Positions 1-64,000 of a DNA stretch of 64,000 nucleotides are shown in pieces. Made by a program: the position numbers and the translations under genes. Source of the stretch: Chitinophagales bacterium. Its GTDB lineage: Bacteria; Bacteroidota; Bacteroidia; Chitinophagales; CAIODY01. The notes under the pieces are model-generated. The model was not told the origin of the DNA, ran no database searches, and saw nothing but the letters and a program-made list of their open reading frames with translations. The stretch spans positions 1 through 64,000 of the forward strand of contig CANGEV010000008.1 in NCBI GenBank assembly GCA_947452995.1, given 5' to 3'. Within the stretch, counting starts at the first letter, position 1, and each line of letters begins with the position of its first letter.

Positions 1-51
1 GAACTAAGAAATTTTGTTTGTGTGTTCTTTCACCTGTAGGAGGGTAAAAGA

Positions 52-89
52 GAAAAAAGGTCTTCTGGAAAACAGAAGACCTTTTTTAG
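52..89. terminator. Rho-independent terminator-like hairpin
   Basis: aaaaaaggtcttctg-gaaaa-cagaagacctttttt: perfect stem plus T-run. Confidence 0.75.
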
Positions 90-140
90 TTAAAAGTTAA
101 AAGTTAAAAGTTTTCACCCTTCACTATTCACTATTCACTC

Positions 141-207
141 CCGATAGCTTCGCATCGGGATCACCCCTCACTCTTCACTCCCGATAGCTTCGCATCGGGA
201 TCACCCT
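141..207. repeat. Two copies of a REP-like hairpin unit (CCCGATAGCTTCGCATCGGGATCACCC)
   Basis: cactcccgatagcttcgcatcgggatcaccc occurs twice in tandem; each copy contains a CCCGAT…ATCGGG stem. Confidence 0.6.
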
Positions 208-911
208 TCACTATTCATTGAATTAAGCGCCAATTCAATCATCGGCTTCAAACTACGTTCTCTGTCGTCGGCGGAGATTGCTTCATGTGTAGGAATCACA
301 TCGCTGATGGTTAAGATACATGCAGCATTTTTACCGAGATATTTGGCGTTAGCAAATAAAGCGAAGGTCTCCATTTCAACAGAGACACACTTGTTTTTTT
401 CTGCAATAGCTGGAATATGCATGTCTTTACGGTAGAAAATATCAGAACAATGAACAGGGCTATTACGGAGCTGTAAGCCCATTGCAGCAGCTGTTTCATT
501 GATTTTATTTTCAAGCTTTTCACTAGGCAACATACATTCTCCTTCCATTTCAAAAGCGAACTTCGCAAATGTACTTTCGCTATAACTCGCGCTCACGTTA
601 ATAATATCGTAGAGCCCAACTTCGGCATAGTACGATCCACTCGTACCAATACGAATAATATTTTCTACGCCGTATTCATTGTATAGCTCAAACGAATAGA
701 TACCAATACTCGCACAGCCCATTCCAGAAGCGCCTACTGTAACCGGTTTACCATTATAGGTGCCCGTATAAAACAATACATTTCTAGTATTGCTTACTAG
801 CTTCGCATCCTGTAAAAAAAATTCTGCAATGTATTTCGCACGCAATGGGTCGCCTGGCATGATTACCGTGGAAGCAATTTCTCCAACAGCAGCTTTGATA
901 TGAACACTCAT
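201..911 (-). CDS. deoD: Purine-nucleoside phosphorylase (DeoD type)
   Basis: SVHIKAAVGEIASTVIMPGDPLRAKYIAE, GASGMGCASIGIYSFEL, VSVEMETFALF motifs. Confidence 0.95.
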   Translation of the reverse strand: MSVHIKAAVGEIASTVIMPGDPLRAKYIAEFFLQDAKLVSNTRNVLFYTGTYNGKPVTVGASGMGCASIGIYSFELYNEYGVENIIRIGTSGSYYAEVGLYDIINVSASYSESTFAKFAFEMEGECMLPSEKLENKINETAAAMGLQLRNSPVHCSDIFYRKDMHIPAIAEKNKCVSVEMETFALFANAKYLGKNAACILTISDVIPTHEAISADDRERSLKPMIELALNSMNSEG

Positions 912-917
912 AAACGA

Positions 918-1493
918 TTAAGCTTGTTTCTTTACATACTTGGTTAAAATGACAATCGTATCCCCCTCGATTTTCCCTTCGATTTGTTCTGCATTGTCAG
1001 GTACCAATTTTATCTTTCTAACACTTGTACCTTTCGGAGCAATGAAATTCGCTCCCTTCACATTTAAGTTTTGTGTCAAAATAATATTATCTCCATTTTC
1101 CAACACAACACCGAAAGCATCTTTGTGAACCACTTTGTCTGCTTCCATTTGCGCCTCCGCATTAGCCCAATTGATAATCGCTTCGTCTAAGAACACGGAC
1201 TCTAAAGCCTCTTGCGCCCAATTTTCACTTTGTAATGCATTTAATATTTGGTAGGACAAGGCTTGTACCGGAGCATGTTCGCTCCATATACTTCCTGTTA
1301 AACAACGCCAATGATTGGTGTCTGAATAATTTTTACTTTGGATGGAACCTAAACAAGTAGGACAAACAACAACAACATTGTTGTCATCGTCTCCAGCTTT
1401 CGGGGGTACTGCGTAAATGTTTAAATCTTCTGTTGCACTGCATAATTCACATGCATTTTGTGCGCGCTCAAGTAGGGATGCGGTTAGTTTCAT
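918..1493 (-). CDS. PhnA/YjdM-like zinc-ribbon protein
   Basis: N-terminal CELC…CPTC and C-terminal VHKDAFGVVLENGDNIILTQNLNVKGANFIAPKGTSVRKIKL, typical of the PhnA domain. Confidence 0.85.
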   Translation of the reverse strand: MKLTASLLERAQNACELCSATEDLNIYAVPPKAGDDDNNVVVVCPTCLGSIQSKNYSDTNHWRCLTGSIWSEHAPVQALSYQILNALQSENWAQEALESVFLDEAIINWANAEAQMEADKVVHKDAFGVVLENGDNIILTQNLNVKGANFIAPKGTSVRKIKLVPDNAEQIEGKIEGDTIVILTKYVKKQA

Positions 1494-1513
1494 TGCCGCA
1501 AAGATAAAATAAT

Positions 1514-1828
1514 TTAATGACTGTGCTTTCGGATATGTGTATGATTGTAATAACGAGAACGAGCCCTATGCTGATAGGCCTTCGGATGCAAATTATAACT
1601 CTTTCTTACATGCCCTTTATGAAAGCGTCCATTGCGATCTGTATAGGGTCCAACATAGGTTCCCATATCAGAGGTGCTTTCAGTACTTTCATCCGCAGTA
1701 TCGGATACTTGACTTAAGCTATCCGTATCTTTTGTTGCAACATCGTTTCGATGCGACATATAATCTCCAATCAATGCGAAGAAAATAATTTCTAGAACTA
1801 CTAGTAAAAGACAACCTACTGCTTTCAT
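1514..1828 (-). CDS. Hypothetical single-TM protein
   Basis: N-terminal hydrophobic segment, ORF tightly spaced with neighbours on the same strand. Confidence 0.6.
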   Translation of the reverse strand: MKAVGCLLLVVLEIIFFALIGDYMSHRNDVATKDTDSLSQVSDTADESTESTSDMGTYVGPYTDRNGRFHKGHVRKSYNLHPKAYQHRARSRYYNHTHIRKHSH

Positions 1829-1837
1829 GTAATATTA

Positions 1838-2740
1838 TTAAAGCCAACGTTTACGTCTAAACCAAAGATAAATTAACACTACAATACTTATCATCCCTGC
1901 CCATACAAGAGGATACGCCAAACGTTTATGTAGCTCTGGCATAAATTCGAAATTCATTCCATAGATACCTACAATAAACGTAAGTGGTAAAAAGAAGGCA
2001 GAGAAAATCGTTAGTACACGCATCACCTCATTTGTTTTGTGCGATGCAAGTGATAAATAGATATTCATCAAGTTTGTACTGTCCTCGTTCGCCTGATTAT
2101 AAAGCACATTCAACTTCGCATATAGATCGCGAACATCTTGGTAAATAGGTAGCTTAGGAGCACTATGTTTAAAGGATTGTATGACTTCATTTGTCATTAA
2201 TAAAAGTTTATGTGTATTGGAAGCCTTACGCTTTAAATCATATAACTCTTCGATTAAATCTTTACTCAAATGTTTTAAAAATATTCGATCCTCAATCGCT
2301 TCTATTTCGATAAATAATTTAATGATTGTTTGATTATAGGAAAGTAAAACGCCGTGCAGTATATGCAAAGCTAATTCTGCAGGACTTTCACAACGTTGTT
2401 GAACCGCCCATATTTTACGACATTCTTCAATTACCGCTTGCGGTTGACGATGTATCGTGAGTAAAAATTTATCGTTATAATAGAAAATGATTTTCTTACT
2501 CATCTGCTGAATCGTTCGTGTTCCTAATTCAGCTTCTGGCAATAATATTCTCGAAATAATAAAATGCGCATCATCTACCATTTCATGTTTAGGCAAATGC
2601 TCTGGATCCAAGCAATCAGCGAGGTGATGTGGATTTAAACCCAATTCTTGCCCAACGCGCATAAATTCTGCTGCGTCTGTTGTGCTTATATCAATCCATT
2701 CTGTTCCATTAGCATGGATCGGTGTGCGAATTACAGCCAT
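1838..2740 (-). CDS. corA: CorA family Mg2+/Co2+ transporter
   Basis: C-terminal two-TM segment with FIVGIYGMNFEFMPE (GMN motif). Confidence 0.93.
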   Translation of the reverse strand: MAVIRTPIHANGTEWIDISTTDAAEFMRVGQELGLNPHHLADCLDPEHLPKHEMVDDAHFIISRILLPEAELGTRTIQQMSKKIIFYYNDKFLLTIHRQPQAVIEECRKIWAVQQRCESPAELALHILHGVLLSYNQTIIKLFIEIEAIEDRIFLKHLSKDLIEELYDLKRKASNTHKLLLMTNEVIQSFKHSAPKLPIYQDVRDLYAKLNVLYNQANEDSTNLMNIYLSLASHKTNEVMRVLTIFSAFFLPLTFIVGIYGMNFEFMPELHKRLAYPLVWAGMISIVVLIYLWFRRKRWL

Positions 2741-2776
2741 ACATATTTGTTATACATAAATTTACTACTTTTAAGT

Positions 2777-4522
2777 ATGTCTCGTTTATTTATAAGTATC
2801 GTTTTTCTTTTTTCGGCTAATGTCTTATTTGGACAAGCCATTCAACCCTTTTTAAGTACAAATGGTACTCAATCTGCTACCGTAAAGGAAGTGCAAGACT
2901 TTTACAATTATTGGCTGAGTAACAATACTTCGCTTCACGTAAGCCTTTCGAAAAATATCAATTTTCAAGATAAGCTACAATGCTATGAACTCGGAGCGAA
3001 TGCAAAGCAAGCAGATTCAAACTTTGTTACACTTTTTATCAATAACGCCATCCATGCTGGCGAACCCGACGGAGTCGATGCTACCATGCTTTTAGTGAAT
3101 GATTATATGAGCGGCAAACTACCTCTACCAAAACATGTTCGAATAATAATCCTTCCATTTTATAATATTAATGGGATGCTCGCTAGAAATAGCACAACAC
3201 GCGCTAATCAAAACGGACCGCTTGAATACGGCTTTCGTGCTAATGGACAATACCTCGATTTGAATCGAGATATGATGAAGGTCGATGCAATCGAATCTAA
3301 CTTTATGCAAGAGATTTTATTGACTGAAAAAGTAGATGTGCTTGTTGACAATCACGTTAGCGACGGAGCGGATTATCAGCATGTGATTACTTTACTCACC
3401 TCGCAAAAAGATAAATACGATCCGGCAGCACGAGATTTTTTACATCGAAATTTTGAGCCAGCCTTATATGCACAAATGAGATGGCGCAAGTATGATTTAT
3501 GTCCTTATGTTAATCATTTTAGTGAAACCCCAGAGAACGGTTGGCAAGCCTTTTCTGAAAGTCCTCGTTTTTTAAGCGGCTTCGCTTCTATGTTTAATAT
3601 CTATGCGTTCGTGGTCGAAACACATATGCTTAAACCATACCAACAACGTGTTCAGGCAACCTATACCTTCTTACAAGAAATGATCAATTATTGCGAACAG
3701 AATTATAAATATATTAATGATACTCGCGAAAGAGCCTTAGCGCAACAGTTAAGTACCACATATGTGAAAATGAACTATCAATGTGATACTAGTTCGCATG
3801 AAATGGTCACCTTTAAAGGTTATACAGCGGGCCACAAAACAAGTGTTATATCTGGTCTGCCGAGATTGTATTATGATCGCTCTGCACCTTTTATGAAGGA
3901 CGTTCCTTTCTACAATAATTTTGTTGCACGCGATTCTGTAAAAGCGCCAGACGCCTATATCATTCCTAAAGAATGGTTGATGAAATTCTCGAATCAATAT
4001 ATTATTGGTGAATGGATAAAGTCGAATTCGTTTGTACAAAATGACACAAGTATTATTGCTTCTTATTATGTTATTGATAATTATAGCACCACTAAATCGC
4101 CTTATGAAGGGCATTATATGCACTATAACACGAGTGTAGTTTTGAAAACCGAAAAGGTACATTTGCATAAGGGTGATTTAATACTGCGCGTTAACCCTTC
4201 CGAAAATGTTTGCGATGCTGCAGTAATGAAAAAATGTTTAGTACAACTTTTGGAGCCCGTGGCGGAGGACTCTTACTTTAACTGGAATTTTTTCGATCCC
4301 ATATTACAACAAAAGGAGGGCTATAGTGATTATGTGTTTGAAGACCTTGCCGCGGAGGAATTGAAGCAAAATCCTTCCCTTGCCAAGGCATTGGAAGAGG
4401 CAAAGTTAAAGGACGCTAATTTGGCTCAAAATGGGGGAGCACAACTGAATTGGGTCTATCAACACAGTATCTATCGCGAGCCGGGATATAAGCGTTATCC
4501 CATCCTACGATGGACCTATTGA
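2777..4522 (+). CDS. M14 family metallopeptidase (zinc carboxypeptidase), secreted
   Basis: HAGEPDG zinc-binding motif, downstream DNHVSDG; signal peptide begins at MSRLFISIVFLFSANVLFG, so start trimmed from 2648. Confidence 0.8.
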   Translation: MSRLFISIVFLFSANVLFGQAIQPFLSTNGTQSATVKEVQDFYNYWLSNNTSLHVSLSKNINFQDKLQCYELGANAKQADSNFVTLFINNAIHAGEPDGVDATMLLVNDYMSGKLPLPKHVRIIILPFYNINGMLARNSTTRANQNGPLEYGFRANGQYLDLNRDMMKVDAIESNFMQEILLTEKVDVLVDNHVSDGADYQHVITLLTSQKDKYDPAARDFLHRNFEPALYAQMRWRKYDLCPYVNHFSETPENGWQAFSESPRFLSGFASMFNIYAFVVETHMLKPYQQRVQATYTFLQEMINYCEQNYKYINDTRERALAQQLSTTYVKMNYQCDTSSHEMVTFKGYTAGHKTSVISGLPRLYYDRSAPFMKDVPFYNNFVARDSVKAPDAYIIPKEWLMKFSNQYIIGEWIKSNSFVQNDTSIIASYYVIDNYSTTKSPYEGHYMHYNTSVVLKTEKVHLHKGDLILRVNPSENVCDAAVMKKCLVQLLEPVAEDSYFNWNFFDPILQQKEGYSDYVFEDLAAEELKQNPSLAKALEEAKLKDANLAQNGGAQLNWVYQHSIYREPGYKRYPILRWTY

Positions 4523-4618
4523 TTTCACCCAATCTACGCACGAAATAATTTGCGAATTACGAATCCCAATTTCCTGATTAACTATTCACTTTTCAATTCC
4601 TTTCTGTATCTTTAGCCT

Positions 4619-5575
4619 ATGAATTTCCTTGAATTTGAAAAGCCAGTAGAAGAACTCTACAAGCAAATTGAAAAGACAAAAGAAATCGCGGAGAAAACGA
4701 ACGTCGATATGTCTTCCACTATTACTGAGTTGGAGAATAAAATCGTCGAACTCCGTAAGAAAATTACGTCTGAACTGACACCTTGGGAACGCGTGCAATT
4801 AAGCCGTCACCCCGATCGTCCTTATACGCTTTACTATATTGAACAAATCTGTGATACATTCATAGAATTACATGGCGATCGTCAAGTAAAGGATGATAAG
4901 GCAATGGTAGGTGGACTTGGGACGATTAATGGTCAGACATTTATGATCATCGGTCAGCAGAAAGGTACCAATACCAAACAACGTCAATACCGTAATTTCG
5001 GTATGGCTAATCCTGAAGGTTACCGTAAGGCTTTGCGTTTGATGAAAACAGCCGAGCGTTTTAATATCCCTGTTCTTACCTTGATCGACACTCCCGGTGC
5101 TTATCCTGGGTTGGAAGCGGAAGAACGCGGACAAGGTGAAGCAATCGCCCGTAACCTTTTTGAAATGGCTCGTTTAAGTGTTCCAATCATCGCAGTTATA
5201 ATAGGAGAAGGTGCCTCTGGAGGCGCCATTGGGATTGGGGTCGGTGATAAAGTATTGATGCTTGAAAACTCTTGGTATTCTGTAATCAGTCCTGAATCTG
5301 CGTCTTCAATTTTATGGCGTTCTTGGGATTATAAAGAAAAAGCGGCGGAACAATTGCGTCTAACAGCTGCTGATATGTCGCGCTTTAAGTTAATCGATGG
5401 TATTATCGAAGAACCATTAGGAGGTGCACATGTGAATCCAGAACAAATGGCTAATACCTTGAAAGCACGTGTCCTTGCTGAATATGAAGGCTTACGTACC
5501 CTTGAACCGAAAGAGTTACGTCGTCAGCGTGTTGCCAAATTTAGTGCAATGGGTGTGGTAAAAGAACTTGCTTAA
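4619..5575 (+). CDS. accA: Acetyl-CoA carboxylase carboxyltransferase subunit alpha
   Basis: [18 protein letters not shown]…[22 protein letters not shown]…[15 protein letters not shown]. Confidence 0.97.
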
Positions 5576-5584
5576 TTCGTAAAT

Positions 5585-6124
5585 ATGTTTGATTGGCTCA
5601 AAGCGATTTATTTTAAGAAAGCAATGTCAGAAGCGCTTGCGCAAAATCCTGCCGTTGAGCGAATGAAACTACCGCTTGCGCAAATTAAAACTGTTGGCAT
5701 TTTATTCAACGGACCAGAAGAGCGTTACTATCCGCAAATTGAAGCATTTGCCAAAGCCCTCGGCTCCGATAGACAAGTAGATTTCCTTGCCTATATCCCC
5801 GTTTCTCAAAAGAAACTTGGCGTACGAAATATGCCGTATACCTTTTTCTTGAACAATCTGGTAAATTGGTTCGGAATCCCTTCTGGATTGAAGATCGATC
5901 AATTCATGAATAAACGTTTCGATTTATTGCTTTATCTCTGCGACGAGCCGATGCCAACATTAGAATATATGATGGCACTCTCTAAGTCCAAATGCCGTAT
6001 GGGACGCTATACCGAAGGGAAAGAATACTGTTACGACCTGATGGTGAATGTGCCTGAAACAGCTACCGTACCAGAGTTAATCTATGCGGTTCAATACGCT
6101 TTACAGCAAGTCAATCACAACTGA
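5585..6124 (+). CDS. DUF6913-like hypothetical protein
   Basis: Complete ORF 9 bp downstream of accA; resembles a Bacteroidota-restricted uncharacterised family (from memory, not searched). Confidence 0.6.
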   Translation: MFDWLKAIYFKKAMSEALAQNPAVERMKLPLAQIKTVGILFNGPEERYYPQIEAFAKALGSDRQVDFLAYIPVSQKKLGVRNMPYTFFLNNLVNWFGIPSGLKIDQFMNKRFDLLLYLCDEPMPTLEYMMALSKSKCRMGRYTEGKEYCYDLMVNVPETATVPELIYAVQYALQQVNHN

Positions 6125-6165
6125 TTTTAATAACACATCCGCTTTACGTACCTTTGCAGCCCATC

Positions 6166-6738
6166 ATGAACAAAGGTAAACTTATCATTTTAGCGGCCCC
6201 TAGCGGAGGCGGAAAAAGCACGGTTGTAAAACATCTTCTTAGCAATTTTCCAGAATTGTCTTTCTCCATAAGTGCGGCAACACGCCAGCCTCGTGGAACG
6301 GAGCAACACGGCATTGATTACTATTTTATCTCCGTAGATGAATTTCGTGATAGAGTAGAGAAGAATGATTTTGTCGAATGGGAAATGGTATACGAAGGAA
6401 AGTATTATGGTACCCTGAAGCAAGAAGTAGAGCGAATTTGGGCCAATCAACAGCATGTCGTTTTCGACGTAGATGTACAAGGTGCCCTCAATATAAAAAG
6501 TCAATATCACGAAAAAGCGCTCGCTATATTTATTGCTCCGCCAAGTGTAGAAGTTCTAGAACAACGTCTCCGTAAGCGTAATACCGATAGCGAGGAAATG
6601 ATTCAAGAACGCGTGAAGAAGGCAGCATTAGAAATTACCTTCGCGCAACAATTTGATGTCGTTATCGTTAACGATCAGCTCGATATTACTCTTTCTACCA
6701 TTAGTACGACTATTCGCAACTTTATCAGCGCGGAATAG
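6166..6738 (+). CDS. gmk: Guanylate kinase
   Basis: GKLIILAAPSGGGKSTVVKHLL P-loop; SAATRQPRGTEQHGIDYYFIS; start set at MNKGKL. Confidence 0.95.
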   Translation: MNKGKLIILAAPSGGGKSTVVKHLLSNFPELSFSISAATRQPRGTEQHGIDYYFISVDEFRDRVEKNDFVEWEMVYEGKYYGTLKQEVERIWANQQHVVFDVDVQGALNIKSQYHEKALAIFIAPPSVEVLEQRLRKRNTDSEEMIQERVKKAALEITFAQQFDVVIVNDQLDITLSTISTTIRNFISAE

Positions 6739-6775
6739 TAGAATATCATTCACTTCGACTATCTTTGAAAGACTT

Positions 6776-7819
6776 ATGCCTACAAGAAAACCATCTAATT
6801 TCAACGACTCTAAAAAGAGTAGCGTTCGTTCTCGAAAGAGCGATGAAAAGCCCACTTCGAAATCACGACCGAACACGAAGGATGCGAAAGCTCCGTTGAG
6901 AAAAAGTGGACCTCAAAAGGAAGCACCTAGCTTTGCAAAAAAGAAGGACGCTCCTGCTAAGTCGACTACTAAACCTGGTGTAAAAGCAGATCCTAAATCT
7001 GGTGCACTTCCATTTAAACGTGCTCCCTTAAAAAAGGCTAAGCCGCCACGTCCCGTTGGTCAAGCGCCTGCCCCTATTGATCGACCAGAAGCTGAAAAAG
7101 ATACGGTTCGTCTCAATAAGTTCTTGGCGCACGCAGGTGTCGCTGCTCGACGTAAAGCAGATCTTATCATCGAACAAGGGATGGTTTCTGTTAATGGATT
7201 GGTTGTGCGTGAAATGGGATATCGTGTTAAGCCAGAGGATATTATTCGCTATAAGGATAAGGTTATTAAACAAAAAACGAATTTCGTTTATATATTATTG
7301 AACAAACCAAGTGGCTATATCACCACTACTACCGACGACCGTGAACGTCGTACTGTAATGGAATTTGTAGCGGATGCTACTAAAGAAAGAGTATACCCTG
7401 TTGGTCGCCTCGATCGTCAAACAACAGGTCTTCTTCTTCTAACCAATGATGGTGACTTAGCACAACAACTTTCACATCCTAGTCATAAAGTAGAAAAAGT
7501 ATATCAGGTATTGTTAGATCGTCCACTTACACCGAAAGATGAAGAAGCGATTCGTAACGGCTTGAAATTGGAAGATGGTATTGCTACTGTTGACGACCTT
7601 GCATTTATAAAGGCTTCCAATCGCGCAGAACTTGGTATTGTAATTCATATCGGTCGTAATCGTATCGTTCGTCGTATTTTCGAACATCTGGGTTATACCG
7701 TTGAAAAGTTGGATCGTACCGTGTATGCGGGTCTTACAAAACGTTTATTACCTCGCGGTAAATATCGCTTGTTGAATGAAAATGAAATTTCTTTCTTGAA
7801 ACGTCGTAGCTATAAGTAA
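6776..7819 (+). CDS. Pseudouridine synthase of the RsuA/RluB/RluF family with basic low-complexity N-terminus
   Basis: S4 domain (RLNKFLAHAGVAARRKADLIIEQGMVSVNG) and YPVGRLDRQTTGLLLLTNDG catalytic motif; start trimmed to MPTRKPSNF. Confidence 0.93.
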   Translation: MPTRKPSNFNDSKKSSVRSRKSDEKPTSKSRPNTKDAKAPLRKSGPQKEAPSFAKKKDAPAKSTTKPGVKADPKSGALPFKRAPLKKAKPPRPVGQAPAPIDRPEAEKDTVRLNKFLAHAGVAARRKADLIIEQGMVSVNGLVVREMGYRVKPEDIIRYKDKVIKQKTNFVYILLNKPSGYITTTTDDRERRTVMEFVADATKERVYPVGRLDRQTTGLLLLTNDGDLAQQLSHPSHKVEKVYQVLLDRPLTPKDEEAIRNGLKLEDGIATVDDLAFIKASNRAELGIVIHIGRNRIVRRIFEHLGYTVEKLDRTVYAGLTKRLLPRGKYRLLNENEISFLKRRSYK

Positions 7820-7851
7820 TCACTCGCTACCTTTGTAGTATAAATAATGGT

Positions 7852-9963
7852 GTGTTGAAAACGGCATTTAAAATAGCGTTGGTTGGTAATCCGAATTGCG
7901 GGAAGACATCGCTATTCAACTTGCTTACCGGATTGCGTCAGAAAGTGGCCAATTATCCGGGTGTTACCGTCGATAAAAAGACGGGAGAATTCGACCTTGC
8001 ACCAAATCAACATGTGGAGATCGTTGATCTTCCCGGTACCTATAGCTTATATCCTCGGTCCCTCGATGAATTTGTCGCCTTCGATGTTTTGTTGAATCGA
8101 GATAATGAATCGCATCCTGATCTAGTGGTAGTCGTAGCCGACGCTTCTAACCTCAAGCGTAATTTGTTGTTCGCCTCGCAAATTATTGATTTGCGTATCC
8201 CAACGGTAATTGCCTTGAATATGTTAGATGTGGCCGAGCAACAAAATATCCATATCAACCTGCAAGCCTTAAGTACAGCCTTGGATGTACCAGTTGTGGC
8301 GATTAATGCAAGGAAAGGAGCCGGAATTGAAGAGTTGAAGAAAGTAATGTCTAAAACGAAAGAAGCTGCCAAAGCTGATTTCATCGATCTTTCAACACTT
8401 CATCCTGCACTCGTCAAAGAAATTCAAGGGATAACACAATGTTCAAGTGATTATGCTGCTTTACTAACGGCGCATCACTATATGAATATCTTTTGTCTAG
8501 ATGCTAAAACGAAAGAACGTGTTCGAGCAAAGATTCAAGAGCATGCCTTCAAACACAGTGTGATACAAGGCGATGAGACACTCCTTCGTTACGAACGTAT
8601 CAACCAATTGCTTTCTCTAGTAAGTGATTCTAAACCTTCACAAGAACCACACGACCTTGGTAAAATTGATAAAGTTTTAACGCATCCTATCTGGGGCTAC
8701 ATTTCTTTTGTGGCTATCATGTTTGTGATGTTCCAAATCATCTTCTCGGTTGCCTCCTATCCAATGGATGCTATCGATAGCGTTTCGGTTCAATTACGTT
8801 TGTGGCTGAGTCAGCAATTGCCAAATAATATCTGGACCGACCTACTGAATAACGGGCTTATAGCAGGATTAAGTGGTGTGCTCATCTTTATTCCGCAAAT
8901 TATGTTACTCTTCGGCATGATAACCATCCTGGAAGATACCGGCTATATGGCGCGTGTCTCTTTTATGATGGATAAGCTCATGCGTAAAGTAGGTATGAAT
9001 GGCAGAAGCGTTGTGCCTTTAATGTCGGGAATGGCTTGTGCAGTACCCGCTATTATGAGCGCTCGTACCATTGAGAATCGTAAAGATCGATTGATTACCT
9101 TATTCGTAACGCCGCTGATGAGCTGCTCTGCTCGATTGCCTGTATATACTTTGTTAGTGGGCATGTTAGTGCCGAATGATTATCTTTTTGGCGTAATTAG
9201 TCTGCCTGGATTGGTCATGCTCGGGTTATATTTTTTGGGATTCATCGCTGCTATCGTCGTGGCTTTTATTATGAATCTTATGGTGAAACAAAAACAGAAA
9301 AGCTACTTCATTATGGAGCTACCTGTTTATCGTATGCCTCGGGTTGGAAATATCTTTATCACCATGTATGAGAAGGCGAAGATATTCACTTTTGAAGCAG
9401 GTAAAGTAATTTTGAGTATCAGTATTATCTTGTGGGTATTGGCTTCATTCGGACCAACAGCTTCGCGAGAGAAGGCGGAAAAGACCTATCAATCTGCACT
9501 TGCTGTCGCAAAGACAGATTCCATGCGAACGCTGGCTGAAAATGAGTATCAAGCCAACAAATTAGAATCCTCTTATGCCGGTACTTTAGGTAAAGTCATT
9601 GAACCAGTAATCAAGCCGCTTGGTTTTGATTGGAAGCTTGGAATTGCCTTGGTTACCAGTTTTGCAGCGCGTGAAGTCTTTGTTGGTACGATGAGTACGC
9701 TTTATTCTGTGGGTTCGGATGCGGATGAACGCTCTTTAAAAGCCAAATTAAACGAGGCGCGTGACGAAGACGGAAAGCCTATTTTTACGATGGCAGCGAT
9801 CTTATCTCTTTTGATCTTTTATGCTTTCGCCTTGCAATGTATGAGCACAATTGCTGTGGTGAAACGTGAGTCGGGTAGTTGGATGCTCGCAATCGCACAG
9901 GTTTTGACAATGACAGGCTTAGCCTATCTATGTAGTGGAATCGTGTTTCAGATTCTAAAATAA
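7852..9963 (+). CDS. feoB: Ferrous iron transport protein B
   Basis: GNPNCGKTSLFN G1 motif, DLPGTYSLYP, Gate/core TM domains (GTG start). Confidence 0.97.
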   Translation: MLKTAFKIALVGNPNCGKTSLFNLLTGLRQKVANYPGVTVDKKTGEFDLAPNQHVEIVDLPGTYSLYPRSLDEFVAFDVLLNRDNESHPDLVVVVADASNLKRNLLFASQIIDLRIPTVIALNMLDVAEQQNIHINLQALSTALDVPVVAINARKGAGIEELKKVMSKTKEAAKADFIDLSTLHPALVKEIQGITQCSSDYAALLTAHHYMNIFCLDAKTKERVRAKIQEHAFKHSVIQGDETLLRYERINQLLSLVSDSKPSQEPHDLGKIDKVLTHPIWGYISFVAIMFVMFQIIFSVASYPMDAIDSVSVQLRLWLSQQLPNNIWTDLLNNGLIAGLSGVLIFIPQIMLLFGMITILEDTGYMARVSFMMDKLMRKVGMNGRSVVPLMSGMACAVPAIMSARTIENRKDRLITLFVTPLMSCSARLPVYTLLVGMLVPNDYLFGVISLPGLVMLGLYFLGFIAAIVVAFIMNLMVKQKQKSYFIMELPVYRMPRVGNIFITMYEKAKIFTFEAGKVILSISIILWVLASFGPTASREKAEKTYQSALAVAKTDSMRTLAENEYQANKLESSYAGTLGKVIEPVIKPLGFDWKLGIALVTSFAAREVFVGTMSTLYSVGSDADERSLKAKLNEARDEDGKPIFTMAAILSLLIFYAFALQCMSTIAVVKRESGSWMLAIAQVLTMTGLAYLCSGIVFQILK

Positions 9964-9965
9964 TC

Positions 9966-10223
9966 TTAATTCAGGTGGATATATTCGAGTGGTGGGTTTT
10001 CAATCACCATCACACTAGCCGCTTCTTCTAATCGAAGCGATAATTCATAGCCAGCCACGCTAATCGCGATAGGATCGCCTAGTGGAGCTATATTGATGAC
10101 TTTTACCACTTCTCCAGGTAAACAGCCCATCTCCATCAATTTTGTCGATACGCCTTCGTCTGTGAAACGACTCACAACGCCTAACTGACCAACTTTCAAC
10201 TTACTTAAAGGCAACATACTCAC
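9966..10223 (-). CDS. feoA: FeoA family protein
   Basis: MSMLPLSKLKVGQLGVVSRFTDEGVSTKLMEMGCLPGEVVKVINIAPLGDPIAISVAGYELSLR. Confidence 0.92.
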   Translation of the reverse strand: MSMLPLSKLKVGQLGVVSRFTDEGVSTKLMEMGCLPGEVVKVINIAPLGDPIAISVAGYELSLRLEEAASVMVIENPPLEYIHLN

Positions 10224-10226
10224 TAA

Positions 10227-10367
10227 TTATTTGCGGATACTACGGTTGTCGACGTTAAACTTAGCACGTGTATCTTGAGAATTATGTCCCCAATAATAAC
10301 TATGACAAGAACTGCCAAGAATAACAAGCGCAAATAAAACTGCCGCTAATTTAATCGCGTTCTTCAT
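10227..10367 (-). CDS. Small putative lipoprotein (46 aa), not in the ORF track
   Basis: MKNAIKLAAVLFALVILGSSCHSYYWGHNSQDTRAKFNVDNRSIRK; lipobox-like LGSSC. Confidence 0.55.
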   Translation of the reverse strand: MKNAIKLAAVLFALVILGSSCHSYYWGHNSQDTRAKFNVDNRSIRK

Positions 10368-10369
10368 GA

Positions 10370-10513
10370 TCAAACGATGTTTTGATTGTGTATGGTAATA
10401 GATGAAAAGGTCGGGCAGGTATTACACTTTTTCGACTTGTGCGGGGCACCTTTGGGCTGGCAAGCTACTAGGGTGAGGCTCGCGCAAAATAATAGAATGG
10501 CTATGTAACGCAT
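10370..10513 (-). CDS. Small putative lipoprotein with CNTC motif (47 aa), not in the ORF track
   Basis: MRYIAILLFCASLTLVACQPKGAPHKSKKCNTCPTFSSITIHNQNIV; lipobox-like LVAC. Confidence 0.5.
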   Translation of the reverse strand: MRYIAILLFCASLTLVACQPKGAPHKSKKCNTCPTFSSITIHNQNIV

Positions 10514-10684
10514 ACGACGATTTTCAGTCCTTAAAAGTAAAGGAAAAATATGGAATCCACTAAAAAATCATTCTGCTGAACTTTATTGTGATGAAATTGT
10601 TTTTTTGATGTAATTCGGTTTCAAAATATGGCTGAAAAATACTAACTTGTTCCTTTAATTAATCACCCTCAAATTACCCCTGTT

Positions 10685-11998
10685 ATGGGCATAGTAAAAG
10701 ATAAATTTCGTGAAGTCTCCTTGAAAGTAGGCGAGGAGGTAAAAGAATTGTTGAAAGAGCACGGCGACAAAGAACTTGGTAAGATTACGATCAGCCAAGC
10801 TTATGGTGGGATGCGCGATATCCCTGCAATGGTGTATGAAACATCTTTGTTGGATGCGCAAGAAGGTATCCGTTTTCGCGGCTATTCTATCCCTGAATTG
10901 CGTGAGAAATTACCGCATGCAGAAGGTAGCTCAGAACCATTACCAGAAGGTATTTTTTATTTGATGTTGACTGGTGAATTACCAACGCCGGAAATCGTGA
11001 AACATCTTTCTACAGTTTTTGCTAAACGTAGTCATGTGCCGAAGCACGTTTTCGAAGTATTGGATAAATTGCCAATCTCTACACACCCTATGACGCAGTT
11101 CACTACTGCGATCATGGCAATGCAAACAGAATCTTTGTTTGCTAAAGCTTATCGTAAGGGAATGAGCAAAAAAGACTATTGGGATTATACCTTTGAAGAT
11201 TCGATGAACTTGATCGCTCGCTTACCGCGTGTAGCTGCGTATATCTATCGTCGTACTTACAAGGATAACGTACATATCGAACCAGATCATTACTTAGATT
11301 GGGGTTCTAACTTCGCCCACATGTTGGGTTATGAAGAGAAGGAGTTTCATTATTTGATGCACCTTTATTTGACAATTCACGCAGATCACGAAGGTGGTAA
11401 CCTTTCTGCACATACCGTACATTGCGTAGGTAGCGGATTGGCAGATCCTTACTTGTCATTTGCTGCAGGTATGAACGCTTTGGCGGGTCCTTTACACGGA
11501 TTAGCAAACCAAGAAGTAATTCGTTGGATTCAAGCGATGCAAGAAGAATTAGGTGGTGGCATTCCTAGCCGTCAGCAAATCATTGATTATGTAAATAAGA
11601 CAATGGCTGAAGGCAAAGTGGTTCCAGGATATGGTCATGCTGTATTGAGAAAGACAGATCCTCGTTTCACGGCGCAAATGGAATTCGCTAAGAAGTATAT
11701 GCCGACAGATGAGTTGAATAATATCGTTTGGACATTGTACGAAGTGGTGCCTGAGATCTTGGGAACGAAAGGTAAAATCAAAAATCCATGGCCTAACGTA
11801 GACGCACACAGCGGCGCTTTGTTGGTACATTATAACTTAGTTGAAAGCGATTTCTATACGGTATTGTTCGGTGTGAGTCGTGCATTAGGTGTATTAGCGC
11901 AATTATGTTGGAGCCGTGCTTTAGGATTCCCATTAGAGCGTCCGAAGTCAATGACTACAGAATGGATTAAAGAATTTATTGCAAAGAACCCTGCGTAA
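10685..11998 (+). CDS. gltA: Citrate synthase
   Basis: YRGYSIPEL-like (RFRGYSIPELREKLP), ADHEGGNLSAHTVHCVGSGLADPYLSFAAGMNALAGPLHGLAN, VPGYGHAVLRKTDPR; resembles the eukaryote-like Si type. Confidence 0.96.
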   Translation: MGIVKDKFREVSLKVGEEVKELLKEHGDKELGKITISQAYGGMRDIPAMVYETSLLDAQEGIRFRGYSIPELREKLPHAEGSSEPLPEGIFYLMLTGELPTPEIVKHLSTVFAKRSHVPKHVFEVLDKLPISTHPMTQFTTAIMAMQTESLFAKAYRKGMSKKDYWDYTFEDSMNLIARLPRVAAYIYRRTYKDNVHIEPDHYLDWGSNFAHMLGYEEKEFHYLMHLYLTIHADHEGGNLSAHTVHCVGSGLADPYLSFAAGMNALAGPLHGLANQEVIRWIQAMQEELGGGIPSRQQIIDYVNKTMAEGKVVPGYGHAVLRKTDPRFTAQMEFAKKYMPTDELNNIVWTLYEVVPEILGTKGKIKNPWPNVDAHSGALLVHYNLVESDFYTVLFGVSRALGVLAQLCWSRALGFPLERPKSMTTEWIKEFIAKNPA

Positions 11999-12024
11999 TA
12001 GATTACAGCGATCTAATATAATTG

Positions 12025-12067
12025 AAAACGCCTCTGTCTAACGGAGGCGTTTTTTTTGTGGGAGAAG
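12025..12067. repeat. Citrate synthase terminator; copy 1 of a 43-bp identical direct repeat
   Basis: aaaacgcctctgtctaacggaggcgttttttttgtgggagaag; hairpin AACGCCTC…GAGGCGTT plus T-run. Confidence 0.9.
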
Positions 12068-12080
12068 ATGGCGATATGAA

Positions 12081-12407
12081 TTAGTCGACGAATGTTTCTT
12101 GAATGATAGCCTTTATTTTGCTAATCTCCTTTTCGCTAATAATTTCAAGTTGTTTAATAACACGCTTTTTGTCGATGGTTCGAATTTGGTCAATTACGAC
12201 CCATCCTTTTGTTTTTTTATGTTTGATTTCAACTCGTGTAGGATAGGGTTTTGAGCTGTTTGTAATGGGTGCAATCACGATTGTTTGCAAGTACTTGTTC
12301 ATTTCATTTGGAGAAATGATGAGGCAAGGTCTTGTTTTTTTTATTTCACTTCCAATGGTTGGGTCGAGGTTAACCAAGACAATTTGGTATTGACTTATAG
12401 ACTCCAT
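12081..12407 (-). CDS. MazF/PemK family toxin
   Basis: YQIVLVNLDPTIGSEIKKTRPCLIISPNEMN…IAPITN…VVIDQIRTIDKKRVIKQLEII. Confidence 0.93.
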   Translation of the reverse strand: MESISQYQIVLVNLDPTIGSEIKKTRPCLIISPNEMNKYLQTIVIAPITNSSKPYPTRVEIKHKKTKGWVVIDQIRTIDKKRVIKQLEIISEKEISKIKAIIQETFVD

Positions 12408-12643
12408 TATTCAAAGTTTTCATCCTCCCATACATCGTCTATGAGTAAGGCGTCATCACCATTTTCATGCATTTTAAAAAAAGCTTTTTCCCATCCTTTT
12501 CTCGGCTCTGCTTTCGGTTTTAGCACGATTTGTTTTTTTTCTAGAATTAACTCTAGTTTATCCTGAATACAATATTTTTCAAGAATGGTTTTGGAAAGGC
12601 GTATTCCTTTTGAATTGCCAATATTTATCACTGGTATTTCCAT
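12407..12643 (-). CDS. AbrB/MazE family antitoxin
   Basis: MEIPVINIGNSKGIRLSKTILEKYCIQDKLELILEKKQIVLKP; overlaps the toxin start. Confidence 0.92.
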   Translation of the reverse strand: MEIPVINIGNSKGIRLSKTILEKYCIQDKLELILEKKQIVLKPKAEPRKGWEKAFFKMHENGDDALLIDDVWEDENFE

Positions 12644-12842
12644 GAGATCTCGAGTTTAAATGTGATTACAAAGTAATTACATTTTAAAATAAGTTCCAAA
12701 CTTTTTTACATGAATGCGGTGCGGGAGTAATTGCTATTTTCAGTAAAAAAATTAGGATTCTGTGTTATTGAAGTATAACGCAATAAATGGAGTTTTATTA
12801 TCAGAATTGTTATAAATATTAGTTGTGATTACCATAAAATAA

Positions 12843-12885
12843 AAAACGCCTCTGTCTAACGGAGGCGTTTTTTTTGTGGGAGAAG
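12843..12885. repeat. Terminator copy 2 of the 43-bp identical direct repeat
   Basis: aaaacgcctctgtctaacggaggcgttttttttgtgggagaag, identical to 12025-12067. Confidence 0.9.
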
Positions 12886-12966
12886 TGATGAATTGAATGC
12901 TGCGGATTGAATTTCGAAGCTGGAAGATATCTTGTTGAAGTGTGAAATTTTTTTTTGCAACGTTTT

Positions 12967-12996
12967 TACGCTGCACGAATTAATTCGTGCAGCGTA
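12967..12996. repeat. 30-bp perfect palindrome, copy 1
   Basis: TACGCTGCACGAATT|AATTCGTGCAGCGTA, followed by GTAGTATAACGCAAAAAA. Confidence 0.9.
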
Positions 12997-13051
12997 GTAG
13001 TATAACGCAAAAAAAATGGAATTTAGTATGTTGTTGTTAATGTGGAGGCAT

Positions 13052-13387
13052 CTAAATATCGAGCACGATTCTTAGGTTTGCCTTTAATTGCTGTTTTTGC
13101 TCCTTTGTTAATTGCCCCAATTTCTTTAACAGTCTTTTGTTGTCTATTGCTCGAACTTGATCCACCAGTATGTCACTCAATTTGTCGAGCTGCCCTTTTT
13201 TTAGATGAACACGTAAAAGTTCAATCTCTTTTTTTACGTTGGTCGTAACAGGGCAAATTAAGGTCGACTTGTGTGTTTCATTTAGAAGATCGGTCTGAAC
13301 AATCACCACAGGTCTTGTTTTTCCGGGTTCAGTTCCTTGGCTTGGGTTTAGGTCGGCAAGCCAAATGTCGTATTGCTTAATCTTCAT
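13052..13387 (-). CDS. MazF/PemK family toxin
   Basis: MKIKQYDIWLADLNPSQGTEPGKTRPVVIVQTDLLN…ICPVTTN…ILVDQVRAIDNKRLLKKLGQL. Confidence 0.93.
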   Translation of the reverse strand: MKIKQYDIWLADLNPSQGTEPGKTRPVVIVQTDLLNETHKSTLICPVTTNVKKEIELLRVHLKKGQLDKLSDILVDQVRAIDNKRLLKKLGQLTKEQKQQLKANLRIVLDI

Positions 13388-13607
13388 CCATTAATTTTTC
13401 AAATTCATGTAAGACGTCCATTGAGTCTTTGTTGGTCAATTTAGATTCCTTCATCAATTGCATTTTCAAAAGTCTGCGTTTATTGTAAAGATTGTAAATG
13501 CTAACAGCTTCGTTAATGTATCGATTTCTCGCTAGCTTAAGTTTAGACGTCAGCTCTTCCGCTTCCTCAAAAATCTCGTCATCAAGTTTAAGTGATAAGG
13601 TTTTCAT
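13377..13607 (-). CDS. Putative antitoxin partner (RHH-like)
   Basis: MKTLSLKLDDEIFEEAEELTSKLKLARNRYINEAVSIYNLYNKRRLL; overlaps the MazF start; start trimmed from 13724. Confidence 0.75.
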   Translation of the reverse strand: MKTLSLKLDDEIFEEAEELTSKLKLARNRYINEAVSIYNLYNKRRLLKMQLMKESKLTNKDSMDVLHEFEKLMDED

Positions 13608-13894
13608 TATTTTGTTTTCTTGTAAAAGTATATACTTAGAGAGTATACTGCAAATCTTTTGGCAATTATTATTCAGAGTGTAGCCGCAGATTGGTAGAAT
13701 TGTTAAGGTTTCGTGAATAGACAAGCGTATTCCTGTTTTGCGCCTGCGGCAAGCGGAGTCGTATTACTTATAAGTATAACGCAAAAAATCTCAATTTATT
13801 TTCTAGTGAAATAGAAATTTAAAATCAAACTTGTTTTAATATTTATCTATTATACTTAAAGATTTTTTCTTCCTACAACAGCTAAATACCCCAC

Positions 13895-14043
13895 AAAAAA
13901 GGCCCCGTTCAAAAACGGAGCCTTTCACAAAGTATAAGATTAAAATTTATCTTAACAAAGTCACACTGCCTGTCTTGCTGAAGTTCTTCCCATCCGTGCT
14001 ATTGCCCTTCCACACACGGCCATCCAAGAACACCGCATCTACT
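13895..14043. repeat. 149-bp imperfect direct repeat (copy 1): 3' end and terminator of the giant PKD gene
   Basis: About 93-94% identical by eye (about 9 mismatches) to 19268-19416, same orientation. Confidence 0.9.
13947..14043 (-). pseudogene. Truncated C-terminal tail of a type-B T9SS/CHU_C surface protein
   Basis: Minus strand reads …DAVFLDGRVWKGNSTDGKNFSKTGSVTLLR*, same as the end of the 2,800-aa protein; no upstream coding continuation. Confidence 0.85.
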
Positions 14044-14049
14044 CTTTTG

Positions 14050-14119
14050 CATGTAGGCGATGTTGCCTTGTATTGTCAAGAACCTTCGGGACGGCAATAT
14101 TGCTTACACGCTGTTAAAG
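14050..14119 (-). other. attC-like site #4 (truncated; terminal R' core missing)
   Basis: Minus: CTTTAAC AGCGTGTAAGCAATATTGCC…GGCAACATCGCCTACATGC; arms are complementary with a few mismatches; inverse core CTTTAAC (14113-14119) pairs with GTTAAAG at the other end of the cassette. Confidence 0.65.
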
Positions 14120-14857
14120 GCTGTTTAATTTTATTGCAAATGGGAAATTCAAGTTTTCTTCTTTATCATTTATTGTTACAATTTTTGGATTCTGATCAAA
14201 ATTTGATTTGAATTTCAAATACTGATGAGCTAAATCATTCGCACCATTTATAGATAATACGCTTTCGTTATTTTGGTTCTCATACCATTCCAGAGATGTT
14301 TTTAGCAATGAATAAGTATAATCGCCTCCTAATTCTGTATCATTACTTATTTCTCCAACCGAGCAAGTATAAGCAATAGAAATACCATCTGTACTTTCAG
14401 AAATTAGTTGCATGTGTTTTTCACTAGAATTTGGTTGGTTTAAAGCTGAATTAAAGGATAAATATTCAGGGCCTGAGAAACTTGAGTATTCTTCAACTAA
14501 GGATTTTCGGCATGTATCAATAATTATTAGTGCTTTAGGTGCTTTTATTATCGAAATTAGTTGAGAAACAGAAAGTGATTCGGAGTCGTTTATTGCAATA
14601 TTCGTTTCTTTTAAGTCTTGATGACCATGGCCGGAAAAATATACAAGTAAGAAATCAGTGTATGTACTTTGAAATAATTCGATCAAATTTTCAGATGGAC
14701 ATTTAAACAGTCCTGCGATTTCATTATCCTGCCAAGAACCACCAATAGGTGATTTTAAAAAACTTTCAAAGTGATGTAAATCTTTGTCTACGCCCTTTAA
14801 ATAATTAGCGGAATTCTTTGGTCCTGGGGAACCAATCATTATGGCTTTTCTTGTCAT
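14114..14857 (-). CDS. Stand-alone caspase-like (peptidase C14) protein
   Basis: Catalytic-dyad motifs LLVYFSGHGHQ and ALIIIDTCRKS with standard spacing. Confidence 0.85.
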   Translation of the reverse strand: MTRKAIMIGSPGPKNSANYLKGVDKDLHHFESFLKSPIGGSWQDNEIAGLFKCPSENLIELFQSTYTDFLLVYFSGHGHQDLKETNIAINDSESLSVSQLISIIKAPKALIIIDTCRKSLVEEYSSFSGPEYLSFNSALNQPNSSEKHMQLISESTDGISIAYTCSVGEISNDTELGGDYTYSLLKTSLEWYENQNNESVLSINGANDLAHQYLKFKSNFDQNPKIVTINDKEENLNFPFAIKLNSL

Positions 14858-14868
14858 ATTCTAATTGC

Positions 14869-15000
14869 CTTTAACGGTTTGCGGCTTGGCGTAGTGGAGG
14901 AATTAAAAGCACCAACTTTCAGCCTTGCACAAATGTAAATAAAAAGGACTAACGTTCATTTAAGCACGTCAGCCCCCATTACGCCAAACCGCTGTTAGGC
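14869..15000 (-). other. attC-like site #1 (132 bp)
   Basis: Minus: GCCTAAC(R'')-AGCGGTTTGGCGTAATGG…CCACTACGCCAAGCCGCAAACC-GTTAAAG(R'); arms 13/15 complementary with a bulge. Confidence 0.75.
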
Positions 15001-15030
15001 GTAGGCAATTCTATTCAGTCGCCCCCTTGA

Positions 15031-15537
15031 TTAAAAAAGTTCTTTCAATTTAAACTTTGGTAAACCAAAAGGTAAAGCAACAATTGCAATAAACCATAAG
15101 ATTGGTCCGCCATAAGTACCCCAGTCACCCTTAATATGTCCTGGTGTTACCTGTAGAAACAAAAATGACAAATCGGCTAATCCTATAATGAAAAATCCTA
15201 TAAAATATGCTAGCCAAGGTTTGCTGTTTTTCCATAACATTACACCTAATAAAATACCTAGCATTCCATAACCAGCAACGTCTAAACAAAAATTCAAAAT
15301 AAAGTTTGCAGTTACTTTAAGTGTCATCGGGTCTGTGGCAAATTGGAATTTGTCAGCTGGCATTTTGTCTCCACCAAGTAATGCACTCCACAAACCTTTG
15401 TTTGGGTCAGTTATGTATTGACTAATACCTATGTAACCAACATAAATATGTAGAATACCCCAAATAACATATGCTATTGAACCAATTTTAATTGCATTGT
15501 TAAGTCTTTTTTGATTTTCAATTTTGCTATTGTCCAT
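15031..15537 (-). CDS. Hypothetical multi-TM membrane protein
   Basis: Four hydrophobic segments; complete ORF. Confidence 0.75.
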   Translation of the reverse strand: MDNSKIENQKRLNNAIKIGSIAYVIWGILHIYVGYIGISQYITDPNKGLWSALLGGDKMPADKFQFATDPMTLKVTANFILNFCLDVAGYGMLGILLGVMLWKNSKPWLAYFIGFFIIGLADLSFLFLQVTPGHIKGDWGTYGGPILWFIAIVALPFGLPKFKLKELF

Positions 15538-15610
15538 TTTTATTAAATTTTAATTAATGGTGCAAAATTACAACTGTAAAACTGAATACTTTTTTACCTA
15601 AGTTAAAAAA

Positions 15611-16174
15611 TCATTTCTTGGCTCTTATTCTGCTTAAAGTAACTTGTGAAATTCCTAAATAACTTGCGGTGTCTCCCAAACTTATCCTCTGCAATAAATG
15701 ATGGTTTTCATTTATAAACTCTTTATAAAGTTCTGATGCATCTGCGTCAAACATTTCTTTAATTCGCTTCAAATTCACAACGGCTGCCATTGTAAATAGT
15801 TTTCTCGAAAAGGTTTCAAATGTGTGATGTCTTCTACACAATTCGTCAAAATCAGCATAATCAATAGTGCTAGTTTCAGTGTCCTCTAAAGCAATTGTAA
15901 TGAATTGAGATGGTGTTTGATTAGCAAAACTGTCAAGAACCGTAAAGAAATTAGTCTCTGAAAAAAACCGTAGAATAAAAACTCTGTCTTTATGATGATA
16001 ATAATGCTTTACCAAACCTTTGTCAATAAAGAATAGATTTTTACAAATTTGTCCTTCTTTGTTTATTACTTGTCCTTTTCTAAAAGACTTTGATTTAAGT
16101 CTGGGCAAAAGGTCTTCTTCGGCTTCTTTTGAAAGCTGAGAAACTTTGTTCACATATTTTGTAAAATCTGACAT
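15611..16174 (-). CDS. Crp/Fnr family transcriptional regulator
   Basis: Cyclic-nucleotide-binding domain followed by LLQRISLGDTASYLGISQVTLSRIRAKK HTH. Confidence 0.9.
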   Translation of the reverse strand: MSDFTKYVNKVSQLSKEAEEDLLPRLKSKSFRKGQVINKEGQICKNLFFIDKGLVKHYYHHKDRVFILRFFSETNFFTVLDSFANQTPSQFITIALEDTETSTIDYADFDELCRRHHTFETFSRKLFTMAAVVNLKRIKEMFDADASELYKEFINENHHLLQRISLGDTASYLGISQVTLSRIRAKK

Positions 16175-16214
16175 CTCTTATTTGTCGTATGTTCTTAGTG
16201 TGTCGTTTGCTTAC

Positions 16215-16346
16215 GCCTAACGGTTTGCAGCTACAAGAAGTTGGCGATTTCGGAGACGAAAACTATCTGCCACCACTGAACTTGATACGAAGCACAAAGC
16301 TTCATTTAACCACTGAACCGCCAATTTCTTGTAGGTGCTGTTAGCG
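16215..16346 (-). other. attC-like site #2 (132 bp)
   Basis: Minus: CGCTAAC(R'')-AGCACC-TACAAGAAATTGGCG…CGCCAACTTCTTGTA-GCTGCAAACC-GTTAGGC(R'); arms 14/15 complementary. Confidence 0.8.
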
Positions 16347-16354
16347 GTTCGGTT

Positions 16355-17155
16355 TTATAATTTGTCTGTCAATTCTTGTATGAGTTGTTGTTTCAATTTC
16401 TTTTTAATTTCTGGTGCTTCCATTTGTAAATATTCAAGTCCGACAAATGAATTTCCTTGTTTTCTATTTTGTCGTGGCTCAATACTTTCAATGAGAATAG
16501 CCTCTAAAATGTCGCCCAAATTTTGAATTGTAAAGTCTTTGAATTTTACGTTTAAATTTAGCTTTGCATCCTCCGTTACTGGGTAAAAACCAAACCAACT
16601 AAACCTATCCCAACGACCTGCAAGTCTGTCTGTCGTGTGGTCTTTAAGTCTTTTGCCAAGTGGTTGCTCAATCGCTTGTCCAACGTAAACAGTTTCTCTG
16701 CTGTCGTGTAATAAATAAATTCCGATTTGGTCTTTAAAATTTACTTCTGTCGCACCGATTTGTTGAATGCCTAACAAGTCTGGCTGTGATTTCCAGTGAA
16801 CAAGATTTCTGTTCCAATAAATTCCGAAAGCATTTATTATTTTATGAGTGTCTTTCGTTACAATTTTATCGTTTACAATTTCAGGTTCACTTTCATCTGT
16901 GTCGTTGTCTTCTGTTTGATTTAAATACTTGCGTAAAATGTAATAGCCTTTATCTGTTTTCGCAAAGATTGATTTTTTTTTCTTCGTGTTAATGTCAGTT
17001 GTCAAGTTTGCACTTACTGTGTCTTGAGGTGTCGCACCAAGTGCTTTTCTGTAACCTCTTTCAGCAATAAGTTCGGCAATTTCTGTATAATGAAGTTGCT
17101 TTTTTTCTTCACTCAATACTTTTTCAATTGCTTCTTTCCATTTTAAATCTGCCAT
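16355..17155 (-). CDS. HARE-HTH domain plus GIY-YIG nuclease-like protein
   Basis: N-term WKEAIEKVLSEEKKQLHYTEIAELIAERG (HARE-HTH); DQIGIYLLHDSRETVYVGQAIEQPLGKRLKDH (GIY-YIG); later ESIEPRQNRKQGN. Confidence 0.85.
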   Translation of the reverse strand: MADLKWKEAIEKVLSEEKKQLHYTEIAELIAERGYRKALGATPQDTVSANLTTDINTKKKKSIFAKTDKGYYILRKYLNQTEDNDTDESEPEIVNDKIVTKDTHKIINAFGIYWNRNLVHWKSQPDLLGIQQIGATEVNFKDQIGIYLLHDSRETVYVGQAIEQPLGKRLKDHTTDRLAGRWDRFSWFGFYPVTEDAKLNLNVKFKDFTIQNLGDILEAILIESIEPRQNRKQGNSFVGLEYLQMEAPEIKKKLKQQLIQELTDKL

Positions 17156-17199
17156 ATTTTCTGTCTATTTATGTTGTTTATGTGTGGTCCTAAACTGAC

Positions 17200-17285
17200 C
17201 GCTAACTCGCTTATATGCGCTATAAGCCTTCGCTTATATAGCAGAATATGCAAATAAGGCGAAGGAATATTGCGCATATTAAAAA
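17200..17285 (-). other. attI/attC-like imperfect inverted repeat downstream of the recombinase fragment
   Basis: Minus: ATATGCGCAATATTCCTTCGCCTTAT…ATAAGCGAAGGCTTATAGCGCATAT…GTTAGCG; bulged palindrome ending in a GTTAGCG core. Confidence 0.6.
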
Positions 17286-17313
17286 TACTCAAAATTTATA
17301 AATCATCAAAGGG
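17229..17313. repeat. 85-bp direct repeat copy 1 (recombinase 3' end plus downstream site)
   Basis: 83/85 identical to 18045-18129 by eye. Confidence 0.92.
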
Positions 17314-17489
17314 AGATCGGATTTTTTGTAAGCTTTGCGTGCTCACATGTGTGTAAATCTCTGTCGTTCGTGATTTGGAATGTCCTAAAAGCTCCTGTAT
17401 ACACCTTAAATCAGTTCCACTTTCTAATAAATGCGTTGCATAACTGTGCCGCAACCAATGTAAACTTACAGGCTTATTGATTTTTGCCT
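17296..17489 (-). pseudogene. C-terminal fragment of a tyrosine recombinase (XerCD/IntI-like)
   Basis: [57 protein letters not shown]: HxLRH, LLGHxxxxTTxIYTH; begins right after the attC-like core at 17490-17496 (ORF track: 17296..17553). Confidence 0.88.
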
Positions 17490-17576
17490 TCGTAACGGTT
17501 TGCAAGCAGGCGAAGTTGCCTTGTGTTATCCCGCATGTGCGAGAGCAAGGCAATATTGCTTACACGCTGCTAGCAG
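17490..17576 (-). other. attC-like site #3 (about 87 bp)
   Basis: Minus: CTGCTAGC-AGCGTGTAAGCAATATTGCCTTG…CAAGGCAACTTCGCCTGCTTGCAAACC-GTTACGA; same arm family as site #4. Confidence 0.7.
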
Positions 17577-17585
17577 TATGTACAT

Positions 17586-18011
17586 TTAGGCATCTATGTT
17601 AAATTTTTCTATGTTAAATTCCAAGGTGTAATCTTCATTAAGATTCTCAGCATTTAGCAACTCTAATTTCAATGTTCGATAAAACTTTCTTTCCGGATTT
17701 ATACCCAAAGTGAATGTTTCGTTTTTTATTAATTTGTTCAATTGAAAAACCGGTTGAACTTGGTAAGGGTCAACCAGTAAATGTATAGGGAACTGATTTT
17801 TTCTTTCATCAATAAAGCATCCATTTTGGTTTTCAAAAACAATATATTTCAGCTCAGCGGTTAGTTTAACCTGTGATATGAAATTAGTCCATTCATTTTT
17901 AAAATCCTTTGACGATGTTACAGCTACACTATGGATCAGTAAATAGCTATCTGCAGAATTCAATTTGAATTCTATTTCAGGATTTTCTTTATGTAGTTTA
18001 ATTTGTTCCAA
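17586..18011 (-). CDS. Hypothetical protein (cassette ORF)
   Basis: 141-aa complete ORF lying between two recombination-like sites. Confidence 0.7.
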   Translation of the reverse strand: MEQIKLHKENPEIEFKLNSADSYLLIHSVAVTSSKDFKNEWTNFISQVKLTAELKYIVFENQNGCFIDERKNQFPIHLLVDPYQVQPVFQLNKLIKNETFTLGINPERKFYRTLKLELLNAENLNEDYTLEFNIEKFNIDA

Positions 18012-18044
18012 ACTGTTATCCTGTTTTTATTGTATTACTGCTAA

Positions 18045-18129
18045 TTCGCTTATATAGCAGAATATGCAAATAAGGCGACGGAATAGTGCGCATATTAAAA
18101 ATACTCAAAATTTATAAATCATCAAAGGG
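18045..18129. repeat. 85-bp direct repeat copy 2
   Basis: 83/85 identical to 17229-17313. Confidence 0.92.
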
Positions 18130-18141
18130 GGAGCGAATAAT
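18112..18141 (-). pseudogene. Terminal nub of a second tyrosine recombinase gene (IIRSPFDDL*)
   Basis: Minus strand ATTATTCGCTCCCCCTTTGATGATTTATAA; differs from copy 1 at synonymous positions (RS). Confidence 0.65.
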
Positions 18142-18228
18142 GTAACAATGTATTTAGCAAGGTTGTTGCTGAGGAACGTTCCCTAAAATGGTAGATAGTA
18201 AGTTGCGAAATTTGAATTTCTCCAAACT

Positions 18229-18258
18229 TACGCTGCACGAATTAATTCGTGCAGCGTA
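18229..18258. repeat. 30-bp perfect palindrome, copy 2
   Basis: TACGCTGCACGAATTAATTCGTGCAGCGTA then GTAGTATAACGTAAAAAAA, as at 12967. Confidence 0.9.
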
Positions 18259-18361
18259 GTAGTATAACGTAAAAAAATCGAATTTAGTATCCTTGCACTT
18301 CGCAATAAGATAGGTAGATGTAAAGCTTAGCAAGCTGTCTGCAGCTCAGAACATATCTATT

Positions 18362-18994
18362 CTATTTCTCAGATATAGCAATATATCTTTTTAATTCAGT
18401 TTGTTTTTCTGCTTGTTTTATTAAAAAGTCGGCTACGTCCGCTCTATTCACACCTCCTATTTTAATTCCTTTGAATAATGTATTTTCAATACGATACCTC
18501 TCTGTCAATTCCTTGTCCAATAACCTTCCTGGCCGCACAACAGTCCAATTCATATCCGAATTAGTAATGATTTCTTCCATTTTGGTCTTATCAGCATAAA
18601 CATCTTTTAATAAGTAGTTTAAAAACAGTTTGACAATCCAAGAGACATAATTTTTACTCTCTCCTGCACCAAATCCTGTGACAAAAATAAATGGAACAAC
18701 TATTTTGTTCGCCTTATGTATTTCTACTATTAATTTCGCGAAATCTGAAAATAGAGTAGTGGGTTGCATATTCTTCCCAGTTCCTAGTGTTACAATTATC
18801 GCATCTGCGTTTTGAATAGCATTTAATAAGTTGGCTTTATTCGTAGCATCGCCTATTATTCTATTTAACGAACTTTTATTATCAATTTCTATTTCAGAAC
18901 GAGAAAGGGTCGTTATTGAATGATTTCTATCTAATCCTCTTTTAACCGTTTCTAATCCTATTCCTGCAGAGGCTCCTATGATGGTAATATTCAT
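18362..18994 (-). CDS. NAD(P)-binding (atypical SDR) oxidoreductase
   Basis: MNITIIGASAGIGLETVKRGLDRNHSITTLSRS; NWTVVRPGRL. Confidence 0.85.
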   Translation of the reverse strand: MNITIIGASAGIGLETVKRGLDRNHSITTLSRSEIEIDNKSSLNRIIGDATNKANLLNAIQNADAIIVTLGTGKNMQPTTLFSDFAKLIVEIHKANKIVVPFIFVTGFGAGESKNYVSWIVKLFLNYLLKDVYADKTKMEEIITNSDMNWTVVRPGRLLDKELTERYRIENTLFKGIKIGGVNRADVADFLIKQAEKQTELKRYIAISEK

Positions 18995-19267
18995 TTTTAG
19001 ATTTTATTTTATTTTGTTTTGTTGTTGAACTGAAAGCTAATATCCTGTATGCAAATTTTAGTATGCAATTAAATAATGAATAGTAGGAACTTAGTCGCTT
19101 ACATTAAAAGTACCTAAAATTCTTTCGTTTCAAGCAACAAACTGATTTTAGTTGGGGTCTGTTCTGTCATCTAGGATACTTTCTTTGTTTTAAGTATAAT
19201 GTTTCTAGAAATCGTTCAGTTTTAATTAAATCTTATATGTTGAATAATAAAATTAGTTTTATGACAT

Positions 19268-19416
19268 AAAAAAGGCCCCGTTCAAAAACGGAGCCTTTCA
19301 CAAAGTATAAGATTAAAATTTATCGTAACAAGGTCACACTGCCTGTCTTGCTGAAGTTCTTACCATCCGTGCTATTACCTTTCCATACACGACCATCCAA
19401 GAACACAGCATCCACT
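19268..19416. repeat. 149-bp imperfect direct repeat (copy 2): 3' end and terminator of the giant gene
   Basis: Matches 13895-14043; includes hairpin ggccccgttcaaaaacggagcc. Confidence 0.9.
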
Positions 19417-22400
19417 TTCCATACATACACGTCTTGCGGCAATAACTCACCCTTGAACGTGCCATCCCAAGCCTCTGTAGGTGTGCCATGTTCATCTAAT
19501 GCAGTCGATTCAAATACTTTCTCTCCCCATGTAGAGAAGATCTGTAAATGGTAGGTTTTGATACCAATCCCTTTCGGACGGAAGATGCGTACTTCTTGGT
19601 TGCCGCCTGCATTCGGTGACAACGCATTCGGAACATACAAGCTACTTAGATAATTCGTCTCTACTACTTGATAAATTGTATCTGTACAGCCATTATCACG
19701 AATCGCTACCAACATCACACGGTACGGACCATAGCTTGGGAAACTATGACTTGTATTCGCCTCTGTCGTTACAACAGGCGCACTGCCATCGCCGAAGTTC
19801 CAAACATAACTGCTCGCATTCGTCGAATTATTCAAGAAATTGAAATCTACTTCCGGAGCCGGCGTATTCAAGGCATCTGCAGTGAAATCAGCCTTTGGCT
19901 TCGGTAATACCTGTATGTAGGCCTGCTTCGTTACACTATCTACACATACCTTATTAATCCCTTCAATGATCAAAGTAACACTGTATAATCCTGCCTTCTT
20001 GTAAGTATGCGCAGGACTCGGATCATTATACAAACTACTTCCATCCCCAAAGAACCAATGTGCATAAACACTGTTTCTTGAAGTGTCCTGGAACTGTACA
20101 TAATCGTTTTCACAAATAGGATTCGGGATGCCTACAAAGCCTGCTTTTGGCGTTGGATACAATACATATTTATGCGTTGCAATCGATGTACAGCCATAGG
20201 TATTCGAAGCGGTCAAACTGATATTGTAAGTGTTTGGAACCGTATACGTAAAACTCGGACTCGTATTAGTATTAGTATTGCCCGAACCATCGTTCCACAA
20301 AAATCCATTTGCACCCGTAGAAGTGTTCATGGCAAGGACTGTCGCCGGCGCAGTACAAGAGAAGGTGTCATTCAACAAGAACGCTGCCTGTGGCTTAGGA
20401 TATACATACACAGAGGTATAGGCCGTATCCTTACAACCACTTGGATTACCCGCAATGAAGGTCACATTGAAGGTTCCTCCTGTTTGGTAAACGTGATTAG
20501 GCGCGAAATTAGAAGATGAATTTCCATCGCCGAAGTCCCAGTTATTAAATGAAGAGAACGGTGTATTATTCACAAAGCTTACATTCAATGGCGCACAACC
20601 GATTAGCGGCGTAGCGCTGATATTTGCTATTGGAGAAGCAAGAATTGTAATGGTCTTTTTTGTTGAATCCGTACAACCATAAGCAATAGAGGTACCTACT
20701 AATGTTGCTGTGTAAGTTGTACCATTACTTGCATAAACGTGGTGAACAGGGTTGGTACTTCCATAACTACCGTCACCAAAGTTCCAGTAATAACTACTTA
20801 AGCCTGGATTCACAAACGAGAACGTGATGTCTTGTCCCACACAAACACTCGTTTGCGATGCAATAATACTTAACGAAGGACTAGGATTAACTGTGACAGG
20901 AACTGTTAATGGAGCTCCACTACAACCGTTTGCTACAGGGGTTATTGTATAATTCACTGAACCAGGGAATGTAGTAGTCGTGTTTAAAACCTGATTGATA
21001 ATCGATCCTGAGCCATTAGCAGCACCAACCGTATTGCTTTGAACAACCGTCCAGCTATATGATGTGTTTGGTAAATTAGAACTTAAGGTGATATAATCTG
21101 AATTACCCTTACAGATCGTTTGTGAACTAGGCGAAGCACTTACCACAGGAAGCGGACGAACGAATAGTGTTGCGTATTTAGGTGCACCAGGACAACCGTT
21201 TGCAGTAGGTGTGATTAAATAAGTCGCGCTATCTAATCCCAAACTTAATGCAGTGAGGGTTTGCGCAATGCTAGAGCCTGAACCTGAATTCGCGCCTCCG
21301 CAAGTCGCATTCGTTACAATCCAGCTATACGTCGTACCTGCAACACTACTAGATAAGGCAATATTGGTAGCGCTACCAGAACAGATGGTCTGAGTGCTAG
21401 GAGTCACGGTTAAAGCAGGAATAGGATATACAGTGATAGGAACGTTTAACGGAGCTCCGTTACAGCCATTCGCGGTTGGAGTCACAGTATAGGTTGTAAT
21501 TCCTGTTGCTGTTCCCGTTGTCGTAAGTGTTTGAATAATATTCAATCCATTACCATTGCTACCGCCACTAACTCCGTTATTGGCTGCAGTCCAAGCAAAA
21601 GTAGTTCCGCTTACATTTGAATTTAATGCAATATTAGTCGTTCCTCCAGAACAGAAAGATTGATTTGGCGGAGTCGCACTTACTACCGGAACAGGGTTCA
21701 CATTCACTGTAACTTGAATCGAACTGCCGGCACATAATCCTACACTTGGTACGATAGTATAAGTTACATAACCAGGTTGCGTTCCCGTTGTATTCAGTGT
21801 TTGCGCAATTAATGAGCCAGTACCATTGGCAGCGCCTGCTACCAAACTAGGCGTAACAGTCCAGTTGAAAGCTGTTCCAACTACATTCGAACTTAATGAA
21901 ATATTTGTTGCCGAACCACTACACAATGTTTGTGCGGTTGGTGTCGCGGTTACTGTTGGATAAGGGTTAACTATCACTGTAACAGTAATAGGTAAACCAC
22001 TACAACCATTCGCGGTTGGTGTAATGGTATATGTTATGTTTCCAGGTGCAAGTCCCGTTGTAGTCAATGTTTGTGCAATAACAGCACCTGTTCCTGCACT
22101 CGCACCACTGACACCAGTTTGTGAAACCGTCCATGCAAAGCTTGTTCCAACCACCGTACTCGTTAACGCAATATTCGTACTCGCACCAGTACATAAGGTC
22201 TGTGTATTCGGCGTAGCCGTAACTACTGGAACCGGATTGATAGTAATATTCACAGGAATACTACTTCCCAAACAACCATTTAAATTTGGAGTGACTGTAT
22301 AAGCAGCCGTTCCTTGCGTAGGTGTATTCGTTACTAAATTTTGAGCAATCGTAGAACCAACACCTGCCGTAGCACCGCTGATATTATTTTGAATTACTGA

Positions 22401-25400
22401 CCAAGAGAATGTAGTTCCTGGTAATGAGGAGCTTAAACTAATAGCCGTCGAACTTCCTGAACAAAGGGTTTGAGTATTCGGTGTAGCAGTTGCACTCGGA
22501 GTTGGTGTGACAGTCACTGTATCCTTAATAGCTGCTCCCTGACAACCATACACACTCGGTGAAGGAGTAATAGTGTAAATTACAGTGCCACTACTTGCAC
22601 CTTGTACACTCAAGACCTGATTGATAAAGGTTCCACCACCTGCAGAGGCTCCACTCACTCCTGTTGCTGTAGCAGTCCAATTAAATGTTGTACCCGCCAC
22701 TAAACTGCTTAAACTGATATTGGCCATATTGCCAGAACAAATGGTTTGTGGCGACGGCGTCGCAATAACATTTGGAACAGGATACACAGTCACAATACTA
22801 GAGGTTGTATCAAAACTACAGCCATTATTAGCACTCAAATGAATGGTATAAGTACCTGGTGCCGTATAGGTAACGGTGTCTACGTTTTGTGTAGAATAGG
22901 TCCCGTTTCCGAAGTTCCAAGAGAAGGTCGTATGTCCCGTAGAGTAGTTGCTTACTATTGTTGTAAACGGCGCACATCCTGCCGTAGCAGTGATATTCAT
23001 AAAGGCATTCACCGTATTCGGATGCACTAATATCGTTTGATAAGTTGTATCCACACCACATGCATTCGTCGCAATTAACATGATGGTAAACGTTGTATCA
23101 TTGGCACCTGTATAGAACGTATGCGGGCCCGGATTCTTTGCAGTATCCGTTGCAGATCCATCCCCAAAGTTCCATAAATAAGCCGTTGGTAAACCTTGTG
23201 AGGTGTTCGAGAAGTAAATCGGTAAAGGACTGCAACCAACGCTCACATTCGTACCGAAGCTCGCGTGCGGCCCAGGGTGCACAATCACAGAATCTTGCAC
23301 CGTAACCGTTCCACAAACATTGCTCACTTGCAAATCAATAATGAAAGTCGTATCAAAGCGATATGGAGTAGGGTAGGTAGTAGGCGGAGGTGTCACACCA
23401 TTGTAAAACGCACCACCCAAGCCTAAATTCCATTGATAGCTAGGATTGTAGCCGGAACTATAATTCGTGAAATTCACCACTACTGGTCCACAAGAGACAT
23501 GCGGACTTAACGCAAAGCTATCATGCGGAACGGTAACAATCGTAATAGGATGAGTAATAGAATCAATACAGCCATAAACGGTCGTCGCAGTAAGGGTTAC
23601 ATTAAACGTACCTGTATTTGCATAAGCGTGATTCGGACTGTTGATACCAGAAATACCTCCGTCTCCGAAACGCCAGTTTCTTGAAATAATTAATCCCGTT
23701 GAATTGTTCGTGAACAATACGCCAATAGTCGCACAGGCTGGATTCGGATAAGTGAAGGCCATCACTGGCAATGGCTTAACTGTTATTACTACGTTGTTCG
23801 AATCCTGACAGCCATGAATATCCGTCTCAGATATAGTATAAGTAGTGGTAACACTCGGGGTAACCGTATCATTCGGAGCAGTATTGCTATATCCACCCGG
23901 AACACTCACCCAACTATAAGTACTACCTGGCACTTGTGCCCCACCAATTGGTGCAGATTGACCAGCACAAATAGTGGCATTAACACCTGATAAGGCTGCC
24001 GGTGCAGGGAACATAGATACATGAACCGTATCTGCAAAAGAAGTACATCCTGCAAAAGTTTGCGTGCAATAGTAATCACCGCTATCCTGATAAAGTGCTA
24101 ATGGATTCACTGGATTCTGTAAGCTAGAAACAAATCCGTTAGGTCCAGTCCAATTATACGTTGCACCAACTAATCCACTGGCAAATAAATTTATATTCGA
24201 ATACCAACATACCGGACTATTACTCGTTGCTACCGGAGCTGGAGGTAATGGAACGGAGGTAATAACTACGGTATCGTATTTATAACATCCAGTAATACTA
24301 TCCGTCTTCGTTAAATAATAAGTCGTGGTGACACTAGGATTCGCTATTGGATTTGATTTGCTTGTATCATTCAATCCTAGTGACGGCGTCCAGGAATAAC
24401 TATATCCCCAAACATGTGGAGCCCCAAGGGTGGTGCTCGCACCTAAACATAAATTTCTATCTGCTCCTGCAACAGCAACTGGTAAAGGTTTCACCGTAAC
24501 CCAAGTACTGTCCGTTACATTACAGCCAACCCCATTCATCGCCGTTACATAATACATCGTAGATACGCTTGGCGTAGCGACTACCACCGGACCAACGGTC
24601 GTGTTCAATCCAGCGCTCGGCGTCCAAACATAATTCGCTCCTCCAGTCACCCACATCGTATCTAAGCTTTGTCCTTTACAGATTGTTGAATCAAAATGTG
24701 TAATCGTTAAAGGTTGAATCGGAAGAACCGTCACAACAACCATCCCTGTGTCTTGACAATTTAATCCACTTGAACCCGTAACAATATAGGTTGTTGTCAC
24801 GGTTGGTGTTGCGGTTACTGTCGCACCAGTGGTAGGATTTACACTACTCGTAGGTGTCCATGAATAGGTATTAGCTCCAAATGCCTGCAAGGTAACGGGT
24901 GAGCCAGGGCACGAGGTTCCTGTCGGACCAGTTGCGTAGACATTAGGCAATGCGTTGACCGTTACAACTTTAGTAATTGAATCTATACACCCATAATTAT
25001 TTGTTCCTACCAACGTGTAGGTTGTTGTAACTGTCGGTGTTGCTGTAACAGTACTGCCTGTAGTTGTATTCAAACCTGTTCCAGGATGCCAACTATAAGT
25101 TGTCGCTCCATTTGAAAATAATGTAATACTTTGTCCTAAACAAATAGTACTATTCGAAGGACTAATACTTAAGTTAGGTAAAGGTCGAACAGTAACGTAA
25201 ACGTTATCGTTGTCAAAACAACCTGCTGCTGTTGTTCCTGTAACAGAATATGTATTCGATGAAGTAGGTATTGCAATGACGGTATCTCCTGTGCTTGACT
25301 GCAGTCCTTGTCCACTCCAAGTAAACGTGGTTCCTGGTACTGTCGAAGTTGCAATCAAGGTGATAGGCTGCCCATAGCAAACAGGATTAGGTGATACACT

Positions 25401-27722
25401 CATATTTACAACGGGAGTCGGATTCACTGTAACAATCATACTATCTGATGAACTACAGCCATGCCAGTCACTTACATTCAGATAATAGGTTGTGGTGGCA
25501 GCGGGATATACATATGGACAACACGAACCTGATCCTGAAGGCGACCAACTATAATAATAACTCGGAGTTCCATTCGAAGCAGAACCTTGTAAATAAGCTG
25601 CATTACCACTACAAATAGTCAAGCTGGGACCAGCACTCACAATTGGAATAGGCCACACAGGAACATATACCGTAGCTGTTTTAGAGCCACACTCATTCGT
25701 TGCAACAACTGTCATTGCATTACTACCAGCATTCGTAAAAGTTACGTTACCTGGACTTGCACCAGTGCCTGTTGAAGGAGTTCCGTTGTTAAAGGTCCAT
25801 GCATAATTGGAAATCGTACCACCACATCCATTAAACCCAAAATAGGATGCTGGATTAACTGTATTAGAGCCACATGCCCCTGAAACAGAGCTTGTAGTAA
25901 TATAGGGTAAATCTTTAACGACAGTACTTTGAGAAGCGGAAACGGTTCCACAGGCATTGGTAACATTCAAAGTGATATTATAATTACCCGGTGTGGAGAA
26001 AGTGAATACAGGATTCTGTGCAGAGTTCGAACCAGAAGAATAAGTATAAGAACCCGAAGAATAATAGATACAACCACTACTATAACTTACAACCCATGAA
26101 TAGCCTAAAGAACTACAACCTGCCGAACCTAAAGAAGTATTAGAAACAGTTACGGTAGACGGAGCACAACCATTTGGCGGTGTCATATTGAACGCTGGTT
26201 GCGCTGGAGGTACCACACAAATAGTTTGTGTGATGGTGTCCAACCCACACAAGTGCGTCGAACCAGTTATCAAAGTAATGGTATAGGTTCCTATCGTATT
26301 AAAATTCACACCTAATGAATTTGAACCACCGCTCCATAAATTCGGATCAGTTAAACCAAATGTGTTTCCAAAATTAGAACCACTTGTCCAGCCAGTACTC
26401 GGACTAATACTCCACATTACTGGATCGTTGTTCGTACATACACCACTAGCTGCATTGTATCCAACAGAAGTATTGGTAAAAGTAGCACTGCTGTTTACAC
26501 AAATAGTTGAAGCACTCATGTAGAAAGATGCATTAGGCGGCGTCGAAACATAAATCGGCGTAACACTCGCAGCCGTACTTCCACAAGGGTTACTCACTGT
26601 AATGGTTGCTGTAAATGAATTTGGAAACGGACTTGCAAATGCTGTCAAACCACCATTACCAGCTGAACAGGATGTTATGTTAAACGTGTGCGATACACTC
26701 GCTGGTGGAGGATGACTAAATGTTACCGGTGCAGTACCATCTCCAAAAGTTACTGAATAGGTCGTACCCGGAGGATTAGATGAAGTATTTGTTATTGGAA
26801 AGGTAAGCGTACCGCCACCACATATATCCGTATTACCTGGACTTCCCAACGCAACCGCTGGGTTAGATCCAACAAAAATATTGTAATGGGCCGTATCCAC
26901 ACATCCATTACCACCACTCACGATATAAGTCATCGTGTAAACACCTATGGCATACGTATGAGTCATTGTTGGCCCCCATGTAGCACCTGTAAACGTTGCA
27001 CTTGCATCTCCCCAATCCACAAAATAATTTGTGTTGGTTGCTGCCGTCGACGAAGTATTTGTAAACGTGAATAGGGCTGTAGGGTTAGAACTACAAACCT
27101 TAAAATAAGGAACACCATTGATCGTCGTTGCTCCTGATCCACCCATTGTGGTACTCGGTAGTTGCTTAACTGTTACCGTTTGTGTTGCTGTAGCCGTACA
27201 ACCATTCGATGCTGTCACTGTAAGCGTTACCGTAAAATTCTGCGTTCCGTTACCTGCTGTCGGAGTATAACTATGCTTTGGATTTTGCTGATTTGAAGTT
27301 CCGCCATCCCCAAAATTCCAACTATAACTCAATCCTGTTCCTGTACCACTTCCAGTAAATTGAATCGGTGTCTTCGCACATTGCGTGGAAGAAGGACTAT
27401 AGGTGAAACTAGCTGTAGGAGGCGTTTTTATCGTTACAACAACAGTCGCAGAATCCACTCCGCCGCTCTGACAAAGACGAACCACTTTATAGGTTGTCGT
27501 AACAGTAGGTGTTGCAGTAACATTCGCTCCGTTAGTCGTGTTTAATCCGGTGGCCGGACTCCATGTCCAAGTACCACCGCCACCGCTAGCAGTTAAATTG
27601 ACACTCTGGCCCAGACAAACACTGGCAGGATTCGGTGAAATATTTACGTTACATGGTTGTGCTTGCAAGCCAACATGTATAAAACCTAAAATGATGAAAA
27701 TTAGGGTCAGTTTTCTCAACAT
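19320..27722 (-). CDS. Giant (2,800 aa) secreted PKD-domain surface protein with gliding-motility-associated (type-B T9SS) C-terminal domain
   Basis: Signal peptide; many PKD-type motifs (YSWNFGDGGTSNQQNPKHSY); C-term VPNALSPNAGGNQEVRIFRPKGIGIKTYHLQIFSTWGEKVFES…VWKGNSTDGKNFSKTGSVTLLR. Confidence 0.93.
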   Translation of the reverse strand: MLRKLTLIFIILGFIHVGLQAQPCNVNISPNPASVCLGQSVNLTASGGGGTWTWSPATGLNTTNGANVTATPTVTTTYKVVRLCQSGGVDSATVVVTIKTPPTASFTYSPSSTQCAKTPIQFTGSGTGTGLSYSWNFGDGGTSNQQNPKHSYTPTAGNGTQNFTVTLTVTASNGCTATATQTVTVKQLPSTTMGGSGATTINGVPYFKVCSSNPTALFTFTNTSSTAATNTNYFVDWGDASATFTGATWGPTMTHTYAIGVYTMTYIVSGGNGCVDTAHYNIFVGSNPAVALGSPGNTDICGGGTLTFPITNTSSNPPGTTYSVTFGDGTAPVTFSHPPPASVSHTFNITSCSAGNGGLTAFASPFPNSFTATITVSNPCGSTAASVTPIYVSTPPNASFYMSASTICVNSSATFTNTSVGYNAASGVCTNNDPVMWSISPSTGWTSGSNFGNTFGLTDPNLWSGGSNSLGVNFNTIGTYTITLITGSTHLCGLDTITQTICVVPPAQPAFNMTPPNGCAPSTVTVSNTSLGSAGCSSLGYSWVVSYSSGCIYYSSGSYTYSSGSNSAQNPVFTFSTPGNYNITLNVTNACGTVSASQSTVVKDLPYITTSSVSGACGSNTVNPASYFGFNGCGGTISNYAWTFNNGTPSTGTGASPGNVTFTNAGSNAMTVVATNECGSKTATVYVPVWPIPIVSAGPSLTICSGNAAYLQGSASNGTPSYYYSWSPSGSGSCCPYVYPAATTTYYLNVSDWHGCSSSDSMIVTVNPTPVVNMSVSPNPVCYGQPITLIATSTVPGTTFTWSGQGLQSSTGDTVIAIPTSSNTYSVTGTTAAGCFDNDNVYVTVRPLPNLSISPSNSTICLGQSITLFSNGATTYSWHPGTGLNTTTGSTVTATPTVTTTYTLVGTNNYGCIDSITKVVTVNALPNVYATGPTGTSCPGSPVTLQAFGANTYSWTPTSSVNPTTGATVTATPTVTTTYIVTGSSGLNCQDTGMVVVTVLPIQPLTITHFDSTICKGQSLDTMWVTGGANYVWTPSAGLNTTVGPVVVATPSVSTMYYVTAMNGVGCNVTDSTWVTVKPLPVAVAGADRNLCLGASTTLGAPHVWGYSYSWTPSLGLNDTSKSNPIANPSVTTTYYLTKTDSITGCYKYDTVVITSVPLPPAPVATSNSPVCWYSNINLFASGLVGATYNWTGPNGFVSSLQNPVNPLALYQDSGDYYCTQTFAGCTSFADTVHVSMFPAPAALSGVNATICAGQSAPIGGAQVPGSTYSWVSVPGGYSNTAPNDTVTPSVTTTYTISETDIHGCQDSNNVVITVKPLPVMAFTYPNPACATIGVLFTNNSTGLIISRNWRFGDGGISGINSPNHAYANTGTFNVTLTATTVYGCIDSITHPITIVTVPHDSFALSPHVSCGPVVVNFTNYSSGYNPSYQWNLGLGGAFYNGVTPPPTTYPTPYRFDTTFIIDLQVSNVCGTVTVQDSVIVHPGPHASFGTNVSVGCSPLPIYFSNTSQGLPTAYLWNFGDGSATDTAKNPGPHTFYTGANDTTFTIMLIATNACGVDTTYQTILVHPNTVNAFMNITATAGCAPFTTIVSNYSTGHTTFSWNFGNGTYSTQNVDTVTYTAPGTYTIHLSANNGCSFDTTSSIVTVYPVPNVIATPSPQTICSGNMANISLSSLVAGTTFNWTATATGVSGASAGGGTFINQVLSVQGASSGTVIYTITPSPSVYGCQGAAIKDTVTVTPTPSATATPNTQTLCSGSSTAISLSSSLPGTTFSWSVIQNNISGATAGVGSTIAQNLVTNTPTQGTAAYTVTPNLNGCLGSSIPVNITINPVPVVTATPNTQTLCTGASTNIALTSTVVGTSFAWTVSQTGVSGASAGTGAVIAQTLTTTGLAPGNITYTITPTANGCSGLPITVTVIVNPYPTVTATPTAQTLCSGSATNISLSSNVVGTAFNWTVTPSLVAGAANGTGSLIAQTLNTTGTQPGYVTYTIVPSVGLCAGSSIQVTVNVNPVPVVSATPPNQSFCSGGTTNIALNSNVSGTTFAWTAANNGVSGGSNGNGLNIIQTLTTTGTATGITTYTVTPTANGCNGAPLNVPITVYPIPALTVTPSTQTICSGSATNIALSSSVAGTTYSWIVTNATCGGANSGSGSSIAQTLTALSLGLDSATYLITPTANGCPGAPKYATLFVRPLPVVSASPSSQTICKGNSDYITLSSNLPNTSYSWTVVQSNTVGAANGSGSIINQVLNTTTTFPGSVNYTITPVANGCSGAPLTVPVTVNPSPSLSIIASQTSVCVGQDITFSFVNPGLSSYYWNFGDGSYGSTNPVHHVYASNGTTYTATLVGTSIAYGCTDSTKKTITILASPIANISATPLIGCAPLNVSFVNNTPFSSFNNWDFGDGNSSSNFAPNHVYQTGGTFNVTFIAGNPSGCKDTAYTSVYVYPKPQAAFLLNDTFSCTAPATVLAMNTSTGANGFLWNDGSGNTNTNTSPSFTYTVPNTYNISLTASNTYGCTSIATHKYVLYPTPKAGFVGIPNPICENDYVQFQDTSRNSVYAHWFFGDGSSLYNDPSPAHTYKKAGLYSVTLIIEGINKVCVDSVTKQAYIQVLPKPKADFTADALNTPAPEVDFNFLNNSTNASSYVWNFGDGSAPVVTTEANTSHSFPSYGPYRVMLVAIRDNGCTDTIYQVVETNYLSSLYVPNALSPNAGGNQEVRIFRPKGIGIKTYHLQIFSTWGEKVFESTALDEHGTPTEAWDGTFKGELLPQDVYVWKVDAVFLDGRVWKGNSTDGKNFSKTGSVTLLR
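20893..22788 (-). repeat. Seven tandem degenerate repeats of about 90 aa within the giant gene
   Basis: Consensus NPxPxVxATPxxQTLCSGxxTNIxLSSxVxGTxFxWTVxxxxVxGAxxGxGxxIxQTLxTTGxxxGxxTYTITPTANGCxGxPIxVxVxV. Confidence 0.85.
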
Positions 27723-27900
27723 AGTTTTTCGTTTAAGGACGGACTTTGAGTAATTTGCTAAAATAAGAAAAAACGTCTATAATTTCTTTAACAAATGAGA
27801 TTTTCTGCAGACAGGCTATTTCTTTGCAAAAAGTCATTACAAATAGGGTTCTTAATTATTTTCGATTATTTTTACTCCTCTATTTTATCATATTCTAATT

Positions 27901-29298
27901 ATGCAAAATATTAAATTTGGAACAGATGGTTGGCGCGCAATAATCGCGCAAGATTTTACGTGTGAAAACGTCGCTCGCGTGAGTTATGCCACCGCTAAGT
28001 GGCTCTTAAATAGAACACCAAATCCAGTAGTAGTCATCGGTCACGACTGTCGTTTCGCAGGCGAACTTTTTATTGAAACAGCCATTAAAGTTTTAACAAG
28101 TATGGGCGTGAAAGTGCTTACACACAAGGGATTTGTCTCAACTCCCATGGTTTCACTGGCAACAGTTAAACTTAACGCTAACGCAGGTATCGTAATCACC
28201 GCAAGCCATAACCCCCCTTCCTATAACGGTTTTAAAATTAAAGACGGATTCGGTGGTCCTGCTGCTCCTGCTGAAATCACTTTAGTTGAAACGCATATCC
28301 CTGACTCTGCTAGCATTCCTTCTACAAGTCTTCAAACACTCGTAGAAAATGGCATGCTTAGCTATATCGACATGGAAACACTTTACGAAAATCATGTACG
28401 TGAATCATTCGATTTAACAGCAATTGACAAAGCTGTAAAATTAGGCTATGACGCTATGTATGGCGCTGGGCAACGAATTCTGCCGCGTCTATTGCCAAGT
28501 GCAATTATGCTCCATGCAGAATATAACCCTGGCTTCAACGGTCAAGCACCTGAACCGCTAGAACGTAATACAAAAGAGTTTCAGCAGTTTATCCGTGAAA
28601 AAAAATCAGTGAGCGCAGGCCTTATCACCGATGGAGATGCCGATCGTATCGCTATGTACGACGAAAATGGTAAATTTATCGACGCCCATCATATCCTCCT
28701 TCTTTTGATTCATTACACGGTGAAATATCGTCAAATGAATGGTAAAGTTGTAGTCGCTTTCTCTACGTCAGATAAGATTAAAAAAATATGTAATCATTAC
28801 AATATCCCCGTTGAAATAACCAAAATTGGCTTCAAATATATCGCTGAAAAAATGTTAGTAGAAGACATTTTAGTGGGTGGTGAAGAAAGCGGTGGAATAT
28901 CTGTTAAAGGACATATCCCTGAACGCGACGGAATATGGGACGGTCTCCTGCTCCTCGATCTTATGCGTCTCACCGGAAAGTCAATGAGTGCATTAATTCA
29001 AGAAGTGTATGACATCGTCGGAGCATTCGTTTTTGAACGTCTAGACCTTCATTTAACAGAAGAAAAAAAGCAAGAAATTATCGCACGTTGCGAAGCCGGT
29101 AGCTTCAATGAATTCGGTGATTATAAAGTGGAACGTATTGAAACAATTGATGGCTATAAATATCATCTAGGTCATGAACGCTGGGTCATGATTCGCCCAA
29201 GTGGTACAGAACCTTTACTCCGTGTTTATGGCGAAGCGCGTACAACAGACGAAGTAAATCATCTGTTGGAAACAGTCCGTTCAATACTTTTATCCTAA
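27901..29298 (+). CDS. Phosphoglucomutase/phosphomannomutase family protein
   Basis: KFGTDGWRA, GIVITASHNPPSYNGFK, TDGDADR, RPSGTEPLLRVY. Confidence 0.95.
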   Translation: MQNIKFGTDGWRAIIAQDFTCENVARVSYATAKWLLNRTPNPVVVIGHDCRFAGELFIETAIKVLTSMGVKVLTHKGFVSTPMVSLATVKLNANAGIVITASHNPPSYNGFKIKDGFGGPAAPAEITLVETHIPDSASIPSTSLQTLVENGMLSYIDMETLYENHVRESFDLTAIDKAVKLGYDAMYGAGQRILPRLLPSAIMLHAEYNPGFNGQAPEPLERNTKEFQQFIREKKSVSAGLITDGDADRIAMYDENGKFIDAHHILLLLIHYTVKYRQMNGKVVVAFSTSDKIKKICNHYNIPVEITKIGFKYIAEKMLVEDILVGGEESGGISVKGHIPERDGIWDGLLLLDLMRLTGKSMSALIQEVYDIVGAFVFERLDLHLTEEKKQEIIARCEAGSFNEFGDYKVERIETIDGYKYHLGHERWVMIRPSGTEPLLRVYGEARTTDEVNHLLETVRSILLS

Positions 29299-29303
29299 TT
29301 ACA

Positions 29304-30296
29304 ATGCGTCGTATTTTTCTCTCTGCAATTTTAATGTTGGTGACCTGCAACGCATGGGCCCAATACCATTTATTGAATCAGTTATTGTTGCCAGAAGAAA
29401 AATACAATAAAAAAAGAGCCACCTTGGTGCATGCCACAATGGCAAGCGGTTTTACAGCAACTATGTTCGGCTTAAAATCCGCTTGGTATGCTAATTACGA
29501 CCGTTCTAAATTTCATTTTTTTAATGATAATAATGAATGGTTACAATGTGATAAAGTGGGTCACTTTGCATGGTCCTATTATGGAGCTTATGTTGCCGGT
29601 CAAGCGTATAAATGGACAGGGATGCCCTATAAGAAGGCTGCTATCTATGGTGCTGGAGTAGGATTGGGTATGACACTCATTGTTGAAATATTAGATGGGT
29701 TTTCAAATAAGTGGGGCTTTTCTAACGGCGATCTTATCGCAGATATTAGCGGCGCGGGCTTATATCTTGGGCAAGAACTTGCCTGGAAACAACAACGAAT
29801 AATGCTTAAGTACTCAGCGCATAATACACACTACAGTCCAATCAATTTAGAAAATCGCGCCAATGATCTTTATGGTAATGGTATATTGTACAGAATGGTC
29901 AAAGATTATAATGGAATGACATTCTGGCTTTCAGCAAATGTGCATGATTTCCTTCCTAAAAATAATAAAGTCCCTAAATGGCTTAATATTGCCGTCGGCT
30001 ATGGCGCGGCTAATATGTTTAACGGAGCAGATTCTTTGAAGCTTGCTCCTGCCGGAATATGGTACAATACTGCAGGTAAAAGAGTTTATGGAACACCATC
30101 CGCTACCGATTACCTCCTAAATCAAGCTCGCTATCGCCAGTTTTATCTTTCACTAGATCTTGATCTTTCTAAAGTGCATACCAAACACCAATGGGTTAAT
30201 ACGCTCCTTAAGACAATCAACGTTATAAAATTCCCGGCTCCGACACTAGAATACAATTCGCTAGGCCAGTGGAAGTTCCATAGTCTTTACTTTTAA
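29304..30296 (+). CDS. DUF2279 family protein
   Basis: DKVGHFAWSYYGAYVAGQAYKWTG…SNKWGFSNGDLIADISGAGLYLGQEL. Confidence 0.8.
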   Translation: MRRIFLSAILMLVTCNAWAQYHLLNQLLLPEEKYNKKRATLVHATMASGFTATMFGLKSAWYANYDRSKFHFFNDNNEWLQCDKVGHFAWSYYGAYVAGQAYKWTGMPYKKAAIYGAGVGLGMTLIVEILDGFSNKWGFSNGDLIADISGAGLYLGQELAWKQQRIMLKYSAHNTHYSPINLENRANDLYGNGILYRMVKDYNGMTFWLSANVHDFLPKNNKVPKWLNIAVGYGAANMFNGADSLKLAPAGIWYNTAGKRVYGTPSATDYLLNQARYRQFYLSLDLDLSKVHTKHQWVNTLLKTINVIKFPAPTLEYNSLGQWKFHSLYF

Positions 30297-30298
30297 GT

Positions 30299-30922
30299 AT
30301 GAATATTGAACAACTCGCCAATATCCTCGCTCGTCACATCCCTCCCGCTGCGGCACCCACCGTGGCGCAATATCTTGATAAATACCAAGTTCAACTTACC
30401 ATTAAATGGGCGCGTAGCACCAAACTCGGCGACTATCGATCGCCTCGCAAAGGCGAAAAACACGCGATTTCAATCAATCATAACCTAAACCCTTATGCAT
30501 TCCTGCTCACCTTGGTGCATGAGCTAGCCCATCTGCTCACTTTTGAAAAATACGGACATAAAGTCGCTCCTCATGGTGAAGAATGGAAAAGTGAATTTAA
30601 ACTACTTATGAGCCCGTTTATTGAGATGAAAGTCTATCCAGAAACCCTGGAAAAAGTCCTCCTCAACTATATGCGTAACCCGAAAGCCGCCTCTTGCGCC
30701 GACCCACACCTCCTGCGGGCAATGAATCAATATAATGCCATTCCAGACACTTTCGTAGAACAATTACCACCTGGTACCTTTTTTAAAGTTGATAAACAGC
30801 GGGTATTTCAAAAAGGTGAAAAACGAAGAAAAAATTTTCAATGTATCGAGCTGAATTCCAAGAATATATATTTAGTGCCCGGACTAATGAAAGTGCTAGA
30901 ACATTGGACGAAAGCTGAATAA
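30299..30922 (+). CDS. SprT-like zinc metalloprotease-domain protein
   Basis: LTLVHELAHLLTFEKYGHKVAPHGEEWK (HExxH … HGxxW). Confidence 0.85.
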   Translation: MNIEQLANILARHIPPAAAPTVAQYLDKYQVQLTIKWARSTKLGDYRSPRKGEKHAISINHNLNPYAFLLTLVHELAHLLTFEKYGHKVAPHGEEWKSEFKLLMSPFIEMKVYPETLEKVLLNYMRNPKAASCADPHLLRAMNQYNAIPDTFVEQLPPGTFFKVDKQRVFQKGEKRRKNFQCIELNSKNIYLVPGLMKVLEHWTKAE

Positions 30923-30959
30923 GCTTGTAGAATCCCTTTTTTAAACTATTTTTGTTTCC

Positions 30960-31508
30960 ATGAAACGCTTCTCTAACACTTTTTTTGGATTAATACCCGC
31001 TAGCGTAATTCTCGCACTTTTGCTTTTGGTTTCTTGCCACAAACAAATAGATTCAACCTATTCTGTAAGCATGGCTTGTGATTATACTGTTCCAGTTTCT
31101 ACGCAAGCAGCACTCGATTCATTAGAAAGTGGTGTTGCAGTCAATGAAGTGAAAAATACCTGTCTTAAAGAAGGAATCAATGAAAGCCAAATTGCATACG
31201 CCGCTGTGAAAGGAATTCATCTTTCAATTGATCCTGCATCCCAAAATACTTTTGATGCATTTACTGAAATGGACTTCTTTTTAGAAGATTCTAATGGTAA
31301 ATTGGTTAGAAAAATCGGAGAATCAACTAATTTAAATAACAATTCTAAGACGCTTGACGTAGATATTACTCTAGAAAATATTACCGAAATAGTAACGAAA
31401 GATCAGCTCAAAGTAGTGTGGGTAGCTAAATCAAACAAGCCTATTACAAGCACTTTCGTGGTTCATGCAAGTTTGGATATCGATTTTACAGCTGTAATTT
31501 ATAACTAA
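30960..31508 (+). CDS. Hypothetical lipoprotein
   Basis: Signal with lipobox LLVSC. Confidence 0.65.
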   Translation: MKRFSNTFFGLIPASVILALLLLVSCHKQIDSTYSVSMACDYTVPVSTQAALDSLESGVAVNEVKNTCLKEGINESQIAYAAVKGIHLSIDPASQNTFDAFTEMDFFLEDSNGKLVRKIGESTNLNNNSKTLDVDITLENITEIVTKDQLKVVWVAKSNKPITSTFVVHASLDIDFTAVIYN

Positions 31509-31608
31509 GGCTAAAATTTCACTTTGCTGAAAATTTCCTTATTATTTGTTAATCCGTAAAGATTTCCTTTATTTTGCCCAACAATTTTAAAATCTAAACT
31601 CAATAAAA

Positions 31609-31845
31609 ATGTCTGACATCGCAACTCGAGTTACGAAAATTATCGTTGACAAATTAGGCGTAGAAGAAGCAGAAGTTACATCTGAAGCAAGTTTCACCGC
31701 TGATTTAGGCGCTGATTCTTTGGATACTGTGGAATTGATCATGGAATTCGAAAAAGAATTCAATATCTCTATCCCTGATGAGCAAGCTGAAAAAATCACT
31801 AAAGTAGGTGAAGCTGTAGCTTATTTGTCTGAACACGTAAAATAA
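31609..31845 (+). CDS. acpP: Acyl carrier protein
   Basis: [17 protein letters not shown] phosphopantetheine site. Confidence 0.97.
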
Positions 31846-31868
31846 TTAAAGCCAAAGGCTTTTAAATC

Positions 31869-33122
31869 ATGGAGTTTAAACGAGTTGTTGTTACCGGTAT
31901 AGGGGCGATTACCCCAATTGGAAATACTGCTTCCGATTATTGGAATGCATTGTTAGCCGGCGTTAGCGGCGCTGATAAAATCACACGCTTTGACGCATCT
32001 AAATTCAAGACCCAGTTCGCTTGCGAAGTTAAAGGCTTGGATGTAACACAATTCATGGACCGTAAAGAAGCGCGTAAATTGGACATTTTTGCCCAGTACG
32101 CGCTTATTTGCGCTGATCAAGCTGTGTTAGACAGTGGTTTAAACCTCGAAACAATCGACAAGGATAAAACTGGTGTAATTTGGGCATCCGGAATTGGTGG
32201 ATTGACTACCTTCCAAGAAGAAGTAATCAACTTTGCTAAAGGTGATGGTACCCCTCGTTATAACCCGTTTTTCATTCCGAAAATGATTTTAGATATCGCA
32301 GCTGGTCATATCTCTATGCGTTATGGCTTCCGCGGTATCAATTATGCTACTGTTAGTGCGTGCGCCTCCTCTACACATGCCCTCATCGATGCTTTCAATT
32401 GGATTCGCCTAGGTAAAAATAAAGTTATTATTGCCGGTGGTAGTGAATCTGTAATCAATGAAAGTGGAGTAGGTGGCTTCAATGCGATGCATGCCCTTTC
32501 TACACGTAATGACGACCCTAAAACAGCTTCTCGTCCTTTCGACGTAGATCGTGATGGTTTCGTTATGGGTGAAGGTGCTGGCGGATTAATCCTTGAAGAA
32601 CTAGAACACGCAAAAGCACGCGGTGCAAAAATTTATGGTGAAATGGTTGGTGGCGGTATGACCGCAGACGCTCACCATATCACTGCCCCACATCCTGAAG
32701 GCTTAGGTGCGCAAAATGTTATGCGCATGGCATTGGAAGATGCTGGCCTAACAACCGCGGATATTGATTATATCAATGTTCACGGTACTTCCACTCCGCT
32801 AGGTGATATCAGTGAAGTAAAAGCTATTCAGCAAGTTTTTGGTGAAGATGCTTATCGTCTAAATATCTCTAGTACAAAATCAATGACTGGTCACCTTCTT
32901 GGTGCTGCCGGTGCTATCGAAGCTATCGCAACCTTGTTGTCTGTGCAAAATGATATTTGCCCGCCGACAATCAATCACTTTACCGACGATCCGCAATTAG
33001 ATGCTAAGTTGAACTTAACCTTCAATACGCCTCAAAAACGTACAATTAAGGCCGCACTTAGCAATACTTTCGGCTTCGGTGGGCACAACGCCTCCGTGAT
33101 TTTCAAGAAGTACGCGGAATAA
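31869..33122 (+). CDS. fabF: 3-oxoacyl-ACP synthase II
   Basis: RVVVTGIGAITPIGN, VSACASSTHA, INVHGTSTPLGD, KSMTGHLLGAAGAIEA. Confidence 0.97.
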   Translation: MEFKRVVVTGIGAITPIGNTASDYWNALLAGVSGADKITRFDASKFKTQFACEVKGLDVTQFMDRKEARKLDIFAQYALICADQAVLDSGLNLETIDKDKTGVIWASGIGGLTTFQEEVINFAKGDGTPRYNPFFIPKMILDIAAGHISMRYGFRGINYATVSACASSTHALIDAFNWIRLGKNKVIIAGGSESVINESGVGGFNAMHALSTRNDDPKTASRPFDVDRDGFVMGEGAGGLILEELEHAKARGAKIYGEMVGGGMTADAHHITAPHPEGLGAQNVMRMALEDAGLTTADIDYINVHGTSTPLGDISEVKAIQQVFGEDAYRLNISSTKSMTGHLLGAAGAIEAIATLLSVQNDICPPTINHFTDDPQLDAKLNLTFNTPQKRTIKAALSNTFGFGGHNASVIFKKYAE

Positions 33123-33137
33123 TAAATCCCGAAGATT

Positions 33138-33848
33138 GTGATCTTGCGGCGCATCTATAATCTCCTCCTTTCTCCCGAAAAAGAATTTACTCGCTCACTG
33201 CGCTTAATATTAGGCTTTACACCGCGTAACCTTTCCCTTTATCATCAAGCCTTTCATCATGCTTCCGTTACGGAAGAAGGAGCTATCAATAACGAACGCC
33301 TCGAATTACTAGGGGATAGCGTGCTTAATATGGTTATCGCTGATCTGCTTTTTCGTAAATTCCCAAATCGCAGAGAAGGCTTTATGACCGAAATGCGAAG
33401 CAAAATTGTGAGTAGAGCGCAAATGAATGAAATCGCCTTTCAAATGGCACTGCCCAATTTTATTAGACGTAGTCATAGTATCCGAAATCTTCGTGAAAAT
33501 GATTTACTTGGGAATGCCCTAGAAGCCCTTATAGGAGCAGTTTATCTCGACCTTGGATATAAAGGCGCACAACGCTTTGTCCTCGATAAAATGATCGCAC
33601 CTCACTTGAATATCGCAGCCTTAGAAAAAATCGATTATAATTTTAAATCGAAACTTATCAATTGGGCCCAGTCGAACAAAAAGGTCTGTTTATTCAAAGT
33701 AATGGACGAAAAAAGAGCCGATCACCGTATTCTTTATAAAATTGGAGCATTCATTGATGAGGTTGAACAAGGCGTAGCAGAAAGCTTTAATAAAAAACAA
33801 GCCGAACAACAGGCCGCTGAATTGGCTTGTAAGTCCCTTGGGATCTAG
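33138..33848 (+). CDS. rnc: Ribonuclease III
   Basis: NNERLELLGDSVLNMVIADLL signature; C-terminal dsRBD. Confidence 0.95.
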   Translation: MILRRIYNLLLSPEKEFTRSLRLILGFTPRNLSLYHQAFHHASVTEEGAINNERLELLGDSVLNMVIADLLFRKFPNRREGFMTEMRSKIVSRAQMNEIAFQMALPNFIRRSHSIRNLRENDLLGNALEALIGAVYLDLGYKGAQRFVLDKMIAPHLNIAALEKIDYNFKSKLINWAQSNKKVCLFKVMDEKRADHRILYKIGAFIDEVEQGVAESFNKKQAEQQAAELACKSLGI

Positions 33849-34032
33849 TTCAGTAGCTTTTTCCCGCTTTAATAAATTTATTTTCCCGCTTTTTTTTACA
33901 CCGGTTTAAAAACCTGATTTTTATCAGTAAAATAAAGTTAAAAATTTGTCAATTTTCCGTTGGTAAAATCATTCTCCTTTTCTATTTTTGCCTATCTCGA
34001 ATAATAGGCTAAGAAAGCATATACACAACTAT

Positions 34033-35214
34033 ATGAATAAACTGTACAACCTTCTGTCAAAGCACGTTTTAGGACTGATTGCTCTTCTTGTTTTGGCTTC
34101 CGCTAGTGCCGCATACGCAGCTCCTGATGGCGAAGCAATCTTTAAAAACAATTGTTCTTCTTGTCACAAATTAGATGAAAAGTTGGTAGGTCCTGCTCTT
34201 AAGGACGTTGAAAAACGCCGTGATCGCGCTTGGCTTGCTAAGTGGATTCGCAACTCTTCAGCTGTAATCGCTAGTGGTGATGAGTACGCCGTTAAATTAT
34301 TTAACGAGTACAACAAAACACAAATGACTGCCTTCCCTAACTTGAAGGATGATGAAATCAATGCAATCCTTGATTACGTTAAAACTCCTCCAAAAGATAA
34401 AGCTCCTGTTGCAGGCGCTCCAGCTGCTGGTGCTGAAGATAACGGTACCATGATTTATTTCGTGGCATTGTTGTTCTTAGTATTCTTGGTAGTTTATCTA
34501 TTGTTAGGTCGCGTTAATAATAACTTGAATGAAATGGTTCAGGAAAAATCACCTGAAGCATTCGACAAGCCTTTACCGCTTTTGAAAAACCGCCGCTTCA
34601 TAGGTTTCTTAATCATCATCGCCACCATCTTCGTTGGTTACCGCGCTGCTGATTCCGCTATCGATATGGGCCGCTCTCAAGGGTATTCTCCAGATCAACC
34701 TATCAAATACTCTCACAAGCTACATGCAGGTGAAATGAAAATTGATTGTAAGTACTGCCACGTCGGTGTTGAGAAAGGTAAACAAGCAGGTATTCCTACT
34801 GTAAACATCTGTATGAACTGCCACAAAGCAGTAGGTGAAACAGTAAATGGTACTGGTAAAGAAGAAATTGCTAAAATTAAATCTGCCTACGAAAATAATA
34901 CACCAATCAAATGGGTTCGTATTCACAACTTACCTGATCACGTTTACTTCAGCCACGCACAACACGTAAAAGCTGGTCAAATCGCTTGTCAAACGTGTCA
35001 CGGCCAAATTCAAGAAATGGAAGTGGTTGCACAAAATCAACCGCTATCTATGAGCTGGTGTATCAATTGCCATCGCGAAACTAAAGTTCAATTCAACAAC
35101 AACAAATACTACGGTATGTATGAAGAATTGCACCAGAAAATAAAAGATGGAAAAGTAACGAGCGTTACTGAAGCAATGATGGGCGGTTTGGAATGTCAAA
35201 AATGTCACTACTAA
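34033..35214 (+). CDS. actA: Alternative complex III subunit ActA (cytochrome c)
   Basis: Six CxxCH motifs (CSSCH, CKYCH, CMNCH, CQTCH, CINCH, CQKCH); start trimmed to MNKLYNLL. Confidence 0.85.
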   Translation: MNKLYNLLSKHVLGLIALLVLASASAAYAAPDGEAIFKNNCSSCHKLDEKLVGPALKDVEKRRDRAWLAKWIRNSSAVIASGDEYAVKLFNEYNKTQMTAFPNLKDDEINAILDYVKTPPKDKAPVAGAPAAGAEDNGTMIYFVALLFLVFLVVYLLLGRVNNNLNEMVQEKSPEAFDKPLPLLKNRRFIGFLIIIATIFVGYRAADSAIDMGRSQGYSPDQPIKYSHKLHAGEMKIDCKYCHVGVEKGKQAGIPTVNICMNCHKAVGETVNGTGKEEIAKIKSAYENNTPIKWVRIHNLPDHVYFSHAQHVKAGQIACQTCHGQIQEMEVVAQNQPLSMSWCINCHRETKVQFNNNKYYGMYEELHQKIKDGKVTSVTEAMMGGLECQKCHY

Positions 35215-35280
35215 TCAGTTTTCATTCAATCTAATTTAAAAATCGGTCGACCTACGCACGTAGAGACAAACCTCAAACAT

Positions 35281-38200
35281 ATGGAAAAGAAATACTGGAA
35301 AGGTTTAGAAGAATTACAAGCTAATAAAGAATTCACAAAAGCTCAAAAAAATGAGTTTCAAGAAGATTTACCTTTAGAAGATGTATTCAACGAAGGAATC
35401 GGTGAAAAAAACACCGGCCGTCGCGACTTCTTAAAAATGATGGGATTCTCCGTTGCTGCTGCTACTATTGCTGCTAGCTGCGAAATTCCAGTTCGTAAAG
35501 CGATCCCTTATGTAATCAAGCCTGAAGAAATCGTTCCCGGTGTTGCTAACTGGTACGCTTCTTCATATAGCGATGGTGGTGAGTACTGCTCTATCATGGT
35601 AAAAAGCCGTGAAGGTCGCCCTATCAAAGTTGAAGGTAACCCCAATAGCCCATTAACTAAAGGAGGTACATCTGCTCGCGTTCAAGCAAGCGTGCTTAGC
35701 CTTTATGATACTGGCCGTGCTAAAGGTCCTTCTATCAATGGTAACGAAGCAAAATGGGATGCAATCGATACCGCAATCACTAGCGCATTAGTTGCTGGCC
35801 CGGTTGCTGTATTAACTTCAACCGTTCTCTCTCCTTCTACACAAGGTGTTATCAACGACTTCGTAACGAAGTTCGCTGGTACACACGTAACATATGATGC
35901 ACACTCTGCTAGCGGAATGTTAGCTGCTAACGAAGCTGACTTCGGCACGCGCGCAATTCCTAACTATCGTTTTGATAAAGCGGAAGTAATCGTTTCTTTC
36001 GGAGCTGATTTCTTAGGTACTTGGATAGCGCCTGTTCAATACACAAAACAATATGTTGCAGGCCGTAAATTGAATAACGCTGATATGAAAATGAGCAAAC
36101 ACTTCCAAATTGAGTCTATGCTCTCTTTGGCTGGTGCAAATGCTGATAACCGTATCGTAATCCACCCTTCTGAAGAAGGTTTGGCCGTTAGCGGACTTTA
36201 CAACTTATTGAAAGGAGGTTCTTGCAGTTTATCTTGCAAAACTCAATTAAAACAAGTTGCTGATGCACTAATTGCTGCTAAAGGAAAATCTTTAGTGGTA
36301 TCTGGTAGCAATGATAAAAATATCCAACAAGTAGTCAATCAAATTAATGCTATGTTAGAAAACTACGGTACTACCGTAGATATGTCTAATGTATCTTATC
36401 AACGTCAAGGTGATGATGCCTCTGTTGCAACATTGTTGAACGATATCAAAGCCGGTAAATACAAAACTGTAATTATCGCTGGTTGTAATCCTGTTTATGA
36501 TTATCCGAAAGGAGATTGGACAGCCGCATTGAAAGGCGTTGCATGCACGATCTCTTTCAATGATCGTATCGATGAAACAACGGCCGCTTGTAAATACCAT
36601 ACCCCTGATAATCATTTCTTGGAAAGCTGGTCTGATGCCGCTCCAATGAAAGGTGAATATAGCTTGATCCAACCTGTAATCGCTCCATTGTTCAAAACGC
36701 GTCAAATGCAAGACAGCCTTTTGAAATGGTCTGGCGCTTCAGTTGATTTCTTGGCATACCTTCAGAATTATTGGACAGCGAACGTAATTACTAACGAAGG
36801 TGACAAGCAAGCTGCTTGGGATAATGCTGTAAAAAATGGTGTGTTCTCAACAGGTGCTGCTGAAGCTACAGCAATGTCTCCTAAAGGAGATGTAAATGCT
36901 GCACTTTCTGCTATCGCTGCTACTTATACTGGAAAGTCTGACAGCGTAGCTGTTGTTCTTTATGAAAAAGTTGGTTTAGGAAATGGTAAATATGCGAACA
37001 ACCCTTGGTTGCAAGAAATGCCTGACCCAATCACGAAAGCAACTTGGGATAACTACGCTTGTATCTCTTATAACTATGCAATGAAATTGAACTTACTTGA
37101 AAATAATGCAAGTATGTTCTCCGATCATAAGCCTCTTTGGGATGCTAAAGAAGTACGTATGATCGAAGTTTCTGTGAATGGTGCTAAAGTAAAATTGCCT
37201 GCTATCGTTCAACCAGGTATGGCCGATAACACAATCGCTATCGCCGTAGGTTACGGTCGTACTGCTGCTGGTAAAGTAGGTAATGGAGTTGGGCAGAATG
37301 CTTATCCATTAATGACGTGGGCGAATAACGCTTGGTTGCCTGTTGCATTCAATGCTTCAGTTAACACTACCAACGATAAATATACTGTTGCTCAAACACA
37401 AACACATCATAGCTATGAAGGCCGTCGTATCGTGAAAGAAACGACTTTGGCTGATCACAAACAAAATCCTCACGCAGTGAACGCTGATCGTAAGGAAATT
37501 GTTGAAGCTACGACTACTCTTTATGGTGATAATCGCCGCTTTGGTGATCATGAATATAAAGGTCATAAATGGCACATGGCTATCGACCTTAACTCTTGTA
37601 TCGGTTGTGGTAACTGTACAGTTGCATGTCAATCTGAAAATAACGTTTCAGTAGTAGGTAAAGAACACGTAGTTCGTGCGCATGAAATGCATTGGATTCG
37701 TATCGATCGCTATTACAGCATCGGTAACAAAGAAGGTGGTTTCAACACGATGGAGAAAAACATCAATGCTGATCCTAACTTCGAAAATGTACAAGTTACG
37801 TTCCAACCAATGTTGTGTCAACATTGTGCAAACGCACCTTGTGAAAACGTTTGCCCAGTAAACGCAACGAACCACAGCAGCGAAGGCTTGAACCAAATGG
37901 CCTATAACCGTTGTATCGGTACCCGTTATTGCGCAAATAACTGTCCTTATAAAGTTCGTCGCTTTAACTGGTTAGACTGGAACGGTGCAGATAGTTTTGA
38001 AGGCAACTTACATGATGATGCTGATATGGCTAACAGCTTAACGCGTATGGTATTAAACCCTGACGTTACAGTTCGTGCTCGTGGTGTTATCGAAAAATGT
38101 TCATTCTGCGTACAACGTATCCAAGAAGGTAAGTTGGAAGCTAAGAAAAACGATATGCGCTTGATGGATGGTATGGTAAAAACTGCTTGTCAATCTAGCT

Positions 38201-38430
38201 GTCCTGCTGATGCCATCGTATTCGGTGATATCAATGATGCGCAAAGTGCAGTTCGCTCAATCTACGATGAAGAAGATACTAAACGCTTGTATTTCGTAAT
38301 CGAAGAATTGAATATCCAACCTTCAGTTGGCTACCTAGCGAAAGTGCGTAATACCGACAAAATTGCTAGCTGGAAAGAAAGCAATGGTAAAAAGCATGAA
38401 GGTCATGAAGCTCACGCTGAAAAAGCATAA
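35281..38430 (+). CDS. actB: Alternative complex III subunit ActB (TAT-type, Fe-S/molybdopterin-like)
   Basis: GRRDFLKMMGFSVAAATIAASC TAT signal; ferredoxin-type clusters CIGCGNCTVAC, CQHCANAPCENVCP, CSFCVQRIQ. Confidence 0.92.
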   Translation: MEKKYWKGLEELQANKEFTKAQKNEFQEDLPLEDVFNEGIGEKNTGRRDFLKMMGFSVAAATIAASCEIPVRKAIPYVIKPEEIVPGVANWYASSYSDGGEYCSIMVKSREGRPIKVEGNPNSPLTKGGTSARVQASVLSLYDTGRAKGPSINGNEAKWDAIDTAITSALVAGPVAVLTSTVLSPSTQGVINDFVTKFAGTHVTYDAHSASGMLAANEADFGTRAIPNYRFDKAEVIVSFGADFLGTWIAPVQYTKQYVAGRKLNNADMKMSKHFQIESMLSLAGANADNRIVIHPSEEGLAVSGLYNLLKGGSCSLSCKTQLKQVADALIAAKGKSLVVSGSNDKNIQQVVNQINAMLENYGTTVDMSNVSYQRQGDDASVATLLNDIKAGKYKTVIIAGCNPVYDYPKGDWTAALKGVACTISFNDRIDETTAACKYHTPDNHFLESWSDAAPMKGEYSLIQPVIAPLFKTRQMQDSLLKWSGASVDFLAYLQNYWTANVITNEGDKQAAWDNAVKNGVFSTGAAEATAMSPKGDVNAALSAIAATYTGKSDSVAVVLYEKVGLGNGKYANNPWLQEMPDPITKATWDNYACISYNYAMKLNLLENNASMFSDHKPLWDAKEVRMIEVSVNGAKVKLPAIVQPGMADNTIAIAVGYGRTAAGKVGNGVGQNAYPLMTWANNAWLPVAFNASVNTTNDKYTVAQTQTHHSYEGRRIVKETTLADHKQNPHAVNADRKEIVEATTTLYGDNRRFGDHEYKGHKWHMAIDLNSCIGCGNCTVACQSENNVSVVGKEHVVRAHEMHWIRIDRYYSIGNKEGGFNTMEKNINADPNFENVQVTFQPMLCQHCANAPCENVCPVNATNHSSEGLNQMAYNRCIGTRYCANNCPYKVRRFNWLDWNGADSFEGNLHDDADMANSLTRMVLNPDVTVRARGVIEKCSFCVQRIQEGKLEAKKNDMRLMDGMVKTACQSSCPADAIVFGDINDAQSAVRSIYDEEDTKRLYFVIEELNIQPSVGYLAKVRNTDKIASWKESNGKKHEGHEAHAEKA

Positions 38431-38467
38431 TTAAATCAAATTTCTAATCGTTCTCTAATACATAGAT

Positions 38468-39895
38468 ATGTCATTCAAAGAATCAGCACTCCGCGAACCA
38501 TTGATCGAAGGTAACAAAACCTATAAGGATGTTACCGAAGACATTTGTGGCCCTACAGATGGTGCGCCCGGCAAAGAATGGTGGATACTATTCGTAATTT
38601 CTGTTGCACTTTTAATGTATGGTGCATTTTGTGTAACCTGGTTCGTATACTTCGGTATCGGTACTTGGGGTTCTAACAAAACTGTAGGTTGGGCTTGGGA
38701 TATCACCAACTTCGTATGGTGGATTGGTATCGGTCACGCAGGTACCTTGATCTCCGCTATCTTGTTATTATTCCGTCAAAAATGGCGTACCGGTGTAAAC
38801 CGTGCTGCGGAAGCAATGACTATCTTCGCCGTAATGTGTGCGGGTATGTTCCCGGTTCTTCACATGGGTCGTGTATGGATGGGCTTCTTTATCTTGCCTT
38901 ATCCAAACACACGTGGTCCGCTTTGGCCTAACTTCGTCTCTCCATTGTTGTGGGACGTGTTCGCGATCTCTACTTACTTCTCTGTATCCTTAATGTTCTG
39001 GTATACAGGTCTAATTCCGGATATCGCTACTTTACGTGATCGCGCTAAATCTGCTTTCCGTAAAAAATTCTATGGTGTTCTTTCTTTCGGCTGGACTGGT
39101 TCTGCAAAGCATTGGCAACGTCATGAAGCCTTGTCATTGGTTTTGGCAGGTCTTTCTACACCGCTTGTATTATCAGTACACACAATCGTATCTTTTGACT
39201 TCGCAACTTCAGTAATTCCTGGTTGGCATACAACGATCTTCCCTCCTTACTTCGTAGCAGGTGCGATCTTCTCAGGTTTTGCCATGGTATTGACTTTGAT
39301 GATCATGACACGTCGTATCCTTCATTTGGAAGAATATATCACGATGAGCCATATCGATTCAATGAACCGCGTTATCACACTAACTGGTTCTATCGTTGGT
39401 GTCGCTTACTTGACAGAATTGTTCACAGCGTGGTACTCAGGTAGTTTGTATGAGCAATATGCTTTCGCAAACCGTGCCTTGGGGCCTTATTGGTGGAGCT
39501 ATTGGGGAATGATGTTCTGTAACGTGGTTTCTCCTCAGTTGTTTTGGTCAGGAAAAATTCGTCGTTCTATCTTCTGGACATTCTTCTTGTCTGTTGTAGT
39601 AAATATCGGTATGTGGTTCGAACGTTTTGTAATCATCGTTACCTCTTTGCACCGCGACTATTTGCCATCAAGCTGGACAATGTATTCTCCAACTTGGGTT
39701 GAGGTAGGTTTCTACTTAGGAACATTTGGATTATTCTTCACTCTTTACTTGTTATTTGCTAAGTTCTTCCCTGTAATCGCAGTTGCTGAGATTAAGAGTG
39801 TATTGAAAACAGCAGGTGAAAATCCAGCGCGTACCGCTGAATTGAAAGCAATTCAAGAAAAAGCTAACCAAGTAGACGGCGTTGCTGTCGCTTAA
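38468..39895 (+). CDS. actC: Alternative complex III subunit ActC (NrfD/PsrC-like)
   Basis: Multi-TM NrfD-like protein in conserved order after ActB. Confidence 0.92.
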   Translation: MSFKESALREPLIEGNKTYKDVTEDICGPTDGAPGKEWWILFVISVALLMYGAFCVTWFVYFGIGTWGSNKTVGWAWDITNFVWWIGIGHAGTLISAILLLFRQKWRTGVNRAAEAMTIFAVMCAGMFPVLHMGRVWMGFFILPYPNTRGPLWPNFVSPLLWDVFAISTYFSVSLMFWYTGLIPDIATLRDRAKSAFRKKFYGVLSFGWTGSAKHWQRHEALSLVLAGLSTPLVLSVHTIVSFDFATSVIPGWHTTIFPPYFVAGAIFSGFAMVLTLMIMTRRILHLEEYITMSHIDSMNRVITLTGSIVGVAYLTELFTAWYSGSLYEQYAFANRALGPYWWSYWGMMFCNVVSPQLFWSGKIRRSIFWTFFLSVVVNIGMWFERFVIIVTSLHRDYLPSSWTMYSPTWVEVGFYLGTFGLFFTLYLLFAKFFPVIAVAEIKSVLKTAGENPARTAELKAIQEKANQVDGVAVA

Positions 39896-39923
39896 TTATT
39901 AACAGAAAACAGCGCACATTAAT

Positions 39924-40469
39924 ATGGCATCTAAGAAATTCATACTCGGCATCTTCGGCGATGAAGATATTTTGTTGGAAGCAGTTCCAGCAATCCAAGA
40001 GAAGGGAGTGAAAATTCACGACGTGTTCACGCCATTCCCAATCCACGGATTGGATACGGCAATGGGCTTGCGTGAATCTAAATTGCATACAGCTGGTTTT
40101 ATCTTTGGTATCACTGGAACAAGTATTGCTTTTGGTTTCATGACTTGGGCAAATACGTTCAACTGGCGTACTAACTTCGGTGGTAAACCGTTTTGGTATG
40201 TTCCTGGTTATATTCCAATCACCTTCGAATTGACTGTATTGATGGCTGCTGCTGGTATGGTGGCAACTTTTCTATACCTATGTCGCTTGGCTCCTGGTGT
40301 TGAGAAACATATCATGGATCCTCGTCAAACTGACGATAAAATGGTAGTTGCAGTTGAAATCGATGAACATTCTGATGTAGCTTCTATAACCGCAGCCTTA
40401 AAAACTGCAGGTGCTGAAGAAGTAAATGAGAAGCTTATCGATAACTGGTACCGTTATAAAATAATGTAA
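39924..40469 (+). CDS. actD: Alternative complex III subunit ActD (DUF3341)
   Basis: VFTPFPIHGLDTAMGLRESKLHTAGFIFGITG. Confidence 0.92.
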   Translation: MASKKFILGIFGDEDILLEAVPAIQEKGVKIHDVFTPFPIHGLDTAMGLRESKLHTAGFIFGITGTSIAFGFMTWANTFNWRTNFGGKPFWYVPGYIPITFELTVLMAAAGMVATFLYLCRLAPGVEKHIMDPRQTDDKMVVAVEIDEHSDVASITAALKTAGAEEVNEKLIDNWYRYKIM

Positions 40470-40503
40470 TCAAAATTGATTGACGATTAATTCGTAATAT
40501 AAA

Positions 40504-41163
40504 ATGAAGAAGACAACGATTTTCACCTTAGCAGCATTGGGAATGATGACAATAACGTCATGCTTCCGCGATCCTAAACATCCAGGCTTAGAATATATGC
40601 CGGATATGGCGCACTCTGTTGCTGTTGAAACATATGATGAATCTAAAAACACCGACATCTACGCAGATGGCTTAAGTGCTCGTACGCCAATTCATGGCAC
40701 GATTCCTTTTGCTCAAGGTGCATTATTCGGCGAAACACGTCACAGTGCTTATATGCCTTACCATCACCCAAATACACCAGAAGGGTTAGAAGCAGCAAAG
40801 GCTGACCTAAATCCAATGGAATTAAATGAAGTGAATATGGCTGAAGGAAAGCGTTTGTTCAATATCTATTGCGCACCTTGTCATGGTGAAGAAGGTAAAG
40901 CAAACGGTTCTGTAACCTTAGCAAATAACCACGCTTTCCCAATGAGCGAAGCGTTCTCTTACTTTACGGATGTTAACTTAGCAATTACTGAAGGTGAAAT
41001 GTTTTACATTACACAGTATGGTAAAAACTCAATGGGTAGCTATGCTACTCAGTTGAATCGTGAAGAACGTTGGAAAGTAATCATGTATGTGAAAAGCATG
41101 CAAGCAAAATTCAAAGCTGAAAACGCTACTGCTAGCGCGCCTAAAGCTGAAGAAACTAAATAA
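40504..41163 (+). CDS. actE: Alternative complex III subunit ActE (monoheme cytochrome c lipoprotein)
   Basis: Lipobox TSC; CAPCHGEEG heme site. Confidence 0.9.
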   Translation: MKKTTIFTLAALGMMTITSCFRDPKHPGLEYMPDMAHSVAVETYDESKNTDIYADGLSARTPIHGTIPFAQGALFGETRHSAYMPYHHPNTPEGLEAAKADLNPMELNEVNMAEGKRLFNIYCAPCHGEEGKANGSVTLANNHAFPMSEAFSYFTDVNLAITEGEMFYITQYGKNSMGSYATQLNREERWKVIMYVKSMQAKFKAENATASAPKAEETK

Positions 41164-41203
41164 TAATTTTCGAATCATTAATTAACGAGAAAATACGACC
41201 GAA

Positions 41204-42427
41204 ATGGGACATCATCATAAAGAAGTAGACCTAAACGATAATTACACGTTCTCTCCAGGACTTAAGAAATTAAGCCTTGGTTTGATGGTTGGAGGATTGC
41301 TTGCTTTTATAGCAGGTGCTGCAATCTCTGGTAATGGCACGAGAATTCTTGCCGACCTTTTGCAAAATACAATCTTTTTCACATTGATCTGCTTGATCTC
41401 TGTTTTCTTCCTTGCCTTCAACTATATGGCTAATGCTGGTTGGAGCGTGTTAGTAAAACGTGTACCAGAAGCAATCAGCCAAACACTTCCTTATATGGCT
41501 GGTATGTTGGCACTGTTAATGATTTATATTGTTCTAGGAAAACGTAATGATATTTTCATTTGGTTGGATTTGGACGCTATCAAAAATGAAGAAGTTCGTG
41601 AATTGCTAGAAGCTAAATCTGGTTATTTGAACGTTCCTTTCTTCATCGCTCGTATTCTTGTTTATACAGGTGTTTGGTCTTTTTGTGCTATCACACTTCG
41701 TAAGTATTCTTTAATCGAAGATCAACAAAATGCAGGTACATTGAAGTATTGGAAAAAGAGCACTTGGTTGTCTGGCTTCTTCTTAGTTTTCTTCGCTGTA
41801 ACTATCTCTACTTCTAGCTGGGATTGGTTGATGTCAATCGATACAAAATGGTATTCTACCATGTTCGGTTGGTATACTTTCGTGAGTGCTTTGGTAAGTG
41901 GTATTTCTTTAATCATGTTGGTAATTCAATACTTGCGTACACAAGGTAATTTGAAAAATGTAACAGATGAACACGTACATGATATCGGTAAATTCATGTT
42001 TGCATTTTCTATCTTCTGGACTTACTTATGGTATTCTCAGTATATGTTGATCTCTTACTCAAACAACCCTGAAGAAACGGTTTATTTCCGTCAACGTATG
42101 GATCACTACGAAGTATTATTCTTTGCTAATTTGATCATTAACTTTATTTCTCCTTTGTTAATCTTGATGACTCGTGGGGCTAAACGTAATGCTAAAACTG
42201 TAATCTTTATTGGTACCTTGATCATCGTAGGACATTGGGTGGATTTCTACCAAATGGTAATGCCTGGTACAATTGGTAATAATTGGAACATCGGCTTGAT
42301 GGAAATTGGCTTGCCTATTTTCTTCGTTGGATTGATTATCAATCGCACGTTCACAAACTTAGAGAAAGCACCATTGGTTCCAAAGAATCATCCTTATTTG
42401 CCAGAAAGTATCCAACACTTTACGTAA
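41204..42427 (+). CDS. actF: Alternative complex III subunit ActF
   Basis: Multi-TM protein in act operon order. Confidence 0.88.
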   Translation: MGHHHKEVDLNDNYTFSPGLKKLSLGLMVGGLLAFIAGAAISGNGTRILADLLQNTIFFTLICLISVFFLAFNYMANAGWSVLVKRVPEAISQTLPYMAGMLALLMIYIVLGKRNDIFIWLDLDAIKNEEVRELLEAKSGYLNVPFFIARILVYTGVWSFCAITLRKYSLIEDQQNAGTLKYWKKSTWLSGFFLVFFAVTISTSSWDWLMSIDTKWYSTMFGWYTFVSALVSGISLIMLVIQYLRTQGNLKNVTDEHVHDIGKFMFAFSIFWTYLWYSQYMLISYSNNPEETVYFRQRMDHYEVLFFANLIINFISPLLILMTRGAKRNAKTVIFIGTLIIVGHWVDFYQMVMPGTIGNNWNIGLMEIGLPIFFVGLIINRTFTNLEKAPLVPKNHPYLPESIQHFT

Positions 42428-42477
42428 TTAGGGCATCAAGTAGTATTAAATTTTTAGACGAATAACAATATCATCAT

Positions 42478-43512
42478 ATGACAACGTTTTTGATAGTAGG
42501 TATAGTAGTTTTGCTGATTGCAATTATTGTACGTATCGCTAAGACTAGCGAAATGGTTTCAGTTGTAAAAGGTACAAAAGAAACGATGGAGGAAAATAGC
42601 AAGACTTTTGCCTATATCTTCCTCGGATTTATGTTTGTTTTCTTCGGAGGGATAGCTTGGTCATTAATGAAATATAAATCTCATTTCTTGCCTGAGTCAG
42701 CTTCAGTACATGGCGTTTGGATTGATAATATCTTCAATTTAACACTTGCGGTTACCGGTCTTGTATTCGTTTTGACTCAAGTAGCATTATTTTATTTCTT
42801 GTTCAAATATCGCCAACGCAAGAATGCAAAGGCATATTACTATCCAGAGAATCATAAGTTGGAAATGTGGTGGACCATCATTCCTGCAATCTTCATGACT
42901 GTATTAGTTGTAACAGGATTGTTTTATTGGTATAAAATTACAGGACCAGCTCCTGAAGATGCAATGGTTATCGAAGTTACAGGTAAGCAATTTAACTGGA
43001 TTGCTCGTTACCCTGGTAAAGATGGTGTAATGGGTAAACGTGATTATTCTTTAATTAACGATAACAATATTATTGGTATGGATTGGAATGATAATGCTGG
43101 TAAAGATGATATCATCCCTACAGAATTGCACTTCGTAAAAGGAAAGCCAACAAAAATCATTATTCGCTCACGCGACGTAATGCACAACTTCGACTTACCT
43201 CACTTCCGTGTGAAAATGGATGCAGTTCCTGGTATTCCAACTACATTCTGGTTTACACCAAAATATACGACAGAAGAAATGCGTAAAGTTACTGGTAATC
43301 CTAAATTCAATTATGAATTGGCTTGTGCGCAAATCTGTGGTCAAAGTCACTATGCTATGAAAATGGCAGTAAAAGTTGAAACACAAGAAGAGTTTAATGC
43401 TTGGATTGGTGGTCAACAATCTTACTATACTACTGTAATGCCAGCTGCGGCGCCTGCTCCAGTTGCTGTTGATACAACTGCTAAGGCAGAATCAAAAAAA
43501 GCAGGAATCTAA
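42478..43512 (+). CDS. coxB: Cytochrome c oxidase subunit II
   Basis: CuA motif CAQICGQSHYAM; GKQFNWIARYPGKDG. Confidence 0.95.
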   Translation: MTTFLIVGIVVLLIAIIVRIAKTSEMVSVVKGTKETMEENSKTFAYIFLGFMFVFFGGIAWSLMKYKSHFLPESASVHGVWIDNIFNLTLAVTGLVFVLTQVALFYFLFKYRQRKNAKAYYYPENHKLEMWWTIIPAIFMTVLVVTGLFYWYKITGPAPEDAMVIEVTGKQFNWIARYPGKDGVMGKRDYSLINDNNIIGMDWNDNAGKDDIIPTELHFVKGKPTKIIIRSRDVMHNFDLPHFRVKMDAVPGIPTTFWFTPKYTTEEMRKVTGNPKFNYELACAQICGQSHYAMKMAVKVETQEEFNAWIGGQQSYYTTVMPAAAPAPVAVDTTAKAESKKAGI

Positions 43513-43547
43513 TTTTGTAACGAAAGAAAAAATAAAGGAAGAGAAAT

Positions 43548-45392
43548 ATGTCAGCTTCTACACACCACCACGGTCACGTCGATCAAGAATCGATTTATCA
43601 CGATGCAGTATGGCACGAGCATAATAGCCACGAGCCTGCGAATCAACACGACCATCACGATACCTTCTTCTCGAAGTATATCTTCAGTATGGATCACAAG
43701 ATGATTGCTAAGCAATTCTTGGTATCAGGTATTGTTTGGGCTGTTATCGGCGGTTTATTGAGTGCATTATTCCGTATCCAATTAGGTTATCCGGATGAGC
43801 ATTTTGCATTCTTGCAAACTTTATTAGGACATTGGGCTCCTGATGGTAAAATCGACCCTCAATTCTACCTAGCTTTGGTTACAATGCACGGTACCATCAT
43901 GGTATTCTTTGTATTGACAGGTGGCTTGAGTGGAACCTTCTCCAACTTCTTGATTCCTCTTCAAATTGGTGCACGAGATATGGCGTCTCCTATGTTGAAT
44001 ATGTTATCATACTGGTTCTTCTTCTTGTCGAGCATGGTGATGTTATCATCATTCTTTGTGGCTTCAGGACCGGCATCTGCAGGTTGGACGGTTTATCCGC
44101 CATTGTCAGCTCTTCCGGAAGCCGTTAAAGGTTCTGGCGCTGGGCAATCATTATGGTTGATTTCTATCGCTTTCTTTATCATCTCTTCTTTGTTGGGTGG
44201 TATTAACTATATCACAACTATCTTGAACTTACGTACCAAGGGCATGTCGATGGCTCGTATGCCATTAACAATCTGGTCTTTCTTTATTACTGCAATCTTA
44301 GGATTACTTTCATTCCCTGTATTATTGTCTGCCGCCTTATTATTGATCTTTGATCGTAGCATCGGTACGTCTTTCTACTTGAATGAAATTTACATCGGTG
44401 GTCGCGCAATCTTAGATCAAACAGGAGGTTCGTCAATTTTATACCAACACTTGTTCTGGTTCTTGGGTCACCCTGAGGTATATATCGTTATCTTACCTGC
44501 AATGGGTATCGTTTCTGAAGTTCTTTCAGTTAACGCACGTAAGCCTATCTTTGGTTATAAAGCGATGATCGGTTCTTTGTTGGCAATCGGTGGTTTATCA
44601 TTCATCGTTTGGGCACACCATATGTTCGTTTCAGGTATGAACCCATTTGTTGGTTCTATCTTCGTTGTATTGACTTTGATTATCGCAGTACCTTCTGCTG
44701 TTAAAGTGTTCAACTGGTTAGCAACGCTTTGGCGCGGTAATATCCGCTTCACGCCGGCAATGTTATTTGCAATTGGTTTCGTTTCATTATTCATCTCTGG
44801 TGGTTTAACTGGGTTGTTCTTAGGAAACTCAACGATCGATATCGAATTGACTAAAACATATTTCGTAGTTGCTCACTTCCACATAGTAATGGGTGTTGCT
44901 GCATTCTTCGGATTGTTTGCAGGTGTTTACCATTGGTTCCCTAAAATGTTTGGTCGCCATATGAATAGCACCTTGGCTTATGTCCACTTCTTTGTAACCT
45001 TCATTGGTAGCTATTTGATTTTCTGGCCAATGCACTATCAAGGTATGGCTGGTTTACCTCGTTGGTATTACAATCATAATTCGTATGAATCATTCAGTCA
45101 TTTAGGTGATTTGAGTAAATTCATCTCGACTGTGGCAGTTATCGTATTTATTTGTCAAGTATTTTTTATCATCAACTTCTTCTGGAGTATGTATAAAGGT
45201 CGCAAAGTGACTGAAGCAAATCCTTGGGAAGCTACAACACTTGAATGGACTACAGACGAAATTCTTCCTATCCACGGCAACTGGGCTGGAGATATTCCAA
45301 CAGTATACCGTTGGCCTTATGACTATAGCAAGGATGATCGTGAGTTTATTCCGCAAACAGAACCGGCTCGTGAAGGTGAGCATGTAGTTTAG
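43548..45392 (+). CDS. coxA: Cytochrome c oxidase subunit I
   Basis: FWFLGHPEVYIVILPAMGIVSEV; MHGTIMVFFVLTGG; VVAHFHIVMG. Confidence 0.97.
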   Translation: MSASTHHHGHVDQESIYHDAVWHEHNSHEPANQHDHHDTFFSKYIFSMDHKMIAKQFLVSGIVWAVIGGLLSALFRIQLGYPDEHFAFLQTLLGHWAPDGKIDPQFYLALVTMHGTIMVFFVLTGGLSGTFSNFLIPLQIGARDMASPMLNMLSYWFFFLSSMVMLSSFFVASGPASAGWTVYPPLSALPEAVKGSGAGQSLWLISIAFFIISSLLGGINYITTILNLRTKGMSMARMPLTIWSFFITAILGLLSFPVLLSAALLLIFDRSIGTSFYLNEIYIGGRAILDQTGGSSILYQHLFWFLGHPEVYIVILPAMGIVSEVLSVNARKPIFGYKAMIGSLLAIGGLSFIVWAHHMFVSGMNPFVGSIFVVLTLIIAVPSAVKVFNWLATLWRGNIRFTPAMLFAIGFVSLFISGGLTGLFLGNSTIDIELTKTYFVVAHFHIVMGVAAFFGLFAGVYHWFPKMFGRHMNSTLAYVHFFVTFIGSYLIFWPMHYQGMAGLPRWYYNHNSYESFSHLGDLSKFISTVAVIVFICQVFFIINFFWSMYKGRKVTEANPWEATTLEWTTDEILPIHGNWAGDIPTVYRWPYDYSKDDREFIPQTEPAREGEHVV

Positions 45393-45416
45393 TTTATTAA
45401 GAAGCAGAAGAAATTA

Positions 45417-46307
45417 GTGAAAGCACAAATCACCATATTAAAGCACCCTTTTTTCGCCAAAGTCTATGACTATGGTGTATTAGGGAAATTCAAGCTAACC
45501 AGCTACATTCTTATGAGTGCAGCTGCTGGTTATGGCTTGGCTTATAATGGCCATTTTGATACATTAACATTTATAGCGTTATTGTTGGGAGGCTTTTTGG
45601 TTACTAGTTCAAGTAATGCGATTAATCAGATTATCGAACGTAACTTGGATGCTATGATGGACCGTACAGCTAATCGTCCTCTACCTGCAGAGCGTATGTC
45701 TTTGCTAGAGGCTATGATAGCAGCAGGTTTATCAGGGGTAGTGGGTGTATTAGTTCTTTGGTTTTATTGTAACCCAATTAGTGGTGTTATTGGTGCATTA
45801 GCTTTATTAAGTTATGCATTCATTTATACACCAATGAAGCGTATTTCACCAATAAGTGTTTGGGTAGGTGCAGTTCCAGGGGCTTTACCTCCAATGATTG
45901 GCGCAGTGGCAGCTTCAGGTAAATTAGATGCTTTAGCTTGGGTGATTTTTGCTATTCAATTCTTTTGGCAATTCCCTCATTATTGGGCAATTGCTTGGGT
46001 GGTTGATGAAGATTACTCTAAAGCAGGATTTAGAATGTTACCAAGTAAAGAAGGTCGCGACCGAGTAACTGCAATGTTTAGTATCTGTTATTCCTTGTTG
46101 TTAGTTCCTGTTGGAATGTTGCCTACATATTTCGGGTGGTGTGGCAATATAGCATTATGGGTGAATACATTCGCCGGTTTGCTGATGTTGTTTTATGCCT
46201 TCAAATTATATATTCGTGTTGATACGAAAGCGGCTAGACAATTAATGTTTGCTTCTTTTGTTTACCATCCAGCAGTAATGATTGTTTTAATGATTGATAA
46301 ATTGTAG
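45417..46307 (+). CDS. ctaB: Protoheme IX farnesyltransferase
   Basis: SNAINQIIERNLDAMMDRTANRPLPA; GAVPGALPPMIG. Confidence 0.95.
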   Translation: MKAQITILKHPFFAKVYDYGVLGKFKLTSYILMSAAAGYGLAYNGHFDTLTFIALLLGGFLVTSSSNAINQIIERNLDAMMDRTANRPLPAERMSLLEAMIAAGLSGVVGVLVLWFYCNPISGVIGALALLSYAFIYTPMKRISPISVWVGAVPGALPPMIGAVAASGKLDALAWVIFAIQFFWQFPHYWAIAWVVDEDYSKAGFRMLPSKEGRDRVTAMFSICYSLLLVPVGMLPTYFGWCGNIALWVNTFAGLLMLFYAFKLYIRVDTKAARQLMFASFVYHPAVMIVLMIDKL

Positions 46308-46311
46308 CGAT

Positions 46312-46911
46312 ATGCAGAAAGGAAATTCAATCGATATACATAATCAAGTAAGTACCTCTGGTATTGATGCAAAGAAATTTGCATTGTGGGCAGGATTAGC
46401 AAGTATTGTAATGTTCTTTATTGGTATTACAAGTGCTTTTATTGTAAAGAAAGTTGCTGCGCAAGCCGCAGGTAATTGGAAGGAATTCGCAATTCCTACT
46501 TGGTTTTATTTTAGTACAGCTGTTATTATTGTAAGCAGTCTTACTTATTGGATGGCAGTTCGTGCATTTAAGGTGAATAATAGAAGTCAATTCCAAATAT
46601 TATTATTGGTTACTACCATTTTGGGAGCTTTATTCCTAACCATGCAATATTTGGGCTGGACACGACTAGTTGAAATAGGAATTTACCTTGGTGGAGCGCA
46701 AAGCACTGCTAGCGGGTCTTTCTTTTATGTAATTTCTGGAGCCCACGCCGCACATATTTTAGGTGGTCTTGTGTTCCTGTTAATCGCAACGATAAAGTCT
46801 TTTATTAAACCATTAAGTTCTTTCAAAAGTGCATCTATAGATATGATCGGTACATACTGGCATTTCGTAGATATACTTTGGATTTATTTATTCATTCTTT
46901 TAATTTATTAA
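46312..46911 (+). CDS. Cytochrome c oxidase subunit III-like protein (first paralog)
   Basis: Multi-TM with GAHAAHILGG and TYWHFVDILWIYLF. Confidence 0.9.
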   Translation: MQKGNSIDIHNQVSTSGIDAKKFALWAGLASIVMFFIGITSAFIVKKVAAQAAGNWKEFAIPTWFYFSTAVIIVSSLTYWMAVRAFKVNNRSQFQILLLVTTILGALFLTMQYLGWTRLVEIGIYLGGAQSTASGSFFYVISGAHAAHILGGLVFLLIATIKSFIKPLSSFKSASIDMIGTYWHFVDILWIYLFILLIY

Positions 46912-46925
46912 AATTAACGAGCAAT

Positions 46926-47603
46926 ATGTCAAATGCAACTGTAGCAAGTTCAACTAGCGCCTTTAGTGGAGGGAAGTCTCCCTTTAATGTACGTTGGGGA
47001 AAATTGATGATGTGGTACTTCCTAGTGAGTGACGCCTTCACTTTCTCTGCATTATTGATTACTTATGGAGCTATTCGTAATATGAATACTTGGTGGCCTG
47101 ATCCACAAGAAGTGTTCAAGAGTTTTCCTTTCATGGGACATCGCCATTTACCATTGATGTTCGTGAGTTTGATGACCTTCATCTTGATCATGTCTTCTGT
47201 AACGATGGTATTAGCGGTTTACGAAGGACATCAAAAGAATCGTAAAGCGGTTGTAAAATGGATGATTTTCACCATCTTAGGCGGTATCGCTTTCTTGAGC
47301 TGTCAGGCTTGGGAGTGGACACACTTAATCGTTGATGAGCATACTCGCTTAACAAGCAACTTCTTCGGTCCTAATGAAACTGCAGGTCCTGTTCAGTTTG
47401 GTCAGTTATTCTTCGTAATTACTGGCTTCCACGGCTTCCACGTTTTCTCTGGGGTAATCATTAATGTCCTATTGACTTTGGCTGTAGCACGCGGCGTATA
47501 CGATCGTAAGGATGATTATGAAATGGTAGAAAAAGTAGGTTTATACTGGCACTTTGTAGATTTAGTTTGGGTGTTTGTATTCTTGTGTTTCTATTTGTTC
47601 TAA
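46926..47603 (+). CDS. Cytochrome c oxidase subunit III (second paralog)
   Basis: ITGFHGFHVFSGVIINV; LYWHFVDLVWVFVFLCFYLF. Confidence 0.92.
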   Translation: MSNATVASSTSAFSGGKSPFNVRWGKLMMWYFLVSDAFTFSALLITYGAIRNMNTWWPDPQEVFKSFPFMGHRHLPLMFVSLMTFILIMSSVTMVLAVYEGHQKNRKAVVKWMIFTILGGIAFLSCQAWEWTHLIVDEHTRLTSNFFGPNETAGPVQFGQLFFVITGFHGFHVFSGVIINVLLTLAVARGVYDRKDDYEMVEKVGLYWHFVDLVWVFVFLCFYLF

Positions 47604-47639
47604 TTCAATTTTAATTTCAATCAATAAAAGATTTTTAAT

Positions 47640-48014
47640 ATGTCAGCACATTCTCACGAACATACAGGCTCTACTCCAAAGACCATTTGGAAAACGTTTT
47701 GGATCCTATTGGCCATCACAATTGGTGAAATTATTTATGCATTGACTTTGTCACATGTGTTTGGTAAGCTTACTTCAAATATTTTGTATACTGTTCTTTC
47801 AATTATGAAGGCAGGTTACATCATTTCTGAGTTCATGCACATGAAATACGAAACAAAGAACTTGATTCGTACTGTTGGATTGCCATTAACTTTGCTTTTG
47901 TGGGTTGTTCTTTCTTATATGATGGAATCAAATAGCTGGAAGCATATGATGAATAAGAAAGTTCCTGCGGCTGTTGAACAAGCAGAAAAAGCCGAAAAAG
48001 CGGGGCACGAATAA
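47640..48014 (+). CDS. Cytochrome c oxidase subunit IV family protein
   Basis: Short three-TM protein ending the oxidase operon. Confidence 0.88.
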   Translation: MSAHSHEHTGSTPKTIWKTFWILLAITIGEIIYALTLSHVFGKLTSNILYTVLSIMKAGYIISEFMHMKYETKNLIRTVGLPLTLLLWVVLSYMMESNSWKHMMNKKVPAAVEQAEKAEKAGHE

Positions 48015-48036
48015 ATAGTTAAAGAATTAAGTTATA

Positions 48037-48068
48037 AAAGTCCTGTAGCAATGCAGGACTTTTTTTAT
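48037..48068. terminator. Rho-independent terminator at the end of the oxidase operon
   Basis: aaaagtcctg-tagcaatg-caggactttttttatt. Confidence 0.8.
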
Positions 48069-48077
48069 TTTTGGCAC

Positions 48078-48500
48078 ATGACAGAACCTATAAAAATAAA
48101 AGTTGAAGCGCTAGTAAATGCTGACATAGACCTTGTTTGGCAGGCATGGACAAGTGCTGAACATATCATTCATTGGAACTTCGCTTCGCCTGATTGGCAT
48201 TGCCCAAAGGCGAGCATAGATTTGCGAGTTGGCGGCTTGAATTTCACCCGTATGGAAGCGAAGGATGGAAGTTTTGGGTTTGATTTTAACTGTACTTATG
48301 AGCAGGTAGAAGATAATAAGCGCTTGGTTTCAAGTATGGAGGATGGACGTAAAACAGAAGTTACTTTTGACGCGCAAGAAGGTGCTGTTTTAGTAACGGA
48401 GATATTTGATACAGAGAACCAAAACCCAATTGAAATGCAACAAATGGGTTGGCAGAGTATATTGAATAATTTTAAAAGTTATGTAGAGCAAATGCAATAA
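48078..48500 (+). CDS. SRPBCC/AHSA1-like domain protein
   Basis: MTEPIKIKVEALVNADIDLVWQAWTSAEHIIHWNFASPDWHCPKASIDLRVGG. Confidence 0.88.
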   Translation: MTEPIKIKVEALVNADIDLVWQAWTSAEHIIHWNFASPDWHCPKASIDLRVGGLNFTRMEAKDGSFGFDFNCTYEQVEDNKRLVSSMEDGRKTEVTFDAQEGAVLVTEIFDTENQNPIEMQQMGWQSILNNFKSYVEQMQ

Positions 48501-48541
48501 ATTTCATTTGCAAAGCGTTATTACTTTAGAATTTGCGTTAC

Positions 48542-48577
48542 AAAAAAATGCAGGAATTAATTCCTGCATTTTTTGTT
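48542..48577. terminator. Hairpin terminator
   Basis: aaaaaaatgcaggaattaattcctgcattttttg: near-perfect bidirectional palindrome. Confidence 0.75.
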
Positions 48578-48676
48578 TGTACGCGCACATGTACTTCCTG
48601 TTGCGCATTCATGTTCATGCACGTAGTTTTACTTTTACACAAGCACTTTTAATGCGATTGTGTAGCATATTGCAAA

Positions 48677-50656
48677 TTAGTTTTTCACAAAAGACTTAAT
48701 ATGGTGTCCATGATTCGTATTCACCTCTACGTAGTAATTACCTGTTCCTAATGAAGCGATATTAATAAGGTGATTACAATCTTCAATCATCAATTGCCCC
48801 AATGAATTGTAAATGCGTATGGATGTTATCTTTTCTGTATTAGGTAACTGAACTTGTATTCGGTCAAATGCTGGATTAGGGTATACCAAGCAATCAAAAG
48901 TAGATTGTAAATTAACTAGCGCGTTGGCGAAAGGCGCATTTACGTTTAAATCACTGTTATAAGTAACCGTTCCGCTATTATTCAAAATCCATTGATTAGG
49001 GTCGAACACAATTGCATTTGCCAAATTTATTGTGCGTCCACAATTGAAATATAAAGTATCCGAACTACGATCAACATAAACACGCACTGTGGTATCTCCC
49101 TGTGCCGTGTGAAATAAAACCTCTAAATCTGTTTTGAAAAGTGGGGTAATTGTAGGAGCTGAGCTTGTTTGTGAAATGACTAGTCCTACTTTGTTGCCAA
49201 CCTGATTCCATGTTGCACTAAAGGTGGGATATCCTTCTCCAAAGTACCATTGATTCATATAGTCGTTGAGATTTAATCCACTGACCGTTTCAGCAACTTG
49301 TTTAAAGTCGACCCCAGTCGCTACTGTGTTTGCATATTGCTGTTGAAACTGTTTTAAGGTTTCAAAAAATAAGCTATCATTATTCATTATGAAACGCAAG
49401 GTGTGAATGATTGCACTTCCTTTGTCATAGGTAAGACGTGAATCAAAAATTCTGTTTTCATTCGTTGTGTCATCCACATAAACACTTCCTGCAGGGGAGG
49501 AAAGTACGCTTTGGTGAACCCCATCCATTTGAGTTCTTGCAGCAGTCGATCCATTAAAATGCTCTTGATATAAATGTTCTGTATAGGAAGCGAAGCCTTC
49601 ATTCACCCAAATATCTTTCCAGGTAGCGCAGGTAACATTATCTCCGAACCACTGATGTCCCAATTCATGTACGATTACATCTAATGAATTAAAACTTCCA
49701 ATTGTAGTCATCGTTTGATGCTCCATTCCTCCGCCTAGTGGTGCCATGCAGTGACCATACTTTTCATCATAAAAGGGGTATCTGCCGTATTCTTGTGACA
49801 AATAGTCAATCATTGAACCCGTCGCATCAATATTCGTTTTAAAGAGAGCTAGGGTGTTAGGGTTATTGTAAATATAATTTTGAATTAAAACACTATCATT
49901 GGTTCCTGTAAGTGCTTGTTTGAATGAATAATCTACATACGGCGCCACACTTATTGAAATCAAATAGTAATCTATCATATGACGGCTTTTCCAGTAATAT
50001 TTATCTTGATTGGAATTAACAGCAGTAATGCTTTTCAGAACCCCATTTGAGCCAGCTTTACAATTGTTAGGAATTGTAATGTACACATCACTGGAATCAA
50101 TTTTATCATGCAGTGATTGTTTGCAGGGCCACCATAAATAGGCACTATAGGATTCTGACATGGTATAACTAACTTGTGTACCCCATGATGGAGAGCTAGT
50201 TGTGGTAATTCCCGCACCTAAACCTGCACCGCCTGGGGCTGCTCCATTTCCATGATAATAAATCACACTTTGAAATGCGGCGCCTTTATTCAATGAATTT
50301 GGAAGCGTTACTTCGCGCGTATTCCCAACAACATTAAAGTTTAATTTTTGTCCATTAAATAGAACCGAATCTACCATCATTGCATTGGCTAATTCAAATA
50401 CATACAGGGACATCGAATTTGCTATCACACTTGCTTTAGTCGTTACACTGCCACTTATATTGCTATTTAAATTACTCATGGCAACATCTAATTTTACATA
50501 GTTAATATCGTAGTCATTTTCATTGGCTAACGATTTTAAATTAGGGTGTGGAGTAGAAAAATGATTCATTTTAGTGCTTGCGCAGGGATGGATGGTGTTT
50601 TGACCTAACGCGCATGAACTAATAAAGAGGCAAACAAGAAATACTAACTTTTGCAT
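48677..50656 (-). CDS. M1 family metallopeptidase with type-A T9SS sorting domain
   Basis: VIVHELGHQWFGDNVTCATWKDIWVNEGFASYTEHLY (HExxH…E); C-term VYPNPAFDRIQVQLPNTEKITSIRIYNSLGQL. Confidence 0.93.
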   Translation of the reverse strand: MQKLVFLVCLFISSCALGQNTIHPCASTKMNHFSTPHPNLKSLANENDYDINYVKLDVAMSNLNSNISGSVTTKASVIANSMSLYVFELANAMMVDSVLFNGQKLNFNVVGNTREVTLPNSLNKGAAFQSVIYYHGNGAAPGGAGLGAGITTTSSPSWGTQVSYTMSESYSAYLWWPCKQSLHDKIDSSDVYITIPNNCKAGSNGVLKSITAVNSNQDKYYWKSRHMIDYYLISISVAPYVDYSFKQALTGTNDSVLIQNYIYNNPNTLALFKTNIDATGSMIDYLSQEYGRYPFYDEKYGHCMAPLGGGMEHQTMTTIGSFNSLDVIVHELGHQWFGDNVTCATWKDIWVNEGFASYTEHLYQEHFNGSTAARTQMDGVHQSVLSSPAGSVYVDDTTNENRIFDSRLTYDKGSAIIHTLRFIMNNDSLFFETLKQFQQQYANTVATGVDFKQVAETVSGLNLNDYMNQWYFGEGYPTFSATWNQVGNKVGLVISQTSSAPTITPLFKTDLEVLFHTAQGDTTVRVYVDRSSDTLYFNCGRTINLANAIVFDPNQWILNNSGTVTYNSDLNVNAPFANALVNLQSTFDCLVYPNPAFDRIQVQLPNTEKITSIRIYNSLGQLMIEDCNHLINIASLGTGNYYVEVNTNHGHHIKSFVKN

Positions 50657-50763
50657 AGGTTGTAATTAAGAAATAAAAATAAACAATATCTTGCTGTTCG
50701 TCGAATTCTGTTGAATTAATAAACCTTTCATTGGTTACCTTTGTTAATAGAAAAAGCACATTT

Positions 50764-52680
50764 ATGTATCGCCACTTGCAGCATTTTATAGAGGTATTGG
50801 AAAAACACAATGAATTGATTCGTGTGAAGACGTATGTGAATCCTTACTTAGAGATTTCTGAAATTACGGATCGTTTATCGAAGTCGGAAAATATGAACAA
50901 GGCGATTTTGTTTGAAAATACGGGATATGATTTTCCTGTATTAATTAATTCAATGGGTTCTTATAAGCGTATTTGTTTGGCATTAGGTGTTGAAGAGTTA
51001 GATGAAGTCAAGGCAGATATGGAAGATCTTTTCAAGCAGCTCACGAAGCCGCAAGAGAGTCTTTTAGATAAATTAAAATTGTTACCACAGTTAGGTAAAA
51101 TCTCTTCTTGGATGCCAAAGGTGGTGAGTGGAAAAGGTGCTTGTCAGGAGGTTGTGATGTCTGATCCTGATATCACAAAACTGCCTGTTTTAACGTGTTG
51201 GCCAGAAGATGGAGGTCCGTTTATCACTTTGCCGGTTATTCATACAAAAGATCCGCTCACTGGCATTCGCAATGTTGGAATGTATCGCATGCAAATCTTC
51301 GACAAAACATTAACTGGTATGCATTGGCATAAACATAAAGTTTCTGCTCGGCATTATGAAGAGTATAAAAAGCTTGGAAAAAAGATGCCAGTGGCCGTTG
51401 TTTTAGGAGGTGATCCGGTCTACACTTATTCTGCTACGGCGCCTTTACCTGATAATGTCGACGAACATATGTTGGCAGGATTTCTACGTAAGAAAAAAGT
51501 AGAATTGGTTAAGTGTATTTCTCAACCTGAATTGGAAGTACCTGCAGATGCTGATTTTGTGATAGAAGGATATGTCGATCCGCAAGAGGATTGGATTTGG
51601 GAAGGGCCGTTTGGTGATCATACAGGTTATTATTCATTGGCTGATTGGTATCCACGCTTCCATGTCACAGCAATAACACATCGCAAGAATGCAGTATTCC
51701 CCGCTACTATCGTTGGTATTCCACCACAAGAAGATGCATGGATAGGGAAAGCGACAGAACGTATTTTTCTTGCTCCAATAAAAATGACGATGATTCCAGA
51801 AATCGTTGACATGGAATTGCCTGTTGAAGGTGTGTTTCATAATTTAACGATTGTTAAAATACAAAAGTCATATCCTGGTCAAGCGCAAAAAGTAATGAAT
51901 GCCATGTGGGGAGCTGGTCAAATGATGTTCAATAAAATTTTGGTAGTAGTAGATGGAGAGGTTGATATTCATAATTACGAAGCTGTCGCAAAATACGTAA
52001 GTGAAAATTGTAATCCTGCTACCGATATCTATTTCTCGCAAGGCCCAATGGATGTATTGGATCACAGCTGTAGCAAAACAGGCTTCGGTGGTAAATTGTG
52101 TGTCGATGGAACGAAGAAGCTGCCTGAAGAAATTATGTTTGAGGAAATGCCAATAAAAGGACAGCCTATTGATGCAGATCTTCTTAAGTCTAAATATGAT
52201 TTTATTCAAGACCTTCGCGTTAATTTAACTGCCAAAGGAATTGCTACGCTGTTTGTAACCGTACAAAAAAAGCAGAAAGGTGATGTAAAGAAATGGGCTA
52301 ATCTTTTGTCTGAAGAATCACTACTTAGCGATATTAAAACGATTCTATTTATCGATGCTGCAGTTGATTTGCAACATACTGCAGATGTGTTGTGGCGTGC
52401 ATGTAATAATGCAGATGCAAGAAGAGATATTTGGACCTATCAACCGACAGATAAGCGCGCCAAAATGATTGTAGATGGCACTACCAAGACGGCTAATCTA
52501 GATGCTTTTACACGTGATTGGCCAAACATCCTAACGCATACCAAAGAGACGATTGCGTTAGTTGATGGTCGTTGGAATGAATATGGCTTGGGTACTTTTA
52601 TTGAATCACCGTCTTTGCGCTATCAAGCACAAACGTATGGCAGAGGCGCGGTGATCACAGCGTCTGAATTAGAAAAATAA
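50764..52680 (+). CDS. UbiD family decarboxylase (likely menaquinone pathway)
   Basis: EGPFGDHTGYYSLADWYPRFHVTAITHRKNAVFPATIVGIPPQEDAWIGKATERIFL. Confidence 0.9.
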   Translation: MYRHLQHFIEVLEKHNELIRVKTYVNPYLEISEITDRLSKSENMNKAILFENTGYDFPVLINSMGSYKRICLALGVEELDEVKADMEDLFKQLTKPQESLLDKLKLLPQLGKISSWMPKVVSGKGACQEVVMSDPDITKLPVLTCWPEDGGPFITLPVIHTKDPLTGIRNVGMYRMQIFDKTLTGMHWHKHKVSARHYEEYKKLGKKMPVAVVLGGDPVYTYSATAPLPDNVDEHMLAGFLRKKKVELVKCISQPELEVPADADFVIEGYVDPQEDWIWEGPFGDHTGYYSLADWYPRFHVTAITHRKNAVFPATIVGIPPQEDAWIGKATERIFLAPIKMTMIPEIVDMELPVEGVFHNLTIVKIQKSYPGQAQKVMNAMWGAGQMMFNKILVVVDGEVDIHNYEAVAKYVSENCNPATDIYFSQGPMDVLDHSCSKTGFGGKLCVDGTKKLPEEIMFEEMPIKGQPIDADLLKSKYDFIQDLRVNLTAKGIATLFVTVQKKQKGDVKKWANLLSEESLLSDIKTILFIDAAVDLQHTADVLWRACNNADARRDIWTYQPTDKRAKMIVDGTTKTANLDAFTRDWPNILTHTKETIALVDGRWNEYGLGTFIESPSLRYQAQTYGRGAVITASELEK

Positions 52681-52691
52681 TTCGAAGGGAT

Positions 52692-54161
52692 TTAACGGCT
52701 ATAATTAGGGGCTTCTTTGGTGATGACGATGTCATGCGCATGACTTTCTCTGATGCCGGCATTTGTTATTTTAACAAATTGTGCATTCTGCAAAGTGCGT
52801 ATATCTTTAGCTCCACAATAGCCCATACCTGCGCGAAGCCCACCAATGAATTGGGTCATTACTTCCTGTAACGTACCTTTATATGGGACACGACCAACGA
52901 TACCTTCTGGTACCAACTTCTTTACATCATCTTCTACATCTTGGAAGTAACGATCCTTGCTGCCATCTTGCATCGCTTCAACAGAACCCATGCCACGATA
53001 AGATTTGAATTTACGTCCTTCGTAAATAATGGTCTCTCCTGGTGATTCTTCTGTTCCTGCGAAAATACTACCCGCCATAACAATATCAGCACCCGCAACA
53101 AGTGCTTTAACTACATCACCCGTATAACGGATACCACCGTCCGCAATGATTCCAACTTTTGTTCCTTTCAAGGCCGCTTTTACGTCCATAATGGCGTGTA
53201 ATTGCGGGACACCTGCTCCGGCAACAATACGTGTTGTACAGATACTGCCAGGGCCAATTCCTACTTTCACTGCATCTGCTCCAGCAGCCGCTAATGCTTT
53301 AGCTGCGGCGCCTGTAGCAATATTACCCGCTATTAAATTAAGCTTCGGATATTTTTTGCGAACAGTTTTTACCATTTCTATAACACCCTTGCTATGTCCA
53401 TGCGCAGTATCAATCGTAATAGCATCCACACCTACATTCACCAAAGCTTCTACTCGCTCTAAGGTATCTTTGGTGATTCCAACTGCAGCTCCCACCATCA
53501 ATCGACCGTGCTGATCTTTAGATGCGTTCGGATGTGAAGTTAATTTTTGAATATCGCGATAGGTGATTAATCCAACTAATTTCCCCGCCTTATTTACTAC
53601 AGGCAATTTTTCAACCTTATATTGACGGAGAATTTTTTCTGCGTTTTGAAGTGTAGTTCCTTCCGGAGCTGTAACTAAACGACCTGTCGTCATTACCTCC
53701 TTTACTTTCTTCGAAAAAGTGCGCTCAAAACGTAAGTCACGATTGGTAATTATACCAACCAATTTCCCTTTTTCATCCACCACAGGAATACCGCCGATGC
53801 GGTTATCTTTCATCAATTTTAAAGCTTGTGCTATTGTGGCATCCGGACTTAAAGTCACTGGATCGAGGATCATTCCGCTTTCTGCACGCTTTACCTTTCT
53901 AACTTCTTCTGCTTGAGCTGTTATGCTCATGTTTTTATGTAAAATCCCCATACCGCCGATCTGTGCAATAGCAATTGCCATCGTAGAATCCGTTACCGTA
54001 TCCATCGCTGCTGAAATAACAGGGACATTTAACGAAATGCGAGTAGTAAGATTCGAGCGAGTATTAACCTCTCTAGGTAAAACGTCTGAATAAGCCGGAA
54101 CGAGAAGTACATCATCGAAGGTTAGACCTTCACCAATGAATTTAGAATTTTGTTTAGCCAT
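52692..54161 (-). CDS. guaB: IMP dehydrogenase
   Basis: [23 protein letters not shown] pair; [21 protein letters not shown]. Confidence 0.97.
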
Positions 54162-54232
54162 ATGCAAAGGTAAGGCAAAATTTTTAAAATTGGCACCACT
54201 TTTATATCCTTCCTTTGTTTTAGCTTTACCAG

Positions 54233-56464
54233 ATGAAGCGATTTATTGTTTTTAGCCTCCTTTTATTTATCTCTTTTTACATAGCTAACGCACAAACTGC
54301 TTTGCAATTAAAAGTGTATAGCTTCCCTAAAAGCTTTCCTGAAAAGTATGCCTTCGACCCAAAGCATGCCTATGAAGAAATGCTTAAACAAAAGCGTCCG
54401 AATGGGTACAAACGCAGTGTTTATGAACGATATGCTGAAGCTATGAGTTATCAAAAAACGGATGCATTTACAGAAGGTGACATGTATTTGAATTGGACCG
54501 AAATGGAAACGTATTTGAATGACATTGTGCACCGCCTTGCGAAATCAAATTCGGCCTATGCTAATATGACGGCTTACGTAAAGCGCAGTCCAGATATGAA
54601 TGCATTTTGTATTCATGACGGAAGTTTTTTTATAAATATTGGGCTTCTTGCAGAAGTGAAAAACGAAGCAGCATTGGCGAATGTATTGGGCCATGAAATG
54701 TCGCATTATTTAATGCACCATCTTGAGCAGTCTTATTTAGAAATGGCTAAAGTGAATACCAAACGTAAGCGGAATTCAAATAGAGATGAAGTACTCGCCA
54801 ACCTACACCAAAATCGTGGTCGCGAAATGCAAGCCGATAGTCTTGGTGCTTTTCTTGCAGCTACTGCTGGCTACAGCATAAAGGAAGGACTCGGAAATTT
54901 CTATATGCTTTTACAAATGGAGGAGAAGGAGTTGAGTAGAGCTCAAAATACTGACAGAAAATTACATATTGATGATGAGGATGGTGTGAGCATTGATAAA
55001 GACGAAAAAGGAGACAAAGTAATTTCTAGTCACCCAGATTTAAAACGTCGCATTCGTAATTATAAAAAATTAGCAAAAAGATATAAATCAAACCAAGAAC
55101 TAGGGGAGGATGCAAACTTTCTAAATATGCAGAAAATGGCTCGACTTGAAGTGCTGAATTTATTGAAAGAGCAACAAGATTATCGTGCATGTGTTGAAAG
55201 AGCTATGACCTACTATCTCTTTGACCCGAATAATGACGCCTATGTTTATTATATTTTGGAAGGTATAAGAAGAGAACTTTTTTTACATCCCAAAGAGCTT
55301 GATCACCCATTTATTACAGATAATTATGATGAGAATTATTATCCGTTGAAACAAAAGGGGATATTAGCTAATTTAAGAATATTAGTACCAGATACTACAA
55401 ACTGGAAAAATATTGTAGCATCAGAATTGTTAATAGCCGATACACTAAAACGATATCCTTTTGTAACTTGGAAAGGTGCATTTGCTTATTTTTCGAAGGT
55501 GGCTAAAAAGCGCGGTATAGGAGAGTGTTATTTAACAATGGCTTTGTTTGAATCCGATTTAGATAAGCGAGCTTCATTACTAGACAGATACCTTGCGCAA
55601 GACAAGATTCTTTATCGGGAGTATGCCAAAAGTTTGCAGCAAAACCGCTTGACAGAATCTATAAAGGGGAATACGAAAGAACTAATTTTAGCTAACGAAG
55701 TAGCCTTTGTGGAAGATCATAGTTATGGTTATCATTATCGTAGGCTTACTTCGCAAGCGAATTCGAAAGGGATTATTAGAACCATTGAACGATTGGTTAA
55801 AAAGGAATTTCCTAACAAAGAGCTCATCGTTTATAATGATTTGGAAAAGGATAATTTTTCGAAGGCAATGCGATATAAGCAAGTAATGCTTGCGGCTTAT
55901 GCTTGGAGTCAGGCGAAAGGTCAAGTGGAGGAGGAAGTAGAGGAAAGTGCTAACGAAGATGCAATAAAACTTATGCAAGATGCAGACCCAGCGAATAGCA
56001 AACGGAAGGTTCAAACTTCAGAAGATTTCTATTCACCTTTTGCAAATAGAAAGTCAAAAAATAATGTAACCATCGAATCAGATCAAGCTAATTTATTTAT
56101 GCTGAATCCGGAAATTTGGAAAGTTTTTAATAGCGAAAAATTGTATGCGTTAGAATTACTTAATGTTGTTTCTTTCACGGACAAGACCCAAGTTTTTGGT
56201 TCCCATATGGGGTGGGCGTATTTATGCTTACCGTATATTCCATATATACTTTTGCAAGACTTGTACCTTCGTGTCGCATTTGGCTCAAATAAGTATTCGT
56301 ATCAAGTAAAGTATTACAGTTTTTCTCCAACAGATAAAAAGTATACGAATTGGTACGTTGCAGAAACGGTGCATTATAAAATGTATAAGCCTTATTTATT
56401 GTCTACCACTTATGATGTATTACATTCTCGAAAAATCAACAACAATACGGATGAAAAGGAATAA
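54233..56464 (+). CDS. M48 family metalloprotease, secreted
   Basis: [14 protein letters not shown] (HExxH), [18 protein letters not shown]. Confidence 0.85.
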
Positions 56465-57257
56465 TAATATTGCGCGATTTGTTTTAGTTTTCTTATCATT
56501 CTTTCTTGCGGAGACGTCTTATGCAAAAGGTTTTCTAGGCAAGCGAAATTTATTTGACTACGATGTAATAGGTATGCCAATGTCGAATACACATAGCTTT
56601 GCATACACTAGAATAAAAAGCAATCATTTTGCCGTGCGTTTTGGGTATAGTCGAAGTAATTTTATAATCGGTGGCTTCCGAAATAATCAAGTGTTTGAGG
56701 CAGATTTACAAAACTATTTAGTGCCGGGTAATTATTACGGACCTATTGGCTTAAGCGCTACATCGAATCCGACTTTTAAAGCCAGTACGTATTCATTAGG
56801 TTTTCTTTTCAGTAGTTCTTATGCCAATTTAGATTTACCTGTTGGGTATTTTGCCGCATACACGCTGTTTGCAACCAAAGGAAGTTCTTCTTTACATTTG
56901 GTGGTGCCTGCAGAATATTGGCAATTTATAGCGGTAGGCCATGAGAAGGATATTATTGGGGATTATTCCTTCACATCTATTGGGAGTTCATTTGATATCG
57001 GAAAAACCTATTATTTGCATCCTGGTTTTACATTAAGTATCGGGGCTCAAATGGGCGCTTATTTAAGGTTTAGTAAAGAGCAATTTAACGAGTCGTTAAG
57101 TTTTTATAATGTCGGTTCATCACCTTTAACGCAACTTTTTTCAAGCTATCCGTATACCTTACCCAAACAAGTGCCTTATTCCCTTAATTTACTTGATGAA
57201 AATCCAGGAATTGGCTTTAGTTTAATGCCTTTTTTACGTTTTGGGTATCTTTTTTAA
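56451..57257 (+). CDS. Hypothetical secreted/outer-membrane protein
   Basis: Start [27 protein letters not shown] overlaps the upstream stop (ATGAAAAGGAATAA); aromatic-rich C-terminus ending LRFGYLF. Confidence 0.65.
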   Translation: MKRNNNIARFVLVFLSFFLAETSYAKGFLGKRNLFDYDVIGMPMSNTHSFAYTRIKSNHFAVRFGYSRSNFIIGGFRNNQVFEADLQNYLVPGNYYGPIGLSATSNPTFKASTYSLGFLFSSSYANLDLPVGYFAAYTLFATKGSSSLHLVVPAEYWQFIAVGHEKDIIGDYSFTSIGSSFDIGKTYYLHPGFTLSIGAQMGAYLRFSKEQFNESLSFYNVGSSPLTQLFSSYPYTLPKQVPYSLNLLDENPGIGFSLMPFLRFGYLF

Positions 57258-57360
57258 AGGAAATCCCTTCAGAATTTAAACGAAGTATTAAATTTTGCTT
57301 AATTGTGGTTGGTATTCTCAATTTTAAGGGGTATTTTTAGGCCTCTAAATTTTCTGTGTT

Positions 57361-60117
57361 ATGAAAAAAATAATTTTACCTTTTGGTCTAGCAATTGCTT
57401 TATTGGGAGGATTGTTTGCGTTCTCATTCCGTGAAGAGTGGGAGAGTGAAAACGAAGAAAATGAAACAGCAGAACAAGCAACGTATGCAGGTATACAACG
57501 TTTCTGGGGTATGATGCGGAATAACGTGAATACTGGTAAATTCGAAGAAAGCGATTACTATAACGCTGTTGCGCAATACAATGGAATGGGTATTGCTAAG
57601 TCATTAGGATTAAGCTGGACATCTTTGGGGCCTGACAATATCGGAGGTCGTGTTCGTTCCATTTTAATTGATAAGAAAAATCCTAACCACATGTTAGCAG
57701 GTGGTGTTTCGGGTGGATTATGGGTGAGTATGGATGCGGGTAAAACATGGAATAAGCATTCTCAAGCGGATTCTATGCAAAATATCTGTGTTACCTCACT
57801 TTGTCAAACAAAAGATGGCGACATCTATATGGGTACAGGAGAATTAGTTGGTAGCTCTGAAGTTTCTGTAGGAAATGGTGGATCTATCGGTAATATTGGA
57901 TTTCCTGGGTACGGTGTTTATAAGTCAAGCGACAATGGTGCGCATTTTACGCATTTAACCGCAACTACACCTACATCAGGCGCTCAATGGAAATATATTG
58001 ATGCCATTGCAGCTGATAACGTTGATAACAACTTAATTTATGTTGCTACACATTTGGGCTTGTATAAATCTACTGATGGTGGTGTTACCTTTGCTAAGCC
58101 GACAGGTGTGGCTGGTTCATCATGGTGTACAGACGTTAAAACAAATTCAAACGGTGATGTTATCTGTTTCTTAGGAAGCACATCCTCTACGGCAGGCAAG
58201 AACGCATTAGTTTCGAAAGATCACGGTGCAACGTTTAATGCTAAAGCAATCACAACTGGTGCTGGTTTTAATCGTATCAAGTTTGCATATGCGCCATCTG
58301 ATCCAAATTATGTTTATTGTGGTGGAGCAAATAGTTCTGCTACTTCAACTGCTGGGGTATTCAAATCCACTGATGGTGGCGAAACTTGGACTCAAATTGG
58401 TCCTGGCGGTGCAAGTACATTCAACCCATATAACCAGGCTTATTACTCGATGAGTATCGCAGTAAATCCTGCAAATAAAAATCGTATTTATACTGGTGGT
58501 CTAGATTTGTACATGTACGATCAAAATGGATGGGTGAAGTCATCCCTTTGGTATGCTTGGGAAGCGAGTCCTGTTTATGTTCACGCTGATCATCACGTTA
58601 TTACCTTCCATCCAACCAATGCTGATATTTTCTATTGTGGAACCGATGGTGGCGTATCCGAATGCGATAACGCTCGTGCCGGTGTATTAAGTTTCCATAC
58701 ACGTAATAAAGGATTAGGAGTTACACAGCTTTATGGCTTGGGTGCAGGTGTAAGCGGTGATGTTTTAGGTGGAGCACAAGACAATGGTTCGATGTACAAT
58801 AACTATAGTGGAATATATTCTACTTACTACAGTAAGGTGAAGGGTGGTGATGGCTTCCAAGCTGCTATTTCTCACGTGAACCCGAGCGCATTGTTTGCTA
58901 CAACTTATGGTGATGCTAACGGAACAGCTCCTTTGGCACGTTCACTAAATGGTGGTAATAGCTTCACAGGTATTTTAGATGTGCATATCGATGCAAATGA
59001 TGGGTCTACAGGTGGACCAGATGATCATCCTGATGAAGGAGGTTATTTCGTTACACGGATCTACCTATGGGAGAAGTTAGCAAACTTCACTTCTGTTGAT
59101 GATTCTTTGAACAACAGTCGATTGTATATGCCTACACAGAAAGGTGTTTGGGTTGCAGTTAACGCATTGACTACTTCACCAACTTGGTATAAGGTTTCAG
59201 CAGGCAATACGGTGCAGGGAGCTTTGTCATTGAAAGCAACAGAGGATGGTAATACCTTGTTTGTTGGTACGGAAGGTGGAGATGTCTATCGTATCGATAG
59301 CTTGAATGCAACTTACCCAGTTAACTATTCTGGCAATTTTACTGCAACTGCTGAAGGTCGTCAAATAAAAACAACTAAAATTTACAGTTTAGGCCGCGCA
59401 ATCACTGGTATCGCTATTGATCCTACCAATTCTGATAATATCTTGATTTCATCTGCAATGTATGGAGCATCATCATATGTAGCACGTATAACAAATGCCA
59501 CGACATCAACTTCGACAGCAAGTACGTCTTCTTCATCTGCTCAAGGTAATTTGCCAATAATGCCTTGCTATGACATTGCTATCAATCCTACCAACGCTTC
59601 GCAAGCAATTGTCGCTACAGAATTAGGAGTATTCTCTTGCGCTAATATTTGGACAGGAACACCTGTTTGGGCGAATGAAAACAATCATTTACCGAATGTG
59701 CCTGTAATGCAATTACAGTTCTCTCAAAATAAAAAAGGTGAATGGTGGTTGTTCGCTGCTACGCATGGACGTGGCGCATTCTATACACGTAGCCTTTGCG
59801 GTACTTGTGACTCGATTGCTTTAAACAATGTCAATCTTGCAACTAATGCATTAAATGCCTCTGAAAATAGTTTAAGTATTTACCCTAACCCGGCAAACGA
59901 TCAAGTTGCCTTGAATATAACTGCCGCTAAATCGGATGCCAATGCAAGTGTTCGTGTTTATTCAATGAATGGAACATTGGAATACCAAGTACAAAACCCA
60001 ATTAGTGCAGGTAGTAACAATATTAATTTAAATATCGCTGGATTTGCAACTGGAATTCATTTAGTGCAAGTTCAGATCAATGGTCATACTATTGTTAAAA
60101 AGTTAATTAAGCAATAA
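57361..60117 (+). CDS. BNR/VPS10-like sialidase-fold (beta-propeller) protein with T9SS sorting domain
   Basis: VYKSSDNGAHFTHL, GLYKSTDGGVTF, GVFKSTDGGETWTQIG repeats; C-term IYPNPANDQVALNITAAKS…IVKKLIKQ. Confidence 0.85.
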   Translation: MKKIILPFGLAIALLGGLFAFSFREEWESENEENETAEQATYAGIQRFWGMMRNNVNTGKFEESDYYNAVAQYNGMGIAKSLGLSWTSLGPDNIGGRVRSILIDKKNPNHMLAGGVSGGLWVSMDAGKTWNKHSQADSMQNICVTSLCQTKDGDIYMGTGELVGSSEVSVGNGGSIGNIGFPGYGVYKSSDNGAHFTHLTATTPTSGAQWKYIDAIAADNVDNNLIYVATHLGLYKSTDGGVTFAKPTGVAGSSWCTDVKTNSNGDVICFLGSTSSTAGKNALVSKDHGATFNAKAITTGAGFNRIKFAYAPSDPNYVYCGGANSSATSTAGVFKSTDGGETWTQIGPGGASTFNPYNQAYYSMSIAVNPANKNRIYTGGLDLYMYDQNGWVKSSLWYAWEASPVYVHADHHVITFHPTNADIFYCGTDGGVSECDNARAGVLSFHTRNKGLGVTQLYGLGAGVSGDVLGGAQDNGSMYNNYSGIYSTYYSKVKGGDGFQAAISHVNPSALFATTYGDANGTAPLARSLNGGNSFTGILDVHIDANDGSTGGPDDHPDEGGYFVTRIYLWEKLANFTSVDDSLNNSRLYMPTQKGVWVAVNALTTSPTWYKVSAGNTVQGALSLKATEDGNTLFVGTEGGDVYRIDSLNATYPVNYSGNFTATAEGRQIKTTKIYSLGRAITGIAIDPTNSDNILISSAMYGASSYVARITNATTSTSTASTSSSSAQGNLPIMPCYDIAINPTNASQAIVATELGVFSCANIWTGTPVWANENNHLPNVPVMQLQFSQNKKGEWWLFAATHGRGAFYTRSLCGTCDSIALNNVNLATNALNASENSLSIYPNPANDQVALNITAAKSDANASVRVYSMNGTLEYQVQNPISAGSNNINLNIAGFATGIHLVQVQINGHTIVKKLIKQ

Positions 60118-60143
60118 TTAGCTGATATATAATTTTTTGTAAA

Positions 60144-60180
60144 ACGCCCTGATGCAGAACACTTCAGGGCGTTTTTTTAT
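60144..60180. terminator. Rho-independent terminator
   Basis: aaaacgccctgatgcagaacacttcagggcgttttttt. Confidence 0.8.
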
Positions 60181-60232
60181 TCCAATTTTTCCGCGCTTTT
60201 TTATAACTTCGCTTTATATTATTCGGTTGAAA

Positions 60233-61168
60233 ATGGTTAAAATTCTAATAACAGGAGGAGCAGGTTTTGTGCCTAGCTCATTAGCGGATCGCTTATTACT
60301 CGACCCGAATAATTTTGTGGTTGCTGTTGATAATTTTCACACAGGTAGCAAAGATAATTTGCCTCATCCGCTTCCTGATAATTATCGTTTCTACGAATGC
60401 GATGTAAATGATTTTGCTAGCATTGGCGCAATTATGAATGAGCATCATTTCGATTATGTGTTTCATTATGCTGCTGTCGTGGGCGTCTTACGTACACTCG
60501 ACAACCCAGTGAGTGTTTTAAATGATATTGAGGGAATTAAAAATGTGCTTACATTATCAAAAGATACAGGTGTAAAGCGTGTATTTTATTCTTCTTCTAG
60601 CGAAGTCTATGGTGAGCCAGTTCATTTACCCCAAAACGAATTGACAACACCGCTTAATTCTCGTTTGCCTTACGCAATTGTAAAGAATGTTGGAGAAGCA
60701 TTTTGTCGCTCCTATTCTCAGGAATTTGGTCTCGACTATACTATATTTAGATTTTTTAATACATATGGACCAAAGCAGAGTGTCGACTTTGTAATGAGTA
60801 AGTTCATTCGCCAAGCATTAAATAACGAAGCAATCACGATTTATGGAGACGGGTCGCAAACAAGAACCTTCTGCTACATCGATGATAATTTAGATGCATG
60901 TATTAATGCGTTTAAGGAAAATAAGGTGGTGAATGATGTAGTGAATATTGGCAATGATGAAATAACTGAAATTGTTGATTTGGCCAAAGTGATTATTCGT
61001 CTTACTAATTCAAAGTCTGAGATTATTCATTTGCCACCGCTTAGGGATGGTGATATGACACGTCGTCAGCCTGATATAACTAAGATGAAAGAATTACTAA
61101 ATCGTCCTTTAACCTCTTTAGAGGATGGAATTATGAATGTGTTGAAATTAGGAAATTTTAATTTATGA
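60233..61168 (+). CDS. NAD-dependent epimerase/dehydratase (extended SDR)
   Basis: MVKILITGGAGFVPSSLADRLL; YSSSSEVYGEP; RLPYAIVKNVGE. Confidence 0.92.
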   Translation: MVKILITGGAGFVPSSLADRLLLDPNNFVVAVDNFHTGSKDNLPHPLPDNYRFYECDVNDFASIGAIMNEHHFDYVFHYAAVVGVLRTLDNPVSVLNDIEGIKNVLTLSKDTGVKRVFYSSSSEVYGEPVHLPQNELTTPLNSRLPYAIVKNVGEAFCRSYSQEFGLDYTIFRFFNTYGPKQSVDFVMSKFIRQALNNEAITIYGDGSQTRTFCYIDDNLDACINAFKENKVVNDVVNIGNDEITEIVDLAKVIIRLTNSKSEIIHLPPLRDGDMTRRQPDITKMKELLNRPLTSLEDGIMNVLKLGNFNL

Positions 61169-61752
61169 AAAAGTCTACCTTTATCCTACTTGCTTCAGTG
61201 AGCTTGTTTATAGCATGTCAATCACAAGATACCATGCGCCATGATATTCTTGTAAAGGAAGAAACGTTGATGCAGAGCGCAACACGATCTAAATCGATGG
61301 ATAGTCTAGCCAACGTTTTAATTGCGGACTACGATGCGTATGCTTCTAAGTTTCCTAAGGACAGCATGACACCTACTTATCTTATTCGTGAAGGGCAGTT
61401 ATATTCTTCGAAGCGCGATTTTCAAAAAGCTGCTGAACTATTCAATAAAGTTTGTGTGCAGTATCCAACGGATCACTGGGCATCTTATGCATTGTTTTTT
61501 CAAGCCTTAGCCTATTCTGATTGGGCGCAAAGCAATGATAATAAAAATGACATGTTGAAAAATGCGCAACGTTCTAAAAGTTTGTTTGCTGATTTTATAA
61601 GAAAGTATCCTTCACATAATTTAGTGGATGATGCCATGAATTTGATTGAAATGGTTGGATTATCCGATGAAGAAATGTTGAATCGTGCGATTCAGAAGCA
61701 TACGGTTGATTCAATTGCTGCACTTGAAATGTCTAAAAACAGATTGCAATAA
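61165..61752 (+). CDS. TPR-like lipoprotein
   Basis: Lipobox FIAC; helical repeat segment YLIREGQLYSSKRDFQKAAELFNKVCVQYP. Confidence 0.75.
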   Translation: MKKSTFILLASVSLFIACQSQDTMRHDILVKEETLMQSATRSKSMDSLANVLIADYDAYASKFPKDSMTPTYLIREGQLYSSKRDFQKAAELFNKVCVQYPTDHWASYALFFQALAYSDWAQSNDNKNDMLKNAQRSKSLFADFIRKYPSHNLVDDAMNLIEMVGLSDEEMLNRAIQKHTVDSIAALEMSKNRLQ

Positions 61753-61773
61753 TTCATACTGAAATAGCAGAAA

Positions 61774-61803
61774 TCAAAAAGTCCTCCAAGGAGGACTTTT
61801 TTT
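61774..61803. terminator. Rho-independent terminator
   Basis: aaaaagtcctccaaggaggacttttttta. Confidence 0.75.
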
Positions 61804-61823
61804 ATGCTTGAAATTGAATAGGA

Positions 61824-62483
61824 TTAGGCATCTAGCGCTTCGTCAACTAAGAAAACAAAAACTTCCTTTGGTCCGTGAACACCTACCACTAAAGTTTTTT
61901 CAATATCTGCTGTCCGGCTTGGACCGGTTGCGAAATTTATCATGGATGGTAAACCTGCAGGATAGCGTTCTTTCATTAATTGAAAGGCATCTTTTAAATC
62001 TGGAATGATTTGGCTTGTGAATGCTACCACTATATGTACGGGAGGTAATATAGACAAGGAACGACCACAATTCAGGGAGGAGGATAATAAAATACCGCCA
62101 GTACGAGCAACTAATCCTTCACATAAGGTAATTCCTGCATCGGCTAATTTCATTATGTCTTTATCATGAGACGTGCTTATATTGTTTAATCCTTTGCGGT
62201 CCAATAATCGGATGATATTATCATCCCAACAAGCGATTTGATTCCAATTTTTAGCTTTGCTCAATTCAACAATTGCTTGACTCATTTCAGCAGTGTCTTC
62301 GCAATACATAAATTGACCACCAAGGCCGGTAAAGTTCTTTGCAAAGGTCATTTCCGCACCTTCTGTTGGAGCGGTATAAATTGAGCTTTGATTGTCAATA
62401 TTTGAAAAGGGTTGTGGAACTTTTTGATCCAATGCTTTTCGAATACGAGTAAGAATTTTTTCTTTTGATCCTGAAGCTTTCAT
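61824..62483 (-). CDS. LUD domain (LutC/YkgG-like) protein
   Basis: GLVARTGGILLSSS…LSILPPVHIVVAFTSQI…INFATGPSRTADIEKTLVVGVHGPKEVFVFLVD. Confidence 0.9.
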   Translation of the reverse strand: MKASGSKEKILTRIRKALDQKVPQPFSNIDNQSSIYTAPTEGAEMTFAKNFTGLGGQFMYCEDTAEMSQAIVELSKAKNWNQIACWDDNIIRLLDRKGLNNISTSHDKDIMKLADAGITLCEGLVARTGGILLSSSLNCGRSLSILPPVHIVVAFTSQIIPDLKDAFQLMKERYPAGLPSMINFATGPSRTADIEKTLVVGVHGPKEVFVFLVDEALDA

Positions 62484-62488
62484 AATGC

Positions 62489-64000
62489 TTACGCAGGGTT
62501 TTGAGGTATGTCAGTAGTTGTTGATGGTTCACCGTTAACAGGCGCATCTGTAGAAGCGTTATTTTCATTCGGCGTTTCTTCAGATGCAGCTATTTCAATA
62601 TTTGGTTTTATTTCTACTAATTCTGCAGGTATTTCGTAGGGGCGCTTTCCGATTAATCTTTCTAAATCAGCTTGGAATAAAACTTCCTTGCTCAATAGTT
62701 CTTGTGCAATTGTTTCTAAAGCTGTTTTATGCTCAGTTAATAACTGTTTAGTGCGTTCGTATGATTTAGCGATTATTTGACGAACTTCTTCGTCAATCAA
62801 TTCAGCGGTATGGTCAGAATAAGGCTTTGTAAATCCATATTCATTATTAGGATCATAGAATGAAACATTCCCTACTTTAGCATTCATACCATATACGGTA
62901 ACCATGCTGTAGGATAGCTTGGTGATGTGTTGTAAATCACTTTGCGCACCTGTAGATATTTTACCGAAGATGATTTCTTCTGCAGCTCTACCGCCAAGTG
63001 TCATACACATCGTGTCATTAAGTTGTTCAACCGTATATAAATATTGCTCTTTCGGAAGATATTGAGCGTATCCTAGAGCGGCAACACCTCTTGGTACAAT
63101 GGTTACTTTCACTAATGGGTCTGCGTGTTCTAAGAACCAGCCGCAAACTGCATGCCCTGCTTCATGATAAGCGACAATGCGTTTTTCTTCCGGACTGATA
63201 ATTTTATTTTTCTTTTCAAGACCGCCGATGGTACGATCCACAGCATCTTGGAAGTCTTTCATTTCAATGCGCTCTTTGTTGTGTCTTGCCGCGATTAACG
63301 CTGCTTCGTTACAAACATTCGCGATCTCAGCACCAGCGAAGCCAGGCGTTTGAAGGGCTAATTTAGCTGCATCTACGTCCGGGCCTAAGGTTTTGTTTTT
63401 TAAATGCACTTTGAAGATAGCTTCACGACCTTTTACATCCGGTTTGTCGACGCTTATTTGTCGATCGAAACGACCTGGACGTAACAAAGCGCTATCTAAA
63501 ACATCTGGTCGGTTAGTGGCTGCTAAAAGAATAACAGCAGTATCGCTACTAAAGCCATCCATTTCTACTAATAGCTGATTCAGTGTATTTTCACGTTCGT
63601 CGTTATTTTGCATCATGCCTTTGCCACGAGCACGGCCTATTGCATCGATTTCATCAATGAATATGATACAAGGTGATTTTTCTTTCGCTTGACGGAACAA
63701 ATCACGAACACGTGAAGCGCCTACGCCTACAAACATTTCAACGAAATCAGATCCGCTGATACTGAAGAAAGGTACTTGAGCTTCGCCTGCAACCGCTTTG
63801 GCCAACAATGTTTTACCGGTACCTGGAGGTCCGATTAATAAGGCGCCTTTCGGAATTTTACCACCGAGCTTTGTGTATTTTTTAGGATGCTTTAGGAAAT
63901 CAACAATCTCCATAATTTCTTCTTTCGCCTCATCTAAACCTGCTACATCATTAAAGGTGGTTGTTACACGATCATCTTTATCAAAAAGTTGCGCTTTACT
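62489..64000 (-). CDS. ftsH: ATP-dependent zinc metalloprotease FtsH (5' end outside window)
   Basis: [37 protein letters not shown]; frame stays open to 64000 (…[27 protein letters not shown]). Confidence 0.97.

Follow-up and report, generated by a model that had tools for sequence, protein, structure and literature searches.

A caspase-like protease gene carried as a single-gene attC cassette in environmental Bacteroidota

Results

A caspase gene is the last cassette of an array in a freshwater Bacteroidota genome

The window, the 64,000-nucleotide stretch of DNA analysed here, comes from a freshwater Bacteroidota bacterium and carries an array of gene cassettes on its minus strand. The last of these cassettes, far from the array head, holds a gene for a caspase-like protease. 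The features of the array are, in minus-strand order:

17586..18011, minus strand: gene of a 141-aa orphan cassette (neighbour comparison)
17486..17576, minus strand: attC belonging to the 141-aa cassette and joined to what is left of the recombinase (covariance model)
17502..17299, minus strand: remnant of the array recombinase, a C-terminal piece with 81% identity to residues 280-347 of the recombinase at locus L085
16355..17155, minus strand: HARE-HTH protein, 266 aa, the first cassette after the attI-like site (ORF list and Pfam)
16211..16347, minus strand: attC separating the HARE-HTH from the Crp-like cassette (covariance model and hairpin)
15031..16174, minus strand: cassette preceding the caspase cassette, with a Crp-like and a hydrophobic gene (ORF list and Pfam)
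16174..15611, minus strand: cNMP-binding (Crp-like) regulator, in the preceding cassette
15537..15031, minus strand: 168-aa hydrophobic protein, in the preceding cassette
15001..14865, minus strand: attC of the preceding cassette (64.5 bits), whose R' is the 5' end of the caspase cassette
14930..14937, minus strand: candidate Bacteroidota -7 promoter box TACATTTG (sequence match), inside the preceding attC and 73-80 nt before the caspase ATG
14875..14046, minus strand: whole caspase cassette, which starts at the crossover point G/TTAAAGGC and runs to where attC conservation stops (similarity borders in comparison with up to 16 further loci)
14857..14114, minus strand: caspase-like protease CDS, 247 aa (ORF list, Pfam and structure model)
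14120..14033, minus strand: attC of the caspase cassette itself (55.6 bits, E 4e-11), whose R'' core overlaps the stop codon

Several repeats surround these genes. A 94-nt repeat (95%; 17229-17322 and 18045-18138) comprises the recombinase 3' end and the attI-like site, and each copy is followed by a cassette, which suggests a duplicated integron head. The 3' end and terminator of a gene for a 2800-aa PKD-type protein (27722..19320) are also duplicated (93%; 13892-14043 and 19265-19416); as the second gene end lies on the far side of the cassettes, the array sits between two copies of it. A 50-nt repeat (98%; 12966-13015 and 18228-18277) includes the perfect 26-nt palindrome CGCTGCACGAATTAATTCGTGCAGCG; the rest of the genome has a single further copy of it (C13:7953).

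The encoded protein is a predicted active protease of the caspase fold

A Pfam scan of the 247-aa protein returned a single domain, Peptidase_C14 (residues 3-227, E 4.7e-13), with 49.8 bits against a curated cut-off of 21.4 bits, which places the protein in peptidase family C14. As the match extends over residues 3-227, it covers both the p20 and the p10 region. The dyad consists of His77 (FSGHG, residues 74-78) and Cys116 (IIDTC, residues 112-116), and an AlphaFold model, built on an alignment of 18 rows with Leptospira rows excluded, showed a p20+p10 caspase fold (pLDDT 85.6, pTM 0.88). From the letters alone, the initial annotation had described a stand-alone caspase-like protease with intact dyad motifs and no fused sensor, and had recommended structure prediction and a domain search. 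Both motifs are present in the open reading frame, the two analyses returned the caspase fold and Peptidase_C14, and the stand-alone architecture is borne out by Peptidase_C14 as the sole Pfam domain, with no sensor domain fused to it, in a single-gene cassette.

The best solved structures in a Foldseek search with the model were MALT1, plant metacaspases, caspase-9, GSU0716 and yeast Yca1 (probability 1.00, identity 10-16%). A phmmer search of the PDB with the single sequence gave chance matches only, and an alignment profile reached the metacaspases as best solved-structure matches. This profile search placed Asp26 opposite the Asp in GCINDA, a metacaspase motif, and Asp114 opposite the one in DSC; these positions presumably shape the acidic S1 pocket of metacaspases and MALT1. 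His77, Cys116, Asp26 and Asp114 are invariant among 18-20 homologs with identities down to 25%. As both Asp residues occupy acidic S1 positions, Arg or Lys, not Asp, is predicted at P1, and we consider this basic preference probable. That the cassette caspase is an active protease is predicted with considerable confidence. It thus resembles metacaspases, orthocaspases and paracaspases (Yca1, AtMCA4/9, MALT1, MaOC1) in fold, dyad and acidic S1 positions, but it is shorter, is only 10-16% identical and lies on an attC cassette, with activity and specificity that are here predicted.

The caspase gene is exchanged as an attC cassette

The borders of the caspase gene coincide with attC features on both sides. 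Directly before its ATG, GTTAAAGGCAATTAGAAT is the R' end of the preceding attC (15001..14865), and its stop codon TAA is part of CTTTAAC, which is the R'' core of its own attC. This overlap, pointed out in the initial annotation, recurs in nearly all other copies of the cassette. At the junction with the duplicated gene end, the R' half of the cassette's own attC is degenerate. The attC sites were detected with a covariance model (R1), as an earlier sequence-only finder was too strict and recovered one of the four sites in the window. Because the window sites were partly used to build the model, their bit scores alone are not independent evidence; their bottom strands fold into long hairpins.

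Evidence independent of these motifs came from comparison between genomes, as DNA similarity runs from ~14875 to ~14046 only and the flanks outside are unrelated. We have next to no doubt that the caspase gene is a genuine attC gene cassette: it is a single promoterless gene with an attC, exchanged as a unit cut at G/TTRRRY. The mobile single-gene cassette that had been predicted from the window is therefore confirmed, cut at the expected attC points and recurring in unrelated contexts.

The cassette recurs in unrelated contexts and is under purifying selection

The caspase gene was found at 16 loci in 14 other Bacteroidota genomes, with a protein identity of 89-94%. Across these genomes, the cassette DNA is ~91-94% identical and sits in ten or more unrelated contexts; L009 and L019 have one flank in common and still differ in their neighbours. 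The contexts include arrays with other cassettes (L017, L018 and L022). The survey of close homologs proposed in the initial annotation came out in its favour, with recurrent placement in cassette arrays rather than housekeeping operons. The cassette has no constant neighbour from one context to the next. The most recurrent ones are a 111-aa orphan (four loci, two contexts) and the 141-aa orphan (three loci), which in L017 and L022 is the next or next-but-one cassette after the caspase. Distribution is patchy: two further genomes of the genus and three of the family were examined, and none has the gene. The genome itself holds a paralog on contig 28 (27% identity, no attC model match), and no relatives were found in a phage collection and viral contigs. 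In L011 (4775-6749), two different caspase cassettes with 27% identity stand in tandem; the second also retains its dyad (GHG/DAC) and matches the attC model weakly.

A metacaspase-like protease that is useful in stress and has no part in conflict would be in keeping with the metacaspases as best profile matches among solved structures, some of which have such roles, and with the solitary copy at L013, which has settled between ordinary chromosomal genes and lost its attC. However, the patchy, mobile distribution and the immune or mobile-element neighbourhoods of the relatives argue against such a role, which we regard as very unlikely.

Among 12 full-length cassette copies (66 pairs), mean dN was 0.047 and mean dS 0.194 (dN/dS 0.24), and variable sites fell mostly on third codon positions (50/41/89 for the first, second and third). 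Both the low ratio and the third-position excess indicate that the gene is kept as a protein: the caspase cassette is under purifying selection. The dyad is retained in every full-length copy.

How the gene is expressed bears on whether it has any current role. The motif TAnnTTTG, the Bacteroidota -7 box, occurs in five of 13 upstream regions, against 1.15 expected (one unreplicated test with mononucleotide shuffles), and a full -33/-7 promoter match lies upstream in L011. Judged from these matches, expression of the caspase from within the array is plausible. The alternative is a rarely expressed passenger without a current role in this genome. The caspase is indeed the last cassette and lies a long way from the array head. 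Poor expression is common for cassettes remote from the array promoter (PMC12409362), and a complete integrase is missing from the genome. Nonetheless, the dN/dS of 0.24, the dyad in every full-length copy and the candidate -7 box inside the preceding attC make a silent passenger highly improbable.

Distant relatives are coupled to membranes and immune modules

Distant relatives of the cassette caspase (25-37% identity) were found outside integrons, and no attC was detected with covariance model R1 at the distant-homolog loci scanned. Many of them are membrane-tethered, either by a C-terminal helix or through an adjacent 1-TM, 4-TM or SLATT gene. Nine have a C-terminal TM helix; several of these lie near SSB and RadC genes, in mobile-element surroundings closely related to one another. 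In L031, L033 and L062, a related multi-TM gene stands beside the caspase. The initial annotation had also proposed to look for defence genes near homologs, and three distant homologs adjoin CBASS or retron genes; in one of them (L063), the caspase gene is convergent with a CBASS cyclase and E2. As the relatives are repeatedly coupled to membranes and immune modules, the cassette clade appears, in this small sample, to be the minimal form of the family.

At the other two loci with CBASS or retron genes, a caspase gene follows a CBASS cyclase and a SLATT gene (L064, 5115-7776) and, in L065 (4321-6046), one overlaps a retron-type RT gene whose best match is the type VI model. A 1-TM gene lies directly 5' of the caspase both in L061 (4807-6037, Bacteroidota) and on Leptospira plasmids (L036/L037, 6544-10075), with 34% identity. 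On the plasmids, the pair is followed by a ResIII/DEAD helicase gene (ResIII-type), and the 1-TM gene, caspase and ResIII/DEAD helicase form a candidate multi-gene caspase system. Three tandem caspase-like genes stand beside the multi-TM gene of L062 (5602-8123, minus strand); in one of them Gln replaces the dyad His, and this copy is probably inactive.

The pairing of relatives raises the question of whether the cassette spreads only the effector half of a system. The protease would then stay inactive unless activated by a host-encoded or separately acquired partner, such as a membrane sensor, a second messenger, or a retron or TIR product. Consistent with this, relatives are repeatedly paired with TM genes, SLATT, a CBASS cyclase or a retron-type RT, and the EACC1-caspase system has its membrane sensor gene 5' of the caspase (PMC7159879). 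On the other hand, no neighbour is constant across the cassette contexts, and the genome of the window lacks the multi-TM partner gene of L033. Together, we consider an orphan effector unlikely.

Toxin-antitoxin genes lie downstream of the caspase cassette

About 0.5 kb downstream of the caspase cassette lies a toxin-antitoxin pair:

13607..13377, minus strand: putative antitoxin with an NKRR stretch, 76 aa when counted from the ATG at 13607 (no family match)
13052..13387, minus strand: PemK/MazF-like toxin (Pfam PF02452, E 6.8e-29), just downstream of the caspase cassette

A second PemK/MazF-like toxin gene (12407..12081) and its putative antitoxin (12643..12407) are found near the first pair. 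Other caspase cassette loci also hold toxin-antitoxin pairs, namely DUF6364 with PIN in L011 and L021 and HipA in L014.

The PemK toxin genes just downstream make it a live rival explanation that the caspase cleaves antitoxins of nearby modules and thereby frees their toxins. Its precedent is the orthocaspase MaOC1, which is encoded upstream of a toxin-antitoxin module, as the cassette caspase is, and cleaves the antitoxin, most likely at basic stretches (PMC7935541). The putative NKRR antitoxin ~0.5 kb downstream, the second pair beyond it and the pairs in L011, L021 and L014 fit such a mechanism. However, most cassette contexts have no toxin-antitoxin neighbour, the types differ where one is present, and toxin-antitoxin genes are common near integrons, so we judge a toxin-antitoxin trigger to be quite unlikely.

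The cassette caspase differs from known caspase systems

Searches of NCBIfam and PADLOC gave only weak matches to the caspase, the best NCBIfam one being NF047832 (EACC1-associated caspases; E 8e-7, 28.8 bits against a cut-off of 140). In EACC1-caspase, a predicted immune system, the gene 5' of the caspase encodes a membrane sensor (Kaur et al. 2020, PMC7159879). The system is predicted to act at the membrane, as many relatives of the cassette caspase appear to do, whereas the cassette caspase is a soluble protein of 247 aa without an EACC1 gene or a variable C-terminal domain. Membership in this system was rejected on the score of 28.8 against 140 bits, with no EACC1 single-TM gene 5' of the caspase; the gene upstream is a different 168-aa hydrophobic protein that is not kept in other contexts. 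The Canu caspase-nuclease defence also uses an anti-phage caspase-fold protease structurally related to MALT1, but the caspase cassette has no nuclease, Ig-like or CanB-like component (PMC12799240). A Canu system, which needs a downstream gated nuclease gene, was rejected, as the cassette has a single gene and the Pfam scan detected no nuclease domain among the array genes scanned.

CBASS and retron genes stand directly beside distant relatives (the CBASS cyclase/SLATT pair and the retron-type RT), whereas the caspase cassette itself differs from CBASS, retron and Thoeris systems in having no cyclase, RT or TIR gene. CBASS was rejected for the window array, which has no CD-NTase gene; such genes were present only beside the distant relatives L063 and L064. 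For Thoeris, Rousset and colleagues reportedly described in 2025 a system with a caspase effector, in which a TIR partner gene accompanies a signal-binding caspase. The Pfam scan found no TIR domain among those array genes of the window that it covered.

Vibrio and mobile integrons are established carriers of anti-phage cassettes (PMC12409362). The caspase cassette is likewise a compact single-gene module moved by attC recombination, but its hosts are Bacteroidota and its array recombinase is not a canonical IntI. No caspase integron cassette was found in the literature searched, a set with most subscription papers outside it.

A mobile immune or suicide effector is the favoured but tentative explanation

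Overall, the best explanation of the locus, to which we give slightly less than an even chance, is a mobile one-gene cassette encoding a soluble caspase-fold immune or suicide effector. Taken separately, a putative role in defence or cell death is evenly balanced, and the chances are equal that the caspase acts without a dedicated cassette partner. A soluble p20+p10 cysteine protease would be held inactive until phage infection or another stress. Cys116 and His77 would then cleave after Arg or Lys (inferred), the activated caspase would cut cellular or phage proteins, and the cleavage would stop growth or kill the cell, which would limit spread. The cassette would represent a reduced branch of a family of immune effectors, the rest of which are membrane-tethered or coupled to CBASS, retron or helicase modules.

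An immune effector agrees with the C14 domain and fold, the invariant dyad and both Asp residues, the exact recurrence of the cassette in unrelated contexts, its patchy presence and the purifying selection. The membrane, CBASS and retron neighbourhoods of distant relatives, and the anti-phage cassettes of other integrons, point the same way. Against it stand the lack of an inhibitor or sensor in the cassette, the lack of a fixed neighbour, and toxin-antitoxin neighbours that fit another mechanism; moreover, the apparent link of the family to defence is drawn from few loci, those of distant relatives (25-37% identity). As the cassette form keeps the protease only and its relatives carry membrane or immune modules, a stripped-down immune or suicide protease is the best supported but unproven reading, and the initial annotation, which had suggested a minimal defence or cell-suicide module, is partly supported.

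The locus shows a complete caspase-fold protease pared down to a single small gene, which travels between unrelated hosts on a recombination cassette. With this gene and two point mutants, it offers a direct test of whether a bacterial caspase can act alone. Environmental Bacteroidota would also join Vibrio and mobile integrons as settings for anti-phage cassettes.

The arrays are headed by recombinases without the IntI-specific domain

A complete integron was rejected for this genome, which has only the recombinase remnant in the window and no complete integron integrase. No integrase exceeded the TIGR02249 cut-off in this genome, in the 14 host genomes or in 12 array-bearing genomes. The canonical definition of an integron, with an integrase carrying the IntI-specific additional domain in the genome, hence does not apply to the window array. 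Relatives of the remnant head arrays at L085 (1095-2138), L127, L128, L130, L131, L134-L136, L138, L140, L141 and L144. At 25 recombinase loci, all 26 attC matches (E<1e-5) were downstream on the same strand and none upstream; they are spread over 12 loci, and one of the 26 (in L085) was part of the training set of the covariance model.

In 21 of 22 recombinases examined, box I Arg and box II His are 89-90 residues apart, compared with ~132 in IntI4 (alignment count), which indicates that they lack the IntI-specific insertion. The literature regards this domain as exclusive to integron integrases and as a requirement for recombination (PMC9668308). In its place, the array recombinases carry at their N-terminus a module in which a WS...W...D pattern is conserved; the module matched DUF5710 in five of 13 members (best E 1.7e-5) and HARP in two (best E 0.01). 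As its top fold match is the SMARCAL1 HARP domain, weakly (probability 0.72, E 0.16), the module is possibly HARP-like. We hypothesize that it replaces the missing IntI domain in reading folded attC.

We give an even chance to a broader model, in which the caspase cassettes would belong to a widespread Bacteroidota integron class whose integrase is a Xer-like tyrosine recombinase that lacks the IntI domain and has an N-terminal HARP-like module that might read folded attC; integrons of this class would spread a one-gene caspase immune effector. If true, standard integron searches that require the IntI domain would call these arrays integrase-less, and the unusual recombinase, if confirmed, would change how integrons are defined and searched for. 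This side finding is perhaps more novel than the caspase cassette. Relatives of the recombinase (E<1e-60) were found in 99 of 299 genomes of the order, with open frames mostly of ~350-440 aa and some longer, and many of their contigs break just downstream, as expected of repeat arrays.
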